DNA of 64,000 bases. Origin: Streptococcus oralis. GTDB lineage: Bacteria > Bacillota > Bacilli > Lactobacillales > Streptococcaceae. A program made the position numbers and the translations under genes. The notes beneath the pieces were generated by a model. That model had not been told where the DNA came from, did no database searches, and saw only the letters and a list, made by a program, of their open reading frames with translations. Of the stretch, positions 1-64,000 are shown piece after piece (the first letter of the stretch is position 1; each line of letters begins with the position of its first letter). Location: assembly GCF_024399415.1 (NCBI RefSeq), contig NZ_CP029257.1, positions 1,263,501-1,327,500 of the forward strand, read 5' to 3'.

Positions 1-82
1 CGCCTGTTACATCAATGTCTGCTCCGAAGGCCTTGCCTTCAAAAACTGTGCCATCTTCTAATACTAGAAGTCTTTTTGTCAT
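1..82 (-). CDS. carA: carbamoyl-phosphate synthase small subunit, N-terminal fragment
   Basis: Only the first 27 codons are in the window; the gene runs off the left edge. The translation starts [20 protein letters not shown] and continues to ADIDVTG, which is the typical CarA N-terminus. CarA is the glutaminase subunit that feeds ammonia to CarB to make carbamoyl phosphate for pyrimidine and arginine synthesis. It lies 49 nt downstream of pyrB on the same strand and is probably in the PyrR-controlled operon pyrR-pyrB-carA(-carB). The start codon is at 80-82, with a GAGGTG ribosome site just upstream. Confidence 0.9.
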
Positions 83-131
83 ATTTTCACCTCTCGTGGA
101 CGCTCTCTGGCGTCTTTTAACGTCTTGTGTT

Positions 132-1055
132 TTAGTTGGCGTTTCTACTCGCCAATACGAATTCTAAGATTGCCATCCGAACAAAGAGACCATTGGTCAT
201 TTGTTGGACAATGCGTGATTTTGGCGCTTCAACCAAGTGGTCAGCAATTTCCACATCTCGATTCACTGGGGCCGGATGCATAATGATTGCTGTTTCTTTT
301 AAGCGATTATAGCGTTCTTGGTTCAAACCGTGTTGAGCATGGTAGTCTTCTTTTGAAAAGACCGCTCCACTTTCGTGGCGTTCATGTTGAACTCGGAGTA
401 ACATCAAAACATCCACCTGATCAACAATCTCATCAATAGTTACAAACTGTCCATAGTCCGCAAACTCTTGACTTCTCCATTCCTCAGGTCCTGCAAAGAA
501 CAGTTCAGCTCCCAAGCGTTTCAAAATCTGCATATTTGATTTGGCAACGCGTGAGTGGTCCAAGTCGCCTGCAATAGCAACCTTAAGACCCTCAAAGTGC
601 CCAAATTCCTCATAAATAGTCATCAAATCAAGCAAGCTCTGGCTAGGATGTTGTCCCGAGCCATCACCACCATTGATAATAGAAGTTGTAATCGACGGAC
701 TCGCAATCAACTCTCTGTAATAGTCGACCTCTGGGTGGCGAATCACACAGACATCCACTCCTAGAGCAGATAGGGTCAAGATGGTATCATACAATGTCTC
801 ACCCTTATTGACCGAACTAGTCTTCACATCAAAGTCAAGTCGTTCCAGCCCCAGCTTAATCTCTGCCACTTCAAAGGACTTATGTGTCCGTGTAGAATCT
901 TCAAAGAAGAGATTCGATACGATAGGTTTGTTCTCGTAGGGAAGTTGGGCTCCGTTTTTAAACTCGATTCCTCGTTTGATCAATTTCATCACTTGATCGA
1001 CAGTGAGGTCTTCCATGGAAACCACATGGTTCAGTGCTTGTTGATTTTCTGACAT
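132..1055 (-). CDS. pyrB: aspartate carbamoyltransferase catalytic subunit
   Basis: 307 aa, the usual length for a bacterial PyrB. It joins carbamoyl phosphate to L-aspartate, the first committed step of de novo pyrimidine synthesis in the cytosol. The carbamoyl-phosphate loop is visible as [13 protein letters not shown] near residue 50. HPSQSLLDL (about 136-144) and the [10 protein letters not shown] segment (about 260-270) are the other conserved active-site stretches. No regulatory PyrI partner is seen, as expected in Firmicutes. It follows pyrR by 18 nt and precedes carA, so the three genes probably share one attenuated transcript. Confidence 0.97.
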
Positions 1056-1073
1056 GGCTACTCCTTCAGCTTT

Positions 1074-1595
1074 CTAAGCTTCTTCAGTAATCAGAACTCT
1101 GTCTTGGCCATCAAGTTCTGTCATCTCTACGATGATTTCTTCAGAACGGCTAGTTGGGATATTTTTCCCAACGTAATCTGGACGGATAGGCAATTCTCTA
1201 TGTCCACGGTCAACTAGCACCGCAAGACTCACGCGCGCAGGACGACCATGGCCGACAATGTTATCAATAGCGGCGCGGATGGTACGGCCTGTATAGAGTA
1301 CATCATCCACCAAGATAACTTCACGGTCTGTCACATCAACAGAAATCAAAGAAGTATCTTCTCCGCTTTTAACATCATCACGGAAAGGCTTGGTGTCCAG
1401 TTCCACAACAGGAACAGTGATATTTTCCAACTGCTCCAAGCGTTCTTTGATACGATGAGCGATGAAAACACCACGCGTTTTTATCCCAGCTAGGATAATT
1501 TTATTCAAATCCTTATTGCGCTCGATAATCTCATAAGTAATTCGCGTAATCGCTCGTTTGACAGTCAATTCGTCTACAACTTCTTTTGTCTTCAT
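1074..1595 (-). CDS. pyrR: PyrR: pyrimidine operon attenuation protein and uracil phosphoribosyltransferase
   Basis: 173 aa, matching the PyrR family. The PRPP-binding loop reads [17 protein letters not shown] (about residues 93-109), the signature of type I phosphoribosyltransferases. In this family the protein binds UMP and then an RNA hairpin in pyr leaders, so that a downstream terminator forms. It is the first gene of the operon, and its own leader (1605-1730) carries a PyrR-type hairpin and a terminator, so it is predicted to be autoregulated. A second PyrR site lies before the uracil permease at 7866-7886 in this window. Confidence 0.97.
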
Positions 1596-1604
1596 GACAA
1601 ACCT

Positions 1605-1638
1605 CCAAAAAGAAAAGTCTCCTTACACAAGGAGACTT
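1605..1638 (-). terminator. pyr operon leader terminator
   Basis: On the minus strand AAGTCTCC, an 8-nt loop and GGAGACTT form a perfect 8-bp stem followed by a T-rich run just before the pyrR ribosome site. It is the intrinsic terminator of the PyrR attenuator, and is predicted to form when PyrR-UMP occupies the hairpin upstream. Confidence 0.88.
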
Positions 1639-1700
1639 GAAATGTATAGCCAAGCGAGCCCTACTATAAACAGTATAGACTTCACCCTTCTACTTTATCG

Positions 1701-1728
1701 CGCTCCTTGCCTGCCTCACGGGACAGGT
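1701..1728 (-). promoter_or_regulatory. PyrR-binding anti-antiterminator hairpin
   Basis: The minus-strand sequence GTCCCGTGAGGCAGGCAAGG fits the PyrR recognition loop (TCC, then GNGAGG, then GNAAGG). It lies between the promoter at 1754-1782 and the terminator at 1605-1638. This is the standard order of a pyr attenuator. Confidence 0.85.
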
Positions 1729-1753
1729 TTAAAGGACTATTTAGTCACCATTT

Positions 1754-1782
1754 ACTATAGCACAAAGCACCCTTAAAATCAA
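1754..1782 (-). promoter_or_regulatory. pyr operon promoter
   Basis: The minus strand has TTGATT (-35, at 1777-1782), a 17-nt spacer and TATAGT (-10, at 1754-1759), close to the sigma-A consensus. The transcript would carry a leader of about 150 nt with the PyrR attenuator. Confidence 0.8.
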
Positions 1783-1805
1783 GCAAAAACTTTTTCAGAG
1801 TCCCC

Positions 1806-2435
1806 TTAAACAATGCTAAAATCATATAACTGGGGATAGTGGTCACATTCTGGATTTTTGGGATGACAGATAGCTCGTCCAAAGTAAATCATGGCCTGGT
1901 GAGCTGCTAACCATTCTTCTGGTGGCAAGACATCCATAACACGTTTCTCTACTTCAAGTGGCGTAGCTGATTTTTTAACGATATCGTGATGTTTGCAAAT
2001 ACGCTCCACATGAGTATCGACTGCGAAGGCTGGGATTCCATAGCCCACACTCATGACAACATTGGCTGTCTTACGACCAACACCTGCTAGATTTTCTAAT
2101 TCTTCACGTGTCTGAGGGACTTGACCATCAAAATCATCTAGTAACTGTTGGGCACATTTTTTAAGGAATTTAGCCTTATTTCGATACAGTCCCAGATGAG
2201 AAATGTGTGAAGCAATTTCACTCTCTGTCGCTACAGACATGGCTTGCGGCGTTGGAAAAGCAGCAAAGAGCCCTGGTGTGGCCTTATTTACCGCTGCATC
2301 TGTGGTCTGGGCTGACAGCATCACCGCAACCAGTAGTTCAAAATGATTGGTAAAATCAAGACTAGGCTTAGCATCTGGAAAGAGGGCAATAATTTCCTCT
2401 ATGACATGACGGGCACGTTTCTTAGATAAAACCAT
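1806..2435 (-). CDS. nth: endonuclease III-like DNA glycosylase/AP lyase
   Basis: 209 aa. It removes oxidised pyrimidines and nicks abasic sites in base-excision repair. The helix-hairpin-helix LENLAGVGRKTANVV carries the Lys nucleophile (about K122), and the catalytic Asp is in AFAVDTHVERI (about D140). The family normally binds a 4Fe-4S cluster through C-x6-C-x2-C-x5-C near the C-terminus. Here only the first two cysteines are present (ICHPKNPEC), followed by DHYPQLYDF, so the cluster is probably absent. The start codon directly abuts the stop of yceD, so the two genes are likely co-translated. Confidence 0.92.
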   Translation of the reverse strand: MVLSKKRARHVIEEIIALFPDAKPSLDFTNHFELLVAVMLSAQTTDAAVNKATPGLFAAFPTPQAMSVATESEIASHISHLGLYRNKAKFLKKCAQQLLDDFDGQVPQTREELENLAGVGRKTANVVMSVGYGIPAFAVDTHVERICKHHDIVKKSATPLEVEKRVMDVLPPEEWLAAHQAMIYFGRAICHPKNPECDHYPQLYDFSIV

Positions 2436-2978
2436 CTACTCGTCTCCATCAAACAGTCCTTGCAAGCCAGCAAATGGACTGTTTTCTTCTTTCTTGACTG
2501 CTTGTTGGGCTTGGTATTCATCTTCAGTCATGATTTGCCAGTCATTTCCTGACACAAAACCTTGGCCCGCCTCTTCTTCTGCCGTCAAGACCTTGATAGG
2601 GATATTGAGCAGAATATTATCTGCTACGCTCTCAGCAAGGTCGATTTCCCCATTTTCGATAGGCAAGACCAAATCATCATCTAGAACTTCCTGGTCTAGT
2701 TGGTTGGTCGCTCCTTCCATGAAAACTTCTGTGACTGGATAAGACTCAGCCAACTCAACTGGCTCCATACTGCGGCTGGAAGCAAGGACAATGGTATATG
2801 ACAACTGATAGTCCAAGAAATACAGACGGTCTTCGTACTGCACCTTCCCCACTGCAAGGATATCTTTGACATCTAAAATCTCTTGATTTCGTTTACACAA
2901 GTCTGCTGCCAGGTCTAAAGCTTGTTCAAAATGTAGGCCTTCAGGTTGCTTACGAATTTCTTGAATGTTTAACTTCAT
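2436..2978 (-). CDS. yceD: YceD/DUF177 family protein
   Basis: 180 aa, acidic at the C-terminus. It resembles the DUF177 (YceD) family, whose members are linked to 23S rRNA accumulation and in many bacteria sit next to rpmF. Typical features are the N-terminal two-strand region, the LSYTIVLASSRSMEPVEL stretch and the later acidic part with LPIENGEIDLAESVADNILL. Here the partner downstream is nth instead of rpmF. It has a strong AGGAGG ribosome site and a TATAAT -10 box in the upstream gap. The exact function is not shown by sequence. Confidence 0.8.
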   Translation of the reverse strand: MKLNIQEIRKQPEGLHFEQALDLAADLCKRNQEILDVKDILAVGKVQYEDRLYFLDYQLSYTIVLASSRSMEPVELAESYPVTEVFMEGATNQLDQEVLDDDLVLPIENGEIDLAESVADNILLNIPIKVLTAEEEAGQGFVSGNDWQIMTEDEYQAQQAVKKEENSPFAGLQGLFDGDE

Positions 2979-3013
2979 ATTTCCTCCATAAAGATGTACT
3001 CACTTGATTATAC

Positions 3014-3044
3014 CATGAAAAGGCTATAAGTCAGCCTCCCAAAC
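3014..3044 (-). promoter_or_regulatory. probable yceD-nth promoter
   Basis: Minus strand TATAAT preceded by TGG (extended -10 form), with CTGACT 16 nt upstream as a weak -35. It is the only good promoter in the 168-nt gap on this strand. Confidence 0.6.
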
Positions 3045-3046
3045 TT

Positions 3047-3068
3047 TGAGATTAAAATCTCATTTTTT
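3047..3068 (+). terminator. terminator-like hairpin between divergent genes
   Basis: TGAGAT, loop TAAA, ATCTCA, then six T. No plus-strand gene lies upstream, because yceD runs the other way. It would stop antisense transcripts from the yceD side just before the promoter at 3081. Confidence 0.5.
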
Positions 3069-3080
3069 AACATATTTACT

Positions 3081-3109
3081 ATGACAAACTTTCCTATTAG
3101 TGCTATACT
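3081..3109 (+). promoter_or_regulatory. promoter of the putative immunity gene
   Basis: ATGACA (-35), exactly 17 nt, TATACT (-10). Both boxes are one mismatch from consensus. An AAGGAGG ribosome site follows before the ATG at 3147. Confidence 0.75.
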
Positions 3110-3146
3110 ATAGGCAAGAATACATCAGAGCAAGGAGGATGCTCAT

Positions 3147-3476
3147 ATGGAAGACAAAGCACTCATCACTGAAGCTTATCGACTCCTTTCCGAGTTAAAT
3201 AAAAGCTACCAAAGCTGTAAACAAGGAACAGCTGATGATCTTCGACTGCAAGAGCTGCTGAACACCACTCTTAAGGAACTAAAAACAGCAGAAAAGCTGG
3301 ACAACAGTATCTTAATCGACCTTGAGAAATTTTACCAACGCACCAGTCTTCTGATTGGACTGGGTAGCCTAAAACTAAATGATCAAGCACGCACCGCTTG
3401 GCGAAACTATGACAAGTTCCATTACGAGCACGTCAAACACGTACTGACTCTCTATGGACCTGTTTTTGGATTTTAG
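3147..3476 (+). CDS. small helical protein, possible bacteriocin immunity protein
   Basis: 109 aa, hydrophilic and mostly helical by residue pattern, with no signal peptide or membrane segment. Size, charge pattern and the layout of helices (EAYRLLSELNKSY, LKELKTAEKLDNS, LEKFYQRTSLLIGLGSL) resemble the enterocin A-type (pediocin-like) immunity family of lactic acid bacteria. Those proteins protect the cell from class IIa bacteriocins acting on the mannose permease. No bacteriocin precursor or exporter gene is nearby, so it would be an orphan immunity gene. It has its own good promoter and ribosome site. The family assignment is from pattern only. Confidence 0.5.
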   Translation: MEDKALITEAYRLLSELNKSYQSCKQGTADDLRLQELLNTTLKELKTAEKLDNSILIDLEKFYQRTSLLIGLGSLKLNDQARTAWRNYDKFHYEHVKHVLTLYGPVFGF

Positions 3477-3499
3477 AGTTTAGAATTTTGGATTTTCTA

Positions 3500-3528
3500 T
3501 TGACAAAATTTCCTTAAAGGTATAGGAT
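3500..3528 (+). promoter_or_regulatory. upstream promoter (P1) of the ABC-F leader
   Basis: TTGACA, 17 nt, TAGGAT. A perfect -35 box and optimal spacing. It starts a leader of about 300 nt before the ABC-F gene. Confidence 0.7.
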
Positions 3529-3550
3529 AGAGATACTAATACTCGGAGGT

Positions 3551-3571
3551 ATGGGAGACATGAACAACTAA
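3551..3571 (+). CDS. possible minimal leader ORF (MGDMNN or MNN)
   Basis: A strong CGGAGG ribosome site (3544-3549) is followed by ATG at 3551 and by a better-spaced in-frame ATG at 3560. Both run to TAA at 3569-3571. The product would be 6 or only 3 residues. The stop codon lies directly against a hairpin (3573-3600). Tiny leader ORFs before hairpins are a known device for antibiotic-sensing control of ribosome-protection genes. The site is clear, but translation is an inference. Confidence 0.4.
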   Translation: MGDMNN

Positions 3572-3572
3572 T

Positions 3573-3653
3573 CTATCAAATAAAGAACTTTATTTAGTAG
3601 ATCTTGTTTTTGTCTCTTTTTGTGTGCTCTTTTTATACTAGATTTTCTAGTAT
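3573..3653 (+). promoter_or_regulatory. two leader hairpins before the ABC-F gene
   Basis: Hairpin 1 is AAATAAA, loop GAAC, TTTATTT (3578-3595), extended by CTA/TAG pairs at the base and followed by a T-rich stretch. Hairpin 2 is ATACTAGA, TTT, TCTAGTAT (3635-3653), an 8-bp perfect stem. Both lie downstream of the minimal ORF, as expected for attenuation control. Confidence 0.55.
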
Positions 3654-3663
3654 CTTGTCCCCA

Positions 3664-3743
3664 TTGAAAATCGAAAAACTAGAAAGCTATGCTCCTCTTG
3701 AGTTGGGTTAGGCAGCTCCAAGCTAGTTTGACGAGTTTTTCAA
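3664..3743. repeat. long imperfect inverted repeat (MITE-like or leader stem)
   Basis: The left arm (3664-3682) and the reverse complement of the right arm (3723-3743) agree over about 19 of 21 positions; both contain TTGAAAA, TCG and AAACTAG blocks. The 40-nt interior has AGCT on both sides. The left end resembles part of a BOX boundary sequence. It could be a decayed small repeat element or the main stem of the ABC-F leader. Confidence 0.5.
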
Positions 3744-3760
3744 CGAGGATAATAGAGTTT

Positions 3761-3789
3761 TTGACAGTGACTTTGGGCTCTACTAGATA
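3761..3789 (+). promoter_or_regulatory. possible downstream promoter (P2) for the ABC-F gene
   Basis: TTGACA (3761-3766), 17 nt, TAGATA (3784-3789). The -10 region lies inside the terminator hairpin, so transcripts from P2 would not carry the full terminator. Confidence 0.45.
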
Positions 3790-3804
3790 AAGTAGAGCTT
3801 TTTG
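3777..3804 (+). terminator. intrinsic terminator just upstream of the ABC-F gene
   Basis: GCTCTACT, 6-nt loop, AGTAGAGC, then TTTTT. The perfect 8-bp stem ends 36 nt before the start codon at 3840. It may end the upstream transcript, or act as the attenuator of the ABC-F gene. Confidence 0.8.
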
Positions 3805-3839
3805 TTATGCAATATCGACATTCTAGAAAGGGCATCAAT

Positions 3840-5366
3840 ATGATAAAAATCAACCATCTAACTATCACGCAAAACAAAGATCTACGAGATCTTGTATCTG
3901 ACCTAACCACGACTATCCAAGACGGGGAAAAGGTTGCTATTATTGGTGAAGAAGGAAATGGTAAATCGACTTTACTACGAGCTTTAATGGGGGAAGCATT
4001 ACCTGATTTTACTATCAAGGGCGACATCCAGTCTGATCTTCAATCACTGGCCTACATTCCTCAAAAACTCCCTGAAATCCTGAAAAATAGGACTCTACAC
4101 GACTACTTCTTTTTGGATTCTGCTGATTTAGACTACAGCATTCTTTATCGTTTGGCGGAGGAGTTGCACTTTGATAGCGACCGTTTTGCTAGCGACCAAG
4201 AAATTGGTAGCCTCTCGGGGGGCGAATCTTTGAAAATTCAGCTCATCCACGAGTTAGCCAAACCCTTTGAGATTCTATTTTTGGATGAACCTTCAAATGA
4301 CCTAGACCTTGAGACGGTTGATTGGCTAAAAGGTCAGATTCGAAAGATTAGGCAAACTGTTATTTTCATTTCCCATGATGAAGACTTTCTTTCTCAAACG
4401 GCTGATACTATTGTCCACTTGCGACTGGTCAAGCATCGGAAAGAAGCGGAAACGCTAGTCGAGCATTTAGACTATGATCGCTATAGTGAGCAGAGAAAGG
4501 CTAATTTTGCAAGACAAAGCCAGCAAGCTGCTAACGACCAGAGAGCCTATGACAAAACCATGGAAAAACATCGCCGCGTCAAGCAAAATGTGGAAACTGC
4601 ACTTCGAGCTACCAAAGACAGTACTGCCGGTCGCCTATTGGCTAAAAAGATGAAAACTGCTCTCTCTCAAGAAAAACGCTTTGAAAAGGAAGCTCAGTCC
4701 ATGACCCAAATGCCACTTGAAGAGGAACAAATCCAACTTTTCTTCTCAGACATCCAACCATTACCATCTTCTAAAGTCTTAATCCAACTGGAAAAAGAAA
4801 ATTTATCCATTGGCAAGCGCATTTTAGCTCAGGAGTTACAACTAACTGTTCGTGGCCAAGATAAAATCGGTATCATCGGGCCAAATGGTGTTGGAAAATC
4901 AACTCTGTTAGCCAAGTTGCAACAACTGCTCAGCGCCAAAAGAGAGATTTCGCTTGGTTTTATGCCACAAGATTACCATAAAAAACTGCAATTGGATTTA
5001 TCTCCAGTAGCCTACCTCAGCCACACTGGACAAAAAGAAGAACTACAGAAAATCCAATCTCACCTAGCCAGTCTCAATTTCAGCTATCCAGAGATGCACC
5101 ACCAAATTCGCTCCCTATCTGGCGGGCAACAAGGTAAACTCCTACTTTTGGATTTAGTGTTGCGCAAACCAAACTTTCTCCTTCTGGATGAGCCTACACG
5201 TAATTTTTCTCCCACTTCTCAACCCGAAATCAGAAAACTCTTTGCCTCTTATCCTGGCGGTCTGATCACTGTTTCGCATGACCGTCGTTTCTTAAAAGAG
5301 GTCTGTACGAGTATCTATCGTTTAACAGAAGAGGGTTTGGAAGTCGTTGATTTACAAGATTTATAA
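3840..5366 (+). CDS. ABC-F family ATPase (ribosome-associated, possible antibiotic-protection factor)
   Basis: 508 aa from the ATG at 3840, which has an AAAGG site 8 nt upstream; an ATG 33 nt earlier has no ribosome site. Two ATP-binding cassettes and no membrane segments define an ABC-F protein. Domain 1 has Walker A GEEGNGKST, signature LSGGE and Walker B ILFLDEPSNDLD. The charged inter-domain linker (about residues 220-300) is where ABC-F proteins reach the ribosome. Domain 2 has GPNGVGKST, LSGGQQGK and LLLDEPTRNFSPTS, where the usual NHLD is replaced. ABC-F proteins act on ribosomes, as housekeeping factors or by displacing antibiotics. The attenuator-like leader favours a resistance-type role, but the subfamily cannot be fixed by eye. 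Confidence 0.8.
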   Translation: MIKINHLTITQNKDLRDLVSDLTTTIQDGEKVAIIGEEGNGKSTLLRALMGEALPDFTIKGDIQSDLQSLAYIPQKLPEILKNRTLHDYFFLDSADLDYSILYRLAEELHFDSDRFASDQEIGSLSGGESLKIQLIHELAKPFEILFLDEPSNDLDLETVDWLKGQIRKIRQTVIFISHDEDFLSQTADTIVHLRLVKHRKEAETLVEHLDYDRYSEQRKANFARQSQQAANDQRAYDKTMEKHRRVKQNVETALRATKDSTAGRLLAKKMKTALSQEKRFEKEAQSMTQMPLEEEQIQLFFSDIQPLPSSKVLIQLEKENLSIGKRILAQELQLTVRGQDKIGIIGPNGVGKSTLLAKLQQLLSAKREISLGFMPQDYHKKLQLDLSPVAYLSHTGQKEELQKIQSHLASLNFSYPEMHHQIRSLSGGQQGKLLLLDLVLRKPNFLLLDEPTRNFSPTSQPEIRKLFASYPGGLITVSHDRRFLKEVCTSIYRLTEEGLEVVDLQDL

Positions 5367-5379
5367 ATGTTGAACATAG

Positions 5380-5412
5380 CAAAAATCCAGAGAAGTCTCT
5401 CTGGATCTTTTT
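5380..5412. terminator. bidirectional terminator between the ABC-F gene and htpX
   Basis: ATCCAGAGA, loop AGTC, TCTCTGGAT is a perfect 9-bp stem with T runs on both strands. The two genes converge here. Confidence 0.88.
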
Positions 5413-6319
5413 ACATCTGTTTCAAACGTTCGATTCGTTCTGAGATAGGTGGGTGGGTATAAAAGAGTTTTTGAAGTCCCCCACCTTTCTTAGGATCATT
5501 GATATAAAGAGCGCTGCTGGCATCGTCAACATGGTGATGCATCGGCTCGCTATTCTCCAACTTACGCAAGGCATTGATCATCCCTTGAGGATTGCGAGTC
5601 AACTCCACACTGGATGCATCCGCCAGAAATTCCCTCTGACGGGAAATGGCAAGTTGCACCAAAGTTGCTGCGAGAGGTGCTAGAACAATGGCTAACAGAG
5701 AGATAATAAGCATGATAATCTCCAAACCATTTCCATCGCGATCATTATCACTCCGTCTGCGACCTGCTCCTCCCCACCACATCATCCGTCCTGCCATACT
5801 AGACAGAAGGGTAATGGCACTGGCAAGGGCGACAGCAATGGTCGAAATTCGAATATCGTAGTTTCGGATATGACTGACTTCATGCCCCATAACAGCTTCT
5901 AGCTCCTCACGATTCATGATAGCCAGAAGACCCGAAGTGGCTGCGACAGCTGCATTCTGCGGGTTTGAACCTGTTGCAAAGGCATTTAAAGAAGAATCCT
6001 CAATGATGAAAACACGCGGCATGGGAATCTGAGCGACCATGGCCATATCTTCTACTACATGGTAGAGGTCTGGTGCTGTTTGCTCATCAACCTCACGCGC
6101 CCCATTCATAGACATAACAATCTCTGTCGATTGAAAGATCATGGTCAGAGCGTAGATAAGACCAATAATCAAGGCAATAATCATGCCACCAAGACCTGAA
6201 CGCATAAAGAGATAGCCAACAGCATAACCAACCAAGGCCAAGAGTAGGAAGAAAACCAGCAACAAAATCCAGGTTTTTCGTTTATTGCTCGCAATTTGAT
6301 CAAACAACATCTTAGTCAC
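5411..6319 (-). CDS. htpX: HtpX-like membrane zinc metalloprotease
   Basis: 302 aa. M48-family protease that degrades damaged membrane proteins. Two membrane segments lie near the N-terminus (about 17-38 and 44-64). The zinc motif HEVSH is at about 146-150, with the third ligand region in [14 protein letters not shown]. Two more hydrophobic stretches (about 155-175 and 200-225) follow the active site. The start overlaps the end of lemA by 8 nt, so the pair is co-translated. This pairing is common in streptococci. Confidence 0.95.
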
Positions 6320-6872
6320 CTAATCCGCTAAAGTCAACTTTAGGAACTGCCTTTTCCTCTTCAGGTGTTTGAAGGAAGTCTGCAGCTTTAAAGCCAAATA
6401 GTCCTGCGATGACGTTACTTGGGAAGCTTTCAAGTTTTACATTGTAGTTGCTGACAACACTGTTGTAGAGTTGACGAGAGTAAGAAATTTTATTTTCTGT
6501 ATTGGTCAACTCTTCTTGCAATTTGATAAAGTTAGCACTAGCTTTCAAGTCTGGGTAATTCTCTGCTACTGCAAAGATACCAGAAATCTGGCGGGTAAGG
6601 GCATCACTGGCCTTCATAGCTTCTGCCGGTGAAGTTGCTGCGGCTACTTGTCTACGAAGTTCTGTCACTTTTTCCAAGGTAGAACCTTCATATTTGGCAT
6701 AGCCTTTGACTGTTTCAATCAAGTTTGGGAGGAGATCATTACGACGCTTCAACTGAACATCGATCTGGCTCCAAGCCTCCTTGGTCTGCATACGATTTTT
6801 AACCAAATCGTTATAGCTAACAATCACAAAAATAACAATCAGAGCCAAAACTCCAAGAATAATCCAAGTCAT
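6312..6872 (-). CDS. lemA: LemA family membrane-anchored protein
   Basis: 186 aa. One N-terminal membrane segment (about 3-18) is followed by a helical domain with the family motifs [31 protein letters not shown] and [17 protein letters not shown]. LemA proteins are common but poorly understood, and here one is fused in expression to htpX. It starts back-to-back with rsmG across a 93-nt gap. The function remains open beyond a likely envelope role with HtpX. Confidence 0.93.
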
Positions 6873-6965
6873 AATCTTATTCCTTTCTGCTTTTAGATTA
6901 CTACCAGTATATCAAATTTTTAATGAATATGGTAAAATAAGATGATACTAGAGAAGGAAACTACT

Positions 6966-7679
6966 ATGAAACCAGAAACATTTTACAGCCTACTAGCTGA
7001 GCAAAATATTTCACTTTCGGACCAGCAAAAGAACCAATTTGAACGCTATTTTGAGCTCTTGGTCGAGTGGAATGAAAAGATTAACCTGACCGCTATTACA
7101 GACAAAGAAGAAGTTTATCTCAAACATTTTTACGATTCGATTGCACCTATTCTGCAAGGCTTGATTTCAAATGAAACTATCAAACTTCTTGATATCGGAG
7201 CGGGGGCAGGATTTCCTAGTCTGCCCATGAAAATTCTCTATCCTCAGTTGGAGGTGACCATCATTGATTCGCTCAATAAGCGCATTAACTTCCTTCAGCT
7301 TTTGGCTCAGGAGTTGGATTTGGATGGTGTTCACTTCTACCATGGACGGGCAGAAGACTTTGCCCAAGACAAGAACTTCCGTGCCCAGTTTGATATGGTG
7401 ACGGCTCGTGCGGTTGCCCGTATGCAGGTTTTGTCTGAGCTGACCATTCCCTATCTTAAAGTTGGCGGCAAACTATTGGCACTCAAGGCCAGCAATGCTC
7501 CTGAGGAATTGCTAGAAGCCAAGAATGCCCTTAACCTCCTCTTTAGTAAGGTAGAGGACAACCTCAGCTATGCCCTGCCAAATGGAGATCCGCGCTACAT
7601 CACTGTGGTCGAAAAGAAAAAAGAAACCCCAAATAAATATCCACGTAAGGCTGGCATGCCCAACAAACGCCCACTTTAA
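6966..7679 (+). CDS. rsmG: 16S rRNA (guanine-527-N7) methyltransferase
   Basis: 237 aa from the ATG at 6966, which follows an AAGGAAA ribosome site; an upstream in-frame ATG at 6942 lacks one. The SAM-binding motif I is [17 protein letters not shown] (about residues 69-85). [16 protein letters not shown] and [12 protein letters not shown] match later motifs of the GidB/RsmG family. The enzyme methylates G527 in the 530 loop of 16S rRNA; loss gives low-level streptomycin resistance in many bacteria. An extended TGGTAAAAT -10 box lies upstream. Confidence 0.96.
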
Positions 7680-7714
7680 ACAATGGTGCCCCTTGTTTAA
7701 AATTCAGAAAACCA

Positions 7715-7830
7715 TTTACAAAATCAACTTCGCTCTCACATTTCTAGGATCGGGAAAAATTCGTTTACAAAACGGACCTCACTCTCACATTTCTGGGATC
7801 GGGAAAAATTCGTTTACAAAACGAATTTTT
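7715..7830. repeat. 49-bp tandem direct repeats in front of the uracil permease gene
   Basis: TTTACAAAA occurs at 7715, 7764 and 7813, exactly 49 nt apart. The two full units share CACTCTCACATTTCTGGGATCGGG-type sequence with few changes, and the third is cut short by the promoter. The last TTTACA is the -35 box of the uracil permease promoter. Confidence 0.85.
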
Positions 7831-7841
7831 TCTGCTATACT
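7813..7841 (+). promoter_or_regulatory. uracil permease promoter
   Basis: TTTACA (7813-7818), 17 nt, TATACT (7836-7841). It is one mismatch from consensus in each box and lies about 160 nt before the start codon. Confidence 0.85.
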
Positions 7842-7865
7842 ATCCTAAGCAAAGGTTTTTAATGT

Positions 7866-7886
7866 CATCCTGTGAGGTGACGAAGG
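7866..7886 (+). promoter_or_regulatory. PyrR-binding hairpin of the uracil permease leader
   Basis: CATCCTGTGAGGTGACGAAGG fits the PyrR anti-antiterminator consensus (TCC, GNGAGG, GNAAGG) and matches the element at 1701-1728. With the terminator at 7939-7976 it makes a PyrR attenuator. Confidence 0.82.
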
Positions 7887-7938
7887 CGCAGATTTATATA
7901 AATTTTTAAAAGATAGCTATTTTTTAAAAAGTCTTACT

Positions 7939-7976
7939 CTGAGGGCCTATTGCTGCAAAATAATGGGCTCTTTTTT
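7939..7976 (+). terminator. attenuator terminator of the uracil permease leader
   Basis: GAGGGCCTATT pairs with AATGGGCTC (one wobble and an A-rich loop) and is followed by TTTTTT. It ends 23 nt before the start codon. Confidence 0.8.
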
Positions 7977-7998
7977 GGTGCCCAAAAGTGAGGTTTTT

Positions 7999-9282
7999 AT
8001 GAAACAGGAATCAACTGTTGACTTGTTACTAGACGTTGATCAACGTCCTTCTGCTGGTAAAGGTATTCTTCTAAGTTTCCAGCACGTATTTGCCATGTTT
8101 GGTGCGACCATCTTGGTACCCTTGATTTTGGGAATGCCTGTATCTGTTGCCCTTTTTGCTTCAGGTGTTGGTACACTGATTTACATGATTTCTACTGGTT
8201 TTAAGGTTCCAGTTTATCTTGGTTCTTCATTCGCCTTTATCACAGCTATGTCTCTAGCCATGAAAGAAATGGGAGGCGATGTCTCTGCTGCTCAAACTGG
8301 AGTTATCTTGACTGGTTTGGTCTATGTCCTTGTAGCAGCAAGTGTTCGTTTTGCAGGTACGAAATGGATTGATAAACTCTTGCCCCCAATCATTATCGGA
8401 CCTATGATTATCGTTATCGGTCTTGGTCTTGCTGGTTCTGCTGTAACGAATGCTGGACTCGTAGCAGACGGAAACTGGAAAAACGCCCTTGTAGCCGTTG
8501 TTACATTCTTGATTGCCGCCTTTATCAATACAAAAGGAAAAGGTTTCCTTCGTATCATTCCTTTCCTCTTTGCCATCATCGGTGGGTACATCTTCGCTAT
8601 GATGCTTGGTTTGGTTGACTTTACCCCAGTCCTTCAAGCCAATTGGTTTGAAATTCCTGGTTTCTACTTGCCATTTAGTACAGGTGGAGCCTTTAAAGAG
8701 TACAACTTGTACTTCGGTCCTGAAACAATCGCCATCTTGCCAATCGCTATTGTAACCATTTCAGAACACATCGGAGACCACACAGTTTTAAGCCAAATCT
8801 GTGGCCGTCAATTCCTGAAAGAACCAGGACTTCACCGTACGCTTCTTGGTGATGGTATCGCGACATCTGTATCAGCCTTCCTCGGTGGACCAGCTAATAC
8901 GACTTACGGCGAAAATACAGGGGTTATTGGGATGACTCGTATCGCTTCTGTCTCTGTTATCCGTAACGCGGCCTTCATCGCCATTGCTCTTAGCTTCCTA
9001 GGGAAATTCACTGCCTTGATTTCAACCATTCCAAATGCTGTGCTTGGTGGCATGTCCATCCTTCTCTACGGAGTTATCGCCAGCAATGGTTTGAAAGTTT
9101 TGATTAAGGAACGTGTTGACTTCAGTCAAATGCGTAACCTCATCATTGCAAGTGCTATGCTGGTACTTGGACTTGGTGGAGCAATCCTTAAACTCGGTCC
9201 AGTAACCCTTTCAGGTACTGCTCTATCAGCCATGACAGGAATCATCTTGAACTTGATTTTGCCACACGAAAATAAAGACTAA
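7999..9282 (+). CDS. uraA: uracil permease (uracil:proton symporter)
   Basis: 427 aa from the ATG at 7999; the GTGAGG site just upstream supports this over an ATG 36 nt earlier. It is a NAT/NCS2 family member with about 12-14 hydrophobic segments. The first conserved stretch is LLSFQHVFAMFGATILVPL; the substrate-site region is TISEHIGDHTVLSQICGRQF with the GDGIATSVSAFLGGPANTTYGENTG loop. It imports uracil for salvage. Its PyrR attenuator means it is turned off with the pyr operon when UMP is high, and pyrR itself is in this window. Confidence 0.95.
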   Translation: MKQESTVDLLLDVDQRPSAGKGILLSFQHVFAMFGATILVPLILGMPVSVALFASGVGTLIYMISTGFKVPVYLGSSFAFITAMSLAMKEMGGDVSAAQTGVILTGLVYVLVAASVRFAGTKWIDKLLPPIIIGPMIIVIGLGLAGSAVTNAGLVADGNWKNALVAVVTFLIAAFINTKGKGFLRIIPFLFAIIGGYIFAMMLGLVDFTPVLQANWFEIPGFYLPFSTGGAFKEYNLYFGPETIAILPIAIVTISEHIGDHTVLSQICGRQFLKEPGLHRTLLGDGIATSVSAFLGGPANTTYGENTGVIGMTRIASVSVIRNAAFIAIALSFLGKFTALISTIPNAVLGGMSILLYGVIASNGLKVLIKERVDFSQMRNLIIASAMLVLGLGGAILKLGPVTLSGTALSAMTGIILNLILPHENKD

Positions 9283-9294
9283 TCATCTATACAC

Positions 9295-9324
9295 AAAAAA
9301 TCCACTCGATTGAGTGGATTTTTT
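9295..9324. terminator. bidirectional terminator between uraA and the EamA exporter gene
   Basis: AAAAAATCCACTC, loop GATT, GAGTGGATTTTTT. The symmetric 13-bp stem with T runs both ways sits between converging genes. Confidence 0.93.
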
Positions 9325-9326
9325 AA

Positions 9327-10232
9327 TTACTTACTCTTTATTTCCAACAGTAAATCTTTCAATGAAATAATGGTCACGGCTAGTAAAATCATAGCCATAC
9401 CGATAAAATCAATCGCATAAAACTGTTCCTTCATAATCAGAAAGGCAAAGAAAACGGCAGAAATTGGCTCTATGGAAGCCAATAAACTAGACTTAACAGG
9501 GCCTATCAGACTAGCTCCCTTTAGGAAAGCTGTATAGGCAAAAACCGTTCCAATAATGATAATCCCAGTAAATGCAAAGAAAAAATCTAAGCTGGTTGGT
9601 ATGCTAGCCTGTAAGACTCCTGTAAAGGGAATAGCCACTACACCAGAAATAACCATCCCGACACCAATCACCAAAATACTGCCCCACTTCTTAATCAAAG
9701 CAATAGGAAGGATGATATAGAGGGCATAGGTCAAGGCTGAAAAGAGGCCCCAGAACAGACCTAGGGATGTGACAGATAACTGGTCAACTTTCCCGTGCGT
9801 TGCAATCAGAAAAGTTCCTCCTATAGCCAATCCAATCGAAAAAATCTCAGCCAGTGTCGGAGCTACCTTATCTTTCATACAGGTATAAACCAAAATCCCA
9901 ACAGGACATACATACTGGAGAACCGTTGCCGTTCCAGCATTGGTCTCCTGAATGGCAGAAAGATAGGCAAACTGGTTTAAGAAAAGTCCAAACAAGGCAA
10001 ACAACAGCAGAGATAAAAGGCTTTTTCTGTCTTTTAAAAAAGCATAGAGTTTATCCTTTGCGGTCACGTAGGATAAGAACACCAGTGCCAAGCCTGCAAT
10101 GATAAGTCGCAAATTGGTCAAGACTAAAGCAGAAATCCCGTGTGCCATCAGGTATTGGCCACTGGTTCCAGACAAGCCCCAAGCAATCCCCGCCACTACT
10201 GTATACAGAGTTCCTTTTACGGTTTTTGACAT
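9327..10232 (-). CDS. EamA/DMT superfamily transporter
   Basis: 301 aa from the ATG at 10230-10232, preceded by AGAGGAGTAGG; a longer frame upstream overlaps the previous gene and has no site. Ten hydrophobic segments in two EamA halves are visible, e.g. GIAWGLSGTSGQYLMAHG at the start and ASIEPISAVFFAFLIMKEQ near the end. Such proteins export or import small metabolites; the substrate cannot be predicted. It follows the serine hydrolase gene by 8 nt and the cppA gene beyond it, which suggests one operon. Confidence 0.85.
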   Translation of the reverse strand: MSKTVKGTLYTVVAGIAWGLSGTSGQYLMAHGISALVLTNLRLIIAGLALVFLSYVTAKDKLYAFLKDRKSLLSLLLFALFGLFLNQFAYLSAIQETNAGTATVLQYVCPVGILVYTCMKDKVAPTLAEIFSIGLAIGGTFLIATHGKVDQLSVTSLGLFWGLFSALTYALYIILPIALIKKWGSILVIGVGMVISGVVAIPFTGVLQASIPTSLDFFFAFTGIIIIGTVFAYTAFLKGASLIGPVKSSLLASIEPISAVFFAFLIMKEQFYAIDFIGMAMILLAVTIISLKDLLLEIKSK

Positions 10233-10240
10233 ACTTCTTC

Positions 10241-11176
10241 CTACTCCTCTTGACGAATCATTTCCATCACTTGGTTTCGATCGACTATCCACTGGGCACG
10301 CTCATCCTTCTCATACGTTCGATTGGATAAAAAGATAGCCGCCTCCTGCTTCTCTCGATTCCACATAATGAAGGTACCTGTATAACCCGTATGGTCGAGC
10401 CAAGCTCCTTCCAGATTCCATGATAGAGACCGCTCCTTATCATCTAAAGGAGAAAAATTTCGGCTCAATTCTGCTGCAAAATCATCTTTCAAATAATGTT
10501 CCAGAAAAATCTGCAAATCCTTAACAGTCGAAAACAAACCAGCACTTCCTGCGTGTTTCCCTAATAGACGGGCTTTGGGATCGTGAATGTTTCCGGCCTC
10601 CACCCCTCTCACTGTTGGTACAGCTTGCTCAACAGGACCAAACATCGTTTCCTTCATCCCCCATGGTTCCAAAACTTGTTTTTTTATAATCTGATCCAAG
10701 TCTTGGTTAAAGATTTTTTCCAAAAGAAAGCCCAAGAGTAAAAAGTGAACGTCCGAGTATAGGAAGGCTGGCTGATTTCGTCTGTTGAGGTGAAACATGG
10801 CTTCTCTTAATTCCTCTGCCCTTAACTTGTCTCGATTGGGAATAAAGGGGTCCAAGTCTGTGGCATGGGTCAGAAGCTGCCGTATAGTGATATCAGGATA
10901 ATCACACTCCGGTAAAAAATCCGTTACCGGTCGCTCAATATCGAATGTGCCCTGCTGCCACAAGAAGGTCAAAACCGTCCCCACTCCCACGACCTTACTC
11001 ACACTGGCTAGATCATAAACCAAACCACTTTCTGTCTTCAAGTCTCTTTCTGGATCACTCAATCCTAGATAAGACTCTTTCCATTCACCATCCTTATAAT
11101 ACGCAAAAGAGGCCCCGGGATAAATCCCTGCCTCAATTTGATTTTCTATTTTTCTTAGAATTTTTTCCAACTTCAT
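10241..11176 (-). CDS. beta-lactamase-fold serine hydrolase
   Basis: 311 aa, class C beta-lactamase/PBP-like domain (Pfam Beta-lactamase). The active serine is in the SVSK box (SxxK, about residues 58-61), the second motif is YSD (Y-x-N type, in FLYSDVHF) and the KTG-like box is HTGYTG. There is no signal peptide, so it is probably cytosolic, as are several streptococcal members. It may act on esters or peptides; real beta-lactamase activity is unlikely. It overlaps the end of cppA by 4 nt, so translation is coupled. Confidence 0.85.
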   Translation of the reverse strand: MKLEKILRKIENQIEAGIYPGASFAYYKDGEWKESYLGLSDPERDLKTESGLVYDLASVSKVVGVGTVLTFLWQQGTFDIERPVTDFLPECDYPDITIRQLLTHATDLDPFIPNRDKLRAEELREAMFHLNRRNQPAFLYSDVHFLLLGFLLEKIFNQDLDQIIKKQVLEPWGMKETMFGPVEQAVPTVRGVEAGNIHDPKARLLGKHAGSAGLFSTVKDLQIFLEHYLKDDFAAELSRNFSPLDDKERSLSWNLEGAWLDHTGYTGTFIMWNREKQEAAIFLSNRTYEKDERAQWIVDRNQVMEMIRQEE

Positions 11177-11898
11177 GCTTCTTCAAACCACAATTCAATG
11201 TTATTGGTATCTTTACCGAGGAAGAATTTTTCAGACTTAGGGACAAAGTAGCCTGTCTTTTCAAATTTCTGACGAAGACTGGTTAGATCAAAATTCTTGA
11301 CTAAAAATTTTAACATCGTCAGGTCCCAAGTGACATTGTTTTCAACAGCCAAATCTGGTCCTTGTCCTTTAGTAAAGGTAATTACTGGCGCTACTCCTTC
11401 GGGATCAAGTAAACTCTCTGTCCCTTCAGGTAAACGCAACTCCATAGAAACCTCAAATTGGCTCACGTATTTTATACTTGTATTTGAATAAAATTCAGGA
11501 ACAGTTTCCAGTGGAACCAAATCTCTTATATCATCTTCTGCATGAACAAGGATCACATCCTCTTCAGGAGAAACAATCTCAAAAGCATACCCACGGTTTC
11601 CTTTAAATAGGCGAGGAAGAGACTTCATCTGAGAAAGGAGGGCCTCGATTTCAGAAGGATTCTCAACCTTTATCAAGAGTCTAGCTAGCTTCTTAAGCCC
11701 TTCAACTCTGCGTGTTCGCATGCTTGGAGCCTCTTCTAAAATCAATCTTTCAGTACCTGTCTGATCACCTAAGGAAAGAAAGGCAGACTCTTCCAGCAAA
11801 GGTTTCATCCCTAGGGTTTCAATGTAAAATTTTTCATTTAATTTTCGATTATTAACTTTCAAAGTCGGAACGATCCGAACAATCTCATTCACATTCAT
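11173..11898 (-). CDS. cppA: CppA family protein
   Basis: 241 aa from the ATG at 11896-11898; an ATG four codons upstream lacks proper spacing. It matches CppA of streptococci, starting MNVNEIVRIVPTLKVNNRKL and ending in a domain with NNVTWDLTMLKFLVKNFD and KSEKFFLGKDTNNIELWFEE. CppA has been called a C3-degrading proteinase, but no protease motif is visible. The N-terminal half looks like a glyoxalase/VOC-type fold with a two-part layout, so the protease label should be treated with care. It is first in a likely operon with the hydrolase and the EamA transporter. Confidence 0.85.
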   Translation of the reverse strand: MNVNEIVRIVPTLKVNNRKLNEKFYIETLGMKPLLEESAFLSLGDQTGTERLILEEAPSMRTRRVEGLKKLARLLIKVENPSEIEALLSQMKSLPRLFKGNRGYAFEIVSPEEDVILVHAEDDIRDLVPLETVPEFYSNTSIKYVSQFEVSMELRLPEGTESLLDPEGVAPVITFTKGQGPDLAVENNVTWDLTMLKFLVKNFDLTSLRQKFEKTGYFVPKSEKFFLGKDTNNIELWFEEA

Positions 11899-11978
11899 AA
11901 ATTCCTCCAACTCTTTTATTTTAAAGGATTTTCGAATATTTTACAAGCCATATCTATTTTATTTAGAAATTTTATAAC

Positions 11979-12004
11979 AAAAAAACTGGGATTCCCCAGT
12001 TTTA
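11979..12004 (-). terminator. terminator of the aquaglyceroporin gene
   Basis: On the minus strand AAAACTGGG, GAAT and CCCAGTTTT form a stem followed by a T run. Confidence 0.85.
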
Positions 12005-12008
12005 TTTT

Positions 12009-12878
12009 TTATAGGTAAAGTAGTTTAAATAGTGCTACTGCTGCAATACCCGCTGCAATTGGAGCTACAACCGGAACCCATGCATACCACCATTTTGAAT
12101 CACCCTTGTGTTGACCAAGAACTGATTTTGGAAGGAGTTCATGAAGAAGACGTGGTCCAAAGTCACGAGCTGGGTTCAAACCAGGTCCAGTAGGTCCACC
12201 GAGTGAAGTTACCAAGGCCATTACTAGGAAACCAAGTGCCAAGTGCGCAACTGAGATCCCAGCAGCTGTATGTGGAGCTACTTGAGCTTTCACTGCCAAT
12301 TCACTTAAATCAACAGTTTGTCCAGCTTGAGTAGCCATTTGTTTCATGTATTGAAGAACCTCAGCACCAAAGAAGTTTTTAGTCAAACCAAGTGCTGCAA
12401 AGAAAAGAACAAATGAACCTACAAACTCATTGAGGAAACCGTTAACAGTAGCTGCAAAACGTGATTCTTTTGTACCGTGGTCGATGCTTGAAATCGTTGA
12501 GAAGGTACCCAAGATATTGTTTGGATTTTCTGTCTTCAAGTAGTAAGGACGGTGAGTCGCTACAACCAAAGCTTGACCAAAGATTGCTCCCAAAACTTGT
12601 GCTAGGATGTAATATGGTACTTGCTCCCAAGAGAAAAGTCCACTAACAGCAAGTCCAAGAGTGAAAGCTGGGTTGATGTGGTTACCAGATACATTACCAA
12701 ACATCAAGGCTGGGATCATAACCCCCATACCATAACCAACCGCGATAACGAGCCAGCCACTTTGGTGACCTTTCGTACCTTTAAGTTCAACGTTAGCAAC
12801 TGCACCATTACCAAGAATGATCAAAATAGCAGTTCCCAAGAATTCTGTGGCATATTTAATAGCCCATGTAAAATCCAT
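12009..12878 (-). CDS. gla: aquaglyceroporin (glycerol facilitator-aquaporin)
   Basis: 289 aa, equal to the Lactococcus Gla glycerol facilitator-aquaporin. MIP family, with six membrane segments and two NPA loops: GNHINPAFTLGLAVSG (first) and GPGLNPARDFGPRL (second). The Asp after the second NPAR is the usual glycerol-facilitator residue. It carries glycerol and water; related streptococcal channels also pass hydrogen peroxide. An insert between segments 3 and 4 (about 110-140) and a longer loop near 175-200 are typical of this subgroup. It is transcribed alone from the promoter at 12916-12944. Confidence 0.92.
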   Translation of the reverse strand: MDFTWAIKYATEFLGTAILIILGNGAVANVELKGTKGHQSGWLVIAVGYGMGVMIPALMFGNVSGNHINPAFTLGLAVSGLFSWEQVPYYILAQVLGAIFGQALVVATHRPYYLKTENPNNILGTFSTISSIDHGTKESRFAATVNGFLNEFVGSFVLFFAALGLTKNFFGAEVLQYMKQMATQAGQTVDLSELAVKAQVAPHTAAGISVAHLALGFLVMALVTSLGGPTGPGLNPARDFGPRLLHELLPKSVLGQHKGDSKWWYAWVPVVAPIAAGIAAVALFKLLYL

Positions 12879-12915
12879 TTGATAGATTCTCCTTAAATTT
12901 TTTTAGACAATCCTT

Positions 12916-12944
12916 ATTCTATCAATTTTTAGGCCTTTTAGCAA
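12916..12944 (-). promoter_or_regulatory. gla promoter
   Basis: Minus strand TTGCTA (12939-12944), 17 nt, TAGAAT (12916-12921). An AAGGAGA ribosome site follows before the ATG. Confidence 0.72.
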
Positions 12945-12966
12945 TATCTTTTCTAAAAGAATCTCT

Positions 12967-12980
12967 GGAAAACGCTTTAT
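12967..12980. promoter_or_regulatory. cre-like site upstream of the gla promoter
   Basis: GGAAAACGCTTTAT keeps the core AAAACGCTTT of a CcpA site, with mismatches at the ends (11 of 14 to the TGAAARCGYTTTCA form). It lies about 22 nt upstream of the -35 box, a position that in other genes can go with CcpA activation. Confidence 0.4.
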
Positions 12981-12996
12981 TTAACTTATCTTTAAG

Positions 12997-13028
12997 AAAA
13001 GGACAAAAGAAGTCAAACTCCTTTTGTC
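12997..13028 (-). terminator. terminator of the ATP-grasp/esterase cluster
   Basis: On the minus strand AGGACAAAAG, an 11-nt loop and CTTTTGTCCT form a perfect 10-bp stem followed by TTTCTT, directly after the ATP-grasp stop codon. Confidence 0.85.
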
Positions 13029-13035
13029 CTAATCG

Positions 13036-14202
13036 TTATTCTTGACGTTGACCAAAATCTGCAATCATCTGCTCCATCTCTTGGCGACTCGGAGTGGTCA
13101 ACATATAAAGGTAGTCCCCTTGTAGCTCTGCAAAGGCTGCTGGCATGATTTTTTTGACCTTGAATTGCTGGCTGTACTTAGCAAGCAAGTCTTCTTCTGA
13201 ATAGACATAGTTTGCATTGGCACGACGTGATGTAGCTAGACAGTATTGAGGTTCAAACTCTGATGCTGGGAACTCTTCTCCTGCGACAATAGCTGCATAA
13301 CCTCGGTAGAGATCCAAGGAGTGGGCAAAGTTATAAACATCAATGGTAAAGCCACCTGCAGGACGGTTATTGTACTCAATGGCAATGTAGTCATCCCCGT
13401 CACGGAAAAACTCGATATGGAAAAAGCGCTCTTTCATACCAAATTCCTTGACAATGGCCTCGCCATACTTGCGCAGTTTGGGATCCATATCCTTGAGTAC
13501 ATAGTAGGAATTGTCCATCTTATAAATCATGAGATCAAGTGGTGTATGGGCGTAGTCGAAAGTCGTTGAAAAGACGATGTTGCCATCTTTGTCCACAAGC
13601 CCGTCAAAGGTACAGATTTCGCTAGAAGTGACAAATTTTTCAAAGAAATAAACGGTTGAATGGTCCCATTCAGCCTTAAAGTGATTTACATCGTCTTCTG
13701 TCTCAAGCTTAAAGGTTGCTGCCGCTCCCACTCCATTATCAGGTTTGGCAATCATTGGTAGACCGATTTCGGTCACTGCTTTATCCACATCTGCTTCCGT
13801 ATGGATAACAGCACCAGGTACCACAGGGACACCTGCTTTTTTGAAAAGTTTCTTCATCTCAGACTTATATTTGGTCTTTTTGAGATCCTCTGGTTTGGCA
13901 CCAAAGACATTAAATTGCTCACGAAGTGTTGCGTCCAGCTCAAGCCAGTATTCATTGTGGGACTCGATGCGGTCGATTGGTCCATGCTTGTAGAACAGAA
14001 AGGCAACAGCACGTTTGACTTCGTCTATGTTCTCAAGATTGTCCACACGGAAATACTCGGTCATGCTATTGCGCAAAGGTTCATCTAGTTGTTCGTAAGG
14101 TTCTTGACCAATCCCCAAGACTGTGATGCCTTTATTAGCTAGCTCGATGGTAAACTGTTGAAAGTTTTGCGGATAGTAGGGAGAAATAACAAGGTAATTC
14201 AT
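13036..14202 (-). CDS. ATP-grasp domain protein
   Basis: 388 aa. The ATG at 14200-14202 has GGAG 6 nt upstream; a TTG six nt earlier is less likely. The N-terminal pre-ATP-grasp half (MNYLVISPYYPQNFQQF) is followed by the ATP-grasp lobe, with GLPMIAKPDNGVGAAATFKL as the ATP-binding loop and HIEFFRDGDDYIAIEYNNRPAGGFTID as the metal-binding end (E and N residues). These enzymes join a carboxylate to an amine or thiol through an acylphosphate; the substrates here are unknown. Two esterase genes sit directly upstream, suggesting a shared pathway. Confidence 0.85.
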   Translation of the reverse strand: MNYLVISPYYPQNFQQFTIELANKGITVLGIGQEPYEQLDEPLRNSMTEYFRVDNLENIDEVKRAVAFLFYKHGPIDRIESHNEYWLELDATLREQFNVFGAKPEDLKKTKYKSEMKKLFKKAGVPVVPGAVIHTEADVDKAVTEIGLPMIAKPDNGVGAAATFKLETEDDVNHFKAEWDHSTVYFFEKFVTSSEICTFDGLVDKDGNIVFSTTFDYAHTPLDLMIYKMDNSYYVLKDMDPKLRKYGEAIVKEFGMKERFFHIEFFRDGDDYIAIEYNNRPAGGFTIDVYNFAHSLDLYRGYAAIVAGEEFPASEFEPQYCLATSRRANANYVYSEEDLLAKYSQQFKVKKIMPAAFAELQGDYLYMLTTPSRQEMEQMIADFGQRQE

Positions 14203-14214
14203 AGGCAACTCCTT

Positions 14215-14955
14215 TTATAGATACAGGTGTCCAAGAAAATAGGGCATTTGTTTACGCCACCATTCCCAGTCGTGGGCGACATCGTGTCCCCATTCAGCAA
14301 ACCAGGCTGGAATTTGTTTCTGGTCAAAGGCTTCTTTAAGCTTGTAGAAAGATGGTAGACCGTCTTGTTCCCAGGCACCAAGTCCCGTACAGACGACGAT
14401 TTCTGCCTGACGGTAACGATCAATAAACCAGCCGTCGTTTTGATTCCAGATATAATCTACTGGTGAGTTTTGGTAAATTGCATCGTCGTTGTAGTAATCG
14501 CCAACGAAGAAACGTGCGTCGTAAACACCACTGAGGGCAATCACCTTGGTAAAGACATCTGGATGCTGAAGAAAGAAATTGAGTGCATGATAGGCCCCCA
14601 TCGAGCAACCTGTCGTCATCATGCCATCAAACCAACCTGTCTTGTGCTTGATGAAAGGAATGGCCTCCTCAATCACATAGCGTTCGTAGGCGCGGTGCAT
14701 CTCCGCCTGGTCATGACCATTTTTCCAAGTGGCTAGCCAGCTCTCACTGTCCACACTGGATAGCGTAAAGAACTGGACGCGGCCCTCCTCGATAAAGGAA
14801 GCACAGGCGTCAATCATGCCAAAATCATAGTATTCGTTGTGACTGCCACCAGATGAAGCAAAAACAACAACTGGAATCCCAGCATGTCCATAACGGTTGA
14901 GATACATTTCACGGTTGAGATTGCCACTCCAGTGGCTGAGGTTTTCAATATGCAT
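14215..14955 (-). CDS. alpha/beta-hydrolase, esterase D-like
   Basis: 246 aa. The nucleophile elbow is GCSMGAYHA (serine at about residue 117). The probable catalytic His is in EWGHDVAHDWEWW near the C-terminus, and the acid is likely in the segment before it. No signal peptide is seen, so it is cytosolic. It lies 12 nt upstream of the ATP-grasp gene and 20 nt downstream of the next esterase, so the three form a tight operon. The natural substrate is not known. Confidence 0.82.
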   Translation of the reverse strand: MHIENLSHWSGNLNREMYLNRYGHAGIPVVVFASSGGSHNEYYDFGMIDACASFIEEGRVQFFTLSSVDSESWLATWKNGHDQAEMHRAYERYVIEEAIPFIKHKTGWFDGMMTTGCSMGAYHALNFFLQHPDVFTKVIALSGVYDARFFVGDYYNDDAIYQNSPVDYIWNQNDGWFIDRYRQAEIVVCTGLGAWEQDGLPSFYKLKEAFDQKQIPAWFAEWGHDVAHDWEWWRKQMPYFLGHLYL

Positions 14956-14975
14956 TGGCTTTCTCCTTTCTTAAC

Positions 14976-15800
14976 TTACCATTTCTCTGCAAAAAATCGG
15001 AGACAGTCTGGTAAATTTTCCGACCATGGAATCTCACTATGGATAGCACCAGACTGAACTTTCAAGAAAAGATTATCCAAGCCTACTCCACCTGCAATCA
15101 AATCACGGTAATAGCGAAGCGACGAATCGATATAGGCTTGTTTGATATTGCCAGCCATCAAGGTCTTGTCCGTATCGTCTGCTTCTTCTGTTCCTACATA
15201 GATAAAAATGCGCTGTTCAGGTGTCAATTTCTTGCGCTCGATATAGCGGTTAAAGGATTCTTGGTGAAGCCAGTTGGCAGAGGAGAAGACACCTAGACAA
15301 CCAATTCGGTCTTGGTACTCTAGTCCGATAAACTGAGTAATATTGCCTCCTAGTGACGAACCAATCATAGCCGTGTGCTGGCGATCAGCTTTGGTTCGGT
15401 AGGTTTCATCGATAAAAGGCTTGACCACTTCCATGACAAACTCGGCATACTCCACACCCTTACCACCAAACTGCTGGCCTGGGATAGGAGATTCTTGAAA
15501 TTTCCAAGCCGCATACTCATTCATCCGTCCCATGCCATCATTGTCAATAGCAACGACAATCATGCGACTGATATCAGGATTCCGCTTAATGGCTGGAATA
15601 ATCTTCCAAGAGTGTCCGATATAAGACTCCTTGCTGTAAAAGACATTTTGTCCATCATGAAAGTAAACAACAGGATAAAAACGATCTGTGTCTTTCTCGT
15701 AGTCTTTAGGCAGAAGAACACGCACACGACGCTCCTTTCCTGTATAAGGAACCTTGAGTTTGTGTTCTTTCATTTTTAAGTAAAAGTAGGAATGATTCAT
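14976..15800 (-). CDS. estA: putative esterase (EstA-like)
   Basis: 274 aa from the ATG at 15798-15800 (MNHSYFYLKMKEHKLKVPYT). A frame 24 nt longer would start at TTG and is less likely. Pfam putative esterase/esterase D fold; the nucleophile is in MIGSSLGGNITQF (about S140). A His near the end, in SGAIHSEIPWSENL, completes the triad. It resembles pneumococcal EstA, reported as a carbohydrate O-acetyl esterase. It is the first gene of the three-gene cluster. Confidence 0.83.
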   Translation of the reverse strand: MNHSYFYLKMKEHKLKVPYTGKERRVRVLLPKDYEKDTDRFYPVVYFHDGQNVFYSKESYIGHSWKIIPAIKRNPDISRMIVVAIDNDGMGRMNEYAAWKFQESPIPGQQFGGKGVEYAEFVMEVVKPFIDETYRTKADRQHTAMIGSSLGGNITQFIGLEYQDRIGCLGVFSSANWLHQESFNRYIERKKLTPEQRIFIYVGTEEADDTDKTLMAGNIKQAYIDSSLRYYRDLIAGGVGLDNLFLKVQSGAIHSEIPWSENLPDCLRFFAEKW

Positions 15801-15936
15801 TGTCAGAAAACTCTCTATATTCAAAATTTTATCTTATTATACCACAAAAATAGAAAAAAAGTCAGTTAATGTCCATTTTAAGGATAAATAACTAACTTTC
15901 TTCATTTGTTTTTCTGAATTCTTCTGGATTTTCTGA

Positions 15937-17151
15937 TTAGAGGAGATTGTCAATTAACTCATCGACAGCATCTTTTTCAACCTGGGGAGTGATTTCAGTA
16001 ATCATAATCCCAGCCACTGCTCGCTCAACCAAGCCTTCAACATCCATGCGTTTTTCATACTGCTCTGCATTCTCTATCTTAGGATTGGTCTTAGGACGGT
16101 CAGGTGCAAAAATAGTACAGCAGTCTTCAAAAGGCTGGATTGAAATTTCAAAGGTATCGATTTCCTGCGCGATGTCAATGATTTCCAACTTGTCCATGGT
16201 AACCACGGGACGAATGACTGGAGTGCTGGTCACAGCGTTGATAGTCTGCATGCTTTCCAAGGTCTGGCTGGCTACTTGACCAAGACTTTCCCCATTAATG
16301 ATAATTAAACCTTTTCGTATCTCACGAATACGGTCGGTAATCCGCATCATAAAACGTCGTGTCAAGGTCATAAGGTAGGCTTCTGGCGCTTTAGCCTTGA
16401 TTTCCTCTTGAATCTCTGTGAAAGGCACCTCGATAAACTGGATATTGCCCCCAAACTTGGTCAATTTCCGAGTCAAATCGTGGGCTTTCTTGAGGGCACC
16501 AGGACTTGTGTATGGCGGGCTAGCAAAGTGGACGGCTTCAATATCTACCCCACGTTTAAGAGCTAGATAACCTGCCACAGGTGAATCAATTCCTCCTGAC
16601 AACATGAGCATGCCTTTACCAGAACTTCCCACAGGTAATCCTCCTGCTCCACGAAAGGTTTCATAGGAAAGATAGGCAGCCTCCTCACGAATCTCAACCT
16701 GAAGATTAATATCTGGATTTTTCATCTGAGCTTGCACGTTTGGAATAGCCTCGAAAACAGCACCACCAAGAGTTTGATTGAGTTCTCGACTATCCAATTC
16801 GAAGTTGTGGTCGCTTCGCTTACTAGTGATTTTAAAGGTCATGCCCTCCTTGTAGATAGCTTTCATAATCTCTTGGACAGCAGACTTCAGAACTTCCACA
16901 GACTTTTCAACCTTATACACAGGAGAAAAGTTTTGGATCCCAAAAACTTGTTTGAGCGATTCTGCTACTGCTGTATAATCAGCTCCATTGAGGTAAGCGT
17001 GGGCACGGTCGCGATCTGCGGTTACCTTAACTTGAGGATAGATAGACAAAACGTCTGAAATATTATTACGAAGTTTATTGATGAAACGCATGCGATTTTT
17101 GTGTTTGGTTGACAATTCTCCGTAACGAATCATAATTTCTGAATACTGCAT
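15937..17151 (-). CDS. thiI: tRNA 4-thiouridine synthetase
   Basis: 404 aa. Domain order: N-terminal ferredoxin-like part, THUMP domain (about 60-165), then the PP-loop ATPase with [18 protein letters not shown] (about 180-197). It has no C-terminal rhodanese domain, as is usual in Gram-positives, so sulfur is handed over by the paired cysteine desulfurase encoded just upstream (8 nt gap). The enzyme makes s4U8 in tRNA. A role in thiazole synthesis is possible but less supported here. [10 protein letters not shown] is another conserved loop. Confidence 0.95.
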
Positions 17152-17159
17152 AAATACTC

Positions 17160-18302
17160 CTATCTTACTTTTCTAGTTTGATTGTAAATTAATTTTAGCT
17201 TGGTCAAAAACTGCTCGACTTGACTCATATCATTTTCCAGGTCTAGGCTTAGACGCACAGCTGACTGGGCCTTATCTTTGTCCACTCCCATGGCAATCAA
17301 GGTCCCCGCAGGTTTTCCTGCCTTGGACGAACAAGCAGAGGTTGTGGAAATGAAAATATCATAGTCTTCAAAGGCGTGAACGATGACTTCACCACGAACA
17401 CCCTTAATCCCAAAAGTCAGGATATGAGGGGCAAAGTCTTCCTCATCTGAAAAGACAAAAATATCTGGATAATCCAGAAGGGCTTGACGAATGACTGCCT
17501 TCATCTGCCCTGTCTTACTAGCAAAGATATCTAACTTTTCCATAGATAAACGGAGAGCTTTGGCTGTCGCTGCAATCCCTGCCACATTTTCAGTTGTCGA
17601 ACGAGAGTCTCGCTCCTGACCACCACCAGTTAAAAGAGGCGTAATCTTCTTACCAGACTTGATATAGACAAATCCAACACCTCTGACACCATGAAACTTA
17701 TGACTCGAAAATGTTGCAAAATCCACTCGATCTGTCAGATAGTTTTCAATCGGAATCTTAGCGAGTGCCTGAACCGCATCAACGTGGAAAGAAATAGTCG
17801 GCTTATCTGCCAACAGTTTTGAAATAGCTTGAATTGGCTGGATAGAGCCAATTTCGTTGTTAACTGCCATGATGGAGACAAGGATCGTATCAGGTCGTGT
17901 CAAATTCGCTAGAGCCTCAACATCCACAAATCCTTTCTCATCAACTGGAGCAAAATCTATCTCAAAACCTTGACTTTTCAGCCAAAGGGCTGATTCCTTG
18001 ACTGCTGGATGTTCAATAGCTGACACAATAATGTGCTTACCAAACTGGGCTTTTTCAAAGGCCACACCCTTGATGACCCAGTTATCTCCTTCTGTTCCAC
18101 CAGAGGTAAAGAAGATTTCCTCACTTTTCTTACCAATCAGATCTGCAATTTGCTGCCGGGAAGCATCTAAAATTCGTGTTGCCTGATCTCCCAAACGATG
18201 GAGACTAGACGGATTTCCTACAATTTTTGAAGCGACCTGCATGTAAGTTTCAAGTGCTTCAGGATAAGGCTTGGTTGTCGCCGAATTATCAAAGTAGATC
18301 AT
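17160..18302 (-). CDS. cysteine desulfurase (NifS/IscS-like) paired with thiI
   Basis: 380 aa, PLP-dependent class V aminotransferase fold. The PLP lysine is in [14 protein letters not shown] (about K204). The sulfur-accepting cysteine is in [15 protein letters not shown] (about C324). The [13 protein letters not shown] segment near residue 70 also matches. It removes sulfur from cysteine and passes it on as persulfide. Its position next to thiI suggests that tRNA thiolation is its main job, as with the NifZ-type enzymes of Firmicutes. A separate SUF desulfurase would normally serve Fe-S clusters. Confidence 0.93.
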
Positions 18303-18439
18303 GTTTTCTCACGCTTTCTAAAATCACTCCTTCTATTGTATCACGAAAAGAGACCTGCGACAAGAAAGGGAGGTTTCTCTTTTTTTAAGATTTTTTTAAA
18401 GAAATGAGGTATAATAAATCATAATTAAAGGAGAGTATC

Positions 18440-18865
18440 ATGTCTAACTATCGTAGAACTTCAAAACCAAAAACAGAACACATCAAAAAGGGATTTACTG
18501 TCTTTCAAAAAACGATTGCTACCATCGGTAGTATCCTTGGCCTAATCACCGCTACTATCACCATTATGAACGCCATGGATAATAACAAAAACAACAAAAA
18601 AGAACCGACGACAACCCAAACAACTGTTGTCAAGGAAATTCAAAAAGAATCCCCTCAGGAAAATACTACTCCTAACAGGGACAACACTTCTACTAAAGAA
18701 AATACCTCGCAGGAAGAAACTTCTCAATCCAACAAGAAAGAGGAGAAAAAAGAAGAACAGAAAACAACAACTCAGGACTCTTCTACACCAGCTACAAATA
18801 AAGAAACAAGCGATAATGGAACACAGTCAAATACGACGAGTTCTGAAACTAAAACGAACCAGTAA
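18440..18865 (+). CDS. membrane-anchored Thr/Glu/Lys-rich protein of unknown function
   Basis: 141 aa. A basic N-terminus (SNYRRTSKPKTEHIKKG) leads into one membrane segment (about 24-46, TIATIGSILGLITATITIMNA), followed by a disordered tail of about 95 residues rich in Lys, Glu, Thr, Asn and Ser. This layout suggests a single-pass protein with the tail outside. No known domain is recognised by eye. It has a TATAAT -10 box and an AAAGGAGAG ribosome site upstream, and a strong terminator downstream, so it is probably transcribed alone. Confidence 0.7.
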   Translation: MSNYRRTSKPKTEHIKKGFTVFQKTIATIGSILGLITATITIMNAMDNNKNNKKEPTTTQTTVVKEIQKESPQENTTPNRDNTSTKENTSQEETSQSNKKEEKKEEQKTTTQDSSTPATNKETSDNGTQSNTTSSETKTNQ

Positions 18866-18870
18866 TCAAA

Positions 18871-18908
18871 AAAATAACTTCTTTCCAAATTTGGAAAGAA
18901 GTTATTTT
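18871..18908. terminator. bidirectional terminator between the unknown gene and ftsK
   Basis: AAAATAACTTCTTTCCAAA and its complement form a perfect 19-bp arm palindrome with T runs on both strands, between converging genes. Confidence 0.95.
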
Positions 18909-18909
18909 T

Positions 18910-21216
18910 TTATTGTTGCAATACTTTTCGTGGTTTGGTTCCCTCAGCTGGACCGATGACACCTGCCATTTCGAGTTCTTCCATCAGGCGGGTCGCACGA
19001 TTAAATCCAACTGACAAACGACGCTGAATCATCGAAGCGCTAGCTTTCTGAGTTTCGATAACCAAAGCCTTAGCTTCTTCAAAAAGCGGATCGCCGCCAG
19101 CTTCACCATCAGAAAAATCTCCTTCATTTTCAGGGACATCTCCTGGGTCAAAGCTTTCATCATAGTCCGCATCCGCCTGAGCCTTGATGAAGTTTACGAT
19201 GCGTTCAACATCATCATCCGAAATAAAGGAGCCTTGTAGACGGACTGGGTGATTTTCATCAATTGGTTTAAAGAGCATATCTCCTCGACCGAGCAATTTT
19301 TCTGCTCCATTTTCATCCAAGATGGTTCGCGAATCTGTACCTGATGAAACTGCAAAAGCCACACGAGATGGGACATTGGCCTTGATAAGGCCAGAGATAA
19401 CATCAACCGATGGACGTTGCGTTGCGAGAATCATGTGAATCCCTGCGGCACGCGCCTTCTGTCCGAGACGGATGATGGCATCTTCCACTTCCTTGCTGGC
19501 CACCATCATGAGGTCTGCCAGCTCGTCCACAATGACAACAATCAAAGGAAGCGGTACTTGTTTGTACTCAGACTGGGCATTGAATTCCTCGACCTTGGCA
19601 TTGTAGCCAGCGATATTTCGCACACCAACCTTAGCAAAGAGTTCATAACGGTTTTCCATCTCATCCACAACCTTTTGCAGGGCCTTGCTGGCTTTGCGTG
19701 GATTGGTCACAACTGGAATCAAGAGGTGAGGAATGTCATTGTAAACGGATAACTCAACCATCTTTGGATCCACCATCATAAACTTGACCTGATCTGGTCT
19801 TGCTTTCATAAGAATGCTAGCGATAATACCGTTAACTGCGACTGACTTCCCTGATCCCGTCGAACCTGCAACGAGTAGGTGGGGCATCTTGGAAAGGTCA
19901 AAGGTGCGAGCAGTTCCATTGACAGCCTTACCTAGAGGAATTTCGAGGAGATTTTCTGGTTTAGTTTGAGACTGTTCCCAGAGTTCACGGAAGGAAACGG
20001 TCGCAATCTCAGAGTTGGGTACTTCAATTCCGACTAAGGATTTACCAGGGATCGGAGCCTCAATCCGAACATCCTTGGCCGCCAGAGCCAGCGCTAAGTC
20101 GTCTGCCAGATTGGAAATACGGTTAACCCGTACTCCAACTGCTGGCTTGACTTCATACTTGGTAACTGATGGTCCAATTTCAGCCCGTTCTACCGTCACC
20201 TTGATACCAAAGCTGGCAAAGGTTTCTTCTAGGATTTTGATATTTTCTCGAACAATCTTCTTTTCCTTGGATTGGTCTTTGGGTTTATCTGGCGCAAAGA
20301 GTTGCAAGCTTGGCAGTTTGTATTCGAGAGCTTCTTTGGTAGAAAAATCAACCTGCACCTCTTCATCCTCAAAATCTTCTTCCACATCTGGAACGTCAAA
20401 ATCAGTTTGAGGGAGGATAATCTCCGGTTCGATCCACTCTTCCTCAGGAATTGGTGGGAGATCGTAGTCTGGTACCTCTGATAAGATTTCTCCCGTTTCA
20501 GGATCTACAGGAGGAAGCGGTAATGCATCCTGTTCTTCTTGTTCTCTCTTGATTCTAGCTGCTTCTTCAGCTTCTTGACGAGCCTTCTCTTCTTCTCTCT
20601 TGATGAAGCGTTCCTGTTTTCTCTGTTCCTGTTTTTCCATGAAAGATCTGAACTGAGCTCCAATAAAGGCTGCGACATCATAAATAGACCAAGGACTAAC
20701 CAAGAGTGCCCCAACTAGAATCAAGAGAAGTCCAATAAAGTACGATCCGATATTTGAGAAAAGAAATGCTATGGGGATATAGAGCCCAACACCAAGCAGG
20801 CCTCCACCAGCGAAGCTAGTCACCCGCATACCAGTCAGGTCAGCCATAACTTGAGCCAGGGTCCCTTTTAGGACTGACTGCTCCAAGCCAAATTTCCATA
20901 CCAAGTAGGCCTCAAAAATCAAGAGTAAGCCAGCGAAGATACAAAGAAATCCTGACAGAAGCCCCTCTTGCTTGCGGATCCATTTAAATAGAAAAAGATA
21001 AATGAGAAGGGCCCCAATGGCCACATAGGCCAAACTTCCAACCACCAGTCGAATGAGATTGTAAAGAGTAACACCTGCCGCGCCGAGTTTGAGGGCTGCA
21101 ATAATCAACAATAAGGCAATTCCTAAGGAAATCAACATCCTCTGGATAGCCTGTTTTCTTTCGAGTTCTGCTTTAGACGGTCTCCGTCTTGTTTTACTAG
21201 TATTCTTGTTTGCCAT
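18910..21216 (-). CDS. ftsK: DNA translocase FtsK/SpoIIIE
   Basis: 768 aa from the ATG at 21214-21216 ([20 protein letters not shown]); a frame 66 nt longer has no support. Four or five membrane segments lie in the first 170 residues, then a charged Glu/Pro-rich linker, then the motor with Walker [16 protein letters not shown] and Walker [14 protein letters not shown]. The C-terminal gamma winged helix ([20 protein letters not shown]) recognises KOPS/SRS sequences. It pumps chromosomes through the septum so that dif sites can be resolved. Confidence 0.96.
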
Positions 21217-21253
21217 TCTTTTATTATACCATATTTCACAGCCATTTCGAATA

Positions 21254-21287
21254 GAGAAAAAGATTGCACCAAATGGTAACAATCTTT
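21254..21287 (-). terminator. fru operon terminator
   Basis: On the minus strand AAAGATTG, a 13-nt loop and CAATCTTT are followed by TTCTC. It is the end of the fruRKA transcript, next to the ftsK promoter region. Confidence 0.75.
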
Positions 21288-21302
21288 CTATTCTAATACT
21301 TT

Positions 21303-23255
21303 TTATGCTTGTGGTTTGCGTAGGTAACCATAAACCACACCACTTACGATTGCACCAACCAAGACAAAGGCAAGGTAGAGAAGGGCATTTGAAGTAAGAG
21401 CGATGACGAAGATTCCTCCGTGGGGCGCCATGAGTTTAATACCTGCAAGACCAACGAGTCCCCCTGCTACTGCAGAACCAAGGATGAAGCTTGGGATAGC
21501 ACGAGCTGGGTCAGCGGCACCAAATGGAATCGCTCCCTCAGTGATAAATGACAAGCCCATGATGATGTTTGTCAAACCAGAGTTGCGTTCTTCCTTAGTG
21601 AATTTATCTTTGAAAAGAAGGGTTGCGACAAAGATAGCAAGTGGTGGCACCATTCCTCCAGCCATAACTGCTGCCATGGCTACAGAACCACCTGAAGAAA
21701 CAGTTGCTGCAAGCGTACCTGTACCAAAGACATAGGCCGCTTTATTAACTGGACCACCCATGTCAACAGCCATCATGCCTCCAAGAACGATACCAAGAAG
21801 GACAGCTGAACCGCCTCCAAGACCGCCTAGGAAGTCATTCATCGCAGTGTTGATTGCTGCCATCGGGATGTTAACAGCTAGCATGACAAATCCTGTTAAG
21901 ATTGTTCCAAGAAGTGGCAAGAGAAGGATTGATTTAGCACCTTCAAGTGAACGAGGAACTTTAACGTATTTCTTGATAGCAAGAACCAAGGCTCCTGCGA
22001 TAAATCCACCAACAAGGGCACCTAGGAAACCAGATGAAACACCTGCAAGAGTTGAAGTTGCTTCACCACCTGCTGCATAAGGAATTTTACCAAAGGCAAA
22101 ACCTTCTTTGGCAATAGCACCAGCCACAAAACCAGCTACCAAACCAGGTTTTTCAGCGATAGAGTAGGCAACATATCCTGCAAAGACTGGAAGCATCAAG
22201 CCAAAGGCTGCTCCACCAATTTTCATGAACATTGAAGCTAGTTCATGGTAGGATCCGAGATTGCCAAGACTATCTTGTGGCACACCAAAAGCTCCGTCGA
22301 TTAAGAAGGCGAGGGCAATCATGATACCACCACCAATAACGAATGGCAACATTTGAGATACACCACTCATCAAGTGTTTGTAGAAAGCACCACCAAGGCT
22401 TTGTTTTTCATTAGATGCTGTTGCAGCTTTTGCTCCATTAACAGCACGATAAACTTCAGCATCTCCTGAAAGAGCCAAGTTGATCAATTCTTCTGTCTTA
22501 CGGATACCGTCTGCAACTGGACGATTAACCAATGGTTTGCCATCGAAACGATCCATCTCAACAGCCTTGTCCGCAGCGATAATAACAGCTTTAGCCTTGC
22601 GGATGTCTTCCGCAGTCAATTGGTTCCCAACACCGCTAGCACCATTGGTTTCAACCTTGATCCCAACACCCATTTCAGCAGCCACTTTTTGAAGGGCTTC
22701 TTGGGCCATGTAAGTGTGGGCAATACCTGTCGTACAAGCTGTAACAGCTACGATAAAGTCGCCAGAGTCATTGGCAGGTGCTTGAACAGGTTCCTCAGCT
22801 TTTTCTGAAGCTTGGTCAAAGAGTTCGATAACTTGATCTGCCGATGTTACTTGACGAAGTTTGTCTGCAAAACCGTCTTTCATTAAGTATTGAGACAATT
22901 CTGCCAAGGCTGCTAAGTGAGTATCATTGGCACCTTCTGGAGCTGCAATCATGAAGAAGAGGTCTGTTGGTTGCCCATCCAAACTTTCATAGTCAACACC
23001 CTTGTTTGACTTTGCAAAGAGAACCGTTGCTTCTTTGACAGCAGAGTTTTTGCTGTGAGGCATAGCAATTCCGTCACCCAAGCCAGTGGAAGTGAGAGCT
23101 TCACGCGCTAAGATTCCTTCTTTAAAGGTTTCAAAATCCGTCACGTAACCGTGATCTACCAAACTTTTAATCATCTCTTCGATAACAGCTGTTTTTTCAG
23201 TTGCCTGCAAATCCAGCAACATGACATCTTTTCTCAATAGGTCTTGAATTTTCAT
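21303..23255 (-). CDS. fruA: fructose-specific PTS enzyme IIABC
   Basis: 650 aa, three fused PTS domains. EIIA comes first (phospho-His in [11 protein letters not shown], about H62), then EIIB (about 165-265, active Cys in [14 protein letters not shown]), then EIIC (about 290-650) with 8-10 membrane segments. It brings in fructose as fructose-1-phosphate. The start overlaps the stop of fruK by 4 nt (translational coupling). The operon carries a cre site, so CcpA control is predicted. Confidence 0.96.
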
Positions 23256-24163
23256 CGTTTTTCTACCTCAACTTTTTCATATGTTTCTTTAATAAATTCC
23301 GCCGTTGCCAAGTCATCCGAGAAGGTAGTTGCTGTTCCACAAGCTACTCCCCATTTGAAGGCTTCTACTGCATCTTTAGATTTGACAAATTCACCGGTAA
23401 ATCCAGCGACCATAGAGTCGCCAGCTCCCACTGAATTTTTGACTGTTCCCTTGATAGGTTTTGCGAAGTAAGCTCCCTCAGATGTGACAAGAAGAGCACC
23501 GTCCCCAGCCATAGAGATGATGACGTTTTGAGCTCCCTTGGCCAGTAACTGACGAGCATAGTTCTCGATTTCATCTAAACTTTCGAGTTTCACTCCAAAG
23601 ATAGCTCCAAGTTCGTGATTGTTTGGTTTAACCAAAAGTGGATGGTAGTCTAAACTATCAATCAAGGTCTGTCCTTCAAAGTCACAAACAACTTGAGCAC
23701 CAGTCTGGCGTGTCAAGGCAATCAAATCTTTATAGATAACATTGCCTAGGTTCTTAGCACTCGAACCTGCAAACACAACCGTATCATCTGCTGTCAGACT
23801 AGACAAAATAGCTTTCAATTCTTCTAACTGAGCCGGTTCCACATTTGGACCAGTCCCGTTGATTTCTGTTTCTTGGTCTGCTTTAATCTTGACATTGATG
23901 CGAGTATCTTCTGCTACTTGGACAAAACGAGTTTCGATTTCTTCCTCTGTAAGGGTATCTGTGATAAATTTACCAGTAAAACCTCCGATAAATCCAGTCG
24001 CAGTATTTGGAATACCCAAGCGCTTCAAAACACGGCTGACATTGATTCCTTTCCCACCAGCAAACTTATCATCACTGTCCATACGATTGACACTGCCGAC
24101 TTGAACTTGCTCCAAGCGCACAATATAATCTATGGATGGATTAAGTGTGACTGTATAAATCAT
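23252..24163 (-). CDS. fruK: 1-phosphofructokinase
   Basis: 303 aa, PfkB/ribokinase fold. The N-terminal signature GGKGINVSRVLKRLG (about 37-51) binds substrate, and NSVGAGDSMVAGFTGE (about 246-261) holds the catalytic Asp and the anion hole. It phosphorylates fructose-1-phosphate to fructose-1,6-bisphosphate for glycolysis. It overlaps fruR upstream and fruA downstream by 4 nt each. Confidence 0.96.
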   Translation of the reverse strand: MIYTVTLNPSIDYIVRLEQVQVGSVNRMDSDDKFAGGKGINVSRVLKRLGIPNTATGFIGGFTGKFITDTLTEEEIETRFVQVAEDTRINVKIKADQETEINGTGPNVEPAQLEELKAILSSLTADDTVVFAGSSAKNLGNVIYKDLIALTRQTGAQVVCDFEGQTLIDSLDYHPLLVKPNNHELGAIFGVKLESLDEIENYARQLLAKGAQNVIISMAGDGALLVTSEGAYFAKPIKGTVKNSVGAGDSMVAGFTGEFVKSKDAVEAFKWGVACGTATTFSDDLATAEFIKETYEKVEVEKR

Positions 24164-24900
24164 ACTTCTATTACCTCCGTTTTCTTCTTAATAGCCTGCA
24201 AGAGCTCATGCCCTTGACTTGTGATGACAATAGCGCGTTTAAGTGGTGCTACTTTGGCAAAGCAAGTTTGACCAATCTTTGACGAATCCACCAAGACATA
24301 GGTTTGTTTGGCATTCTCTAAAATAGCACGCTTAACGGCTCCCTCCTCCATATCAGGAGTCGTATAATAACCATCGTCCACACCATTCATCCCGATAAAG
24401 GCACGGTCAAAGTGCAATTGATTGATTTGGTTAAGAGCAACACCACCGATACATGCATCTGTTGCCATTTTGACACTTCCTCCAACCATGACAGTTGGAA
24501 TCTGTTTTTCAACCAACTGAACCGCATGGTGAATGGAGTTGGTCACGACTGTGATATTCTTATTAACCAATTCCTTGATTAAAAAAGCAGTTGTCGTTCC
24601 AGCATCGATAAAGATAACATCTTGTTCCTTAATAAGAGAGGCTGCTTTCTGAGCCAGTAGCTTCTTCTCTTGAAGGTTTTTGACAGATTTTTCTTGGATG
24701 GTTTCTTCTTCCTGCAAGGAGTGGGGCAATTCTGCTCCACCATGTACACGGCGAAGCTTGTTTTCCGCCTCCAACTCATCCAAATCTCTTCGTACTGTCG
24801 ATTCTGATGTTTCTAATAGACTAACCAATTTTTCTAGGGAAACTACATGATGTTGATTTAACTCCTCTAAAATCAGTTGCTTCCGCTCAGTTTTTAACAC
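24160..24900 (-). CDS. fruR: DeoR-family fructose operon repressor
   Basis: 246 aa from a GTG at 24898-24900 with AGGAGG 7 nt upstream; a TTG one codon earlier is too close to the ribosome site. The N-terminal winged helix is VSLEKLVSLLETSESTVRRDLDELE, the DeoR signature. The C-terminal sugar-phosphate sensor domain has the VIFIDAGTTTAFLI loop and a GGVALNQINQLHFDRAFIG stretch. The likely inducer is fructose-1-phosphate, as in other FruR proteins of this type. It is first in the operon and probably represses its own promoter. Confidence 0.94.
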   Translation of the reverse strand: MLKTERKQLILEELNQHHVVSLEKLVSLLETSESTVRRDLDELEAENKLRRVHGGAELPHSLQEEETIQEKSVKNLQEKKLLAQKAASLIKEQDVIFIDAGTTTAFLIKELVNKNITVVTNSIHHAVQLVEKQIPTVMVGGSVKMATDACIGGVALNQINQLHFDRAFIGMNGVDDGYYTTPDMEEGAVKRAILENAKQTYVLVDSSKIGQTCFAKVAPLKRAIVITSQGHELLQAIKKKTEVIEV

Positions 24901-24912
24901 CAAATCACCTCC

Positions 24913-24926
24913 TGTTATCGTTTACA
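24913..24926. promoter_or_regulatory. perfect cre (CcpA) site in the fru leader
   Basis: TGTTATCGTTTACA fits TGWNANCGNTNWCA at every fixed position. It lies just downstream of the -10 box (24933-24938), where CcpA binding would block transcription of fruRKA when glucose is present. Confidence 0.88.
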
Positions 24927-24932
24927 CTATTC

Positions 24933-24960
24933 ATTCTAGCACATTCTCTACCAAAGTCAA
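24933..24960 (-). promoter_or_regulatory. fruRKA promoter
   Basis: Minus strand TTGACT (24955-24960), 16 nt, TAGAAT (24933-24938). Confidence 0.78.
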
Positions 24961-24968
24961 GCATTTTT

Positions 24969-24997
24969 TATCATTTTCTGTCAAATTCTATCATTTT
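24969..24997. promoter_or_regulatory. direct repeats upstream of the fru promoter, possible FruR operator
   Basis: TATCATTTT occurs at 24969 and 24989, 20 nt apart (two helical turns), just upstream of the -35 box. DeoR-type repressors often bind such repeats. The role is inferred. Confidence 0.4.
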
Positions 24998-25017
24998 TCT
25001 TATTTCCAAAATTTTTA

Positions 25018-25046
25018 TTGCAAGATAAGTGGCTTTATGGTAGACT
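25018..25046 (+). promoter_or_regulatory. tRNA-Ser(GGA) promoter
   Basis: TTGCAA, 17 nt, TAGACT, ending 15 nt before the tRNA. Confidence 0.75.
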
Positions 25047-25061
25047 ATTTGAGTAAGTATT

Positions 25062-25149
25062 GGAAGATTACTCAAGAGGCTTAAGAGGCCGTGTTGGAAA
25101 CGCGGTAGGCGTGTAACAGCGTGCGTGGGTTCGAATCCCATGTCTTCCG
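25062..25149 (+). tRNA. tRNA-Ser (anticodon GGA)
   Basis: 88 nt, class II tRNA with a long variable arm. The acceptor stem GGAAGAT pairs (one wobble allowed) with GTCTTCC. The anticodon loop TTGGAAA sits in a CCGTG/CGCGG stem. The T arm reads GTGGGTTCGAATCCCAT. No CCA is encoded. It decodes UCC and UCU. Confidence 0.95.
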
Positions 25150-25157
25150 TAGAAAAA

Positions 25158-25188
25158 AGAAAAACTGCACCTCAATGCAGTTTTTTTA
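25158..25188 (+). terminator. tRNA-Ser(GGA) terminator
   Basis: AAAACTGCA, loop CCTCAA, TGCAGTTTT then more T, starting about 10 nt after the tRNA. Confidence 0.9.
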
Positions 25189-25267
25189 TCGTTCTAAGAA
25201 CAATATATAGGAATGAAAGGCTGAGTTACTCTAACTATCACACCACATTTTTGTATCCTAATTCATA

Positions 25268-25303
25268 AAAAAACAAGTAGTTTATTAAGACTACTTGTTT
25301 TTC
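25268..25303. terminator. terminator of the lipoprotein gene
   Basis: AAAAACAAGTAGT and ACTACTTGTTTTT form a stem around TTATTAAG, with T runs on both strands. It lies 16 nt beyond the lipoprotein stop codon. Confidence 0.88.
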
Positions 25304-25318
25304 TTTTAAATCTTAGGA

Positions 25319-26278
25319 TTAGATATTGCTTTTATCTTTCTTATCTGAAGATTTGTCTGTTGATTTATCAGTGGATTTGTTTGAAGATTTATCTGAAGAC
25401 TTGTCTGTTGATTTATCATTAGACTTAGTTGAGTTTTTACGGACAATTTTATCATAACCTTCTGTATCATCAAGCAACTCTGTCGCCAAAGTACGGTAAT
25501 CTTCTTGAGAAATCAGCCAGTTTCCATCCTTATCCTTTGTTAATTTGATTTCAGTATCAAAATCACCAGTAGTGAAAGGTGTATGAGCTAAGTTAGGGTC
25601 AACGTCACTGTAGGTTGAGAAATCTTTCTTGAATAGATGCTCAAAAATCCAGTAAGAAACCAATGTTTGGTAACGCTTGATGTCAACGTTTGAACCAGCT
25701 TGATTGTATTTACCTAGGTTATCAACACCTCCAATAAGAGTAGTGAGAACTTCCCTTGTAGATGAAGCCAATCCTTTAGAGTGTAACTTCTTAGAGTTGA
25801 AAGTAACAGTTGCTGTATTTCCTGATTCATCAACCTTCACATCTTTAACAGTGTAAGAACCGATATCTTGATATAATCTACGTCTCATCTTCAAGAAACC
25901 TGAAATGGTTTCTTCTGGAGTTTCTACAGGGAAATCTTTGTGCCATTGTACTGAGTATGTAGATGCAGGTGAAAGCCCTTCTTCTTTGATTTTTTCACTT
26001 GTTTGCACTGCAAAAATGGCCTCAGTCCATTTTTCATAGGTTTCACCATAAATTTTCTTGAATCGTGCAGAGTCGCTAGTGAGAACAGAGTCTAGGAGAA
26101 TTTCAGCATCTTTTGTGACTTTCTCTTTAACTTCCGCTGCTTCATCCTTCTTCTCAACTTGTTCCGTTTTCTCTTTGTCATCAGAAGAAGCTTCAGATGA
26201 CTGATTAGACAATGCAGAACATGCACCCAAGACAACTGTTGAGAGTGCTAAGATACTTAGTAACTTAATCTTTTTCAT
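25319..26278 (-). CDS. lipoprotein of unknown function with a Ser/Lys/Asp repeat tail
   Basis: 319 aa. A lipoprotein signal with lipobox VLGAC (Cys about residue 20) is followed by an acidic linker (SSEASSDDKEKTEQVEKKDE). A central alpha/beta region (about 60-270) has no motif recognised by eye. The C-terminal 40 residues are repeats of the KSTDKSSDK type. It is predicted to be anchored outside the membrane. It lies downstream of tmRNA and tRNA-Ser(GCU) on the same strand with no clear promoter of its own in the 80-nt gap, so read-through from those RNA genes is possible. An AGAGGTG ribosome site precedes the ATG. Confidence 0.78.
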   Translation of the reverse strand: MKKIKLLSILALSTVVLGACSALSNQSSEASSDDKEKTEQVEKKDEAAEVKEKVTKDAEILLDSVLTSDSARFKKIYGETYEKWTEAIFAVQTSEKIKEEGLSPASTYSVQWHKDFPVETPEETISGFLKMRRRLYQDIGSYTVKDVKVDESGNTATVTFNSKKLHSKGLASSTREVLTTLIGGVDNLGKYNQAGSNVDIKRYQTLVSYWIFEHLFKKDFSTYSDVDPNLAHTPFTTGDFDTEIKLTKDKDGNWLISQEDYRTLATELLDDTEGYDKIVRKNSTKSNDKSTDKSSDKSSNKSTDKSTDKSSDKKDKSNI

Positions 26279-26305
26279 GTTTCACCTCTTTATGAAAAAT
26301 TTACT

Positions 26306-26324
26306 CTTGGAGACCACCTCCAAG
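26306..26324 (-). terminator. weak hairpin between tRNA-Ser(GCU) and the lipoprotein gene
   Basis: CTTGGAG, 5-nt loop, CTCCAAG. On the minus strand the downstream sequence has only a short ATTTTTC run after six other bases, so termination may be partial. Confidence 0.45.
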
Positions 26325-26358
26325 TAGATTTGTTTAGAAAAACACTGGGTTCATCTAA

Positions 26359-26446
26359 CGGAGAATGGGGGATTCGAACCCCCGCGCCAGTTACCCGACC
26401 TAACGATTTAGCAAACCGTCCTCTTCAGCCTCTTGAGTAATTCTCC
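26359..26446 (-). tRNA. tRNA-Ser (anticodon GCU)
   Basis: 88 nt, class II with a long variable arm. The acceptor GGAGAAT pairs with ATTCTCC; the anticodon loop TTGCTAA sits in an ACGGT/ATCGT stem; the T arm is GGGGGTTCGAATCCCCC. CCA is not encoded. It decodes AGC and AGU and lies 61 nt after tmRNA on the same strand. Confidence 0.95.
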
Positions 26447-26507
26447 ACTAACACACTAAAGTAATTGGATACAATTTGGAAAAAATCTACTGTATACCTG
26501 TTCATAA

Positions 26508-26852
26508 TGGAGCCGGTGGGAGTCGAACCCACGTCCAAACACCTGCTAACATATTCGTCTACAACCATAGGTTATGTATTGTTTTAACAGTCCCTCGACA
26601 CATAACTCAAGCCTAGGAACTGCGAGTCTATTAATCTCTTATCAAACCACTAGACAAGGCTTGATCGTATCTCGCTAATCATAAGACCTGTCATTGAACA
26701 CGAGCAATCCAAATCAGGTCACGCCTGCTGGTTTTTAGGCAGCTAGAGCGTAAGAAGTGTTATTTTTTGCAGTTATATTTAACTGAGCGTTTACGTCGCC
26801 ACACGGGTTGCAAAATATGCCTCATAATGCCTGTCGAATCCGTAACGACCCC
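26508..26852 (-). ncRNA. ssrA: transfer-messenger RNA
   Basis: 345 nt. The 5' end GGGGTCGTTACGGATTCGAC and the 3' tRNA-like end with GGGTTCGACTCCCACCGGCTCCA are the standard tmRNA ends; the acceptor pairs GGGGTCG with CGGCTCC, allowing wobble. The tag ORF (26735-26770) encodes AKNNTSYALAA and stops with TAA. tmRNA with SmpB rescues stalled ribosomes and marks the product for ClpXP. Pseudoknot-forming segments lie between the tag and the 3' end. Confidence 0.97.
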
Positions 26853-26910
26853 AGGATGTTAGAACTATTATAACCTATCTTCAAAAAAAATGCAAAATCA
26901 AGCCAATTCT

Positions 26911-27546
26911 TTAGAACAGATACGTTTTCAAAGCATCTGATAATGCTTGATAACCGGCTACACTTAGATGGAGGCCATCCGTTGTATAGGCTGATTGAAG
27001 TTGTCCTTTTGAATCTGTCAAACTATCATAAATCGGCACAAAATCTACCTGCATATAGGCGGATGCTAGAGCCTCATAGGCTTGATTCCATTCTCTAATC
27101 TTTTCATTGGTTCGGATATAAACTGTCTGCTTGTATTCTTCTCCTTCATTGACTGGCAGAATAGAAACAAGCTTTATTTGTGACAGCGGATAATCTCGGT
27201 TAAGCGATTGAATCACACCTTCAAGATTATCCAAAGCATCATTCATGGGAATATCTTTTCCAATATCATTTGTCCCAATTAAGAGAACAATTTGATCGAC
27301 AGCATCACCATAAAGATGGGCATCAAGATTGTCTAGTAGAAGCCCCGTCTGGTAACCTCGGATGCCTCTATTAACAATCGTCTTGGCAGTCCCAAGTAAC
27401 TCTTGCAAAGGGTAGTATTCTACAATTGAATCGCCGATAAAAATCATATCTGGTTCTAAAAGAGAAATCTCATTGAGTTCACGATACTTGGTTTGTATCT
27501 TTGCCTGCTCTTTTAGGAGCCAATTTTCTAATAACTGTACTGCCAC
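26911..27546 (-). CDS. SGNH/GDSL family hydrolase
   Basis: 211 aa. SGNH blocks are visible: block I IFIGDSIVEYY (Ser about residue 34), a Gly in block II (NRGIRGYQTG), block III LLIGTNDIGKD (Asn) and block V TDGLHLSVAGY (Asp and His). No signal peptide is seen, so it is cytosolic. Such enzymes remove acyl or acetyl groups from lipids or sugars; the substrate is unknown. It follows the HAD gene by one base, so it is in one operon with it and probably with the CapA gene. Confidence 0.88.
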   Translation of the reverse strand: MAVQLLENWLLKEQAKIQTKYRELNEISLLEPDMIFIGDSIVEYYPLQELLGTAKTIVNRGIRGYQTGLLLDNLDAHLYGDAVDQIVLLIGTNDIGKDIPMNDALDNLEGVIQSLNRDYPLSQIKLVSILPVNEGEEYKQTVYIRTNEKIREWNQAYEALASAYMQVDFVPIYDSLTDSKGQLQSAYTTDGLHLSVAGYQALSDALKTYLF

Positions 27547-27547
27547 C

Positions 27548-28375
27548 TTATCCCTCTTTCTCTAACCAATTTTCTAGGACCTGATAAACGCCCCATTGGC
27601 TGTTAGCTGGAGCTAGGGCAGTTGCAACTGCCTTGGCCTCATCGTCAGCATTTTCCATAGCATAGGCAATTCCAGCCATCTCCAACATTTCAACATCATT
27701 TTCGCTATCACCAAAAGCCATGATCTGTTCCGATTTTAAATTCCAGCGCTTGAGTAATTCTTCCAATCCCCAAGCCTTGTGAACACCATCCTGCAGGATA
27801 TCAATACAACCATAACCGCTAGAAACAGCCCTTACATGACCATCAAAGAGGTCATTGATTTCCTGCAAAACTGAACTAGAACGTTCTTCACCAACGACCA
27901 TGCTCATCTTTAACACTCCACCAAAGAGGTCTGAGTTTAGCTCATCCACAAAATTGGTCCTTTGGTAAAGTTTTTCAATCATCTCTGGAGTCATAAATTT
28001 TTCCAGGTCTGTAAAAACCGTTCCTTCCTTGACAAAACCACCCTTCATACCTGTTACAACAAACTGATCTCGGCACTCTCTCCCTTTAAAATGAACTAAA
28101 GCCTTGTCAACCATAGCATCATCCCAGGTCTGCGCTTGAATCAGTTTATTGTTTTCAAAAATACGCGCCCCATTGGCAACGACTAGAACTACTCTACTCG
28201 CCAAGTGTTCTAGTAATTGCCTCATACGGTGAACTTCATTCCCTGTCGCAATGACAAAACGGATATCCCTTTGATCCAGCTGATCTAAAATCTTTTCCAA
28301 GCGGGGCAGATCCAGCTGCCCCCTCGGGTCTAGCAAGGTTCCATCCATATCCGTTGCAATCAATTTAATCGTCAT
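27548..28375 (-). CDS. Cof-type HAD phosphatase
   Basis: 275 aa from the ATG at 28373-28375 (MTIKLIATDMDGTLLD) with AAGGAG 5 nt upstream; a longer frame begins in the previous gene. HAD motif I is DMDGTLLD, motif II is FVIATGN, and motif IV is MAFGDSENDVEML. The cap between motifs II and III is of the C2B type. These enzymes dephosphorylate sugar phosphates or nucleotides such as FMN in the cytosol, with wide substrate use. Its neighbours give no specific hint. Confidence 0.92.
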   Translation of the reverse strand: MTIKLIATDMDGTLLDPRGQLDLPRLEKILDQLDQRDIRFVIATGNEVHRMRQLLEHLASRVVLVVANGARIFENNKLIQAQTWDDAMVDKALVHFKGRECRDQFVVTGMKGGFVKEGTVFTDLEKFMTPEMIEKLYQRTNFVDELNSDLFGGVLKMSMVVGEERSSSVLQEINDLFDGHVRAVSSGYGCIDILQDGVHKAWGLEELLKRWNLKSEQIMAFGDSENDVEMLEMAGIAYAMENADDEAKAVATALAPANSQWGVYQVLENWLEKEG

Positions 28376-28398
28376 CTCGTCTCCTTTAGGGCAAGTGC

Positions 28399-29718
28399 CT
28401 ACCACTTCAACCCTACATGTTCATTCATTTCTTTATAGGCCGTGTCAATTCGTTCCTTGGTCGCCTCGTCCAACTTGTCACGGTGACTGCCTCCCTCGAT
28501 GAAGTCCTCTAGGATATAGGTCTGATAGAGGAAGAGCGGATAGCCTTCTGGAGAGTAAGTCCCTTTGGGTGTTCGATTTACCCAAGTAGGATGCGCTTTG
28601 GCCGTTTCAATCCTTGTCTTGCCATCTTTTTTCTTAATGGTCACGTCCATGAGAACACCGCGCTCCGTCCATTTGGCATTTTCCTCATCTTGCATGGTTT
28701 CAATGCGTTGATTTGAGAGAAAATTTCCCATGGAATAGATAATCAATTTTTTGTCACCATCTTTTTCAACGGTTTCAGCAGGTTCAACGACGTGAGGATG
28801 CCCTCCAAAGATAATATCGGCTCCCCAGTCAATCATCTTGTGGTACAGTGTTTTCTGTTCTTCCGTTGGTTCTAGTTGGTACTCAATTCCCATCTGAGGC
28901 ATGATGACAGTAATATCCGCCTCCTTCTCTGCACGCTCGATTTCTGCCTTCATCTTATCTTCATTCAAATCAGAAAGATAGCGATTATAGTCCTCTTGAG
29001 AGATATACTGCTCAATGCCATTAAAACCGTAAGAATAGGCCAGGAGAGCTACCTTGATACCATTGACTTCCTTGATGACTATAGGTGCTTGGTCTCGGGA
29101 TTCATGCGTGTAGACTCCGATGGGTGTCATTCCAGCCTTTTCAATAGCTTGAGCCGTTGAAACCACTCCCTCTATCTGCGAATCCAAGATGTGATTATGA
29201 GCCAAGTCTAGAACTTGGTAGCCTGCATCCTTGATCGCATCCATGACTTCCCCTGGTGCATTAAAGAGAGGATAACCTGCCAAGTAGTGGTCCTTGTTCA
29301 CCGTTCCTTCAAAGTCACCAATCACCAAATCCGCTTGTTTGAGCCAGGGTTTTACATACTCAAAATTTTCATGGAAATCATAGGTCCCATCTTCTTTAAG
29401 AGCTGTTCGGTAGATAGGGATATGATAAAGAAGGTCACCATTTGCCATGATACGTGCCGTTGTTTCACCAGACTGATCTTCCTTGGATTGACCAGATGTA
29501 CTAGCAGAATCAAGAGTTTGGCTACCAGGGCTTGTTCCCTTACTACCTTGTACTGCTCGAACTAATAAGTTTCCCCCCATGGATAAGGCAACTGCAAGCA
29601 ATAACACAATAATAAACTGGGCATTGGTCCAGGATTTATAATTCCGAAAGAAATCCACACTAGTTCTCCACACCCCATAAAGAGAGTCCTGAGACCGTCT
29701 ATCTTGTCGCTTTTCCAT
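28399..29718 (-). CDS. CapA family (poly-gamma-glutamate synthesis-type) membrane-anchored protein
   Basis: 439 aa. A basic N-terminus and one membrane anchor (about 35-52) are followed by a linker rich in Ser/Thr. The PGA_cap metallophosphoesterase-like domain (about 85-360) contains ANGDLLYHIPI, LVIGDFEGTVN, LDLAHNHILDSQ and FGGHPHVVEPAE, the expected metal-binding positions. It is predicted to act outside the membrane. Homologues are found in most streptococci that make no polyglutamate, so the name does not fix the role. It is first in a probable operon with the HAD and SGNH genes; a GGGGGG ribosome site precedes it. Confidence 0.87.
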   Translation of the reverse strand: MEKRQDRRSQDSLYGVWRTSVDFFRNYKSWTNAQFIIVLLLAVALSMGGNLLVRAVQGSKGTSPGSQTLDSASTSGQSKEDQSGETTARIMANGDLLYHIPIYRTALKEDGTYDFHENFEYVKPWLKQADLVIGDFEGTVNKDHYLAGYPLFNAPGEVMDAIKDAGYQVLDLAHNHILDSQIEGVVSTAQAIEKAGMTPIGVYTHESRDQAPIVIKEVNGIKVALLAYSYGFNGIEQYISQEDYNRYLSDLNEDKMKAEIERAEKEADITVIMPQMGIEYQLEPTEEQKTLYHKMIDWGADIIFGGHPHVVEPAETVEKDGDKKLIIYSMGNFLSNQRIETMQDEENAKWTERGVLMDVTIKKKDGKTRIETAKAHPTWVNRTPKGTYSPEGYPLFLYQTYILEDFIEGGSHRDKLDEATKERIDTAYKEMNEHVGLKW

Positions 29719-29874
29719 CTTTATTCCCCCCTTGCTTTTTGGTGCAAGTCTTTTCTTTTATTATACCACAGACAAAAGAGGAATACCGTTTATTATATTA
29801 TTTTTTAGGAACTTCTGCGACTTTCTTTCTCGCCTATTTTGTGTTATCATGTAGAGGTAATGAAAGGAGAGAAA

Positions 29875-30486
29875 ATGTCTGCAATAGAACGTATTACAAA
29901 AGCTGCTCACTTAATTGATATGAACGATATTATCCGCGAGGGGAATCCAACTCTTCGCGCAGTTGCTGAGGAAGTCACTTTCCCACTGTCTGACCAGGAA
30001 ATCATCCTTGGCGAAAAGATGATGCAATTCCTCAAACATTCTCAAGATCCTGTTATGGCTGAAAAGATGGGGCTCCGCGGTGGAGTTGGATTGGCCGCTC
30101 CCCAGCTGGATATCTCAAAACGCATTATCGCTGTTTTAGTTCCCAATATTGTGGAAGAAGGTGAAACTCCACAGGAAGCCTACGACTTGCAAGCTGTTAT
30201 GTACAATCCAAAAATCGTCTCTCACTCTGTTCAAGATGCTGCTCTTGGCGAAGGAGAAGGTTGCCTTTCTGTTGACCGAAACGTACCTGGCTATGTTATT
30301 CGCCATGCCCGCGTCACTGTTGATTACTTTGACAAGGACGGCGAAAAACACCGTATCAAGCTCAAAGGTTACAACTCTATCGTTGTCCAACATGAAATTG
30401 ATCATCTAAACGGAATCATGTTTTACGATCGTATCAATGAAAAAGATCCATTTGCTGTTAAAGATGGTTTACTGATTCTGGAATAA
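29875..30486 (+). CDS. def: peptide deformylase
   Basis: 203 aa from the ATG at 29875, which has AAAGGAGAG before it; an in-frame ATG 36 nt upstream lacks a site. Type II deformylase: motif 1 [11 protein letters not shown], motif 2 GEGCLSV (Cys metal ligand) and motif 3 QHEIDHLNG (two His and the catalytic Glu). It removes the formyl group from nascent proteins and is the actinonin target. The TGTTATCAT sequence upstream is an extended -10 promoter. Confidence 0.97.
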
Positions 30487-30488
30487 AG

Positions 30489-30516
30489 AAAATCCCGTTG
30501 CAAGACGGGGTTTTGT
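30489..30516 (+). terminator. def terminator overlapping the rlmB promoter
   Basis: AAAATCCCGT, loop TGCAAG, ACGGGGTTTT. The hairpin lies directly after the def stop codon, and the T run merges with the promoter of the next gene. Confidence 0.7.
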
Positions 30517-30524
30517 GTTATAAT
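30516..30524 (+). promoter_or_regulatory. extended -10 promoter 6 nt from the rlmB start codon
   Basis: TGTTATAAT is a TGnTATAAT extended -10 box. The ATG begins 7 nt after its last base, so the start site would fall at or next to the ATG, predicting a leaderless mRNA. Confidence 0.65.
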
Positions 30525-30530
30525 AGAGGC

Positions 30531-31259
30531 ATGAAAACAAATGATATTGTCTATGGCGTCCACGCCGTTACAGAAGCCCTCCTTGCAAACACTGGAAATA
30601 AACTCTACCTCCAAGATGATCTCCGAGGTAAGAATGTTGAGAAAGTCAAGGAACTGGCTGCTGAGAAAAAGGTCTCCATCTCTTGGATCTCAAAAAAATC
30701 CCTGTCTGAAATGACCGAAGGCGCTGTCCACCAAGGTTTTGTTCTACGAGTGTCCGAATTTGCCTATAGCGAGCTGGATCACATCCTTGTCAAAACACGA
30801 CAAGAAGAAAATCCACTTCTGTTGATTCTGGATGGTCTAACTGACCCTCACAACTTAGGCTCTATCTTAAGGACTGCTGATGCGACCAATGTTTCAGGTG
30901 TCATCATTCCCAAGCACCGTGCTGTCGGAGTGACTCCTGTCGTTGCCAAAACGGCCACAGGTGCTATTGAGCATGTACCGATTGCGCGAGTTACCAACCT
31001 CAGTCAAACCCTAGACAAACTCAAGGCTGAAGGCTTCTGGACCTTTGGAACGGATATGAACGGTACTCCTTGCCACAAGTGGAATACAAAAGGGAAAATT
31101 GCCCTCATCATCGGAAATGAAGGAAAAGGCATCTCCAGCAACATCAAAAAACAGGTTGATGAAATGATAACCATTCCGATGAACGGTCATGTTCAAAGCC
31201 TCAATGCCAGTGTTGCAGCAGCCATTCTCATGTACGAAGTTTTCCGAAACAGACTATAA
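30531..31259 (+). CDS. rlmB: TrmH-family 23S rRNA 2'-O-ribose methyltransferase
   Basis: 242 aa from the ATG at 30531. SpoU/TrmH (SPOUT) fold: the N-terminal substrate-binding domain (about 1-75) is followed by the catalytic domain with LDGLTDPHNLGSILRTADA (motif 1), ALIIGNEGKGIS (motif 2) and IPMNGHVQSLNASVAAAI (motif 3). These make the trefoil knot that binds SAM. It is closest to RlmB, which methylates G2251 of 23S rRNA; tRNA methylation cannot be fully excluded. It can be read from its own promoter or through the def terminator. Confidence 0.9.
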   Translation: MKTNDIVYGVHAVTEALLANTGNKLYLQDDLRGKNVEKVKELAAEKKVSISWISKKSLSEMTEGAVHQGFVLRVSEFAYSELDHILVKTRQEENPLLLILDGLTDPHNLGSILRTADATNVSGVIIPKHRAVGVTPVVAKTATGAIEHVPIARVTNLSQTLDKLKAEGFWTFGTDMNGTPCHKWNTKGKIALIIGNEGKGISSNIKKQVDEMITIPMNGHVQSLNASVAAAILMYEVFRNRL

Positions 31260-31292
31260 AAAAGTTTCCAATCAAGTGATTGGAAACTTTTT
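31257..31292. terminator. bidirectional terminator between rlmB and trxB
   Basis: AAAGTTTCCAATCA, AG, TGATTGGAAACTTT with T runs both ways, between converging genes. Confidence 0.93.
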
Positions 31293-31294
31293 GC

Positions 31295-32206
31295 TTAACT
31301 ATGTTCTGTGATAAATTTATAGGCTTCTTGACCAGCGATAGCCCCATCTCCAACTGCTGTTGTTACTTGGCGAAGATCTTTTTGGCGAACATCTCCAACC
31401 GCAAATATACCATCAACGCTAGTTTTCATGTTATTGTCTGTTAGGATCCAGCCTGCCTGGTCTTGAATGTTCAATTCTTTAACAAAATCGCTAACAGGAT
31501 CCAAACCGACATAGATAAAGACACCTCCGAAGGCTTGCTCTGTTACTTGACCTGTTTTCACATTTTCAAATACGACAGATTCTACTCGATTTTCACCTTT
31601 AATTTCCTTAACTACAGAGTCCCAGATAAAGTTGACTTTTTCATTTGCAAAGGCACGGTCTTGCAAAACCTTTTGGGCACGAAGTTCATCGCGACGGTGA
31701 ACAATAGTGACAGTCTTGGCAAAGCGTGTCAAGAAGAGGGCTTCTTCTACCGCTGAATCTCCACCACCAACTACGAGCAAGTCTTGATCACGGAAGAAAG
31801 CTCCATCACAGACCGCACAGTAAGAAACACCTCGACTGTTCAGTTCTTCTTCTCCGGGAACTCCCAAAAGACGGTGTTTAGAACCAGTTGCTACAATGAC
31901 AGTACGGGTTTCGTAAACTTGATCATCAGTGATTACCTTCTTAAAGTCACCCTGGTCTTCAATATTTTCAACGTAACCATAAAGATGCTCCACTCCAAGG
32001 TTTTCAAGTGGTTCAAACATCTTTTCAGCCAATTCAGGTCCACTGATATTAGCATAACCTGGATAGTTTTCAATATCAGATGTGTTATTCATTTGCCCGC
32101 CTGGCAGACCACCTTCAATCAAAGCCACTTTCAGATTGCTTCGAGCAGCATATAAGGCAGCGGTCATTCCCGCAGGTCCAGCACCGACAATAATCGTATC
32201 GTACAT
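31295..32206 (-). CDS. trxB: thioredoxin reductase
   Basis: 303 aa flavoprotein. The FAD-binding GAGPAGMTAALYAAR is at about residues 8-22, the redox pair CAVC in SYCAVCDGAFF (about 133-136), the NADPH site in VVGGGDSAVEEA, and the C-terminal FAD motif in GIFAVGDVRQKDLRQV. It reduces thioredoxin with NADPH for ribonucleotide reduction and stress defence. It is followed upstream by the small DUF4059 gene; the 65-nt gap has an AAGGAATTG site. Confidence 0.96.
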   Translation of the reverse strand: MYDTIIVGAGPAGMTAALYAARSNLKVALIEGGLPGGQMNNTSDIENYPGYANISGPELAEKMFEPLENLGVEHLYGYVENIEDQGDFKKVITDDQVYETRTVIVATGSKHRLLGVPGEEELNSRGVSYCAVCDGAFFRDQDLLVVGGGDSAVEEALFLTRFAKTVTIVHRRDELRAQKVLQDRAFANEKVNFIWDSVVKEIKGENRVESVVFENVKTGQVTEQAFGGVFIYVGLDPVSDFVKELNIQDQAGWILTDNNMKTSVDGIFAVGDVRQKDLRQVTTAVGDGAIAGQEAYKFITEHS

Positions 32207-32271
32207 TTCAATTCCTTCTTTCTTGTTGTAACTATCTTTATTCTAACTCATTCTTGCTAGTCACGCAAGGA

Positions 32272-32496
32272 TTATGCCTTGAAAACCAAGAGCAAACTCA
32301 TGACGGCAAAGGATAACACCGGAACGACCAAAACTCCAATCATAATCATATCATAGAGATGAGCTTGGCGAGCTTTGGCTGTCTTGTCCACACCAGACAT
32401 GGCTCTCAACCCAATCCAAATCCCCAGAAAAATCACGACAAGGATGGCCGTTAAGATCAAACTCTCGAAATACAAAGAAAATAGATGCAGTAGCAT
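32272..32496 (-). CDS. small membrane protein, DUF4059-like
   Basis: 74 aa with two hydrophobic segments (about 12-30 and 50-71) and a short basic loop between them (VDKTAKARQAHLYD). It matches the DUF4059 type common in streptococci beside trxB and an amino-acid ABC transporter. The function is unknown. Its neighbours suggest it may be co-transcribed with the transporter, 78 nt upstream. Confidence 0.75.
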   Translation of the reverse strand: MLLHLFSLYFESLILTAILVVIFLGIWIGLRAMSGVDKTAKARQAHLYDMIMIGVLVVPVLSFAVMSLLLVFKA

Positions 32497-32574
32497 GATC
32501 TCTCTCGTTTCTATCTTTTTTAAAGAGTAAACTCAGCTAGTCCAACTAACTGAGTTTTCCTTTTTTCTATTATA

Positions 32575-33318
32575 TCAAATATAAGTCCGTTTGTAACTAG
32601 CGAAGAATTCTTTTGTTCGTTCTTCTTTCGGATGATTGATGATTTCATCCGGTGTACCAGACTCGATGATTTTCCCTTTATCTAGGAATAGAACCTTGTC
32701 TGCCACTTGGGCTACAAAAGACATATCGTGACTGACCAAAATCATGGTCTGACCTGACTTGGCAGCGTCTGCAATAGACTTTTCTACTTCACCGACCAAC
32801 TCTGGGTCCAGTGCCGACGTTGGTTCGTCCAAGAGCAAGACATCTGGTTTCATAGCAAGCGCACGCGCGAGGGCAACCCGTTGCTTCTGTCCACCTGATA
32901 AGTGGCGAGGATAATGGTTTTCACGGTCAGAAAGACCAACCTTGGCCAACTCTTCCTTAGCGATTTTTGTTGCTTCCTCGTCCGATAATTTTTTAACGAC
33001 AACCAAACCTTCCTTGACATTGTCAAGAGCAGTTCGGCGTTCAAACAAATTAAACTGTTGGAAAACCATGGACAACTTGCGACGAAGGGTTAGGATTTCT
33101 TCTTGGCTAATCTGAGAAAAATCAACTTTAAAATTGTCAATCTGAATCGTTCCACTATCTGGAGTTTCAAGGTAGTTCAAACTACGAAGAAAGGTTGATT
33201 TCCCAGCTCCAGATGAACCAATCAAAGCCACTACCTCACCTTTTTGGATATCCAAGTTCAGATGATTCAAGACTGTCTGTCCTGAAAAGGATTTGCTTAA
33301 ATTCGAAATCTTAATCAT
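32575..33318 (-). CDS. polar amino-acid ABC transporter ATP-binding protein
   Basis: 247 aa. Walker A is IGSSGAGKST (about 33-42), the signature HLSGGQKQRVALARALA, Walker B LLLDEPTSALDPE, and the switch His is in VSHDMSF. It belongs to the glutamine/cystine (PAAT) group. It shares its start base with the stop of the permease gene, so the pair is translationally coupled. No binding-protein gene lies next to them, so the substrate cannot be set. Confidence 0.93.
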   Translation of the reverse strand: MIKISNLSKSFSGQTVLNHLNLDIQKGEVVALIGSSGAGKSTFLRSLNYLETPDSGTIQIDNFKVDFSQISQEEILTLRRKLSMVFQQFNLFERRTALDNVKEGLVVVKKLSDEEATKIAKEELAKVGLSDRENHYPRHLSGGQKQRVALARALAMKPDVLLLDEPTSALDPELVGEVEKSIADAAKSGQTMILVSHDMSFVAQVADKVLFLDKGKIIESGTPDEIINHPKEERTKEFFASYKRTYI

Positions 33319-34118
33319 TAACGAAGGTCTCCTTTCACATCTGTAGATACTGTATCCGGCGCTGAGATAGCCATTTTTCTCTCGATGAAACGGCCGAGGC
33401 TTTCAATTCCGATATTGACCACCCAATAAACAAGGGCAACAGAGATAAAGCGCTCAAAATAGCGGTAATCAGCTCCACCTAAAATCTGAGCTTGGGCAAA
33501 GACCTCCACAACACCTGCGCTAAAGGCTAGAGAAGTTCCCTTGGTCAAACCGATGAGGGAATTAATCAAGGTTGGAGTCGCCACAACGGCCGCATTTGGA
33601 ATAATCACGCGACGGTAAACTTGAGCTCGCGTCATACCCAAACTGCGTGCCGCCTCAATTTCACCGGGATTAACAGAAAGGATGGCCGCACGAATCGTTT
33701 CACTTGCATAAGCCGCCTCATTAAAAGCAAAGGCCACAATCGCAAAAAGCGCCGCTGGAATCGCATTGATATTGAGACCAGTTCCCCATTGTTGGTTGAT
33801 AGCTTTCAGCGCTAAAGGTATTCCGTAGTAGGTCAACATAAGTTGAACTAGGATTGGGGTACCTTTTAAGAAACTGACGAAAAAGGCCTGCAAGGGATAT
33901 AGAATCTTAACACGATTGATCTTAACAATGGCAAAAATTAGGGCAAGTAGCAAACCAAAGAGTGCACCTCCAAGCGTCAACATCAAGGTTGTAGGCAGTT
34001 GTTGGACAATCCTTGGAATTCCATCAAAGACCGAACGCAAACTAAAGAGCTTACCATCCGGAATGAGTTGCATCAAACTTTGGTACCAATCTGATGCTAA
34101 AAATGTTATAACAGTCAT
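33318..34118 (-). CDS. polar amino-acid ABC transporter permease
   Basis: 266 aa with about five membrane segments. The EAA loop that contacts the ATPase is EIEAARSLGMTRAQVYRRVI (about 175-194). PTTLMLTLGGALFGLLLALI begins the His/Glu/Gln permease domain. It imports a polar amino acid, possibly cystine or glutamine, with the ATPase encoded next. No substrate-binding domain is fused to it. A palindrome overlaps its promoter (34146-34183). Confidence 0.92.
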   Translation of the reverse strand: MTVITFLASDWYQSLMQLIPDGKLFSLRSVFDGIPRIVQQLPTTLMLTLGGALFGLLLALIFAIVKINRVKILYPLQAFFVSFLKGTPILVQLMLTYYGIPLALKAINQQWGTGLNINAIPAALFAIVAFAFNEAAYASETIRAAILSVNPGEIEAARSLGMTRAQVYRRVIIPNAAVVATPTLINSLIGLTKGTSLAFSAGVVEVFAQAQILGGADYRYFERFISVALVYWVVNIGIESLGRFIERKMAISAPDTVSTDVKGDLR

Positions 34119-34145
34119 AAAAATATCCTCTCCTGATAATGATTC

Positions 34146-34183
34146 ATTCTATCATACTTCTGCTCGCAAGCAAATTATTTGCT
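34146..34183 (-). promoter_or_regulatory. transporter promoter with an overlapping palindromic operator
   Basis: Minus strand TTTGCT (34169-34174) as -35, 17 nt, TAGAAT (34146-34151) as -10. AGCAAAT, T, ATTTGCT (34169-34183) is a perfect 7-1-7 palindrome that covers the -35 box, a likely repressor site. Confidence 0.6.
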
Positions 34184-34274
34184 ACGGGCTGCTCAGACTT
34201 TGTCTATCTTCTAGTTTATCACACTTTAAAACAGGGATGCTATATATTTTACCTATCAAGGAGATAAATAAAAA

Positions 34275-34631
34275 CTATCTCAAACCTAAGTCCTCATAGG
34301 GTTTTCTATAGCCGATTTGTTTAACAGCACCATTCTCCACCAAAATTGGACGTTTCAATAACATACCATCACTCGCTAGAAGCTTGGCTGCTTCTTGTTT
34401 TGACAAACTTCCCACCTTATCTTTCAAGCCCAGTTCACGATATTTGATCCCGCTGGTATTGAAAAATTGTTTCACTTCAAAACCGGAAGTTTCCAACCAG
34501 TTTAAAATCACGTCTTCACTTGGTGTTTCTTCTACGATGTGGACATCTTGGTATTCCAGTCCAAGTTGATCTAATTCATTTTTTGCTTTCTTACAAGTTG
34601 AACATTTTGGGTATTCGATAAATTCTAACAT
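34275..34631 (-). CDS. ArsC/Spx-family thioredoxin-fold protein
   Basis: 118 aa. The CSTC motif (Cys10 and Cys13) sits in YPKCSTCKKAKNEL. RPILVENGAVKQIGYRKPYED is the usual C-terminal part with an RP motif. It belongs to the arsenate reductase-like family with Spx, MgsR and YusI. It lacks the Spx RNA-polymerase contact pattern that could be checked by eye, and no ars genes are nearby. A general redox role is more likely than arsenate reduction. Confidence 0.85.
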   Translation of the reverse strand: MLEFIEYPKCSTCKKAKNELDQLGLEYQDVHIVEETPSEDVILNWLETSGFEVKQFFNTSGIKYRELGLKDKVGSLSKQEAAKLLASDGMLLKRPILVENGAVKQIGYRKPYEDLGLR

Positions 34632-34643
34632 CTTCTTTTCTTT

Positions 34644-35159
34644 CTATTTTTTATTTTCTTGAAATGCTGCACCTTCATGTTGCAAGAGCCAGGCTTTCTT
34701 TTCGACTCCAGATGCATAGCCTGTCAAGCGATTGCCTGACCCCAGCACCCGATGACAGGGAACAAGTATGGACCAAGGATTGCGCCCCACTGCTCCACCA
34801 ATCGCTTGGGCAGAAGCCACTTGCAAGTCTTGAGCTATTTGTCCGTAAGTTACTGTTTGACCATAAGGAATGGCCTGTAAGTAAGCCCAGACCCGCTTTT
34901 CAAAATCCGTTCCAATGGGAGCCAGAGGCAAGGAAGACAAATCTTGAGCACATCCATCAAAGTAAGTATCCAAATAGGAAATAACCTGGTCTAGGACAGG
35001 ATGGCTAACAACTTCTTCTATCGTTTCATCCCCTAATCCTCTCTCAAAATGAATTTGGTCCTGTACCCAAATTCCATACAGATATTGCTCGTCAGCAACT
35101 AAGAATAAGGTTCCAATTGGCGACGGGTAGAGCATTTTTGCGTACTTATTCTGCTTCAT
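34644..35159 (-). CDS. ogt: methylated-DNA-protein-cysteine methyltransferase
   Basis: 171 aa. The suicide cysteine is in ILVPCHRVLG (about C135); the helix-turn-helix and arginine-finger region is IPYGQTVTYGQIAQDL and VGRNP. It removes the alkyl group from O6-methylguanine in one irreversible step. Its start overlaps the stop of the acetyltransferase gene by 4 nt, so the two are coupled. Confidence 0.94.
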   Translation of the reverse strand: MKQNKYAKMLYPSPIGTLFLVADEQYLYGIWVQDQIHFERGLGDETIEEVVSHPVLDQVISYLDTYFDGCAQDLSSLPLAPIGTDFEKRVWAYLQAIPYGQTVTYGQIAQDLQVASAQAIGGAVGRNPWSILVPCHRVLGSGNRLTGYASGVEKKAWLLQHEGAAFQENKK

Positions 35160-35650
35160 TTTTTTAATTTCTGATAGGCCAAACGTTCCCCATCAACTGG
35201 AACCTTACCAACCTGTTGAAAGCCTAGCTTTTCAAAGATATGCTGCATAACCTTGTTTTCTGCATGCGTATCTGAACGAAAATCTAGATAATCAAAACCT
35301 TCAATCAAGCCTTCTAGGAAAGTCTGAGCAACTCCTTGTCCTTGGACATCTGCTGCCACAGCGATACGGTGAAAGACCAGATATTCTGATTCTCCCCCCT
35401 GCCAACTTCCTTCATAAATGCCTTCATAGGATTTCTCTGGACTCTTGGTCACAGCAGCATAGGCTAGTAGTTCTCCTTCTTCCAAGGCCACATAGGCTTG
35501 ACCTGAGATGATATCATCGATAATGATATCGGCATTTGGATAGCCATTTTGCCACTGGTCGCTACCAGACTTGGCTAAGCACTTTTTAGCATTCTCCATC
35601 ACCTGCATAATCGCATCTACTTCATTTGGAAAAGCTAAACGAATCTCCAT
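35156..35650 (-). CDS. GNAT family N-acetyltransferase
   Basis: 164 aa. The acetyl-CoA loop is RIAVAADVQGQGVAQTFLEGL (about 100-120, Q/RxxGxA type). The C-terminal KLGFQQVGKVPVDG stretch is typical of the fold. The acceptor is unknown. It is coupled to ogt downstream, but that does not tell its substrate. Confidence 0.85.
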   Translation of the reverse strand: MEIRLAFPNEVDAIMQVMENAKKCLAKSGSDQWQNGYPNADIIIDDIISGQAYVALEEGELLAYAAVTKSPEKSYEGIYEGSWQGGESEYLVFHRIAVAADVQGQGVAQTFLEGLIEGFDYLDFRSDTHAENKVMQHIFEKLGFQQVGKVPVDGERLAYQKLKK

Positions 35651-35784
35651 CTTTTCCCCTCATTTCTAACTATTTTCTCTCATCATAGCATAATTTAAAG
35701 CTTTCTACAAGCAGTTGAAACTTGACTTTTGTTTTTTATTATTTTATAATCTAGTTATCAAAACTAGATGGAAAGGAGTTGGAA

Positions 35785-36231
35785 ATGAATTCTAACTTTT
35801 CCTACCCAAAATGGGAAGACATTCCAAACATTGACCTCTATCTGGATCAGGTTTTGCTTTATGTCAATCAAGTCTGTGCCCCTATTTCTCCAGATAAAGA
35901 AAAGGGCCTGACCGCATCCATGGTCAATAACTATGTCAAACACGGTTACCTGACAAAGCCTGACAAGAAAAAATACCAACGCAAACAGATTGCCCGTTTG
36001 ATTGCCATCACCACTCTAAAGTCTGTCTTTTCGATCCAAGAAATCGCTCAGACACTGAATACTCTACAAACTCAAGCCAGTTCAGACCAGCTCTACGATG
36101 CTTTTGTGGACTACATGAACCATGGGATTGATCCAGATAATCCTATTATCCAAACCAGCTGTCAAACGGTTAAACTCTATCATCAAACTCTAGACTTAAT
36201 CCTTATCAAAGAAGAGGAGGAAATCCAATGA
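35785..36231 (+). CDS. DUF1836-like protein
   Basis: 148 aa from the ATG at 35785 with AAAGGAG 6 nt upstream. It has a MerR-like helix-turn-helix character (SMVNNYVKHGYLTKPDKKKYQRKQIARLIAI, seen as two helices with a basic turn), fitting the DUF1836 family. The rest is helical. It could be a DNA-binding regulator of the next gene, hemolysin III, with which it overlaps by 4 nt. A TATAAT box is present upstream. Confidence 0.75.
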   Translation: MNSNFSYPKWEDIPNIDLYLDQVLLYVNQVCAPISPDKEKGLTASMVNNYVKHGYLTKPDKKKYQRKQIARLIAITTLKSVFSIQEIAQTLNTLQTQASSDQLYDAFVDYMNHGIDPDNPIIQTSCQTVKLYHQTLDLILIKEEEEIQ

Positions 36232-36875
36232 ATACCAGTTTAAAACTCAGTAAAAAACTCAGTTTTGGAGAGGAGATTGCCAATAGCGTGACCCATGCTG
36301 TGGGTGCGGTTATCATGCTCATCCTACTCCCCATTTCATCCACCTATAGTTATGAAGCACACGGATTTTTATCATCTTTTGGCGTTTCTATCTTTGTTAT
36401 CAGTCTCTTTCTCATGTTCCTCTCATCAACCATTTACCACTCTATGGCCTACGGTTCGACCCACAAATACGTCTTGCGAATCATCGACCATTCTATGATT
36501 TACGTGGCTATCGCAGGCTCTTATACGCCGGTTGTATTGACTTTGATGAATAACTGGTTTGGCTATCTGATCATTGCCATTCAGTGGGGAACGACCATCT
36601 TTGGCATCCTTTATAAAATCTTTGCTAAAAAGGTCAATGAGAAATTCAGCCTTGCCCTTTACCTGATCATGGGCTGGTTGGTTCTGGCTATCATTCCTGC
36701 CATTATCAGTCAAACAACACCAATTTTCTGGAGTCTCATGGTAACTGGCGGACTCTGTTATACAGTTGGAGCTGGATTTTACGCTAAGAAAAAACCTTAT
36801 TTCCACATGATTTGGCATCTCTTTATCCTAGCAGCATCTGCACTCCAATATATCGCGATTGTTTATTACATGTAA
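36228..36875 (+). CDS. hemolysin III family (YqfA/PAQR) membrane protein
   Basis: 215 aa with seven membrane segments. The family's conserved polar residues are seen in EEIANSVTHAVGAVI, SSTIYHSMAYG and DHSMIYVAIAGSY, with HMIWHLFILAASALQY near the end; the histidines are the metal-site residues of the PAQR fold. The cytolytic name comes from Bacillus; here the function is unknown, perhaps membrane lipid sensing or hydrolysis. It is coupled to the DUF1836 gene. Confidence 0.9.
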   Translation: MNTSLKLSKKLSFGEEIANSVTHAVGAVIMLILLPISSTYSYEAHGFLSSFGVSIFVISLFLMFLSSTIYHSMAYGSTHKYVLRIIDHSMIYVAIAGSYTPVVLTLMNNWFGYLIIAIQWGTTIFGILYKIFAKKVNEKFSLALYLIMGWLVLAIIPAIISQTTPIFWSLMVTGGLCYTVGAGFYAKKKPYFHMIWHLFILAASALQYIAIVYYM

Positions 36876-36906
36876 AAAAGTTGAGAATCTTTTCTCAACT
36901 TTTTTC
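36874..36906. terminator. bidirectional terminator between hlyIII and pdxT
   Basis: AAAAAAGTTGAGAA, TCT, TTCTCAACTTTTTT, between converging genes. Confidence 0.93.
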
Positions 36907-37476
36907 TTTACACATATTGATAAAATACTGGTGCAAGCGAACATCATCTGTCAATTCTGGATGAAAAGAGGTTACCAGCATATTCTGTTCTTGCGCAGCA
37001 ACGATTTGATCATCAACTGTTGCTAGAATTTCTACACCCTCTCCAACACTGCTGATAATCGGTCCACGGATAAAAGTCATGGGAATCTGACCGACTCCCT
37101 TACATTCTGCCTCTGTATAGAAGCTTCCTAGTTGGCGTCCATAAGCATTGCGCTCAACCACTATATCCATGGTTCCAAGATGACTTTCTTCCTGAGAAGT
37201 GATTTCCTTAGCCAGCAAAATCAAACCGGCGCAGGTTCCAAAGACTGGGAGTCCAGATAAAATAGCTTCTCGGATGGGAAGCAGCATGTTCTGGTCACGC
37301 AAGAGCTTGCCCATGGTTGTAGACTCCCCACCAGGTAATATCAAACCCGCCAAGTCACTCTGATGTTTCTGAAAATCATCTAAATTTCTGATTTGGACAC
37401 TAGCGACTCCTAGTTTATCTAGCACTTTTTCATGCTCTGCAAAGGCACCTTGCAAGGCTAATATTCCGATTTTCAT
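36895..37476 (-). CDS. pdxT: pyridoxal 5'-phosphate synthase glutaminase subunit
   Basis: 193 aa class I glutamine amidotransferase. The active Cys is in [12 protein letters not shown] (about C79), the oxyanion GGES in [11 protein letters not shown], and the His/Glu pair in [10 protein letters not shown] (about 170-173). It splits glutamine and channels ammonia to PdxS. It starts one base after pdxS ends. Confidence 0.96.
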
Positions 37477-38352
37477 CTATTTTCCTCGCTCAGCCATGAG
37501 AATTTGGATTTCATTCTCATTAATTCCAACCATGGCTTCCCCTAGATCTTCAGAGATTTGAGCTAGAATTTGAGGATTTTGATAATTGGTTACAGCTTTA
37601 ACAATAGCACTTGCTCGTTTAACAGGATCGCCTGACTTGAAAATACCTGAACCGACAAAGACGCCCTCTGCCCCCAATTGCATCATCAGCGCAGCATCTG
37701 CTGGCGTTGCCACACCTCCAGCTGCGAAGTTTACAACTGGTAATTTTCCATGTTCATGGACGTATTGGACCAATTCAACAGGGACTTGCAAGTCCTTGGC
37801 AGCCACATAAAGTTCATCCTCACGGAGATTTTGAATACGGCGAATTTCCTGATTCATCATACGCATATGGCGAACGGCTTGAACAATATCTCCTGTCCCC
37901 GGTTCTCCTTTTGTGCGAATCATAGAAGCTCCTTCAGCGATACGACGCAAGGCTTCACCCAAGTCCTTAGCTCCACAGACAAAAGGAACTTGAAATTCCT
38001 TCTTATCTACATGGAAACGATCGTCTGCTGGAGACAGCACTTCACTCTCATCGATATAGTCAATCTCAATAGCCTCTAAAATCTGAGCTTCAACAAAATG
38101 CCCGATTCTGACCTTGGCCATCACTGGAATGCTGACCGCTTCTTGGATTTCCTTAATCATCTTTGGATCGCTCATACGGGAAACCCCACCAGCTGCACGA
38201 ATATCAGCTGGAATCCGTTCCAAGGCCATCACAGCAGCCGCACCAGCAGCCTCTGCGATACGAGCCTGTTCAGGGTTTTGAACGTCCATGATAACCCCAC
38301 CTTTGAGCATCTGTGCCAAGTTTTTATTTAGTTCATAACGATTTTCAGTCAT
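37477..38352 (-). CDS. pdxS: pyridoxal 5'-phosphate synthase lyase subunit
   Basis: 291 aa, TIM barrel. The two key lysines are in [13 protein letters not shown] (about K82) and in the loop around [11 protein letters not shown] (about K150). It makes PLP from ribose-5-phosphate, glyceraldehyde-3-phosphate and ammonia in the PdxST dodecamer. It is first in the pdxST operon. The promoter at 38392-38420 lies about 35 nt from a BOX element. Confidence 0.97.
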
Positions 38353-38391
38353 TTCTTAATCCTCATCATTTGTATTGGTAGCTACCATTTC

Positions 38392-38420
38392 ATTTTAAGC
38401 CATATTAGAATGAAGTACAA
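38392..38420 (-). promoter_or_regulatory. pdxST promoter
   Basis: Minus strand TTGTAC (38415-38420), 17 nt, TAAAAT (38392-38397). Confidence 0.72.
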
Positions 38421-38454
38421 GATAAAAAAAGGATAATTGTATGGGTACAGATTG

Positions 38455-38606
38455 ATACTCAATGAAAATCAAAGAGCAAACTAGGAAGCTAGCCGCAGGT
38501 TGCTCAAAGCACTGCTTTGAGGTTGTAGATAGAACTGACGAAGTCAGTAACATATATACGGTAAGGCGAAGCTGACGTGGTTTGAATTTGATTTTCGAAG
38601 AGTATA
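38455..38606 (-). repeat. BOX element (boxA-boxB-boxC)
   Basis: On the minus strand it starts TATACTCTTCGAAAATC and ends GATTTTCATTGAGTAT, the known ends of streptococcal BOX repeats. The interior has the boxA primer-like sequence (ACGTCAGCTTCGCCTTACCG), then CTGACTTCGTCAG and GCAGTGCTTTGAGC. The length of 152 bp fits one A, one B and one C unit. It sits between the nox terminator and the pdxST promoter. Confidence 0.93.
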
Positions 38607-38610
38607 ACTA

Positions 38611-38645
38611 AAAAACTATCTGACCTTAACCTAAGGCCAGATAGC
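38611..38645 (-). terminator. nox terminator
   Basis: On the minus strand CTATCTGGCCTTAGGTTAAGGTCAGATAG (one mismatch in the stem) is followed by TTTTTTAG. Confidence 0.88.
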
Positions 38646-38655
38646 TCGTCAATTT

Positions 38656-40035
38656 TTATTTTTCAGCTGTAAGTGCAGCCATTGTAATGTAATTGTATGG
38701 TTTGTTAAAGTGTGGCAAGAAGAAGAGATCTGTCAAGGCCAATTTATCGATTGTTACATGCTCTTGGATAGCAAGTGAGAACATGTGGATTCCCATACTG
38801 ATAGCTGCATCATGTGAAACCATTTGTGCACCAAGGATTTCGCGGCTGTCTTTATCAAAAACAATCTTGATGGCAACTTCGTGGTTGTCATGTTTGATAA
38901 ATTCTGGTTTTTGAAGATCGTTAAAGCCAGTTTCAGTTGCATTATAGCCTGCAGCTTTGGCTTTTTCAAGAGTCAAACCAGTCGAAACCATGTGAAGACC
39001 GTAGATAGAAATACCGTTTGATCCTTGTACACCAATTCCTTCCAATTCATGTCCACAAGCATTGTAAGCACCAACGATACCAGTACGTACAGCGTTAGAT
39101 GCAAGAGCGATGTAGCTAGTGTCTTTACGAGCATTGTCATAAACAGTTGCACAGTCACCAACAGCGTATACACCTGGGATAGATGTTTCTTGTTTCTTAT
39201 CTACAAGGAAGGCACCGTTACGGAAGAGTTCAATCTTACCATCAGCAAGAGCTGTGTTTGGACGGAAGCCAACAGCAAGAACCACCATATCTACATCAAA
39301 TGTTTCTTTGTCTGTTACCAAGCGTTCAACTTTTCCATCACCTTGGATGGCTTTAACTGTTTGACCAAGAGCCAAGCGGATGTTGTGGTCTTCCAAGTTC
39401 TTCGCCATCATTTGAGTGAAGTCTTTATCATAGTAGCCGTTCAAGACTGTGTCTACGATATCGACAAGTACCACTTCTTTTCCAAGACGCTCAAAGGCTT
39501 CTGCAAGTTCAACACCGATGTAACCACCACCAACAACGGCAATGCGCTCAAGGTGTTTGCTCTTGTCTTCAAGTTTTTCAATAACTTCTTCAGCGTTTTG
39601 GTACAATTTAACAAATTGTACATTTTCAAGAGTCGCTTTGAATTCGCGGTTGCCCTTAACGATTTCAACACCTTCGATTGGAGGCAAGATTGGAGTTGAA
39701 CCAGTTGCAAAGATCAATTTATCATAAGACTCTTTGTGCTCTTTTCCTTCAACTTCTGCAGTCACAACTTTGTTATCGTAGTCAATTGAAAGAACTGGTG
39801 AGTTCATGTAAACTTTAGCACCTTTTGCTTCCAATTTTTCTTTATCAGAGTAGAAGAGACCTTCTGGGCCGTCAATTTGTTCCCCGATCCAAAGCGCCAT
39901 TCCACAACCAAGGAATGAAATATTTGAGTTTTGATCAAATACTACGATTTCGTTCTCATGACCGAAGTTGTCCAACATGGTATTAATACAAGCTGTACCA
40001 GCGTGGTTAGCACCAACTACAACGATTTTACTCAT
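38656..40035 (-). CDS. nox: water-forming NADH oxidase
   Basis: 459 aa flavoprotein of the pyridine nucleotide-disulfide family. FAD site [14 protein letters not shown] at the start; redox cysteine in [13 protein letters not shown] (about C44, the residue that forms a sulfenic acid). The NADH site is [19 protein letters not shown] (about 165-183), the second FAD motif GVYAVGDCA. It reduces oxygen to water with four electrons and regenerates NAD+; in pneumococcus it matters for aerobic growth, competence and virulence. The promoter overlaps a perfect cre site, so it should respond to CcpA. Confidence 0.96.
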
Positions 40036-40073
40036 AGAAAAATTCCTACCTTTAATTTTTGATTTACCTTTCT

Positions 40074-40102
40074 AGTATATCATTTACTGTTAGCGTTTAC
40101 AA
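40074..40102 (-). promoter_or_regulatory. nox promoter
   Basis: Minus strand TTGTAA (40097-40102), 17 nt, TATACT (40074-40079). Confidence 0.82.
40088..40101. promoter_or_regulatory. perfect cre site on the nox promoter
   Basis: TGTTAGCGTTTACA fits TGWNANCGNTNWCA at every fixed position and covers the nox -35 box and half of the spacer. Confidence 0.88.
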
Positions 40103-40223
40103 GGCATTTGCTCAGAATTCTCTTTTTTTCAGAAAAAAATACACTTAACATTGATAAATCCAATTTTTCTATCGTTTTCATATTAATTTTGAGCATATTT
40201 CTTGACTTTTTGTCAAAATTCAT

Positions 40224-40252
40224 TTGTGAAAACGCTGACTTTATGATATGCT
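40224..40252 (+). promoter_or_regulatory. apbE cluster promoter
   Basis: TTGTGA (40224-40229), 17 nt, TATGCT (40247-40252). It opens divergently to nox. Confidence 0.72.
40227..40240. promoter_or_regulatory. cre site on the apbE promoter
   Basis: TGAAAACGCTGACT fits the cre consensus except for the last base. It overlaps the -35 box and spacer, mirroring the nox side. Confidence 0.7.
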
Positions 40253-40342
40253 AGATACATGGAAAGAAAATGTAAGGGGTTTAATTTTTCTTTAACGACC
40301 TTATATTGAATGATTTCCTATAAAGAGAAAGGAGCTGGTAGC

Positions 40343-41272
40343 TTGCCTCTTCATTCACGTTCTGAACGGCTAATGGGAACAACTATCACGATTTCATTAG
40401 TAGATGAACAGGCTGATTGCCTACTTCAAGGAGCCTTTGATTTGCTCAAGGAGCTCGAATACCGCTTCAACGCCAATAGTCAAGAATCCGAACTAATGGA
40501 AATCAACTACCAGGCTGGAATCGCACCTGTTAAGGTTCATCCTGACCTATTTGAGCTGATTGCTCTTGGACTTGATCATAGTCTAGCTCCATCTAGCCAT
40601 CTAAACATCAGCATTGGCCCCTTGATTCAAACCTGGCGAATCGGATTTGCAGATGCACGGCTTCCAGACTCTAAAGAAATCGAAGCTGTCTTATCTCTAG
40701 TTGACCCGCATTTTATCAAGTTGGATCCGACTAGCTCTACTGTCTTTTTAGAGAAGAAAGGAATGAAGCTTGATTTAGGTTGTTTAGCCAAGGGCTATAG
40801 TGCAGATAAGGTTGCCCAGTATTTGAAAGAACACGGTGTCACCTCTGCCCTGATCAATCTCGGAGGAAATATCCTCACCATCGGGAACAACCAAGCCAAA
40901 GAAGGGAAAGCCTGGCAGATTGGGATTCAAGATCCGCGAAATCCTCGTGGCAATCATCTCCTAACCATTCCTGCTTCTAACAAATCCGTTGTCACTTCAG
41001 GTATCTATGAACGCCACCTGACAGTAGATGGAAAAGACTATCACCATATCTTTGATAGTGAGACAGGATTTCCTGTCGAAACCGATCTCGCTAGCCTAAC
41101 GATTATCTCTGATAAATCCGTTGATGGTGAGGTATGGACAACGCGCCTTTTCGGAGAACGAAGCGCTTCTATCCTCTGGCAAGTCGAAAGTATAGATGGA
41201 ATTGAAGCCATCCTCATCGACAAAGAGGGACGCCTTGCATGTTCTTCAGGCCTTCAAAATTGTATTATGTAA
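40343..41272 (+). CDS. apbE: FAD:protein FMN transferase (ApbE), cytosolic type
   Basis: 309 aa from a TTG at 40343 with AAAGGAG 8 nt upstream; an ATG 33 nt earlier has no site. Family motifs in order: ERLMGTTITI, the RFNANSQESELMEIN stretch, LDLGCLAKGYSADKVA, SALINLGGNI, SVVTSGIYER and YHHIFDSETGFPV. The enzyme takes FMN from FAD and joins it to a Ser or Thr of a target protein. There is no signal peptide or lipobox, so it should act inside the cell. Its target is probably the protein at 41914-43158, which ends in two flavinylation motifs, two genes downstream. Confidence 0.92.
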   Translation: MPLHSRSERLMGTTITISLVDEQADCLLQGAFDLLKELEYRFNANSQESELMEINYQAGIAPVKVHPDLFELIALGLDHSLAPSSHLNISIGPLIQTWRIGFADARLPDSKEIEAVLSLVDPHFIKLDPTSSTVFLEKKGMKLDLGCLAKGYSADKVAQYLKEHGVTSALINLGGNILTIGNNQAKEGKAWQIGIQDPRNPRGNHLLTIPASNKSVVTSGIYERHLTVDGKDYHHIFDSETGFPVETDLASLTIISDKSVDGEVWTTRLFGERSASILWQVESIDGIEAILIDKEGRLACSSGLQNCIM

Positions 41273-41290
41273 AAAGAGAAAGGAAATCTC

Positions 41291-41896
41291 ATGCTAAAAC
41301 TTATTGCCATTGTTGGAACGAACTCTAAACGTTCTACAAACCGCCAATTGCTCCAATACATGCAAAAACACTTTGCAGATAAAGCTGAAATTGAACTCGT
41401 TGAAATTAAGGACATTCCTGTTTTCAACAAACCAGCAGATAAACTTCTTCCTGCTGAAATTCTTGAAATTGCTGCTAAAATTGAAGCATCTGATGGTGTC
41501 ATTATCGGTACTCCTGAGTACGACCACTCTATCCCTGCAGTTTTGATGAGCGCTCTTGCTTGGCTATCTTACGGTATCTACCCACTTTTGAACAAACCAA
41601 TCATGATCACTGGTGCTTCTTACGGTACACTTGGTTCATCTCGTGCCCAATTGCAACTTCGTCAAATCTTGAATGCTCCTGAAATCAAGGCAAATGTTCT
41701 TCCAGATGAATTCTTGCTCTCACACTCTCTTCAAGCATTTAACCCAAGTGGCGACTTGGTTGACCTTGACGTCATCAAGAAATTGGATGCCATCTTTGAT
41801 GACTTCCGTATCTTTGTGAAAATTACTGAAAAATTGCGCAATGCACAAGAATTGCTTCGCAAAGATGCTGAAGAATTTGACTGGGAAAATTTGTAA
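41291..41896 (+). CDS. NAD(P)H-dependent FMN reductase-like flavoprotein
   Basis: 201 aa, flavodoxin-like FMN_red fold. The phosphate loop is VGTNSKRSTNRQ (about 9-20), and the flavin-ring loop is IIGTPEYDHSIPAVL (about 72-86) with ITGASYGTLGSSRAQLQLRQ after it. It is a soluble oxidoreductase likely to pass electrons from NAD(P)H through bound FMN. It is about 45-50 percent alike, by eye, to the N-terminal part of the next gene product, so the two arose by duplication. It lies 18 nt after apbE. Confidence 0.9.
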   Translation: MLKLIAIVGTNSKRSTNRQLLQYMQKHFADKAEIELVEIKDIPVFNKPADKLLPAEILEIAAKIEASDGVIIGTPEYDHSIPAVLMSALAWLSYGIYPLLNKPIMITGASYGTLGSSRAQLQLRQILNAPEIKANVLPDEFLLSHSLQAFNPSGDLVDLDVIKKLDAIFDDFRIFVKITEKLRNAQELLRKDAEEFDWENL

Positions 41897-41913
41897 GATA
41901 GGAGACCGAAAGA

Positions 41914-43158
41914 ATGAAATTTGTTGGACTTGTTGGATCAAACTACGATCAATCATATAACCGCAAACTCTTGGAATTTATTCGTCGCAATTTCAAATTC
42001 AAATTTGAATTAGAAGTCCTTGAAATTGACGAAGTTCCAATGTTTAACCAAGACGAAAAATGGGACGAAAGCTTCCAATTGCGTTTCTTGTATAACAAGA
42101 TTACACGTGCTGATGGTGTCATTATCGCTACTCCTGAGCACAACCACACTATCTCAGCTTCACTCAAATCTGTACTCGAATGGCTTTCATACGAAGTTCA
42201 TCCATTTGAAAACAAACCTGTTATGATTGTGGGAGCATCATACTATGACCAAGGAACATCACGTGCCCAAGTTCACCTTCGTAAAATCCTTGATGCTCCA
42301 GGTGTTAATGCCTACACGCTTCCAGGTAACGAATTCCTTCTTGGTAAAGCCAAAGAAGCTTTTGATAACAATGGAAACATCACCAACGAAGGAACTGTTA
42401 AATTCCTTGAAACTTGCTTAGATAACTTTGTTAAATACGTAGGAGTCGTTTCGAAATTGAAAAAACCAAAACCAATCGAACCAGAAGACTTGGATTGTGG
42501 AAAACCAATTGCTACAACCATTACTGAAGTTGATCCTGACGATCCAGAATGGGTAGAAAAAGTTGCAGCAATCACTGGAGCTGTTTCTGGTGATACCTAT
42601 GTCAAACTGGACCACGGTATCCTTACAGTTAACCAAATCGATATGTTCTTGAAAGCTATGCCATTTGAATTGACATACGCTGACGACAACAACCAATTCC
42701 TCTACTACAACAACGCTCACCAAGATCCAGACACCATGTTTGCTAAACGTGTACCACCTCAATCAGGTAGCCGTATGTCGACTGTTCATGGTTCTCTTCC
42801 ACCAGCACGTATGAAGAATGTAGAGTGGGTTATCGGAACACTTCGCAACGGAAACCAAGAATACGTCCGTACGATCGTTCCAGGTTCTCCTGCAGGTGTC
42901 ATCAACACACACAACTACCAAGCAATGTACTATCCTGATGGATCATACGCTGGTATCAATGAAATTGTCTTTAACTTCCAACCATGGCTTGACTGGTACC
43001 TAAAAGAGACTGGTCAACGTTTGGTGGGTGGTAGCGGACCATTTGCCCCTGCTGCTGGAGGTCATGGAGACGCCGATGCTACTTCTGGTGCTTCTGATTC
43101 AGGTGATGCTGGAGGCCACGGTGGTGACGCTGACGCTACTTCTGGTGCAAGCAACTAA
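41914..43158 (+). CDS. FMN reductase/PAS-like fusion with two C-terminal flavinylation tags
   Basis: 414 aa. Residues 1-180: FMN_red flavodoxin-like domain (GLVGSNYDQSYNRK, IIATPEHNHTISASL, VGASYYDQGTSRAQ). Residues 181-235: linker. Residues about 235-360 resemble the PAS-type domain at the C-terminus of DUF438 proteins (LTVNQIDMFLKAMPFELTYA, later VHGSLPPARM and RNGNQEYVRT). Residues 375-414: Gly/Asp/Ala tail with DADATSGAS twice (386-394 and 405-413). DxxSGA(S/T) is the ApbE target motif, with FMN carried on the last Ser/Thr. So it may bear two covalent FMN groups plus one bound FMN. It is in one operon with apbE (18-nt gaps). The redox partner is unknown. Confidence 0.85.
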   Translation: MKFVGLVGSNYDQSYNRKLLEFIRRNFKFKFELEVLEIDEVPMFNQDEKWDESFQLRFLYNKITRADGVIIATPEHNHTISASLKSVLEWLSYEVHPFENKPVMIVGASYYDQGTSRAQVHLRKILDAPGVNAYTLPGNEFLLGKAKEAFDNNGNITNEGTVKFLETCLDNFVKYVGVVSKLKKPKPIEPEDLDCGKPIATTITEVDPDDPEWVEKVAAITGAVSGDTYVKLDHGILTVNQIDMFLKAMPFELTYADDNNQFLYYNNAHQDPDTMFAKRVPPQSGSRMSTVHGSLPPARMKNVEWVIGTLRNGNQEYVRTIVPGSPAGVINTHNYQAMYYPDGSYAGINEIVFNFQPWLDWYLKETGQRLVGGSGPFAPAAGGHGDADATSGASDSGDAGGHGGDADATSGASN

Positions 43159-43164
43159 GAAACC

Positions 43165-43194
43165 AAAAAGGAGCCAAATGGTTCCTTCTTTTTT
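43165..43194 (+). terminator. terminator of the apbE cluster
   Basis: AAGGAGCC, AAAT, GGTTCCTT then CTTTTTT. Confidence 0.88.
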
Positions 43195-43202
43195 ATTGAA
43201 AA

Positions 43203-43240
43203 AGAAAAGGGGCTTGTAAATCATCTACAAACCCCTTTCA
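43203..43240 (-). terminator. terminator of the glyS-DUF896 transcript
   Basis: On the minus strand AAAGGGG and TTGTA pair with TACAA and CCCCTTT, followed by TCTTTTTC. Confidence 0.85.
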
Positions 43241-43242
43241 TT

Positions 43243-43500
43243 TTATGAGTTGGGATCATCTAAACTACGCCCATGCAAACCTTTTTCACGTTGTACCTGA
43301 CGTAGTTTTTCTGGTGTGACGTCATTTCCTTCCTCATCCACAATTTTAATTCCTTCAATGTGGTGACGAACAGAACGACGATAGCCTTCGATGTACTCCT
43401 CACGAAGTTTAGCTTGTTCCACTTTTTCAGCAGAAGTTAAACCTTCTGTTTTTTTCTTTTTAGCAAGCTCGTTAATACGAGCGATTTTTTTCGGATCCAT
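43243..43500 (-). CDS. DUF896 family protein (YnzC-like)
   Basis: 85 aa, two helices rich in Lys and Glu. The family signature [21 protein letters not shown] and [19 protein letters not shown] is present. YnzC of Bacillus is a small helical SOS-linked protein of unknown action. Here it follows glyS by 41 nt and is probably in the glyQS transcript. Confidence 0.9.
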
Positions 43501-43541
43501 TTCTTCTCCTTTGTGATAAGATACAGTCCGTTCGACTGAGT

Positions 43542-45578
43542 TTATTTAGTATTGATTTGGTTAAAACGAGCGAGTTTAGCTGCTTTCTTGGTTAGTTGCG
43601 ATAAGATTGCCAAGCGATTTTGTCGGACAGCCTGGTCTTCAGCCATTACCATGGTATTTTCAAAGAAAGCATCAATTACTGGGCTAAGCGCAAAGAGTTG
43701 TTCTAATTGCTGACTTGCAGTTCCTGACAAAACAAGTGATTCTACGGCTTCTGCCAAGGCTTTCTCTTCTTCATTCTCAAAGAGAGCATGATCAACAGTA
43801 TCAGTTCCTTCGGCTTTTTCAGCCAAGTTAAAGGCGCGAGAGAGGGATTCGACAGATGGTTTGAAGCCTTCTTTCTTGCTTGCTTCTACAAGAGCACTTG
43901 CTGCTTCCAACATATCTGCCACAACGAAGTTCGAACTTGCAAGGACTGCTTCCTTAATGTCTTTTGGAGTAGAACCCATCATCTTATCAACACGAGCCTT
44001 GATAAAGTCCATAACTTCTGCTTTATTTTCATAAGTTAAGCTGTCGAATTTCAACGTATAAAGACTATCAATCAGCTCATCCATAGCAATGTGCCAACCA
44101 AAGGCATCCAAGATACGAACAACACCTTGCGTCGCACGACGAAGAGCGTAAGGGTCATTAGAACCTGATGGAATCAAGGCAACTGAGAAGAAACTCAAAA
44201 TCGTATCCAATTTGTCTGCTATGGCTAGAATGGCTCCCACCTTGCTCTCTGGAAGAGCTCCGTCAGCTGATGTCGGCATGTAGTGTTCACGAATGGCTGC
44301 TGCGACTGCTGGAGTTTCCCCAGCAAGAAGGGCATATTTTTCACCCATAATCCCTTGGAGTTCATCAAACTCACCAACCATCCCCGTCAACAAGTCAAAC
44401 TTGTAAATAGCTGCTGCACGAGCAAGGTCAAGAGTTTCATCCATTGATAAACCAGCTTTTTCTGCCAAGAGAGTGGCTATCTGACCAGTACGAATCATGT
44501 GTTCACGAAGAGAACCAATCTTTTCGTGGAAGGTCACATGGTTCAATTTTTCAACAAGGTCTGAGATGACCAATTTTTGGTCTTCACGCCAGAAGAATTC
44601 TCCGTCTTCCAAGCGGGCAACCAAGACTTTTTCATTGCCCTTGATGACATTTCCCAAATGCTCTGCATTTCCGTTACGGACTGAAATGAAGTTTGGCAAG
44701 AGTTTACCGTCTTGATCACGAACAACAAAGTAGCGTTGGTGCTCTTTCATTGAAGTCACCAAGACTTCTTCTGGAACTTCAAGGTATTTGGCGTCAAAAC
44801 TTCCCATGAAGGCAGTTGGGTATTCAACCAAGTTCAAGACTTCATTCAGCAAGTCAGCATCAATTTCAATACGTACACCATGTTCAGCTTCGATTGCCTT
44901 GATTTGGTCAACAATTATTTGCTCACGTTCACGTGGATCCGCGATTACAAACTGCTTACGAAGGTCTTCTTCGTAGCTAAATGCTGACTGAATCTTAGTT
45001 TCTTGTCCCAAGAAACGATGACCACGGCTCACACGATCTCCCTTGATATCAAGGAAATCCAAATCAAACTCTTCTTCATCTAAAAGAACAGTTAAAGTGT
45101 GAACAGGGCGGATGTATTCAAAGGTGTTATTAGCCCAGTGCATACTGACAGGGAAAGTCAAGGACTTCAAGACATCTACAACACCAGGAACAATGGCTTC
45201 AACTGGTTTACCCACTTCTTCCTTGGTAACATAGACATATTCTTCACCCTTGATTTCGCGGAATTCAATATCTTCAACTGTCAAGCCTTTTCCACGGACA
45301 AATCCTTGGGCTGCTTTGGTGAAGTTCCCATCACTATCCAAGGCAATTTTCTTTGCTGGTCCCTTGAAATCTTCTGTTAAATCAGACTGTTTGTCTGCAA
45401 GACCAGTCACACGAACAGCCAAACGACGTGGTGTTGAGAAAGTTTGAATGGCTTCAAAGGAAAGACGATTTTCTTTGAGGAAGGCTGCCATTTTTTCACC
45501 TAGTTGTCTTTCGCTTGGAGTTACTACGTAGGCTGGTAACTCTTCAAGACCGAGTTCTACTAATAAGTTTTTTGTCAT
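43542..45578 (-). CDS. glyS: glycyl-tRNA synthetase beta subunit
   Basis: 678 aa. It starts [19 protein letters not shown], the GlyS signature, and carries the tRNA-binding and HD-like core followed by a C-terminal anticodon-binding part. With GlyQ it forms the alpha2-beta2 enzyme that charges tRNA-Gly. It is separated from glyQ by 259 nt, unusual in an operon and filled by a structured element (45612-45783). A GGAAAAAAC ribosome-site region lies before the ATG. Confidence 0.96.
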
Positions 45579-45611
45579 GTTTTTTCCTTTACATCTTCTT
45601 CAATCTTTTTT

Positions 45612-45783
45612 GATATGCACCTTAGGTACTGGGGACGTCGCTAACTAACTTTGTGAGTCTGTATGGAAATCTAATGCAAAATTGATCAAGATTTCCAACA
45701 GTCTCATCAAAGTGGATTTAGCTGACTGATTTTTGAACCTAAGGTTTCAAAAATCCCCACATAACAGTACAGCGGTGCATATC
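45612..45783 (-). other. multi-branched inverted-repeat element between glyQ and glyS
   Basis: An outer stem joins GATATGCACC (45612-45621) and GTACTG (45626-45631) to CAGTAC (45765-45770) and GGTGCATATC (45774-45783). Inside are two arms. Arm 1 pairs the GCTAAC..ACTTTGTGAGTCTG side (45640-45661) with CAGTCTCATCAAAGT..TTAGC (45699-45722), and is capped by GGAAATCT/AGATTTCC (45665-45672 and 45689-45696). Arm 2 is GATTTTTGAACC/GGTTTCAAAAATC (45728-45755). A fourth hairpin, GCAAGTC/GACTTGC, lies beside it (45790-45806). The shape is a three-way junction. It could be an RNA element in the glyQS mRNA or a small mobile repeat. Confidence 0.6.
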
Positions 45784-45789
45784 CCTCTA

Positions 45790-45806
45790 GCAAGTCTTTG
45801 ACTTGC
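45790..45806 (-). other. hairpin after glyQ
   Basis: GCAAGTC, loop of 3, GACTTGC, a perfect 7-bp stem 32 nt after the glyQ stop. There is no T run, so it is not a classic terminator; it may stabilise the 3' end of glyQ mRNA. Confidence 0.5.
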
Positions 45807-45837
45807 CTCTAACGATCTTAGAGCACAGTATTACTCA

Positions 45838-46755
45838 CTATTCTGCGTCTTCTGCTAAAAGTTTAGCTCGTGTTGCTTCATCTAAAAGTGGGTAGCCTAG
45901 GCGTTTGCGTTCCGCAACAAAGGTTTTAGCTACGACACGGGCCAAGTTACGAATACGAGCGATATAGCCCGCACGCTCAGTTACAGATACGGCACCACGC
46001 GCATCCAGCAGGTTAAAGGTATGTGAACATTTGAGAACATAGTCATAGGCAGGGTGAACCAAGCCTTCTTCCAAGGCACGACCAGCTTCTTTTTCAAACT
46101 TATCAAAGTTTTCCAGCAACATTTCTTGGTCCGAAATTTCAAACGAATATTTTGAGTGCTCGTACTCAGGCTGGATGAAGATTTCTCCGTATTTTACACC
46201 ATCGGCCCACTCGATATCATAGACAGAATCAACTTCTTGAATGTAAGAAGCCAAGCGTTCCAAACCATAGGTAACTTCCGCAGTCACAGGGCCAGTTGCC
46301 AATCCACCAACTTGTTGGAAATATGTGAACTGAGTGATTTCCATCCCATCAAGCCAAACTTCCCATCCAAGACCAGCTGAACCAGTTGAAGGATTTTCCC
46401 AGTTGTCCTCGACGAAACGGATATCGTGTTCCAAAGGATTGATACCCAATTTTTCCAAAGACTCAAGGTAAAGTTCTTGGATGTTTGATGGAGAAGGCTT
46501 CATAACCACTTGGAATTGGTGGTGTTGGTAGAGACGATTAGGGTTTTCCCCGTAACGACCGTCAGCAGGACGACGTGATGGCTCTACATAAGCCGCATTC
46601 CATGGCTCAGGCCCAATAGCACGAAGGAAAGTGTAAGGACTCATCGTTCCCGCACCTTTCTCATTATCATAAGCCTGCATAAGCATACAACCTTGGTCAT
46701 TCCAAAATTGTTGCAAAGTCAAAATAATTTCTTGAAATGTTAATTTCTTAGACAT
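45838..46755 (-). CDS. glyQ: glycyl-tRNA synthetase alpha subunit
   Basis: 305 aa, class II synthetase core. Motif-like segments [19 protein letters not shown] at the N-terminus, [27 protein letters not shown] and [21 protein letters not shown] are typical of GlyQ. The last part of the protein is helical. It is the catalytic subunit paired with GlyS. It lies 35 nt after the GFA-family gene, and both follow the T-box leader, so uncharged tRNA-Gly should raise expression of all of them. Confidence 0.97.
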
Positions 46756-46790
46756 TGAATACTCCTTTAATTTATATTATCTTTTTAGAT

Positions 46791-47162
46791 TTATTCATCA
46801 AGCAACCAAGAAAAAGCTGGGTCCTGAAAAATATGACGTTTGGGAACCGTTTGTAAATTCTGATCGCATTCGTCTATTGTACCTAGTTTCAAAGCACAGA
46901 CTTCTGGTATATTTTCTTGAGCAGTGAAAATTTGACTATGACAGTTCTGACAGTAATAGCGTTGTTTTCCTGGAGATGAACTATAGGTAACCAACTGTTC
47001 TTTTCCATGCAATACTAGGTTTTTACTGCTAACTTTGGCATTCACTGTATAGGCAGACGCAGTTGCTTTCCGACAGAATGAGCAGTGGCAAAAAACTAAT
47101 TCCGACAATTCCTCATCTAAAGTGTAGGTCACTGCTTTGCATAAACAAGATCCTTTAAGCAT
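46791..47162 (-). CDS. GFA/CENP-V domain zinc-binding protein
   Basis: 123 aa. Zinc-binding cysteines in GSCLCKAVTY, VFCHCSFCRKATASAY and YYCQNCHSQIF match the GFA family (named after glutathione-dependent formaldehyde-activating enzyme). The real activity of most members is unknown, and formaldehyde activation should not be assumed. It starts 23 nt after the end of the T-box terminator region, with AAAGGAGC as ribosome site, and precedes glyQ, so it is inside a glycine T-box operon. Confidence 0.88.
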   Translation of the reverse strand: MLKGSCLCKAVTYTLDEELSELVFCHCSFCRKATASAYTVNAKVSSKNLVLHGKEQLVTYSSSPGKQRYYCQNCHSQIFTAQENIPEVCALKLGTIDECDQNLQTVPKRHIFQDPAFSWLLDE

Positions 47163-47184
47163 TATGCTCCTTTCTACTTAGGCA

Positions 47185-47385
47185 TTAGACGAAATTCAAA
47201 AAGAACCGAATTTCAACACCCAAGCCTTGCGACTAGGGGCGTCTGAAACGCGGTTCCACCCTAATTTATTACTTCATTGTTTATAAAAATACGACAGAAA
47301 GCGCCAGTTTCTTACCTTGTCCTACTTGGCTCCCACTATCCCAAGCTCGCTGAAGAACGCCATAAGACTTTCTTTCCTAGCTAGT
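47185..47385 (-). promoter_or_regulatory. T-box riboswitch, glycine specific
   Basis: The T-box sequence AGGGTGGAACCGCG is on the minus strand at 47249-47262. Stem I contains AGCGAGCTTGGGATAGTGGG and GAAACTGGCGCTTTCTG, so GGC (47303-47305) is the likely specifier codon for glycine. The promoter lies at 47386-47414 and a terminator at 47197-47256. Uncharged tRNA-Gly would stabilise the antiterminator and switch on the GFA gene, glyQ and glyS. Confidence 0.92.
47197..47256 (-). terminator. T-box terminator
   Basis: On the minus strand AACCGCGTTTCA..GCCC pairs with GGGT..TGAAATTCGGTT, followed by CTTTTTG. Its 5' arm includes part of the T-box sequence, so the antiterminator and terminator exclude each other. 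Confidence 0.78.
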
Positions 47386-47414
47386 ATTATAGCAGATTTT
47401 CTAGCCAGTGTAAA
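47386..47414 (-). promoter_or_regulatory. promoter of the T-box transcript
   Basis: Minus strand TTTACA (47409-47414), 17 nt, TATAAT (47386-47391). Confidence 0.85.
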
Positions 47415-47453
47415 CCAAAAATGAGTCTGAAAACAAAGTTCCAGACTCATTTA
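47415..47453 (-). terminator. surface protease gene terminator
   Basis: On the minus strand ATGAGTCTG, a 12-nt loop and CAGACTCAT are followed by TTTTT. It lies directly before the T-box promoter. Confidence 0.87.
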
Positions 47454-47478
47454 ATAGTAAAGCTTCAGAAAGTCCTGT

Positions 47479-50400
47479 TTAAGGATGTCTTCTTGCTTTT
47501 GGTTTTTTGCCATGTAGATTTCTCTTGGCTTGTTTCAATGCTGTAATGGCATCTTTGACATCTTCTTGGCTCGCTCCTGGATCTTTAAGGAGTTCCTGTG
47601 CCTCTTTAAAGGTTAGGAGATAAGCTGCTTTTTCTTTCTTGTCTGCATAGATAAATCTCGCGTTCTTTTCTTGGAAAAGGCGTTCATCTTTGACCAGTTT
47701 CTTCAGACTAGAGAAGTCAGTAGCTTTGCCATTTAGTTTGCTTTTAGCTGTTGCTAGGGCAATGAGAGATTGGTCAATTTGATCCTGTTTAACTTTAGGA
47801 TCCACAGCTAGTAAGGCGATTTCTTGGAAGGCACGATCATAAGCTCGACGTACTTTTTCCTTAGCATTAGCATATCGTCCAGTTTTAGTCGTTGCATAGT
47901 AAGCTTTCATAGCTTCTTTCAAGGCTGTAACGTTCGAATCTTTTCCATCCAAAGCCTTACCAGCAACTTCAAGACTAGCAAGAACACCATCAATCAATTC
48001 TTGCTTCAACTTGCTTGACAAGGCTGACTGTGCCACTTGGAAAGCTTGGTCATAAGCTTTTCTCTTATCTGCACTACTATTAAAGTAACGAGACGTTTCT
48101 ACCAGTTCTTTTTGTTGATTTACCGCAGCAATCAAGGCCAACTTAGACACAACAGATAGACGCAAAGCATTATTTCGACCTGGCTTCACGAGCAAGGAAA
48201 CGAGATCTTCAAGGAGTTCATATCCAGTTGGCAAGGTGACTTGTACAGTATAACGACCTGTAGCAACTTTCTTACCAAAGGCGTATTGACCGTATTTTTC
48301 AGCAGGAAGAGTGATACTTGTCCCATCTTCTCCTTTCAGAACCACTGTAGTCGTCTTTGGAACTGCTTGATTGAAGGAAACAGACACAGGTGCATATTCT
48401 AAGAGATTTGCTAGGAAGGTAATGGTTTGGAAACTATTTTCTTCAGTCAAGTCAAACTCTTGGGACAAGGCACTGATAAATTTCAATTCTGTTCGGTCAT
48501 AACTGAAAATTTCTGCTGTATAATGACCAAACTGTAAGAAATGAATCGCTTTTGTCTTGTCAACATCAACATATTGTCCCTTGCTATTTTTGATTCGATA
48601 GACGTAGAGGGTATCAATATCTTGGTTTGTTTTTGCATCCTTCAAGGCAATTTTCACTCGACCACTATTTTGATCGCGTACAAGTTCAGCAAGTGAGATA
48701 TAATCTACATTTCCTGCATAGTCCTCAACAAGATAGTAAATATTAGCCTTGTCAACATCCTTAGGAAGTGTATAACTACCATCAGCATTGGCTTTGATCA
48801 GATGGGTGTTCTCAAGCGCACGAGTTCCAGACTGGTCTTTCCCAGATAGAATCATGGTCCCTTTCTGGTCAAATGGTGTGATATAGAAGACTTTTTCTGA
48901 AAGGATACCGCCTTGACCCACATCTTTTGGTTTGCGAGCTACGAATTCTTGGTTTCCATCTTTAAAGCGAATATAACCACTTGTGATGACAGGTTTTTGA
49001 GTATCAATTTGAATCTTAAAGGTCGTATATTGTTCTTTGGCTCCTGGAACATCTGGTGTGTAACTAATAACATAGTCATATAAACCATCTGCAACAGTAT
49101 TCCCATCAAAATCCTGGCCTCTCCAAGCAGTATTATCTAGAATATAACTCTTCAGATTTCTACTGTCTCCATCAAAATAATTCTTACGAAGATCCTTTGC
49201 ATCACCCTCCCAAATAGGATGTTCATGCTTGGTATCCGTAGCCGCATAAACTGTAGCCCGAAGATTTACAAGATTTCTCAAAGCAACCGTTTTGTATTCA
49301 ACTAGGTCTTTGTTTCCATCATCATTTGGAGAAATGGCAATACGGACATTCCCTTTTTCGTCCAACTGAAGAACATGCTTACCTTCAGCATTTTGTTCGA
49401 TTCCAAGAACGGTAATTCGGCGTCCTTGGCGTTGACCTTTAGACACTAGAAGGTCATTTTGCAAGGTAGCTAGATAGGTAGCATCATTAGAGTAGTTAAC
49501 GGCGGGATTTTCTTTGTCTACTTCCGTGTAAAATCCATTTTTCCCTTCTCGGACAAGATTGTAAATTGGTTTTTCGACAGCAGGGAGATTTTGGAATTCT
49601 CCTCGGAAGCCCATAAATGCAAGACTCACAATATCCCCATCATCTGCTGGATCTACAAATCTAACAAAACCTTCAAGGAAATAGCCATTTGGCATTTGTT
49701 TGCTGAGTTCAGCAGCAAATTTTCGAGCATCCACTTTAACAGTGACTGTTTGACTGCTGTGGGCTTTGACTGTCACTTCAGGCCAGACTGTCTCCGTTAG
49801 TTTTCGAGGTCGAAGGGTGAATTTTCCATCTTGGACTTCGTCTGTATTGGTATTCACTACCATCTTGAGAGTACGGTCAGTATCTGAAATGTTGTGTACA
49901 GTAACCTTGAAAGTAAATTGATCTCCAACATTTCCTAAAGTCACGCTTGGATAACCATTTTCACCTGTTACATAGAGGTCGGTTGAAACTGCAGCAGCAG
50001 TATCCACAATCCCAGAGCCTTGCTGACGAGGAGAGGTATAAGTGCCTGTATCCTTATTAACATGTGGTTTTGCAGTTGACATGATCAAGGCCTTGACAGT
50101 CTCTGATACTTGCTCAGGAGTCAATTCTGGATGGTGTTTTTGAAGGTATTCCTTAACCAGAACTGCAACACCCGTAACGTGAGGAGCCGCCATACTGGTT
50201 CCGCTGATACTTCCATAGGTATTGTCATTAAAGGATGAATAGATATTGCCACCAGGAGCTGTCACGTCCGGTTTCAATTGTCCATCGGTAGTCACTCCCC
50301 AACTTGAAAAGTCAGATAGCTGATTGGCTACATCGGAAGGGCGATTATCCATCTTGTCATTAAAAACAATCTTGTAGTTTCCTGATTTTAAGGCTTCACC

Positions 50401-51990
50401 ATACTGTTTAGAAATAAATACTGAAGGAATTTTCTTTGCTTCATCATCAATAGCCATATTGATGTTTGCACCTTCTACATTATTGTAGATCAAAGCACCA
50501 ACTGCACCGTGTTTTCGTGCATTTTTGATCTTCTCTGAAAAGTTCATGGCTCCACGCTGAATGAGGGCAAGTTTCCCAGTTAAATCCAACTTCGCAAAGT
50601 CTTCTTCACGACCTAACCCTGCTTCGACGTATTCGTACTCTTTTCCTTTTTCAAAGTCCTTATCTGCTTCAGGTTGATTATAATCAAATTTTCCGTTATG
50701 AAGGCCGGCATTTCCCTCTAGACCTTTAACTTCAAAAACGGCTGTTGTCAATGTTTTATTGTTGACAGAAGCAACTGAAATTGAGTCTTCAACAGTGGAT
50801 GGATTTCCAACCAAGCCATAGTCTGGGTTTTCGGCTAGCGGTTTTGAATAACCATTTCCGAATGTATTGCTATTTCCTGCTGAGATAAGAACAGACACTC
50901 CCTTGGCACGAGCCCGTTTGATGGCATCCACAATATCGGAACCAGCATCCACCATAGAACCAGTGCTAGATCCTAAACTCATATTAATGGCATCTGCTCC
51001 TAAGGCAACTGCGTCATCAATCGCCTTTACATAAAGGGCAGAACTGGTCGTTTTTTGGCGATCTGAAAAGACACGCATAAACATGACTTGGGCTTCTGGC
51101 GCAACACCATAGACCTTTTCACCATTTGGTGCTTCTTTATCAGGGTTTCCAGCAGCAATCCCTGTTACGTGCATCCCATGAGAAGTTCTTTCTGCTTCTT
51201 TGATTTTATCTGTTCCGTCAAAGTAATCGTAGGCATAGACAACCTTATCACTATACCATTTACCGTAGTCGATTCCAGCAGCCTTTTTAGCTGCTTCGAT
51301 GGCTTCCTTGTTTTTAAATTTTGCTTTTGACGGATCCGAAATTCGAAGAACCTCATGATTCAAATCAAGCCCAGAATCAATTATGGCAACAACGGTCCCT
51401 GTCCCCTTGTAACCAGCCTTCCAAGTTTTTGGTACTGTGATGATATCATTGCTTGAAAGACTATTGGGTTTTGCAGACTCAGCTTTTTCTTGTTCTTTTT
51501 CAGTAGTTACTGTTTCTCCAGTAGTTTTAGGAGCTGTCGTTGCTTGAGCCTCTTTGTTCTCTATGTTAGAAGCCTTCTCAGTAGCAGGCGCTGTACTGGT
51601 ATCGACTGTTGTTTCTTTTTGGACGACACCTTGGTCTACTTCTTTTGCAACTGCGCTATCTTTTCCTGATTCTTGAGCTTCAGCAGTTTTATCAACCGGA
51701 GCTTCCACCTTAGCTTCTTGTTTACTAGCATCCTCTTTAGAAGTTTCAGCTTCTTGTTTCTCTCCAACTACTGGAGCTATCACATTAGTATTGGTTTGGT
51801 CAGTCGCAGAGTTTGAGTGTTTATCGTCTTTTAGCTCTGTCTTAATTTCCTGAGTTTGTGCTTGATTTTCACCTGTACTCTGCTCATTGGCACTGACTTG
51901 ACTTGCTCCAAAAACCAATGCAGTTCCCAATAAAACTGAAGCAAGACCAAATTTGTATTTCCTTAATGAAAAACGTTGTCGTCTATTCAT
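47479..51990 (-). CDS. subtilisin-like (S8) surface serine protease, PrtA/C5a-peptidase type
   Basis: 1503 aa. YSIRK-type signal peptide (FSLRKYKFGLASVLLG, about 7-34), Thr/Glu/Lys-rich prodomain (35-180), then an S8 domain with catalytic Asp about 205 (AIIDSGLD), His about 271 (TSHGMHVTG), Asn about 373 and Ser about 599 (ISGTSMAAPHVTG). A PA domain is inserted at about 420-550. Fn3-like domains follow (about 680-1150). Three helical FIVAR-like repeats fill about 1290-1495. It ends KPKARRHP: no LPXTG motif or hydrophobic tail, unlike many relatives, so how it stays on the wall is unclear. It probably cleaves host or bacterial surface proteins. Confidence 0.9.
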   Translation of the reverse strand: MNRRQRFSLRKYKFGLASVLLGTALVFGASQVSANEQSTGENQAQTQEIKTELKDDKHSNSATDQTNTNVIAPVVGEKQEAETSKEDASKQEAKVEAPVDKTAEAQESGKDSAVAKEVDQGVVQKETTVDTSTAPATEKASNIENKEAQATTAPKTTGETVTTEKEQEKAESAKPNSLSSNDIITVPKTWKAGYKGTGTVVAIIDSGLDLNHEVLRISDPSKAKFKNKEAIEAAKKAAGIDYGKWYSDKVVYAYDYFDGTDKIKEAERTSHGMHVTGIAAGNPDKEAPNGEKVYGVAPEAQVMFMRVFSDRQKTTSSALYVKAIDDAVALGADAINMSLGSSTGSMVDAGSDIVDAIKRARAKGVSVLISAGNSNTFGNGYSKPLAENPDYGLVGNPSTVEDSISVASVNNKTLTTAVFEVKGLEGNAGLHNGKFDYNQPEADKDFEKGKEYEYVEAGLGREEDFAKLDLTGKLALIQRGAMNFSEKIKNARKHGAVGALIYNNVEGANINMAIDDEAKKIPSVFISKQYGEALKSGNYKIVFNDKMDNRPSDVANQLSDFSSWGVTTDGQLKPDVTAPGGNIYSSFNDNTYGSISGTSMAAPHVTGVAVLVKEYLQKHHPELTPEQVSETVKALIMSTAKPHVNKDTGTYTSPRQQGSGIVDTAAAVSTDLYVTGENGYPSVTLGNVGDQFTFKVTVHNISDTDRTLKMVVNTNTDEVQDGKFTLRPRKLTETVWPEVTVKAHSSQTVTVKVDARKFAAELSKQMPNGYFLEGFVRFVDPADDGDIVSLAFMGFRGEFQNLPAVEKPIYNLVREGKNGFYTEVDKENPAVNYSNDATYLATLQNDLLVSKGQRQGRRITVLGIEQNAEGKHVLQLDEKGNVRIAISPNDDGNKDLVEYKTVALRNLVNLRATVYAATDTKHEHPIWEGDAKDLRKNYFDGDSRNLKSYILDNTAWRGQDFDGNTVADGLYDYVISYTPDVPGAKEQYTTFKIQIDTQKPVITSGYIRFKDGNQEFVARKPKDVGQGGILSEKVFYITPFDQKGTMILSGKDQSGTRALENTHLIKANADGSYTLPKDVDKANIYYLVEDYAGNVDYISLAELVRDQNSGRVKIALKDAKTNQDIDTLYVYRIKNSKGQYVDVDKTKAIHFLQFGHYTAEIFSYDRTELKFISALSQEFDLTEENSFQTITFLANLLEYAPVSVSFNQAVPKTTTVVLKGEDGTSITLPAEKYGQYAFGKKVATGRYTVQVTLPTGYELLEDLVSLLVKPGRNNALRLSVVSKLALIAAVNQQKELVETSRYFNSSADKRKAYDQAFQVAQSALSSKLKQELIDGVLASLEVAGKALDGKDSNVTALKEAMKAYYATTKTGRYANAKEKVRRAYDRAFQEIALLAVDPKVKQDQIDQSLIALATAKSKLNGKATDFSSLKKLVKDERLFQEKNARFIYADKKEKAAYLLTFKEAQELLKDPGASQEDVKDAITALKQAKRNLHGKKPKARRHP

Positions 51991-52218
51991 AAATAATCTC
52001 CTTTTTCTTTAAAGTATACCTATTATAACGCAAATAATCATAAATTTTCATAAAAATCTGAATTGTCACAAAAATGTAATATTTACGTATATATTTTACT
52101 TGTTTAATTTTATCATTCGTGTTATTTGTTCTATCAAACCAATATTTTCTAAATTCGTTCCTATATTTCAATCCATAAAATTATTTTATTATACAAACAA
52201 TTTAGATTTTTTATACAC

Positions 52219-52251
52219 AAAAAGACTAGGATTTAAAATTCCTAGTCTTTG
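52219..52251 (-). terminator. terminator of the aldo/keto reductase gene
   Basis: AAAGACTAGGA and its complement form a stem around ATTTTAAA, with a T run on the minus strand (AGTCTTTTTG). Confidence 0.87.
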
Positions 52252-52279
52252 TTATTTCGGTATAAATAGATTTTACAAA

Positions 52280-53122
52280 CTAAAAATCCATCTCATCCAC
52301 ACGAGGTGCGCCCGAAGTCACTGAAATTGTCTTTAAGATTTCTCGCTCGTCTTTGCTGAGTTCAATTCCAAAACAGTCAAGATTGCTCTGGATGCGAGAG
52401 GCTGTCACTGACTTAGGTAGAGGTAAAAAGCCTTCTGCCAAACTCCAAGCCAAGGCAATTTGAGCCACTGATTTCCCATGCTTAGCAGCAATTTCTTGGA
52501 CTTCTGTCTTGTCAAACAACTCTCCTTGGCCAAAAGGTCCCCAAGCCTCTAAGAGAATTCCTTTCTCTCTACAGTAGTCAACCACTTCCTCTTGATAAAC
52601 TCCTGGTGCAAAGCGTACCTGATTGACCGCTGGAATGACTCTTGCTGTCTCAAGCAAGGCATCCAAATGATGGGGAAGGAAATTACTAACGCCGATAGCA
52701 CTGATTTTGCCTTCTTGGTAAAGGTCCTCCATCGCTCTCCAGACTTCAGCATTGCGAGTTTTCCATTCGTCATTTTCTCTTAAAGGTTTTGGATTTGGCC
52801 AATGGATAAGGTACAAATCTAGATAATCCAATCCCAGTTTTTCCATTGATTCTTCAAATGCTTGGCGTGCTTCATCATAGCTGTGATTGGTATTCCAGAG
52901 TTTGGTCGTTACAAAAATTTCTTGTCTTGGAATACCGCTATCTCGAATAGCACGACCAACACTTTCCTCATTTTTATAGATAGCTGCAGTATCGATATGA
53001 CGATAGCCGGCCTTTAAGGCTTCTAAAACGGCTTGGTAGGCCACCTCTCCATTTTCAGCTTTCCATGTTCCAAATCCTAGTACAGGAATTGAAACTCCAT
53101 TATTAAGTGTGTAAGATTTCAT
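52280..53122 (-). CDS. aldo/keto reductase
   Basis: 280 aa, TIM-barrel AKR. The N-terminal VPVLGFGTWKA and the HIDTAAIYKNEESVGRAI stretch give the catalytic Asp and Tyr; Lys is in VTTKLWNTNHSYD, and His in YLIHWPNPKP. The C-terminal PKSVTASRIQSN is the NADPH-binding end. It reduces small carbonyl compounds such as 2-oxo aldehydes. It follows pgdA by 82 nt, the gap holding a nested inverted repeat. Confidence 0.93.
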   Translation of the reverse strand: MKSYTLNNGVSIPVLGFGTWKAENGEVAYQAVLEALKAGYRHIDTAAIYKNEESVGRAIRDSGIPRQEIFVTTKLWNTNHSYDEARQAFEESMEKLGLDYLDLYLIHWPNPKPLRENDEWKTRNAEVWRAMEDLYQEGKISAIGVSNFLPHHLDALLETARVIPAVNQVRFAPGVYQEEVVDYCREKGILLEAWGPFGQGELFDKTEVQEIAAKHGKSVAQIALAWSLAEGFLPLPKSVTASRIQSNLDCFGIELSKDEREILKTISVTSGAPRVDEMDF

Positions 53123-53145
53123 CGTTTTTCCTTTCTATTGTGAAG

Positions 53146-53199
53146 AAAATCTAAAGAAACAAAATCCTGATTATCAGAACACTTGCCCCTTTAGATTTT
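53146..53199. repeat. nested inverted repeat between pgdA and the aldo/keto reductase gene
   Basis: AAAATCTAAAG (53146-53156) and CTTTAGATTTT (53189-53199) form a perfect 11-bp stem. In the interior CTGAT, T, ATCAG (53167-53177) is a second perfect hairpin. It is not a classic terminator in shape. Confidence 0.6.
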
Positions 53200-53204
53200 A
53201 ACAA

Positions 53205-54596
53205 TTATTGATCACGATCGTAATAGATCTCGTGAGCTTTCAAGCGAGAATTGAGCAATTCAGGAACGGTCACAAATGTATACCCTTCACCCTTTAAATA
53301 CTCAATGACACTTGGTAGGGAATTAACTGAAGGACCATGGATATCATGCATGAGGATGATAGAACCATTGCGAACCTGACGTTGAATCTCTGTCAAAATA
53401 GCTGTCTCATTTTTACTCTTCCAGTCCAAACTATCCACATCCCACATGATGAAGCTTAAATCAAGGCCGTTTCGAATATCATCAGTGATAGCACCATAAG
53501 GTGGACGCATCAGTTTAGAGCTTGATCCTAAAACTTGAGTTAACAAATCTTCTGTATCAGTGATTTGCTTTTTAGCATCTTCGAGCGAAAGTTGTGAAAG
53601 AACGGGATGACTCCAGCTGTGGTTTCCTACAACATGACCTTCTGATTTCATTCGTTTTAGAAGATTTTCATTACCTGCAATGTTTTTACCAAGTACAAAG
53701 AAGGTTGCTTTTACACCATATTTAGCTAAAGTATCCAAAGCCTGCGTGGTTGTGGTTGGATTTGGACCATCGTCAAAGGTCAAGGCTACAACTTTTTTAT
53801 TTTTCTTAGCAAAGTATGCTTGGTAAAGTTCAGCATCCTTTTCTAATAGATAAGAGGACTCAATGACATCAAAGAAACTGGATATGGGCAAAGCAATTTC
53901 CTCAACAGTCTCTCCAGCATTAGCAGGATAAAGGATGATTTGACTATCCTTATAATCAAAGCTCCAAGATGTCAATTCTTGGTCTGTGAAGCTCTTTATA
54001 ACTTGATCAATTTTTGCCTGGTCAAGTTTCTTATCTTCTAGAGTTGATTTGATTTGACTCAGTAAAAGTTCCTTAGCCTTACTTGCATCTTTGAAGAGTT
54101 TACTGAGGTCAAAAGCTTTCCCATCTTCAGTCAAGAAAATTTTCCCTAAAGAAGTCTTTTCTTTTTCTTCAACCTTTGATGCAGACAAATCGTAGACTTG
54201 CTTACTGATACTACGAGCAACAACTCCCTTTAAGACTGGATCCAACTGCTCGGTATAATAAAAGACCAAATCCTCTTTATCTTCCAGCTTTTCTTTGATA
54301 TCCTGGTTGATTTTTTCTCTAACAGACGCAATGACTTCCTCTCCTTGTAGAGGGTAGTAGGCAATCACCTCAGCTTGACCTTTTCGGAAATGATCCTTCT
54401 GACTACCTGTGTTGAATTGCTGGTCCTTTTCGCTTTTTAGCGCTTCAATTTTCTGTTCGTAAGATTGCTTTTGTAGTAGCTTATAACCAATAGCACTCCC
54501 TAATAGAATCGTAGCAATTCCAAAGATTCCAACAAGGGAAAGCAATAGCCTTCTCGTTTTATCGTGAGAAACACGTTTCGCTCTATTTTTTTTCAT
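53205..54596 (-). CDS. pgdA: peptidoglycan N-acetylglucosamine deacetylase
   Basis: 463 aa. One membrane anchor (about 16-40), a middle domain of about 200 residues, then the NodB deacetylase domain (about 265-450). The metal site and catalytic residues match pneumococcal PgdA: Asp275 and Asp276 in [10 protein letters not shown] and His326 and His330 in [28 protein letters not shown] and LMHDIHG follow as motifs 3-5. It removes acetyl groups from GlcNAc in the wall and so protects from lysozyme. It is upstream of the aldo/keto reductase gene. Confidence 0.95.
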
Positions 54597-54663
54597 ATTT
54601 CCATCATATCAAATCAAGGCTATTATTTCAATGATAAACAGGGATTCTGTCTTTTTTTAGGAA

Positions 54664-54695
54664 AATAAAAAAGCTTAGAAATCTTCTAAGCTTCT
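54664..54695 (-). terminator. ezrA terminator
   Basis: AAGCTTAGAA, 3-nt loop, TTCTAAGCTT with TTTTTATTTT on the minus strand. Confidence 0.9.
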
Positions 54696-54699
54696 ATTT

Positions 54700-56427
54700 T
54701 TAAAAACGAATCGCTTCACGTGTTTTCTCATATGAAGTTACAAAACGGTTTGTAACCCCTGGTTCAGCAACTTCCAAAGCTTGTGAAATTTTTTCAAACG
54801 ACGCTTGGTAGTCAAACTCTTTTTCAAAAATTTCAAGCGCTTCGTTGAAGGCCTCTTGGATACGCTCATCAAATGAACGGTAACGGTTTGAGTATTGGAG
54901 TAGTTGCTCCGTCAAGGTTGCATATTGAACGATATCATAGGTTTCTGTTTCAAGTGCTTCCATATCATTTGTTGCAATTTCAAGAATTCGTTTAACCGAT
55001 TCAATATTCACTTGTGGTTGTTCTAACTCTGCCATCAGATCTTCTGTGTTATGACTTGCAGTAAAGAAAAGTTTCAAGAAACTTTGAGGAATACCTGGCA
55101 AGTTTCTCTTCTCCATGTAACGTTTGATAGTATGCAAACGGTTCACATAGACATTTGCTTTTTGGCGAGCATTGAGGTCGTCTTTTTCAATTTGCGCAAG
55201 TCGTTCGCTAACAGAGATTTGCTCATCCTCTATATCCTTGAGGTTGCTTTGAAGCATTTCCAACTGTTCTTCAAGAGCAGAGTAGGCTTGTGTTGACTCA
55301 CCTTGATCCTCTGTCACTTCCATGATTGCTGTATCAAGTGCAGCCAATTCTGCTTGAAGGCGACGAACATGATTGCCATCACTTTCAGGAAGAAGGTAGG
55401 TTTTAGTCAAGCGTTCAAGATCTTGAACAAGCACCTGATTATTTTCTTTCAAGTGGTTGAGATAAGTTGGTAATGTAGCAAGAAGACTTTCAACCACTTT
55501 TTGAGCTGCAATTTCACGAGTGAAGATATCATAAAGTGCGTTGATTTCTTCTTGGATGCGATTATTTTCATACTCTGCATTGTCCAATTCCAACTGACGA
55601 ATATTTTCTTGATTATTTTTCAAAGACTCATGCAAAAGTTGGAAACGGGATTCAATATCTGTTTCTGTAAAGTGGTAGTTGGCATCCAACAGCTTGCGAT
55701 AGCCTTCTTCCAAATCTGCCAATTGTTCTGGCAGTTCCTTTGTCAAGGTTTCAACAAGAGCTGGAATTCGCTCAACGATGTGTGTCAAAGCGAGAATATG
55801 ATTTTCAGTTGAATCAAGAATTGCTGCGGCTTCAACCGGGTCACCTGATGAATTTAGGGTAACAAATTGAGAGAATTCAGATTGGATGTTTTCCAATTGT
55901 TTCTCAATCTCAGGAAGGGCCTTACCATATTTCTCCGAATCTTCTGCAACGGTATGTTGAAGGGATTCAAACAAGTCCAAGGCATGAAGGACACGGCCAC
56001 TATTCTTAGATTCTTGTTTTTCGAGTTCAGAAAGGGCATTGCGAATAGCTGCAATATCTTCTTCAATCAAGCCGATTTGGCTTTCAATTTGATCAATCTT
56101 GTGAGCTGCTTTAAAGAAACGGAAAGAATTATTGTAGCTTTCAGCTTCAAAGAGGTGATTTTCAATATCAGCAAATGAGTTCAGAGATAAATCAACCCAT
56201 TTTTGATTCCATTCACGGAAGGTCACCTGACTTTGACCAATCAAGTGCATGTTTTTAACGGCTTCAACCTCATCATTTACAGGAAGGTTGTAGAGTTCTT
56301 CTTTTCTTTCTTCAAGGGCCGTTAATCTGCTTACATTACGCTTACGTAAAAAGATAGCTGTTACATAAGCTAAGATCAGAATGACTGCAATCGCAACCAT
56401 TAGATAAATTAGTTGTCCATTAGACAT
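54700..56427 (-). CDS. ezrA: septation ring formation regulator EzrA
   Basis: 575 aa. One N-terminal membrane segment (about 6-26), then a long coiled coil to the end, as in all EzrA proteins (Glu/Gln/Leu-rich heptads). It binds FtsZ and links it to the membrane, and helps set peptidoglycan synthesis at the septum in streptococci. It lies 80 nt after gyrB on the same strand, the same order as in pneumococcus. Confidence 0.96.
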   Translation of the reverse strand: MSNGQLIYLMVAIAVILILAYVTAIFLRKRNVSRLTALEERKEELYNLPVNDEVEAVKNMHLIGQSQVTFREWNQKWVDLSLNSFADIENHLFEAESYNNSFRFFKAAHKIDQIESQIGLIEEDIAAIRNALSELEKQESKNSGRVLHALDLFESLQHTVAEDSEKYGKALPEIEKQLENIQSEFSQFVTLNSSGDPVEAAAILDSTENHILALTHIVERIPALVETLTKELPEQLADLEEGYRKLLDANYHFTETDIESRFQLLHESLKNNQENIRQLELDNAEYENNRIQEEINALYDIFTREIAAQKVVESLLATLPTYLNHLKENNQVLVQDLERLTKTYLLPESDGNHVRRLQAELAALDTAIMEVTEDQGESTQAYSALEEQLEMLQSNLKDIEDEQISVSERLAQIEKDDLNARQKANVYVNRLHTIKRYMEKRNLPGIPQSFLKLFFTASHNTEDLMAELEQPQVNIESVKRILEIATNDMEALETETYDIVQYATLTEQLLQYSNRYRSFDERIQEAFNEALEIFEKEFDYQASFEKISQALEVAEPGVTNRFVTSYEKTREAIRF

Positions 56428-56507
56428 ATCAAACTCCTTTTATACTAGAAACAATCGTAATGATTATATCATATTTTTTAAACCAAGGGAACTATTTCCC
56501 ACATTTT

Positions 56508-59031
<2,524 letters not shown>

Positions 59032-59038
59032 ACCCTTC

Positions 59039-59047
59039 ATTATACCA
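59039..59047 (-). promoter_or_regulatory. extended -10 promoter 7 nt from the HAD start codon
   Basis: TGGTATAAT on the minus strand, with no good -35. The ATG at 59031 begins 7 nt after the -10 box, so the mRNA would have almost no leader. Confidence 0.6.
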
Positions 59048-59049
59048 TT

Positions 59050-59404
59050 TTTTTATGAAAAAAGCGATGATTTCCTAGATTTTTCGGCTCTATAATTTAT
59101 ATAGAGAGTAAAACACTATTGCATCTATGGAGCCTTTTTGTGAAGAATAGCTCCTCTATAAATAATCAAGCAAAATCTTTCTTATCTCAAATGTACAAAT
59201 TAAAGAATAGAAACTACTAACAACCGCGTCATTGTTCACAAACGAAACGCTTTTGGATTTTCAAACTTTAAAAATAGAATACTCATTGCTTTGAATACCA
59301 CAATAGAGTGCAGAAAAAGATTATTCCAATATGGAGTCCCTTGTTAATTCATTACAGTTCCCAATGATTCCATCTTTCTTTTCAATTGTAATTTATTCTC
59401 CAAA
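59050..59404. other. AT-rich non-coding gap
   Basis: About 350 nt without an open frame of any credible length. A short inverted repeat GGCTC..GAGCC (59086-59133) contains CTCTATA/TATAGAG, and a related GCTCCTCTATAAAT stretch follows. This may be a decayed repeat, but no transposase remains are seen. The rest shows nothing I can identify. Confidence 0.4.
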
Positions 59405-59407
59405 CAG

Positions 59408-59448
59408 GCAAAAAACGATAACGTCCTTTTAAGGTGTTATCGTTTTTG
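59408..59448. terminator. glucosyltransferase gene terminator
   Basis: AAAACGATAAC and GTTATCGTTTT form an 11-bp stem around a CCTT/AAGG inner stem, with T runs on both strands. Confidence 0.9.
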
Positions 59449-59491
59449 TATATCATCAGATAAAGTTTGATTTTTATTGAGCTAAATTCGA

Positions 59492-62400
59492 TTAGTTTCT
59501 TCCGAAGTTTTGACCTCTACCATCGCGGTCAAAATACATCCAACTTCCATCTTCAAGTTGAATCCATTTGCTTCGAGCCATATCCCCTGAATTGGCATCG
59601 AAATATCGACTAACCCCATTCACATCAACAACTTTTCCTTTGACTTGCTTGCCGTCTTGCGTGAAATAGAGAGTCTGTTGACCAACCTGCTGCAAGCCTG
59701 TCACTGCTTTTCCATCTTGATCAAAATAGTACCACTCATTTTGGGAACCTTCGACAAACTTGTTGGTTGCCATCTCTCCTGAGTTAGCATCAAAGTAACG
59801 GATACTCTTATCTGAAAGTGTCACGATTTTGCCCTTGACTTGCTTGCCATCTTGGTCGAAGTAAAGTGTTTGTTTGTCAATCTTTTGAAGGCCTGTCACT
59901 GCTTTACCAGTTTGGTCAAAGTAATACCATTCGTTCTTGGCACCTTCTGCAAACTTGCCGACTGCCATTTCTCCTGAGTCGGCATCAAAGTAACGGATGG
60001 ATTTATCAGCCAAAGTTACTACTTTACCCTTGACTTGCTTACCATCTTGGTCAAAGTAAAGTGTTTGTTTGCCAATCTTTTGAAGACCTGTCACTGCTTT
60101 ACCAGTTTTGTCAAAGTAATACCATTCGTTCTTGGCACCTTCAGCAAACTTGCCGACCGCCATTTCTCCTGAGTTGGCATCAAAGTAACGGATACTCTTA
60201 TCTGAAAGTGTCACGATTTTACCCTTGACTTGCTTGCCATCTTGGTCAAAGTAAAGTGTTTGTTGACCAATCTTTTGAAGACCTGTCACTGCAACTCCAT
60301 CTGCTCCGAAATAGTACCAATCACTTGGGTTATCACCTTGAGCAAAACGATTGATAACAGCATTTCCTGAATCCTTGTCAAAGTAACGAAGTTTGCCATC
60401 TTTAGCACTCACAATCTTGCCCTTAACCTGATAGCCGTTTTCATCAAAGAATTGCTGTCCATCTCCTATCTTGACAAGACCTCGAGCCATAACGCCCTTG
60501 GCATCAAAGTAACGCCAGTTTTGACCATCAGTAGTGTAGTAACGGTTGAGAACTTGGGCACCAGTTTGATCATAGTAGTACTGATTACCATTTTCATCTT
60601 CACGGATAGAATCACGAAGTTGAATACCATTCTTCAAGAAATAAACGTGCTTGCCATCAATTTCATGAGCACCTGTTACAAGATAGCCTCGTTTATCGAA
60701 GTAATACCAATTTCCATTTTCATCTTGGATAAAGGAATTTTTAGCTTGATAACCACTAGTTGAATAGAACTTAGTACCATTGGCATCACTAACAAATCCT
60801 GTGTAAGCATTCTTATTAACTAATTGCTTAGGCAATACTATCTCGCCATTTCTGTTAGTGAGATAGTCGTTGCTAGCCCAGTCTTTAAGAACATAGTAAG
60901 CACCACGACCTAAGATATTGGTACCATTGAAGTACTTAGCCGACCACTTGGTAATCTTCTCATCTGTTGTCATCTTTTGACCATTGGAAATCTGTACTCG
61001 TTCAAAGATTTCTGGATATTTAGCTTTGAGCTCATCTAAGAAGGCGCCACCGTACTTACCTTGGAAATCAGTTCCATTGGTCTTACTATTAGCTACATAG
61101 AGTTTTTCCTTGATTTCTGCACCTTCACGGTAGGTTCCGTAGTTGTTGACACGTGTTGCTGTTACCACTTCCTTACCTGGTAGGTTATAGATTTGGTCTG
61201 GTACCCAGTCCGCGATGGCTTGGATATTAACACTGTGAAGCGCACGAAGAGCATTGAGCAAATCTTTTAAAGAACCATATTTATTGTTCTTGCTCATCGC
61301 CATATCATAGCGGTCTTCAAAGGCATAACCATTCTGAATGATAGAATCTAAGAAAGTACCGTCTTGGCTAGATACATACTGAGGTGGTAGCTCAAATGAA
61401 GTTACTCCCCATTCCTTGAAGAGGTTGACATTTTTAGCAATAACTTTATTGGTATATTGGTCATCGCGGGTTGCAAAGTCTTGGAAGTTAGAAAATCCTT
61501 CGTAAATCAACTGAGAATCAAGGGCTGCGCTAGATTCGTAGACCTGACCACTAGCGTTTTTCTTCTTGCTTGCTGTTGTACGAGCATCCTGATCTGCCTT
61601 AGCGCCAACTGGTACCCAAACAGCCAGATATCCAGAAACCTGTACATTGCTATAGCCTGCAATATCATTCATATCAAAGGTTAAAATACCATTAGCATCT
61701 GTCTTCTTCCAGAGCGATTGCGGCACTTCTTCGTCAGTTAGATAGCGGGAAATGCCATCTTTGGTCGTCAAAAGCACAGGGCGATAGTATTGATTCTTGT
61801 GGGCTGCTCCCATATTGACTTGCAGTTTATCCCATTCGTTCAGTTTCAGGTTAGGGTTGTTAGAAGCAATAACAGCCATCCCTTGGGTACGGGTTTCTGC
61901 TGTTCCTTCATCTGTTGCTTCATTGGCACCAGTACCGTAGCGAACAGAAGTCAAAATACCATTGTAAGACCATTTATCAGCCTCACGAGGTACACCCATA
62001 TATGTGACTTTCATGTCTTGTCCACCTGCTACATACTTAATACGAGCACGCAACAAGGCATCAATAGCATCGTGGTAAGGAGATTTTTTCTCCATGTATT
62101 GACCATCATCGGTATAGAGGTCACCATAGTAGACCCGAGTGATAGAGTCTTTATTGGAGAGCATGAGAGCATGAGCAGTTGGGATGTTGAACTGCGTATA
62201 CTTCTTGTCTGCCTTGCGCATATCTTCGTTGTAAATCTTGAAGGCTTGCTTGAGTTCATCCATAGTAAAGGTCAAACCATCCGTGTTTGGATTAATATTT
62301 TCTCGGATGATGTCGGCAATAACGGTTTGTACTTCACTGTCATGAGCCCGAACAAAGATATAGTTAGCCATCCGTTCGCCATTTTTCTTTTCAGAAGAAC

Positions 62401-64000
62401 GGTCATTTAGACTATTTGTAATCGTTGGCTCTACTCCGCTACGGATAGATAGATTACGCATGAATGAATAAAGCAAGGAGAAGCGTAGCTTGTTGTCAAT
62501 TGCTAGTTGAGCACCTTTAGTATCTTTGTTGTAGTCAGGATCGTTATCAGACCAAGCTTCCAAGATAGACAAATGCTTGATAGCTTCTTCTTCACTTTCT
62601 CCCACCTTGTAGCGAGACTTGAAGTAGTCAGATGCGATTTGGAGCAAGTCTGCGTTGACATTGTCCACCGCATCGACACGAACTCCATCAAAATTAGCAG
62701 TCGGATCATTGGCTACGATGCTTCCAAAGTTCATCATAAAATGCAACCAGTTGAGTTGTTCGGCTTGAACAGCTGGATTAGAGTTGTCAAAGTCGTTAGC
62801 GAGCAAGAACTCATAACCACCATTTGACTTGTCAATGAAGTACTTAGGTGTACCTGTTTGACTAGTAGGGGTACGGTTAAGCAGACGGAACTTAGAGTCA
62901 GTATGAGAGCTCTTCTCATTATTGGTATAAAGCAAAGCTCCACCCTGCAAGTGGTCCTTTTTAGTACCAGTTGTTTCAGACTCTGACTTGATATTCCAGT
63001 TTGGCTGGGTTTTGACAAAGGCACCCATCAGCGTTCTCAACCATTTTGTATCGCCTTCTTTACCAATTTTTTCCTCAATTTTGCGCTGAACCTGCTGAGA
63101 AGCTCCTGTCAGGAGAGCTTGTTCAACTTTGTTTTCAAAAGCACCTGCTCCCAGACCTTGCTGGTTCATATAGTTGAGGTAATTAATCTGAGTACGTTTA
63201 TCAGGCCACCAAGCCATCAAAAGGGGACGTAAGTCTGTTTCTGTCGAAGCCGTCCATGTTTTTCCATCTTTTAAGATGAACTTTGGACGATACCAACTAT
63301 CTGCTGTCAAATAACCGTCTACAGTTTCGATATCCTTGTCAGTCGTACCGTAAAAAGCATTCTTTTGAGAGAATTCATTATTGAGACTGCTGGTTCCTTG
63401 TTGGAACTGATATTCATTTGAATCAACTAAGGCACCGGTTTCTGCATCAAAATAAAGTATTCTCCCATTAAGTTCAACTGCAAAGTTCTTTTTAACTGTA
63501 CCATCGTCCTGAACATAGTAATTTTTACCATCAATGGTCTTAATATGAGATAGGACATCATCATCATGGTCAGCATTTACAGGTGCAGGTTGAGCCTGAT
63601 CTGCCACCATTCTTTCAGCTATTGCTCCCTGTTTTTGAGCAGGTTCGGGCAAGCGATCTTTCTTTGCAACCTTTGGATTTGCAACAATCTTGTCTTCAAC
63701 AGCCGTTTTTTCTCGCTTGTCGCCTTCTTGGTCTTGGGCAGTTGTTGGCCTTGCTTGTTTATTCTGGTCTGCTACTTCAGTTTTAGGAGTTTCTGTGATT
63801 GCATTAGCAGCTTTAACTTCTTCAGCAACAGCAGCCTTTTCTGTAGATGCTTCTTTCGTATCTGCTGGTTTAGCAGGCTCTTGAGCATTGGTTTGAACTG
63901 TTGCTTCTGTATTTTCTGCTGGTTTAGCAGGCTTTTCACTAGCAGCAACATCGTCTGTCACCTTGTCTGCAGGGGTTACTTTTTCTGCTTCTTGCTCAGA
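59492..64000 (-). CDS. glucosyltransferase (GH70 glucansucrase), 5' end outside the window
   Basis: At least 1502 codons; the frame is open to the right edge, so signal peptide and start are missing. It makes alpha-glucan from sucrose outside the cell. Counting from codon GTG at 63961: a variable Ala/Lys/Thr-rich region (1-135); GH70 core with nucleophile Asp about 430 ([13 protein letters not shown]), acid/base Glu about 468 ([12 protein letters not shown]) and transition-state Asp about 541 ([10 protein letters not shown]); then a C-terminal glucan-binding domain of YYFD-type repeats (about 1065-1489), four of them on a 195-nt period. It resembles GtfR/GtfG/GtfP of S. oralis, S. gordonii and S. 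sanguinis. Product linkage cannot be told from sequence alone. Confidence 0.95.
59697..60290 (-). repeat. 195-bp tandem repeats in the glucan-binding domain
   Basis: The sequence CCTGTCACTGC recurs at 59697, 59892, 60087 and 60282, exactly 195 nt apart. Each unit encodes 65 residues of the type [20 protein letters not shown] followed by KQVKGK, then [13 protein letters not shown] and NEWYYFD. Units 1-3 are nearly identical in DNA, and the last (C-terminal) is more diverged. Confidence 0.92.

Follow-up and report, generated by a model that had tools for sequence, protein, structure and literature searches.

P0001, a protein of Streptococcus oralis, was found by Pfam scan to consist of an FMN reductase domain (FMN_red), a linker, a PAS_10 domain and a Gly/His-rich tail that carries the tags, two copies of the target motif of the FMN transferase ApbE. 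It is encoded in the 64,000-nucleotide stretch of DNA analysed here (the window), and the tagged FMN_red-PAS fusion is widespread in Lactobacillales. The tags of P0001 are, from their motif and gene context, very likely flavinylated, and we infer a relay role for the tail FMNs: it is proposed, with moderate confidence, that in FMN_red/PAS/tag proteins the FMNs tethered to the linkers pass electrons from the NAD(P)H:FMN reductase to the PAS domain. Tail-flavinylated FMN_red proteins are already known (PMC11334425, main text), and the tags make P0001 a member of that kind. The fusion with PAS_10, the long tag arrays, the SSAS variant of the motif, and the split and repeated PAS-tag modules go further than that text.

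The tagged protein and its locus

Translation of the P0001 reading frame located DADATSGAS at residues 386-394 and 405-413, just where the initial annotation had placed it, and apbE indeed lies two genes 5′ (Table 1). The earlier description of the protein as FMN reductase-like stood as well (PF03358), but was incomplete, the PAS_10 domain having been overlooked. The closest named matches are S. oralis strains, whose best segments are 100% identical. The three genes run in one direction, with gaps of 18 bases between apbE and the small FMN_red gene and 17 bases between the latter and the tagged gene. For the terminator-like hairpin that follows, it is the position and not the count that carries the argument (3 such sites in the region, against 2.4 expected by chance). 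Further along, at 47479-51990 on the minus strand, lies what is presumably a 1503-residue subtilase-like surface protein, with a YSIRK-type signal and an ORF end without LPxTG.

Table 1. Features of the apbE locus, in window coordinates
Feature	Position	Strand	Evidence
H2O-forming NADH oxidase, divergent neighbour	38656..40035	-	NF046103, 767 bits (cut-off 600)
apbE, FAD:protein FMN transferase, 320 aa	40310..41272	+	PF02424, E 1.1e-76
Small FMN_red, 201 aa, lacking both tag and PAS	41291..41896	+	PF03358, E 6.5e-34
Tagged protein P0001, 414 aa + stop	41914..43158	+	Translation, Pfam
FMN_red domain, residues 1-147	41914..42354	+	PF03358, E 1.9e-33, 115.6 bits (cut-off 24)
PAS_10 domain, residues 242-355	42637..42978	+	PF13596, E 7.8e-21; PDB 2qkp, E 8.7e-10
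Tag 1, DATSGAS, residues 388-394, predicted FMN acceptor S394	43075..43095	+	Motif match
Tag 2, DATSGAS, residues 407-413, predicted FMN acceptor S413	43132..43152	+	Motif match
Terminator-like hairpin, then T run, directly 3′ of the tagged gene	43168..43187	+	

The FMN_red domain of P0001 aligns with reductases of the ChrR/YieF type (PDB 1rtt, 3u7r and 3svl; E 3e-17 to 1e-16), and the small FMN_red is likely the partner of the tagged reductase. The ApbE of the locus, the single PF02424 match in the whole 2.0-Mb genome, is predicted to be of the cytosolic type, as neither a signal peptide nor a lipobox is visible at its N-terminus; the lipobox pattern was also absent from all 46 neighbouring ApbE frames in the loci of relatives. 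P0001 itself is predicted to be cytosolic, i.e., not exported: by reading, FMN_red begins at residue 1, which leaves no room for a signal peptide. In the proposed scheme, apbE, the small FMN_red and P0001 would form one cytosolic redox module, in which ApbE would attach FMN to S394 and S413 through a phosphoester bond. The FMN_red domain of P0001, probably dimerised with the small FMN_red, would take hydride from NAD(P)H onto a non-covalent FMN and pass electrons to the tethered FMNs of the flexible tail, and these would swing as short-range carriers to PAS_10, or to an acceptor docking there. The FMN occupancy, the dimer partner, the direction of electron flow and the role of the PAS domain are all presumptive elements of this scheme.

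Residues 225-372 of P0001 contain no cysteine, and the PAS domain hence lacks the photoactive Cys of LOV domains; in many relatives a Cys precedes the conserved His (CHP). The nearest solved relatives of the PAS domain, PDB 2qkp and 3cax, are uncharacterised proteins. An FMN_bind domain (PF04205) was found neither in P0001, where only FMN_red and PAS_10 score above cut-off, nor among the domains listed for 25 members of the family. AlphaFold models had confidence too low for use, both for full-length P0001 (pLDDT 46.9, 32 similar rows) and for the PAS piece (pLDDT 38.5, 20 rows).

A second candidate ApbE target is encoded in the same genome. At C1:1790196-1791602 (L005, L088, L089), a small FMN_red gene precedes an FMN_red-FMN_bind-FAD_binding_2 reductase that carries DAVSGAS and that we take to be of the fumarate/urocanate-reductase type. 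As in P0001, an FMN_red domain is joined to a module with an ApbE tag, and a small FMN_red gene lies on the 5′ side; unlike P0001, the reductase has one tag, placed inside FMN_bind, and then an FAD domain instead of PAS_10, so that a covalent FMN would lie between the reductase and the FAD domain. This shared gene order speaks in favour of the relay. Since the only apbE of the genome is far from this locus, one ApbE would have to serve both.

Tag variation and co-occurrence with ApbE

The tags were scored by the core motif D-x-x-[ST]-G-A-[ST], which starts at residues 388 and 407 of P0001. At least two motifs arose in 10 of 200,000 shuffles of the 42 tail residues, and the two in P0001 were the sole matches in ATG-started ORFs of at least 100 aa in the window (20,099 aa, six frames). 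In the whole 2.0-Mb genome, 22 matches to the DNA pattern reduced to four in-frame motifs (frames counted from the first ATG and at least 60 aa long, or running off the 3-kb stretch): two in P0001, a third in the FMN_bind reductase and a fourth in a large repeat protein, which is taken for a chance match. A chance origin of the P0001 tags was rejected on the tail shuffles and this genome-wide count. Among orthologues, 139 tails have 252 canonical motifs against 1.22 expected from residue shuffles.

Tags were counted in 140 orthologues, comprising 80 Streptococcus and 60 other Lactobacillales proteins. The Streptococcus set was formed by the best 80 of 191 relatives from a scan of named genomes, all titled Streptococcus. 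When tags of the looser form D..[STA][GSA]A[ST] (the relaxed pattern) are included, 139 of the 140 have at least one Asp-containing tag; in the remaining one, a non-Streptococcus protein, Asp is replaced in both tags and the acceptor serines are kept. Residues 1-355 hold no canonical tag in any of the 140. Tag number was predicted to vary, and it does: among the best 80 Streptococcus proteins, canonical tags number two in 74, three in two, one in three and zero in one, and the 60 other proteins range from zero (15) through one (13), two (13), three (13) and four (5) to six (1). By the relaxed pattern, the same 60 have zero (1), one (1), two (19), three (28), four (10) or seven (1).

The variation outside Streptococcus falls mainly on one residue. 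Alongside 104 perfect tags in the 60 proteins, the single-mismatch tags comprise 62 with Gly changed to Ser, two with a changed Asp, one changed at position 4 and none changed at Ala6 or the acceptor; a further six are altered at positions 4 and 5 jointly, the one type of double variant counted. Only non-Gly tags are present in 14 of the 60 proteins, and apbE is kept within the fetched stretch in 12 of these 14. The SSAS tags look selected and are read as a working variant rather than as decay, because decay would strike all positions and the changes fall almost only at Gly; decay of the tags in non-streptococci was rejected on the same ground. Across 139 proteins, 322 tags have Ser as the acceptor and seven have Thr, although Thr is reportedly the acceptor preferred by ApbE (PMC12052999). 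In the Klebsiella pneumoniae fumarate reductase, flavinylation fell to about half after a Gly-to-Ala change and was little affected when Asp was lost (PMC12052999). Four proteins count against reading SSAS as a working variant: that of Streptococcus sp. DD10 (L072), in which Gly is gone from both tags (DATASAS and DATSSAS) next to an adjoining apbE, the streptococcal orthologues L052 and L071, with one intact tag each, and the orthologue without Asp. The DD10 protein, with its adjoining apbE, also constitutes a natural test of the motif, and the SSAS tags in general make it easy to test whether ApbE accepts a looser motif.

That the tail merely binds metal or aids solubility, the motif being incidental or unmodified, is scarcely credible. 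The Gly/His-rich spacers of Streptococcus speak for such a role, but they are typical of this genus and its nearest relatives; distant genera keep the tags and not the spacer, which varies freely across genera, and the strict co-occurrence with ApbE also argues against it. A Gly/His metal-binding tail was rejected because the spacers are not conserved across genera.

A constant association with apbE had been expected from the initial annotation, and it was borne out. In an order sample of 295 genomes, 83 non-Streptococcus and 37 Streptococcus genomes had a full-length protein, defined as a match over FMN_red and PAS (long matches to E 4.4e-88); ApbE was present in all 120 and absent from 31 of the 295 genomes (hypergeometric 2.8e-8, with shared ancestry ignored). 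Outside Streptococcus, genomes of this sample average 1.92 ApbE matches with the protein and 1.02 without it. A genome with the tail and without apbE, which had been named as the finding that would speak against flavinylation, occurred neither among these 295 nor among 147 genomes of the genus. Three of the latter have no ApbE match (G040, G052 and G054), and in these no match to the tagged protein was better than E 2.9e-6.

At the level of the locus, apbE lies within the fetched stretch in 79 of the 80 Streptococcus loci (best 80 of 191 relatives), the exception, S. vestibularis, applying to the stretch only, and the small FMN_red gene lies 5′ of the tagged gene in all 80. In three Streptococcus genomes (G082, G113 and G142), apbE and the tagged gene share a contig but lie far apart. 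Outside the genus, 60 of the 83 loci were fetched; the small FMN_red is 5′ of the tagged gene in 59, and apbE is in the stretch in 47, of which 46 have it in the same orientation as the tagged gene (once downstream) and one in the opposite orientation. No full-length match was found outside Lactobacillales in a class sample of 299 genomes, in which five matches beyond the order at E 1e-60 span only residues 1-183 to 1-189. The tagged gene is broken by a stop or matched piecewise in three genomes (G063, G124 and G133) and at one plasmid locus (L224).

Domain arrangements and the proposed role of the tethered flavins

The published model for such proteins differs from a relay. Lactococcus FMN_red tails with one or two motifs (Lactococcus lactis WP_021723379.1 and L. 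taiwanensis WP_205872264.1) were flavinylated in vitro, Ser-to-Ala changes abolished the modification, and the tag FMN was read as sitting in the reductase's own flavin site (PMC11334425, mSystems 2024, main text). Extended to the present family, the tail FMN would fill the FMN_red site of the same dimer and the extra tags would raise the local FMN concentration, with no relay. This is regarded as rather doubtful as a general account, even with the in vitro data behind it, the alignment of conserved FMN_red residues with solved FMN reductases, and the existence of short proteins with a single tag. Most proteins carry two to four tags per reductase domain, and some up to nine; the last tags of three-PAS proteins are nearly 700 residues away from the reductase; PAS-tail proteins exist without a reductase domain; and a cytosolic protein would presumably have little need to prevent the loss of FMN.

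Short tagged FMN_red proteins (198-337 aa, no PAS, one to four tags) were found at nine of the ten loci L186-L195, from two genera of the family (g81 and g75). Genus g81 is probably Lactococcus, because the tail at L196 nearly matches that of an L. lactis plasmid protein. The apbE gene adjoins the short tagged gene at eight of the nine loci, and none was found in the stretch of L195. Six of these nine loci also have a stand-alone PAS gene (~160 aa), located after apbE in five and directly after the tagged gene at L195; the one member scanned matched PAS_10 with E 2.2e-18. At L186, L192 and L193, a single tag follows the reductase and no PAS gene was found in the fetched stretch. These three fit anchoring and count against a relay. 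Anchoring is thus possible for short one-tag proteins; it poorly explains nine tags per reductase or PAS-tails without a reductase.

The opposite extreme is formed by three proteins (L248, L249 and L250) with six to nine tags per chain. Behind FMN_red, two of them have three PAS domains each, and the third has two and an additional fragment. The 882-residue three-PAS protein has nine tags, two after the reductase, three after PAS1, two after PAS2 and two after PAS3, and its PAS repeats are 67-73% identical to one another; the other two proteins have eight and six tags. A relay is favoured over one anchored cofactor because the tags outnumber the reductase domains and follow each domain of the two three-PAS proteins. 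The most apt description of the tagged family is one of folded domains in alternation with linkers that bear FMN.

PAS domains with tags also occur without a reductase. The viral contig L206 encodes PAS and two tags, and a search with this query found PAS-tail genes in 12 genomes of one genus of another family (E below 1e-100). Of the five loci fetched from these 12 (L253-L257), four encode proteins of 245-246 aa with three relaxed tags each, and the fifth gene is shorter, with a stop. Neither apbE nor FMN_red was found in the wide flanks of these five loci, which count against the relay. In the same search, ApbE was present in all 136 genomes with a PAS match at E 1e-20. Further stand-alone PAS-tail genes, of ~230 aa with two tags, were observed at L251 and L252, the former ~1.6 kb from the apbE of a full module. 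The PAS domain is tied to the tags because six loci divide the tagged FMN_red and the PAS domain between two genes and PAS-tails exist without a reductase.

That tie could be closer than the relay supposes: the pocket of PAS_10 might dock the tag FMN, PAS plus tag being equal to FMN_bind and fed by FMN_red. The PAS-tag unit does occur by itself (L206, L253-L257), and some proteins have two or three copies of it, with tags after each PAS; PAS columns are about as conserved as those of the reductase (0.73 vs 0.76). Engineered LOV proteins, of the PAS superfamily, take an FMN attached by ApbE at a carved site, and the flavin keeps its normal position (PMC10722498, in part). This docking is nonetheless thought unlikely, in view of the usual two or three tags per PAS pocket, the six loci at which an untagged gene of its own encodes PAS and the reductase carries the tags, and a tag-free 444-residue protein of the P0001 genome with a similar PAS region (E 1.3e-10), which shows that a PAS of this type can occur without tags.

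A broader formulation, offered tentatively and as possible rather than probable, is that PAS_10 and its tags together make up a so far undescribed module for electron transfer by covalent flavin, the equivalent of FMN_bind in the cytosol, and that ApbE accepts DxxSSAS. The PAS_10-tag module would then occur joined to an NAD(P)H:FMN reductase, on a gene separate from it, or in several copies after it. The resulting flavin wires inside the cell would hold as many as nine FMNs on one chain, attached by a cytosolic ApbE. One main role proposed for flavinylation by ApbE is to stop flavin from diffusing away outside the cytosol (PMC11334425, main text). A widespread, predicted-cytosolic family with tag arrays in its linkers is unexplained by this role, and the arrays point to flavinylation as a way to build short intracellular electron wires. 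The family also supplies a natural series (one to nine tags, one to three PAS domains, fused or split) for testing electron movement by tethered flavins.

Known systems, mobile elements and regulation

The Firmicutes FMN_red proteins of PMC11334425 resemble P0001 in the PF03358 domain, the C-terminal extension with the motif and the gene beside apbE. The PAS_10 insert, the arrays of up to nine tags, the SSAS tags and the split or repeated modules go beyond the one to two motifs described there, and the main text of that paper mentions neither PAS, PF13596 nor plasmids. WP_021723379.1 was not found on the two Lactococcus lactis A12 plasmids examined. Multi-flavinylated FMN-bind proteins (PMC8238504; SaFMN3 and CbFMN4, PMC10339131) likewise bear several ApbE-attached FMNs per chain, and such chains were suggested to carry electrons over distance (PMC8238504). 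As far as these sources were consulted, they are secreted and hold each FMN in an FMN-bind domain, whereas P0001 has no FMN_bind, is predicted to be cytosolic and has its tags in linkers or tails. The K. pneumoniae fumarate reductase is modified in the cytosol by an ApbE that has no signal peptide, as is predicted for the present proteins; it is soluble, and no FMN_red-PAS-tail architecture is mentioned in the parts of PMC12052999 consulted, a review according to which a seven-residue motif suffices for ApbE. In the engineered LOV and nitroreductase proteins (PMC10722498, in part), a covalent FMN placed by ApbE also serves a PAS-superfamily or reductase fold. Those are man-made, with the motif inside the fold and a carved site, whereas P0001 is natural, with the motif outside the fold and a PAS domain without cysteine. 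No PAS-bearing flavinylated reductase was found among the titles and abstract openings searched. In a pneumococcal table, SP1470-71 are given as apbE and azr_1 under thiamine biosynthesis (PMC11559097, in part); we infer that these are the same genes as here, and the relay reading would give a streptococcal operon a function.

The module is also carried by mobile elements. Eight Lactococcus records matched, and each of the three intact L. lactis plasmid copies fetched from these has all three genes together. The Lactococcus plasmids (L182, L183 and L185) are typed as conjugative or mobilizable and have a Crp/Fnr regulator near the module, and on an Enterococcus faecium plasmid typed as non-mobilizable (L184) the module lies between IS1216 copies. 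A plasmid search with the short tagged FMN_red gave no match above 60% identity. In a phage collection, 11 records match the tagged protein, among them two unannotated Enterococcus phage records that cover ~90% of it at 54-59% identity.

PAS is mostly a sensor fold, and through the tail FMNs the domain might sense the NAD(P)H state and change its shape or partner, electron transfer then serving signalling rather than metabolism. At 28 of 71 loci (e.g., L166:6502-7509), with none found at the Streptococcus loci among the 71, the module is preceded in the same orientation by a gene matching the regulator of the E. faecium plasmid; a Pfam scan of one member gave HTH_3 and TPR domains. This gene and the Crp/Fnr regulator of the Lactococcus plasmids would suit a sensor; no output domain is fused to the PAS domain in the 25 members scanned, and a sensor role is considered very improbable. 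Rex-type matches number six in the window, against 7.75 expected, with none between nox and apbE, and Fnr/Flp-type matches (at most two mismatches) number 93 in the window, with none within 40036-40309. The palindrome TTGATNNNNATCAA, allowing at most two mismatches, is over-represented in the window, with 93 occurrences against 65 expected, a count reached in 0 of 100 shuffles.
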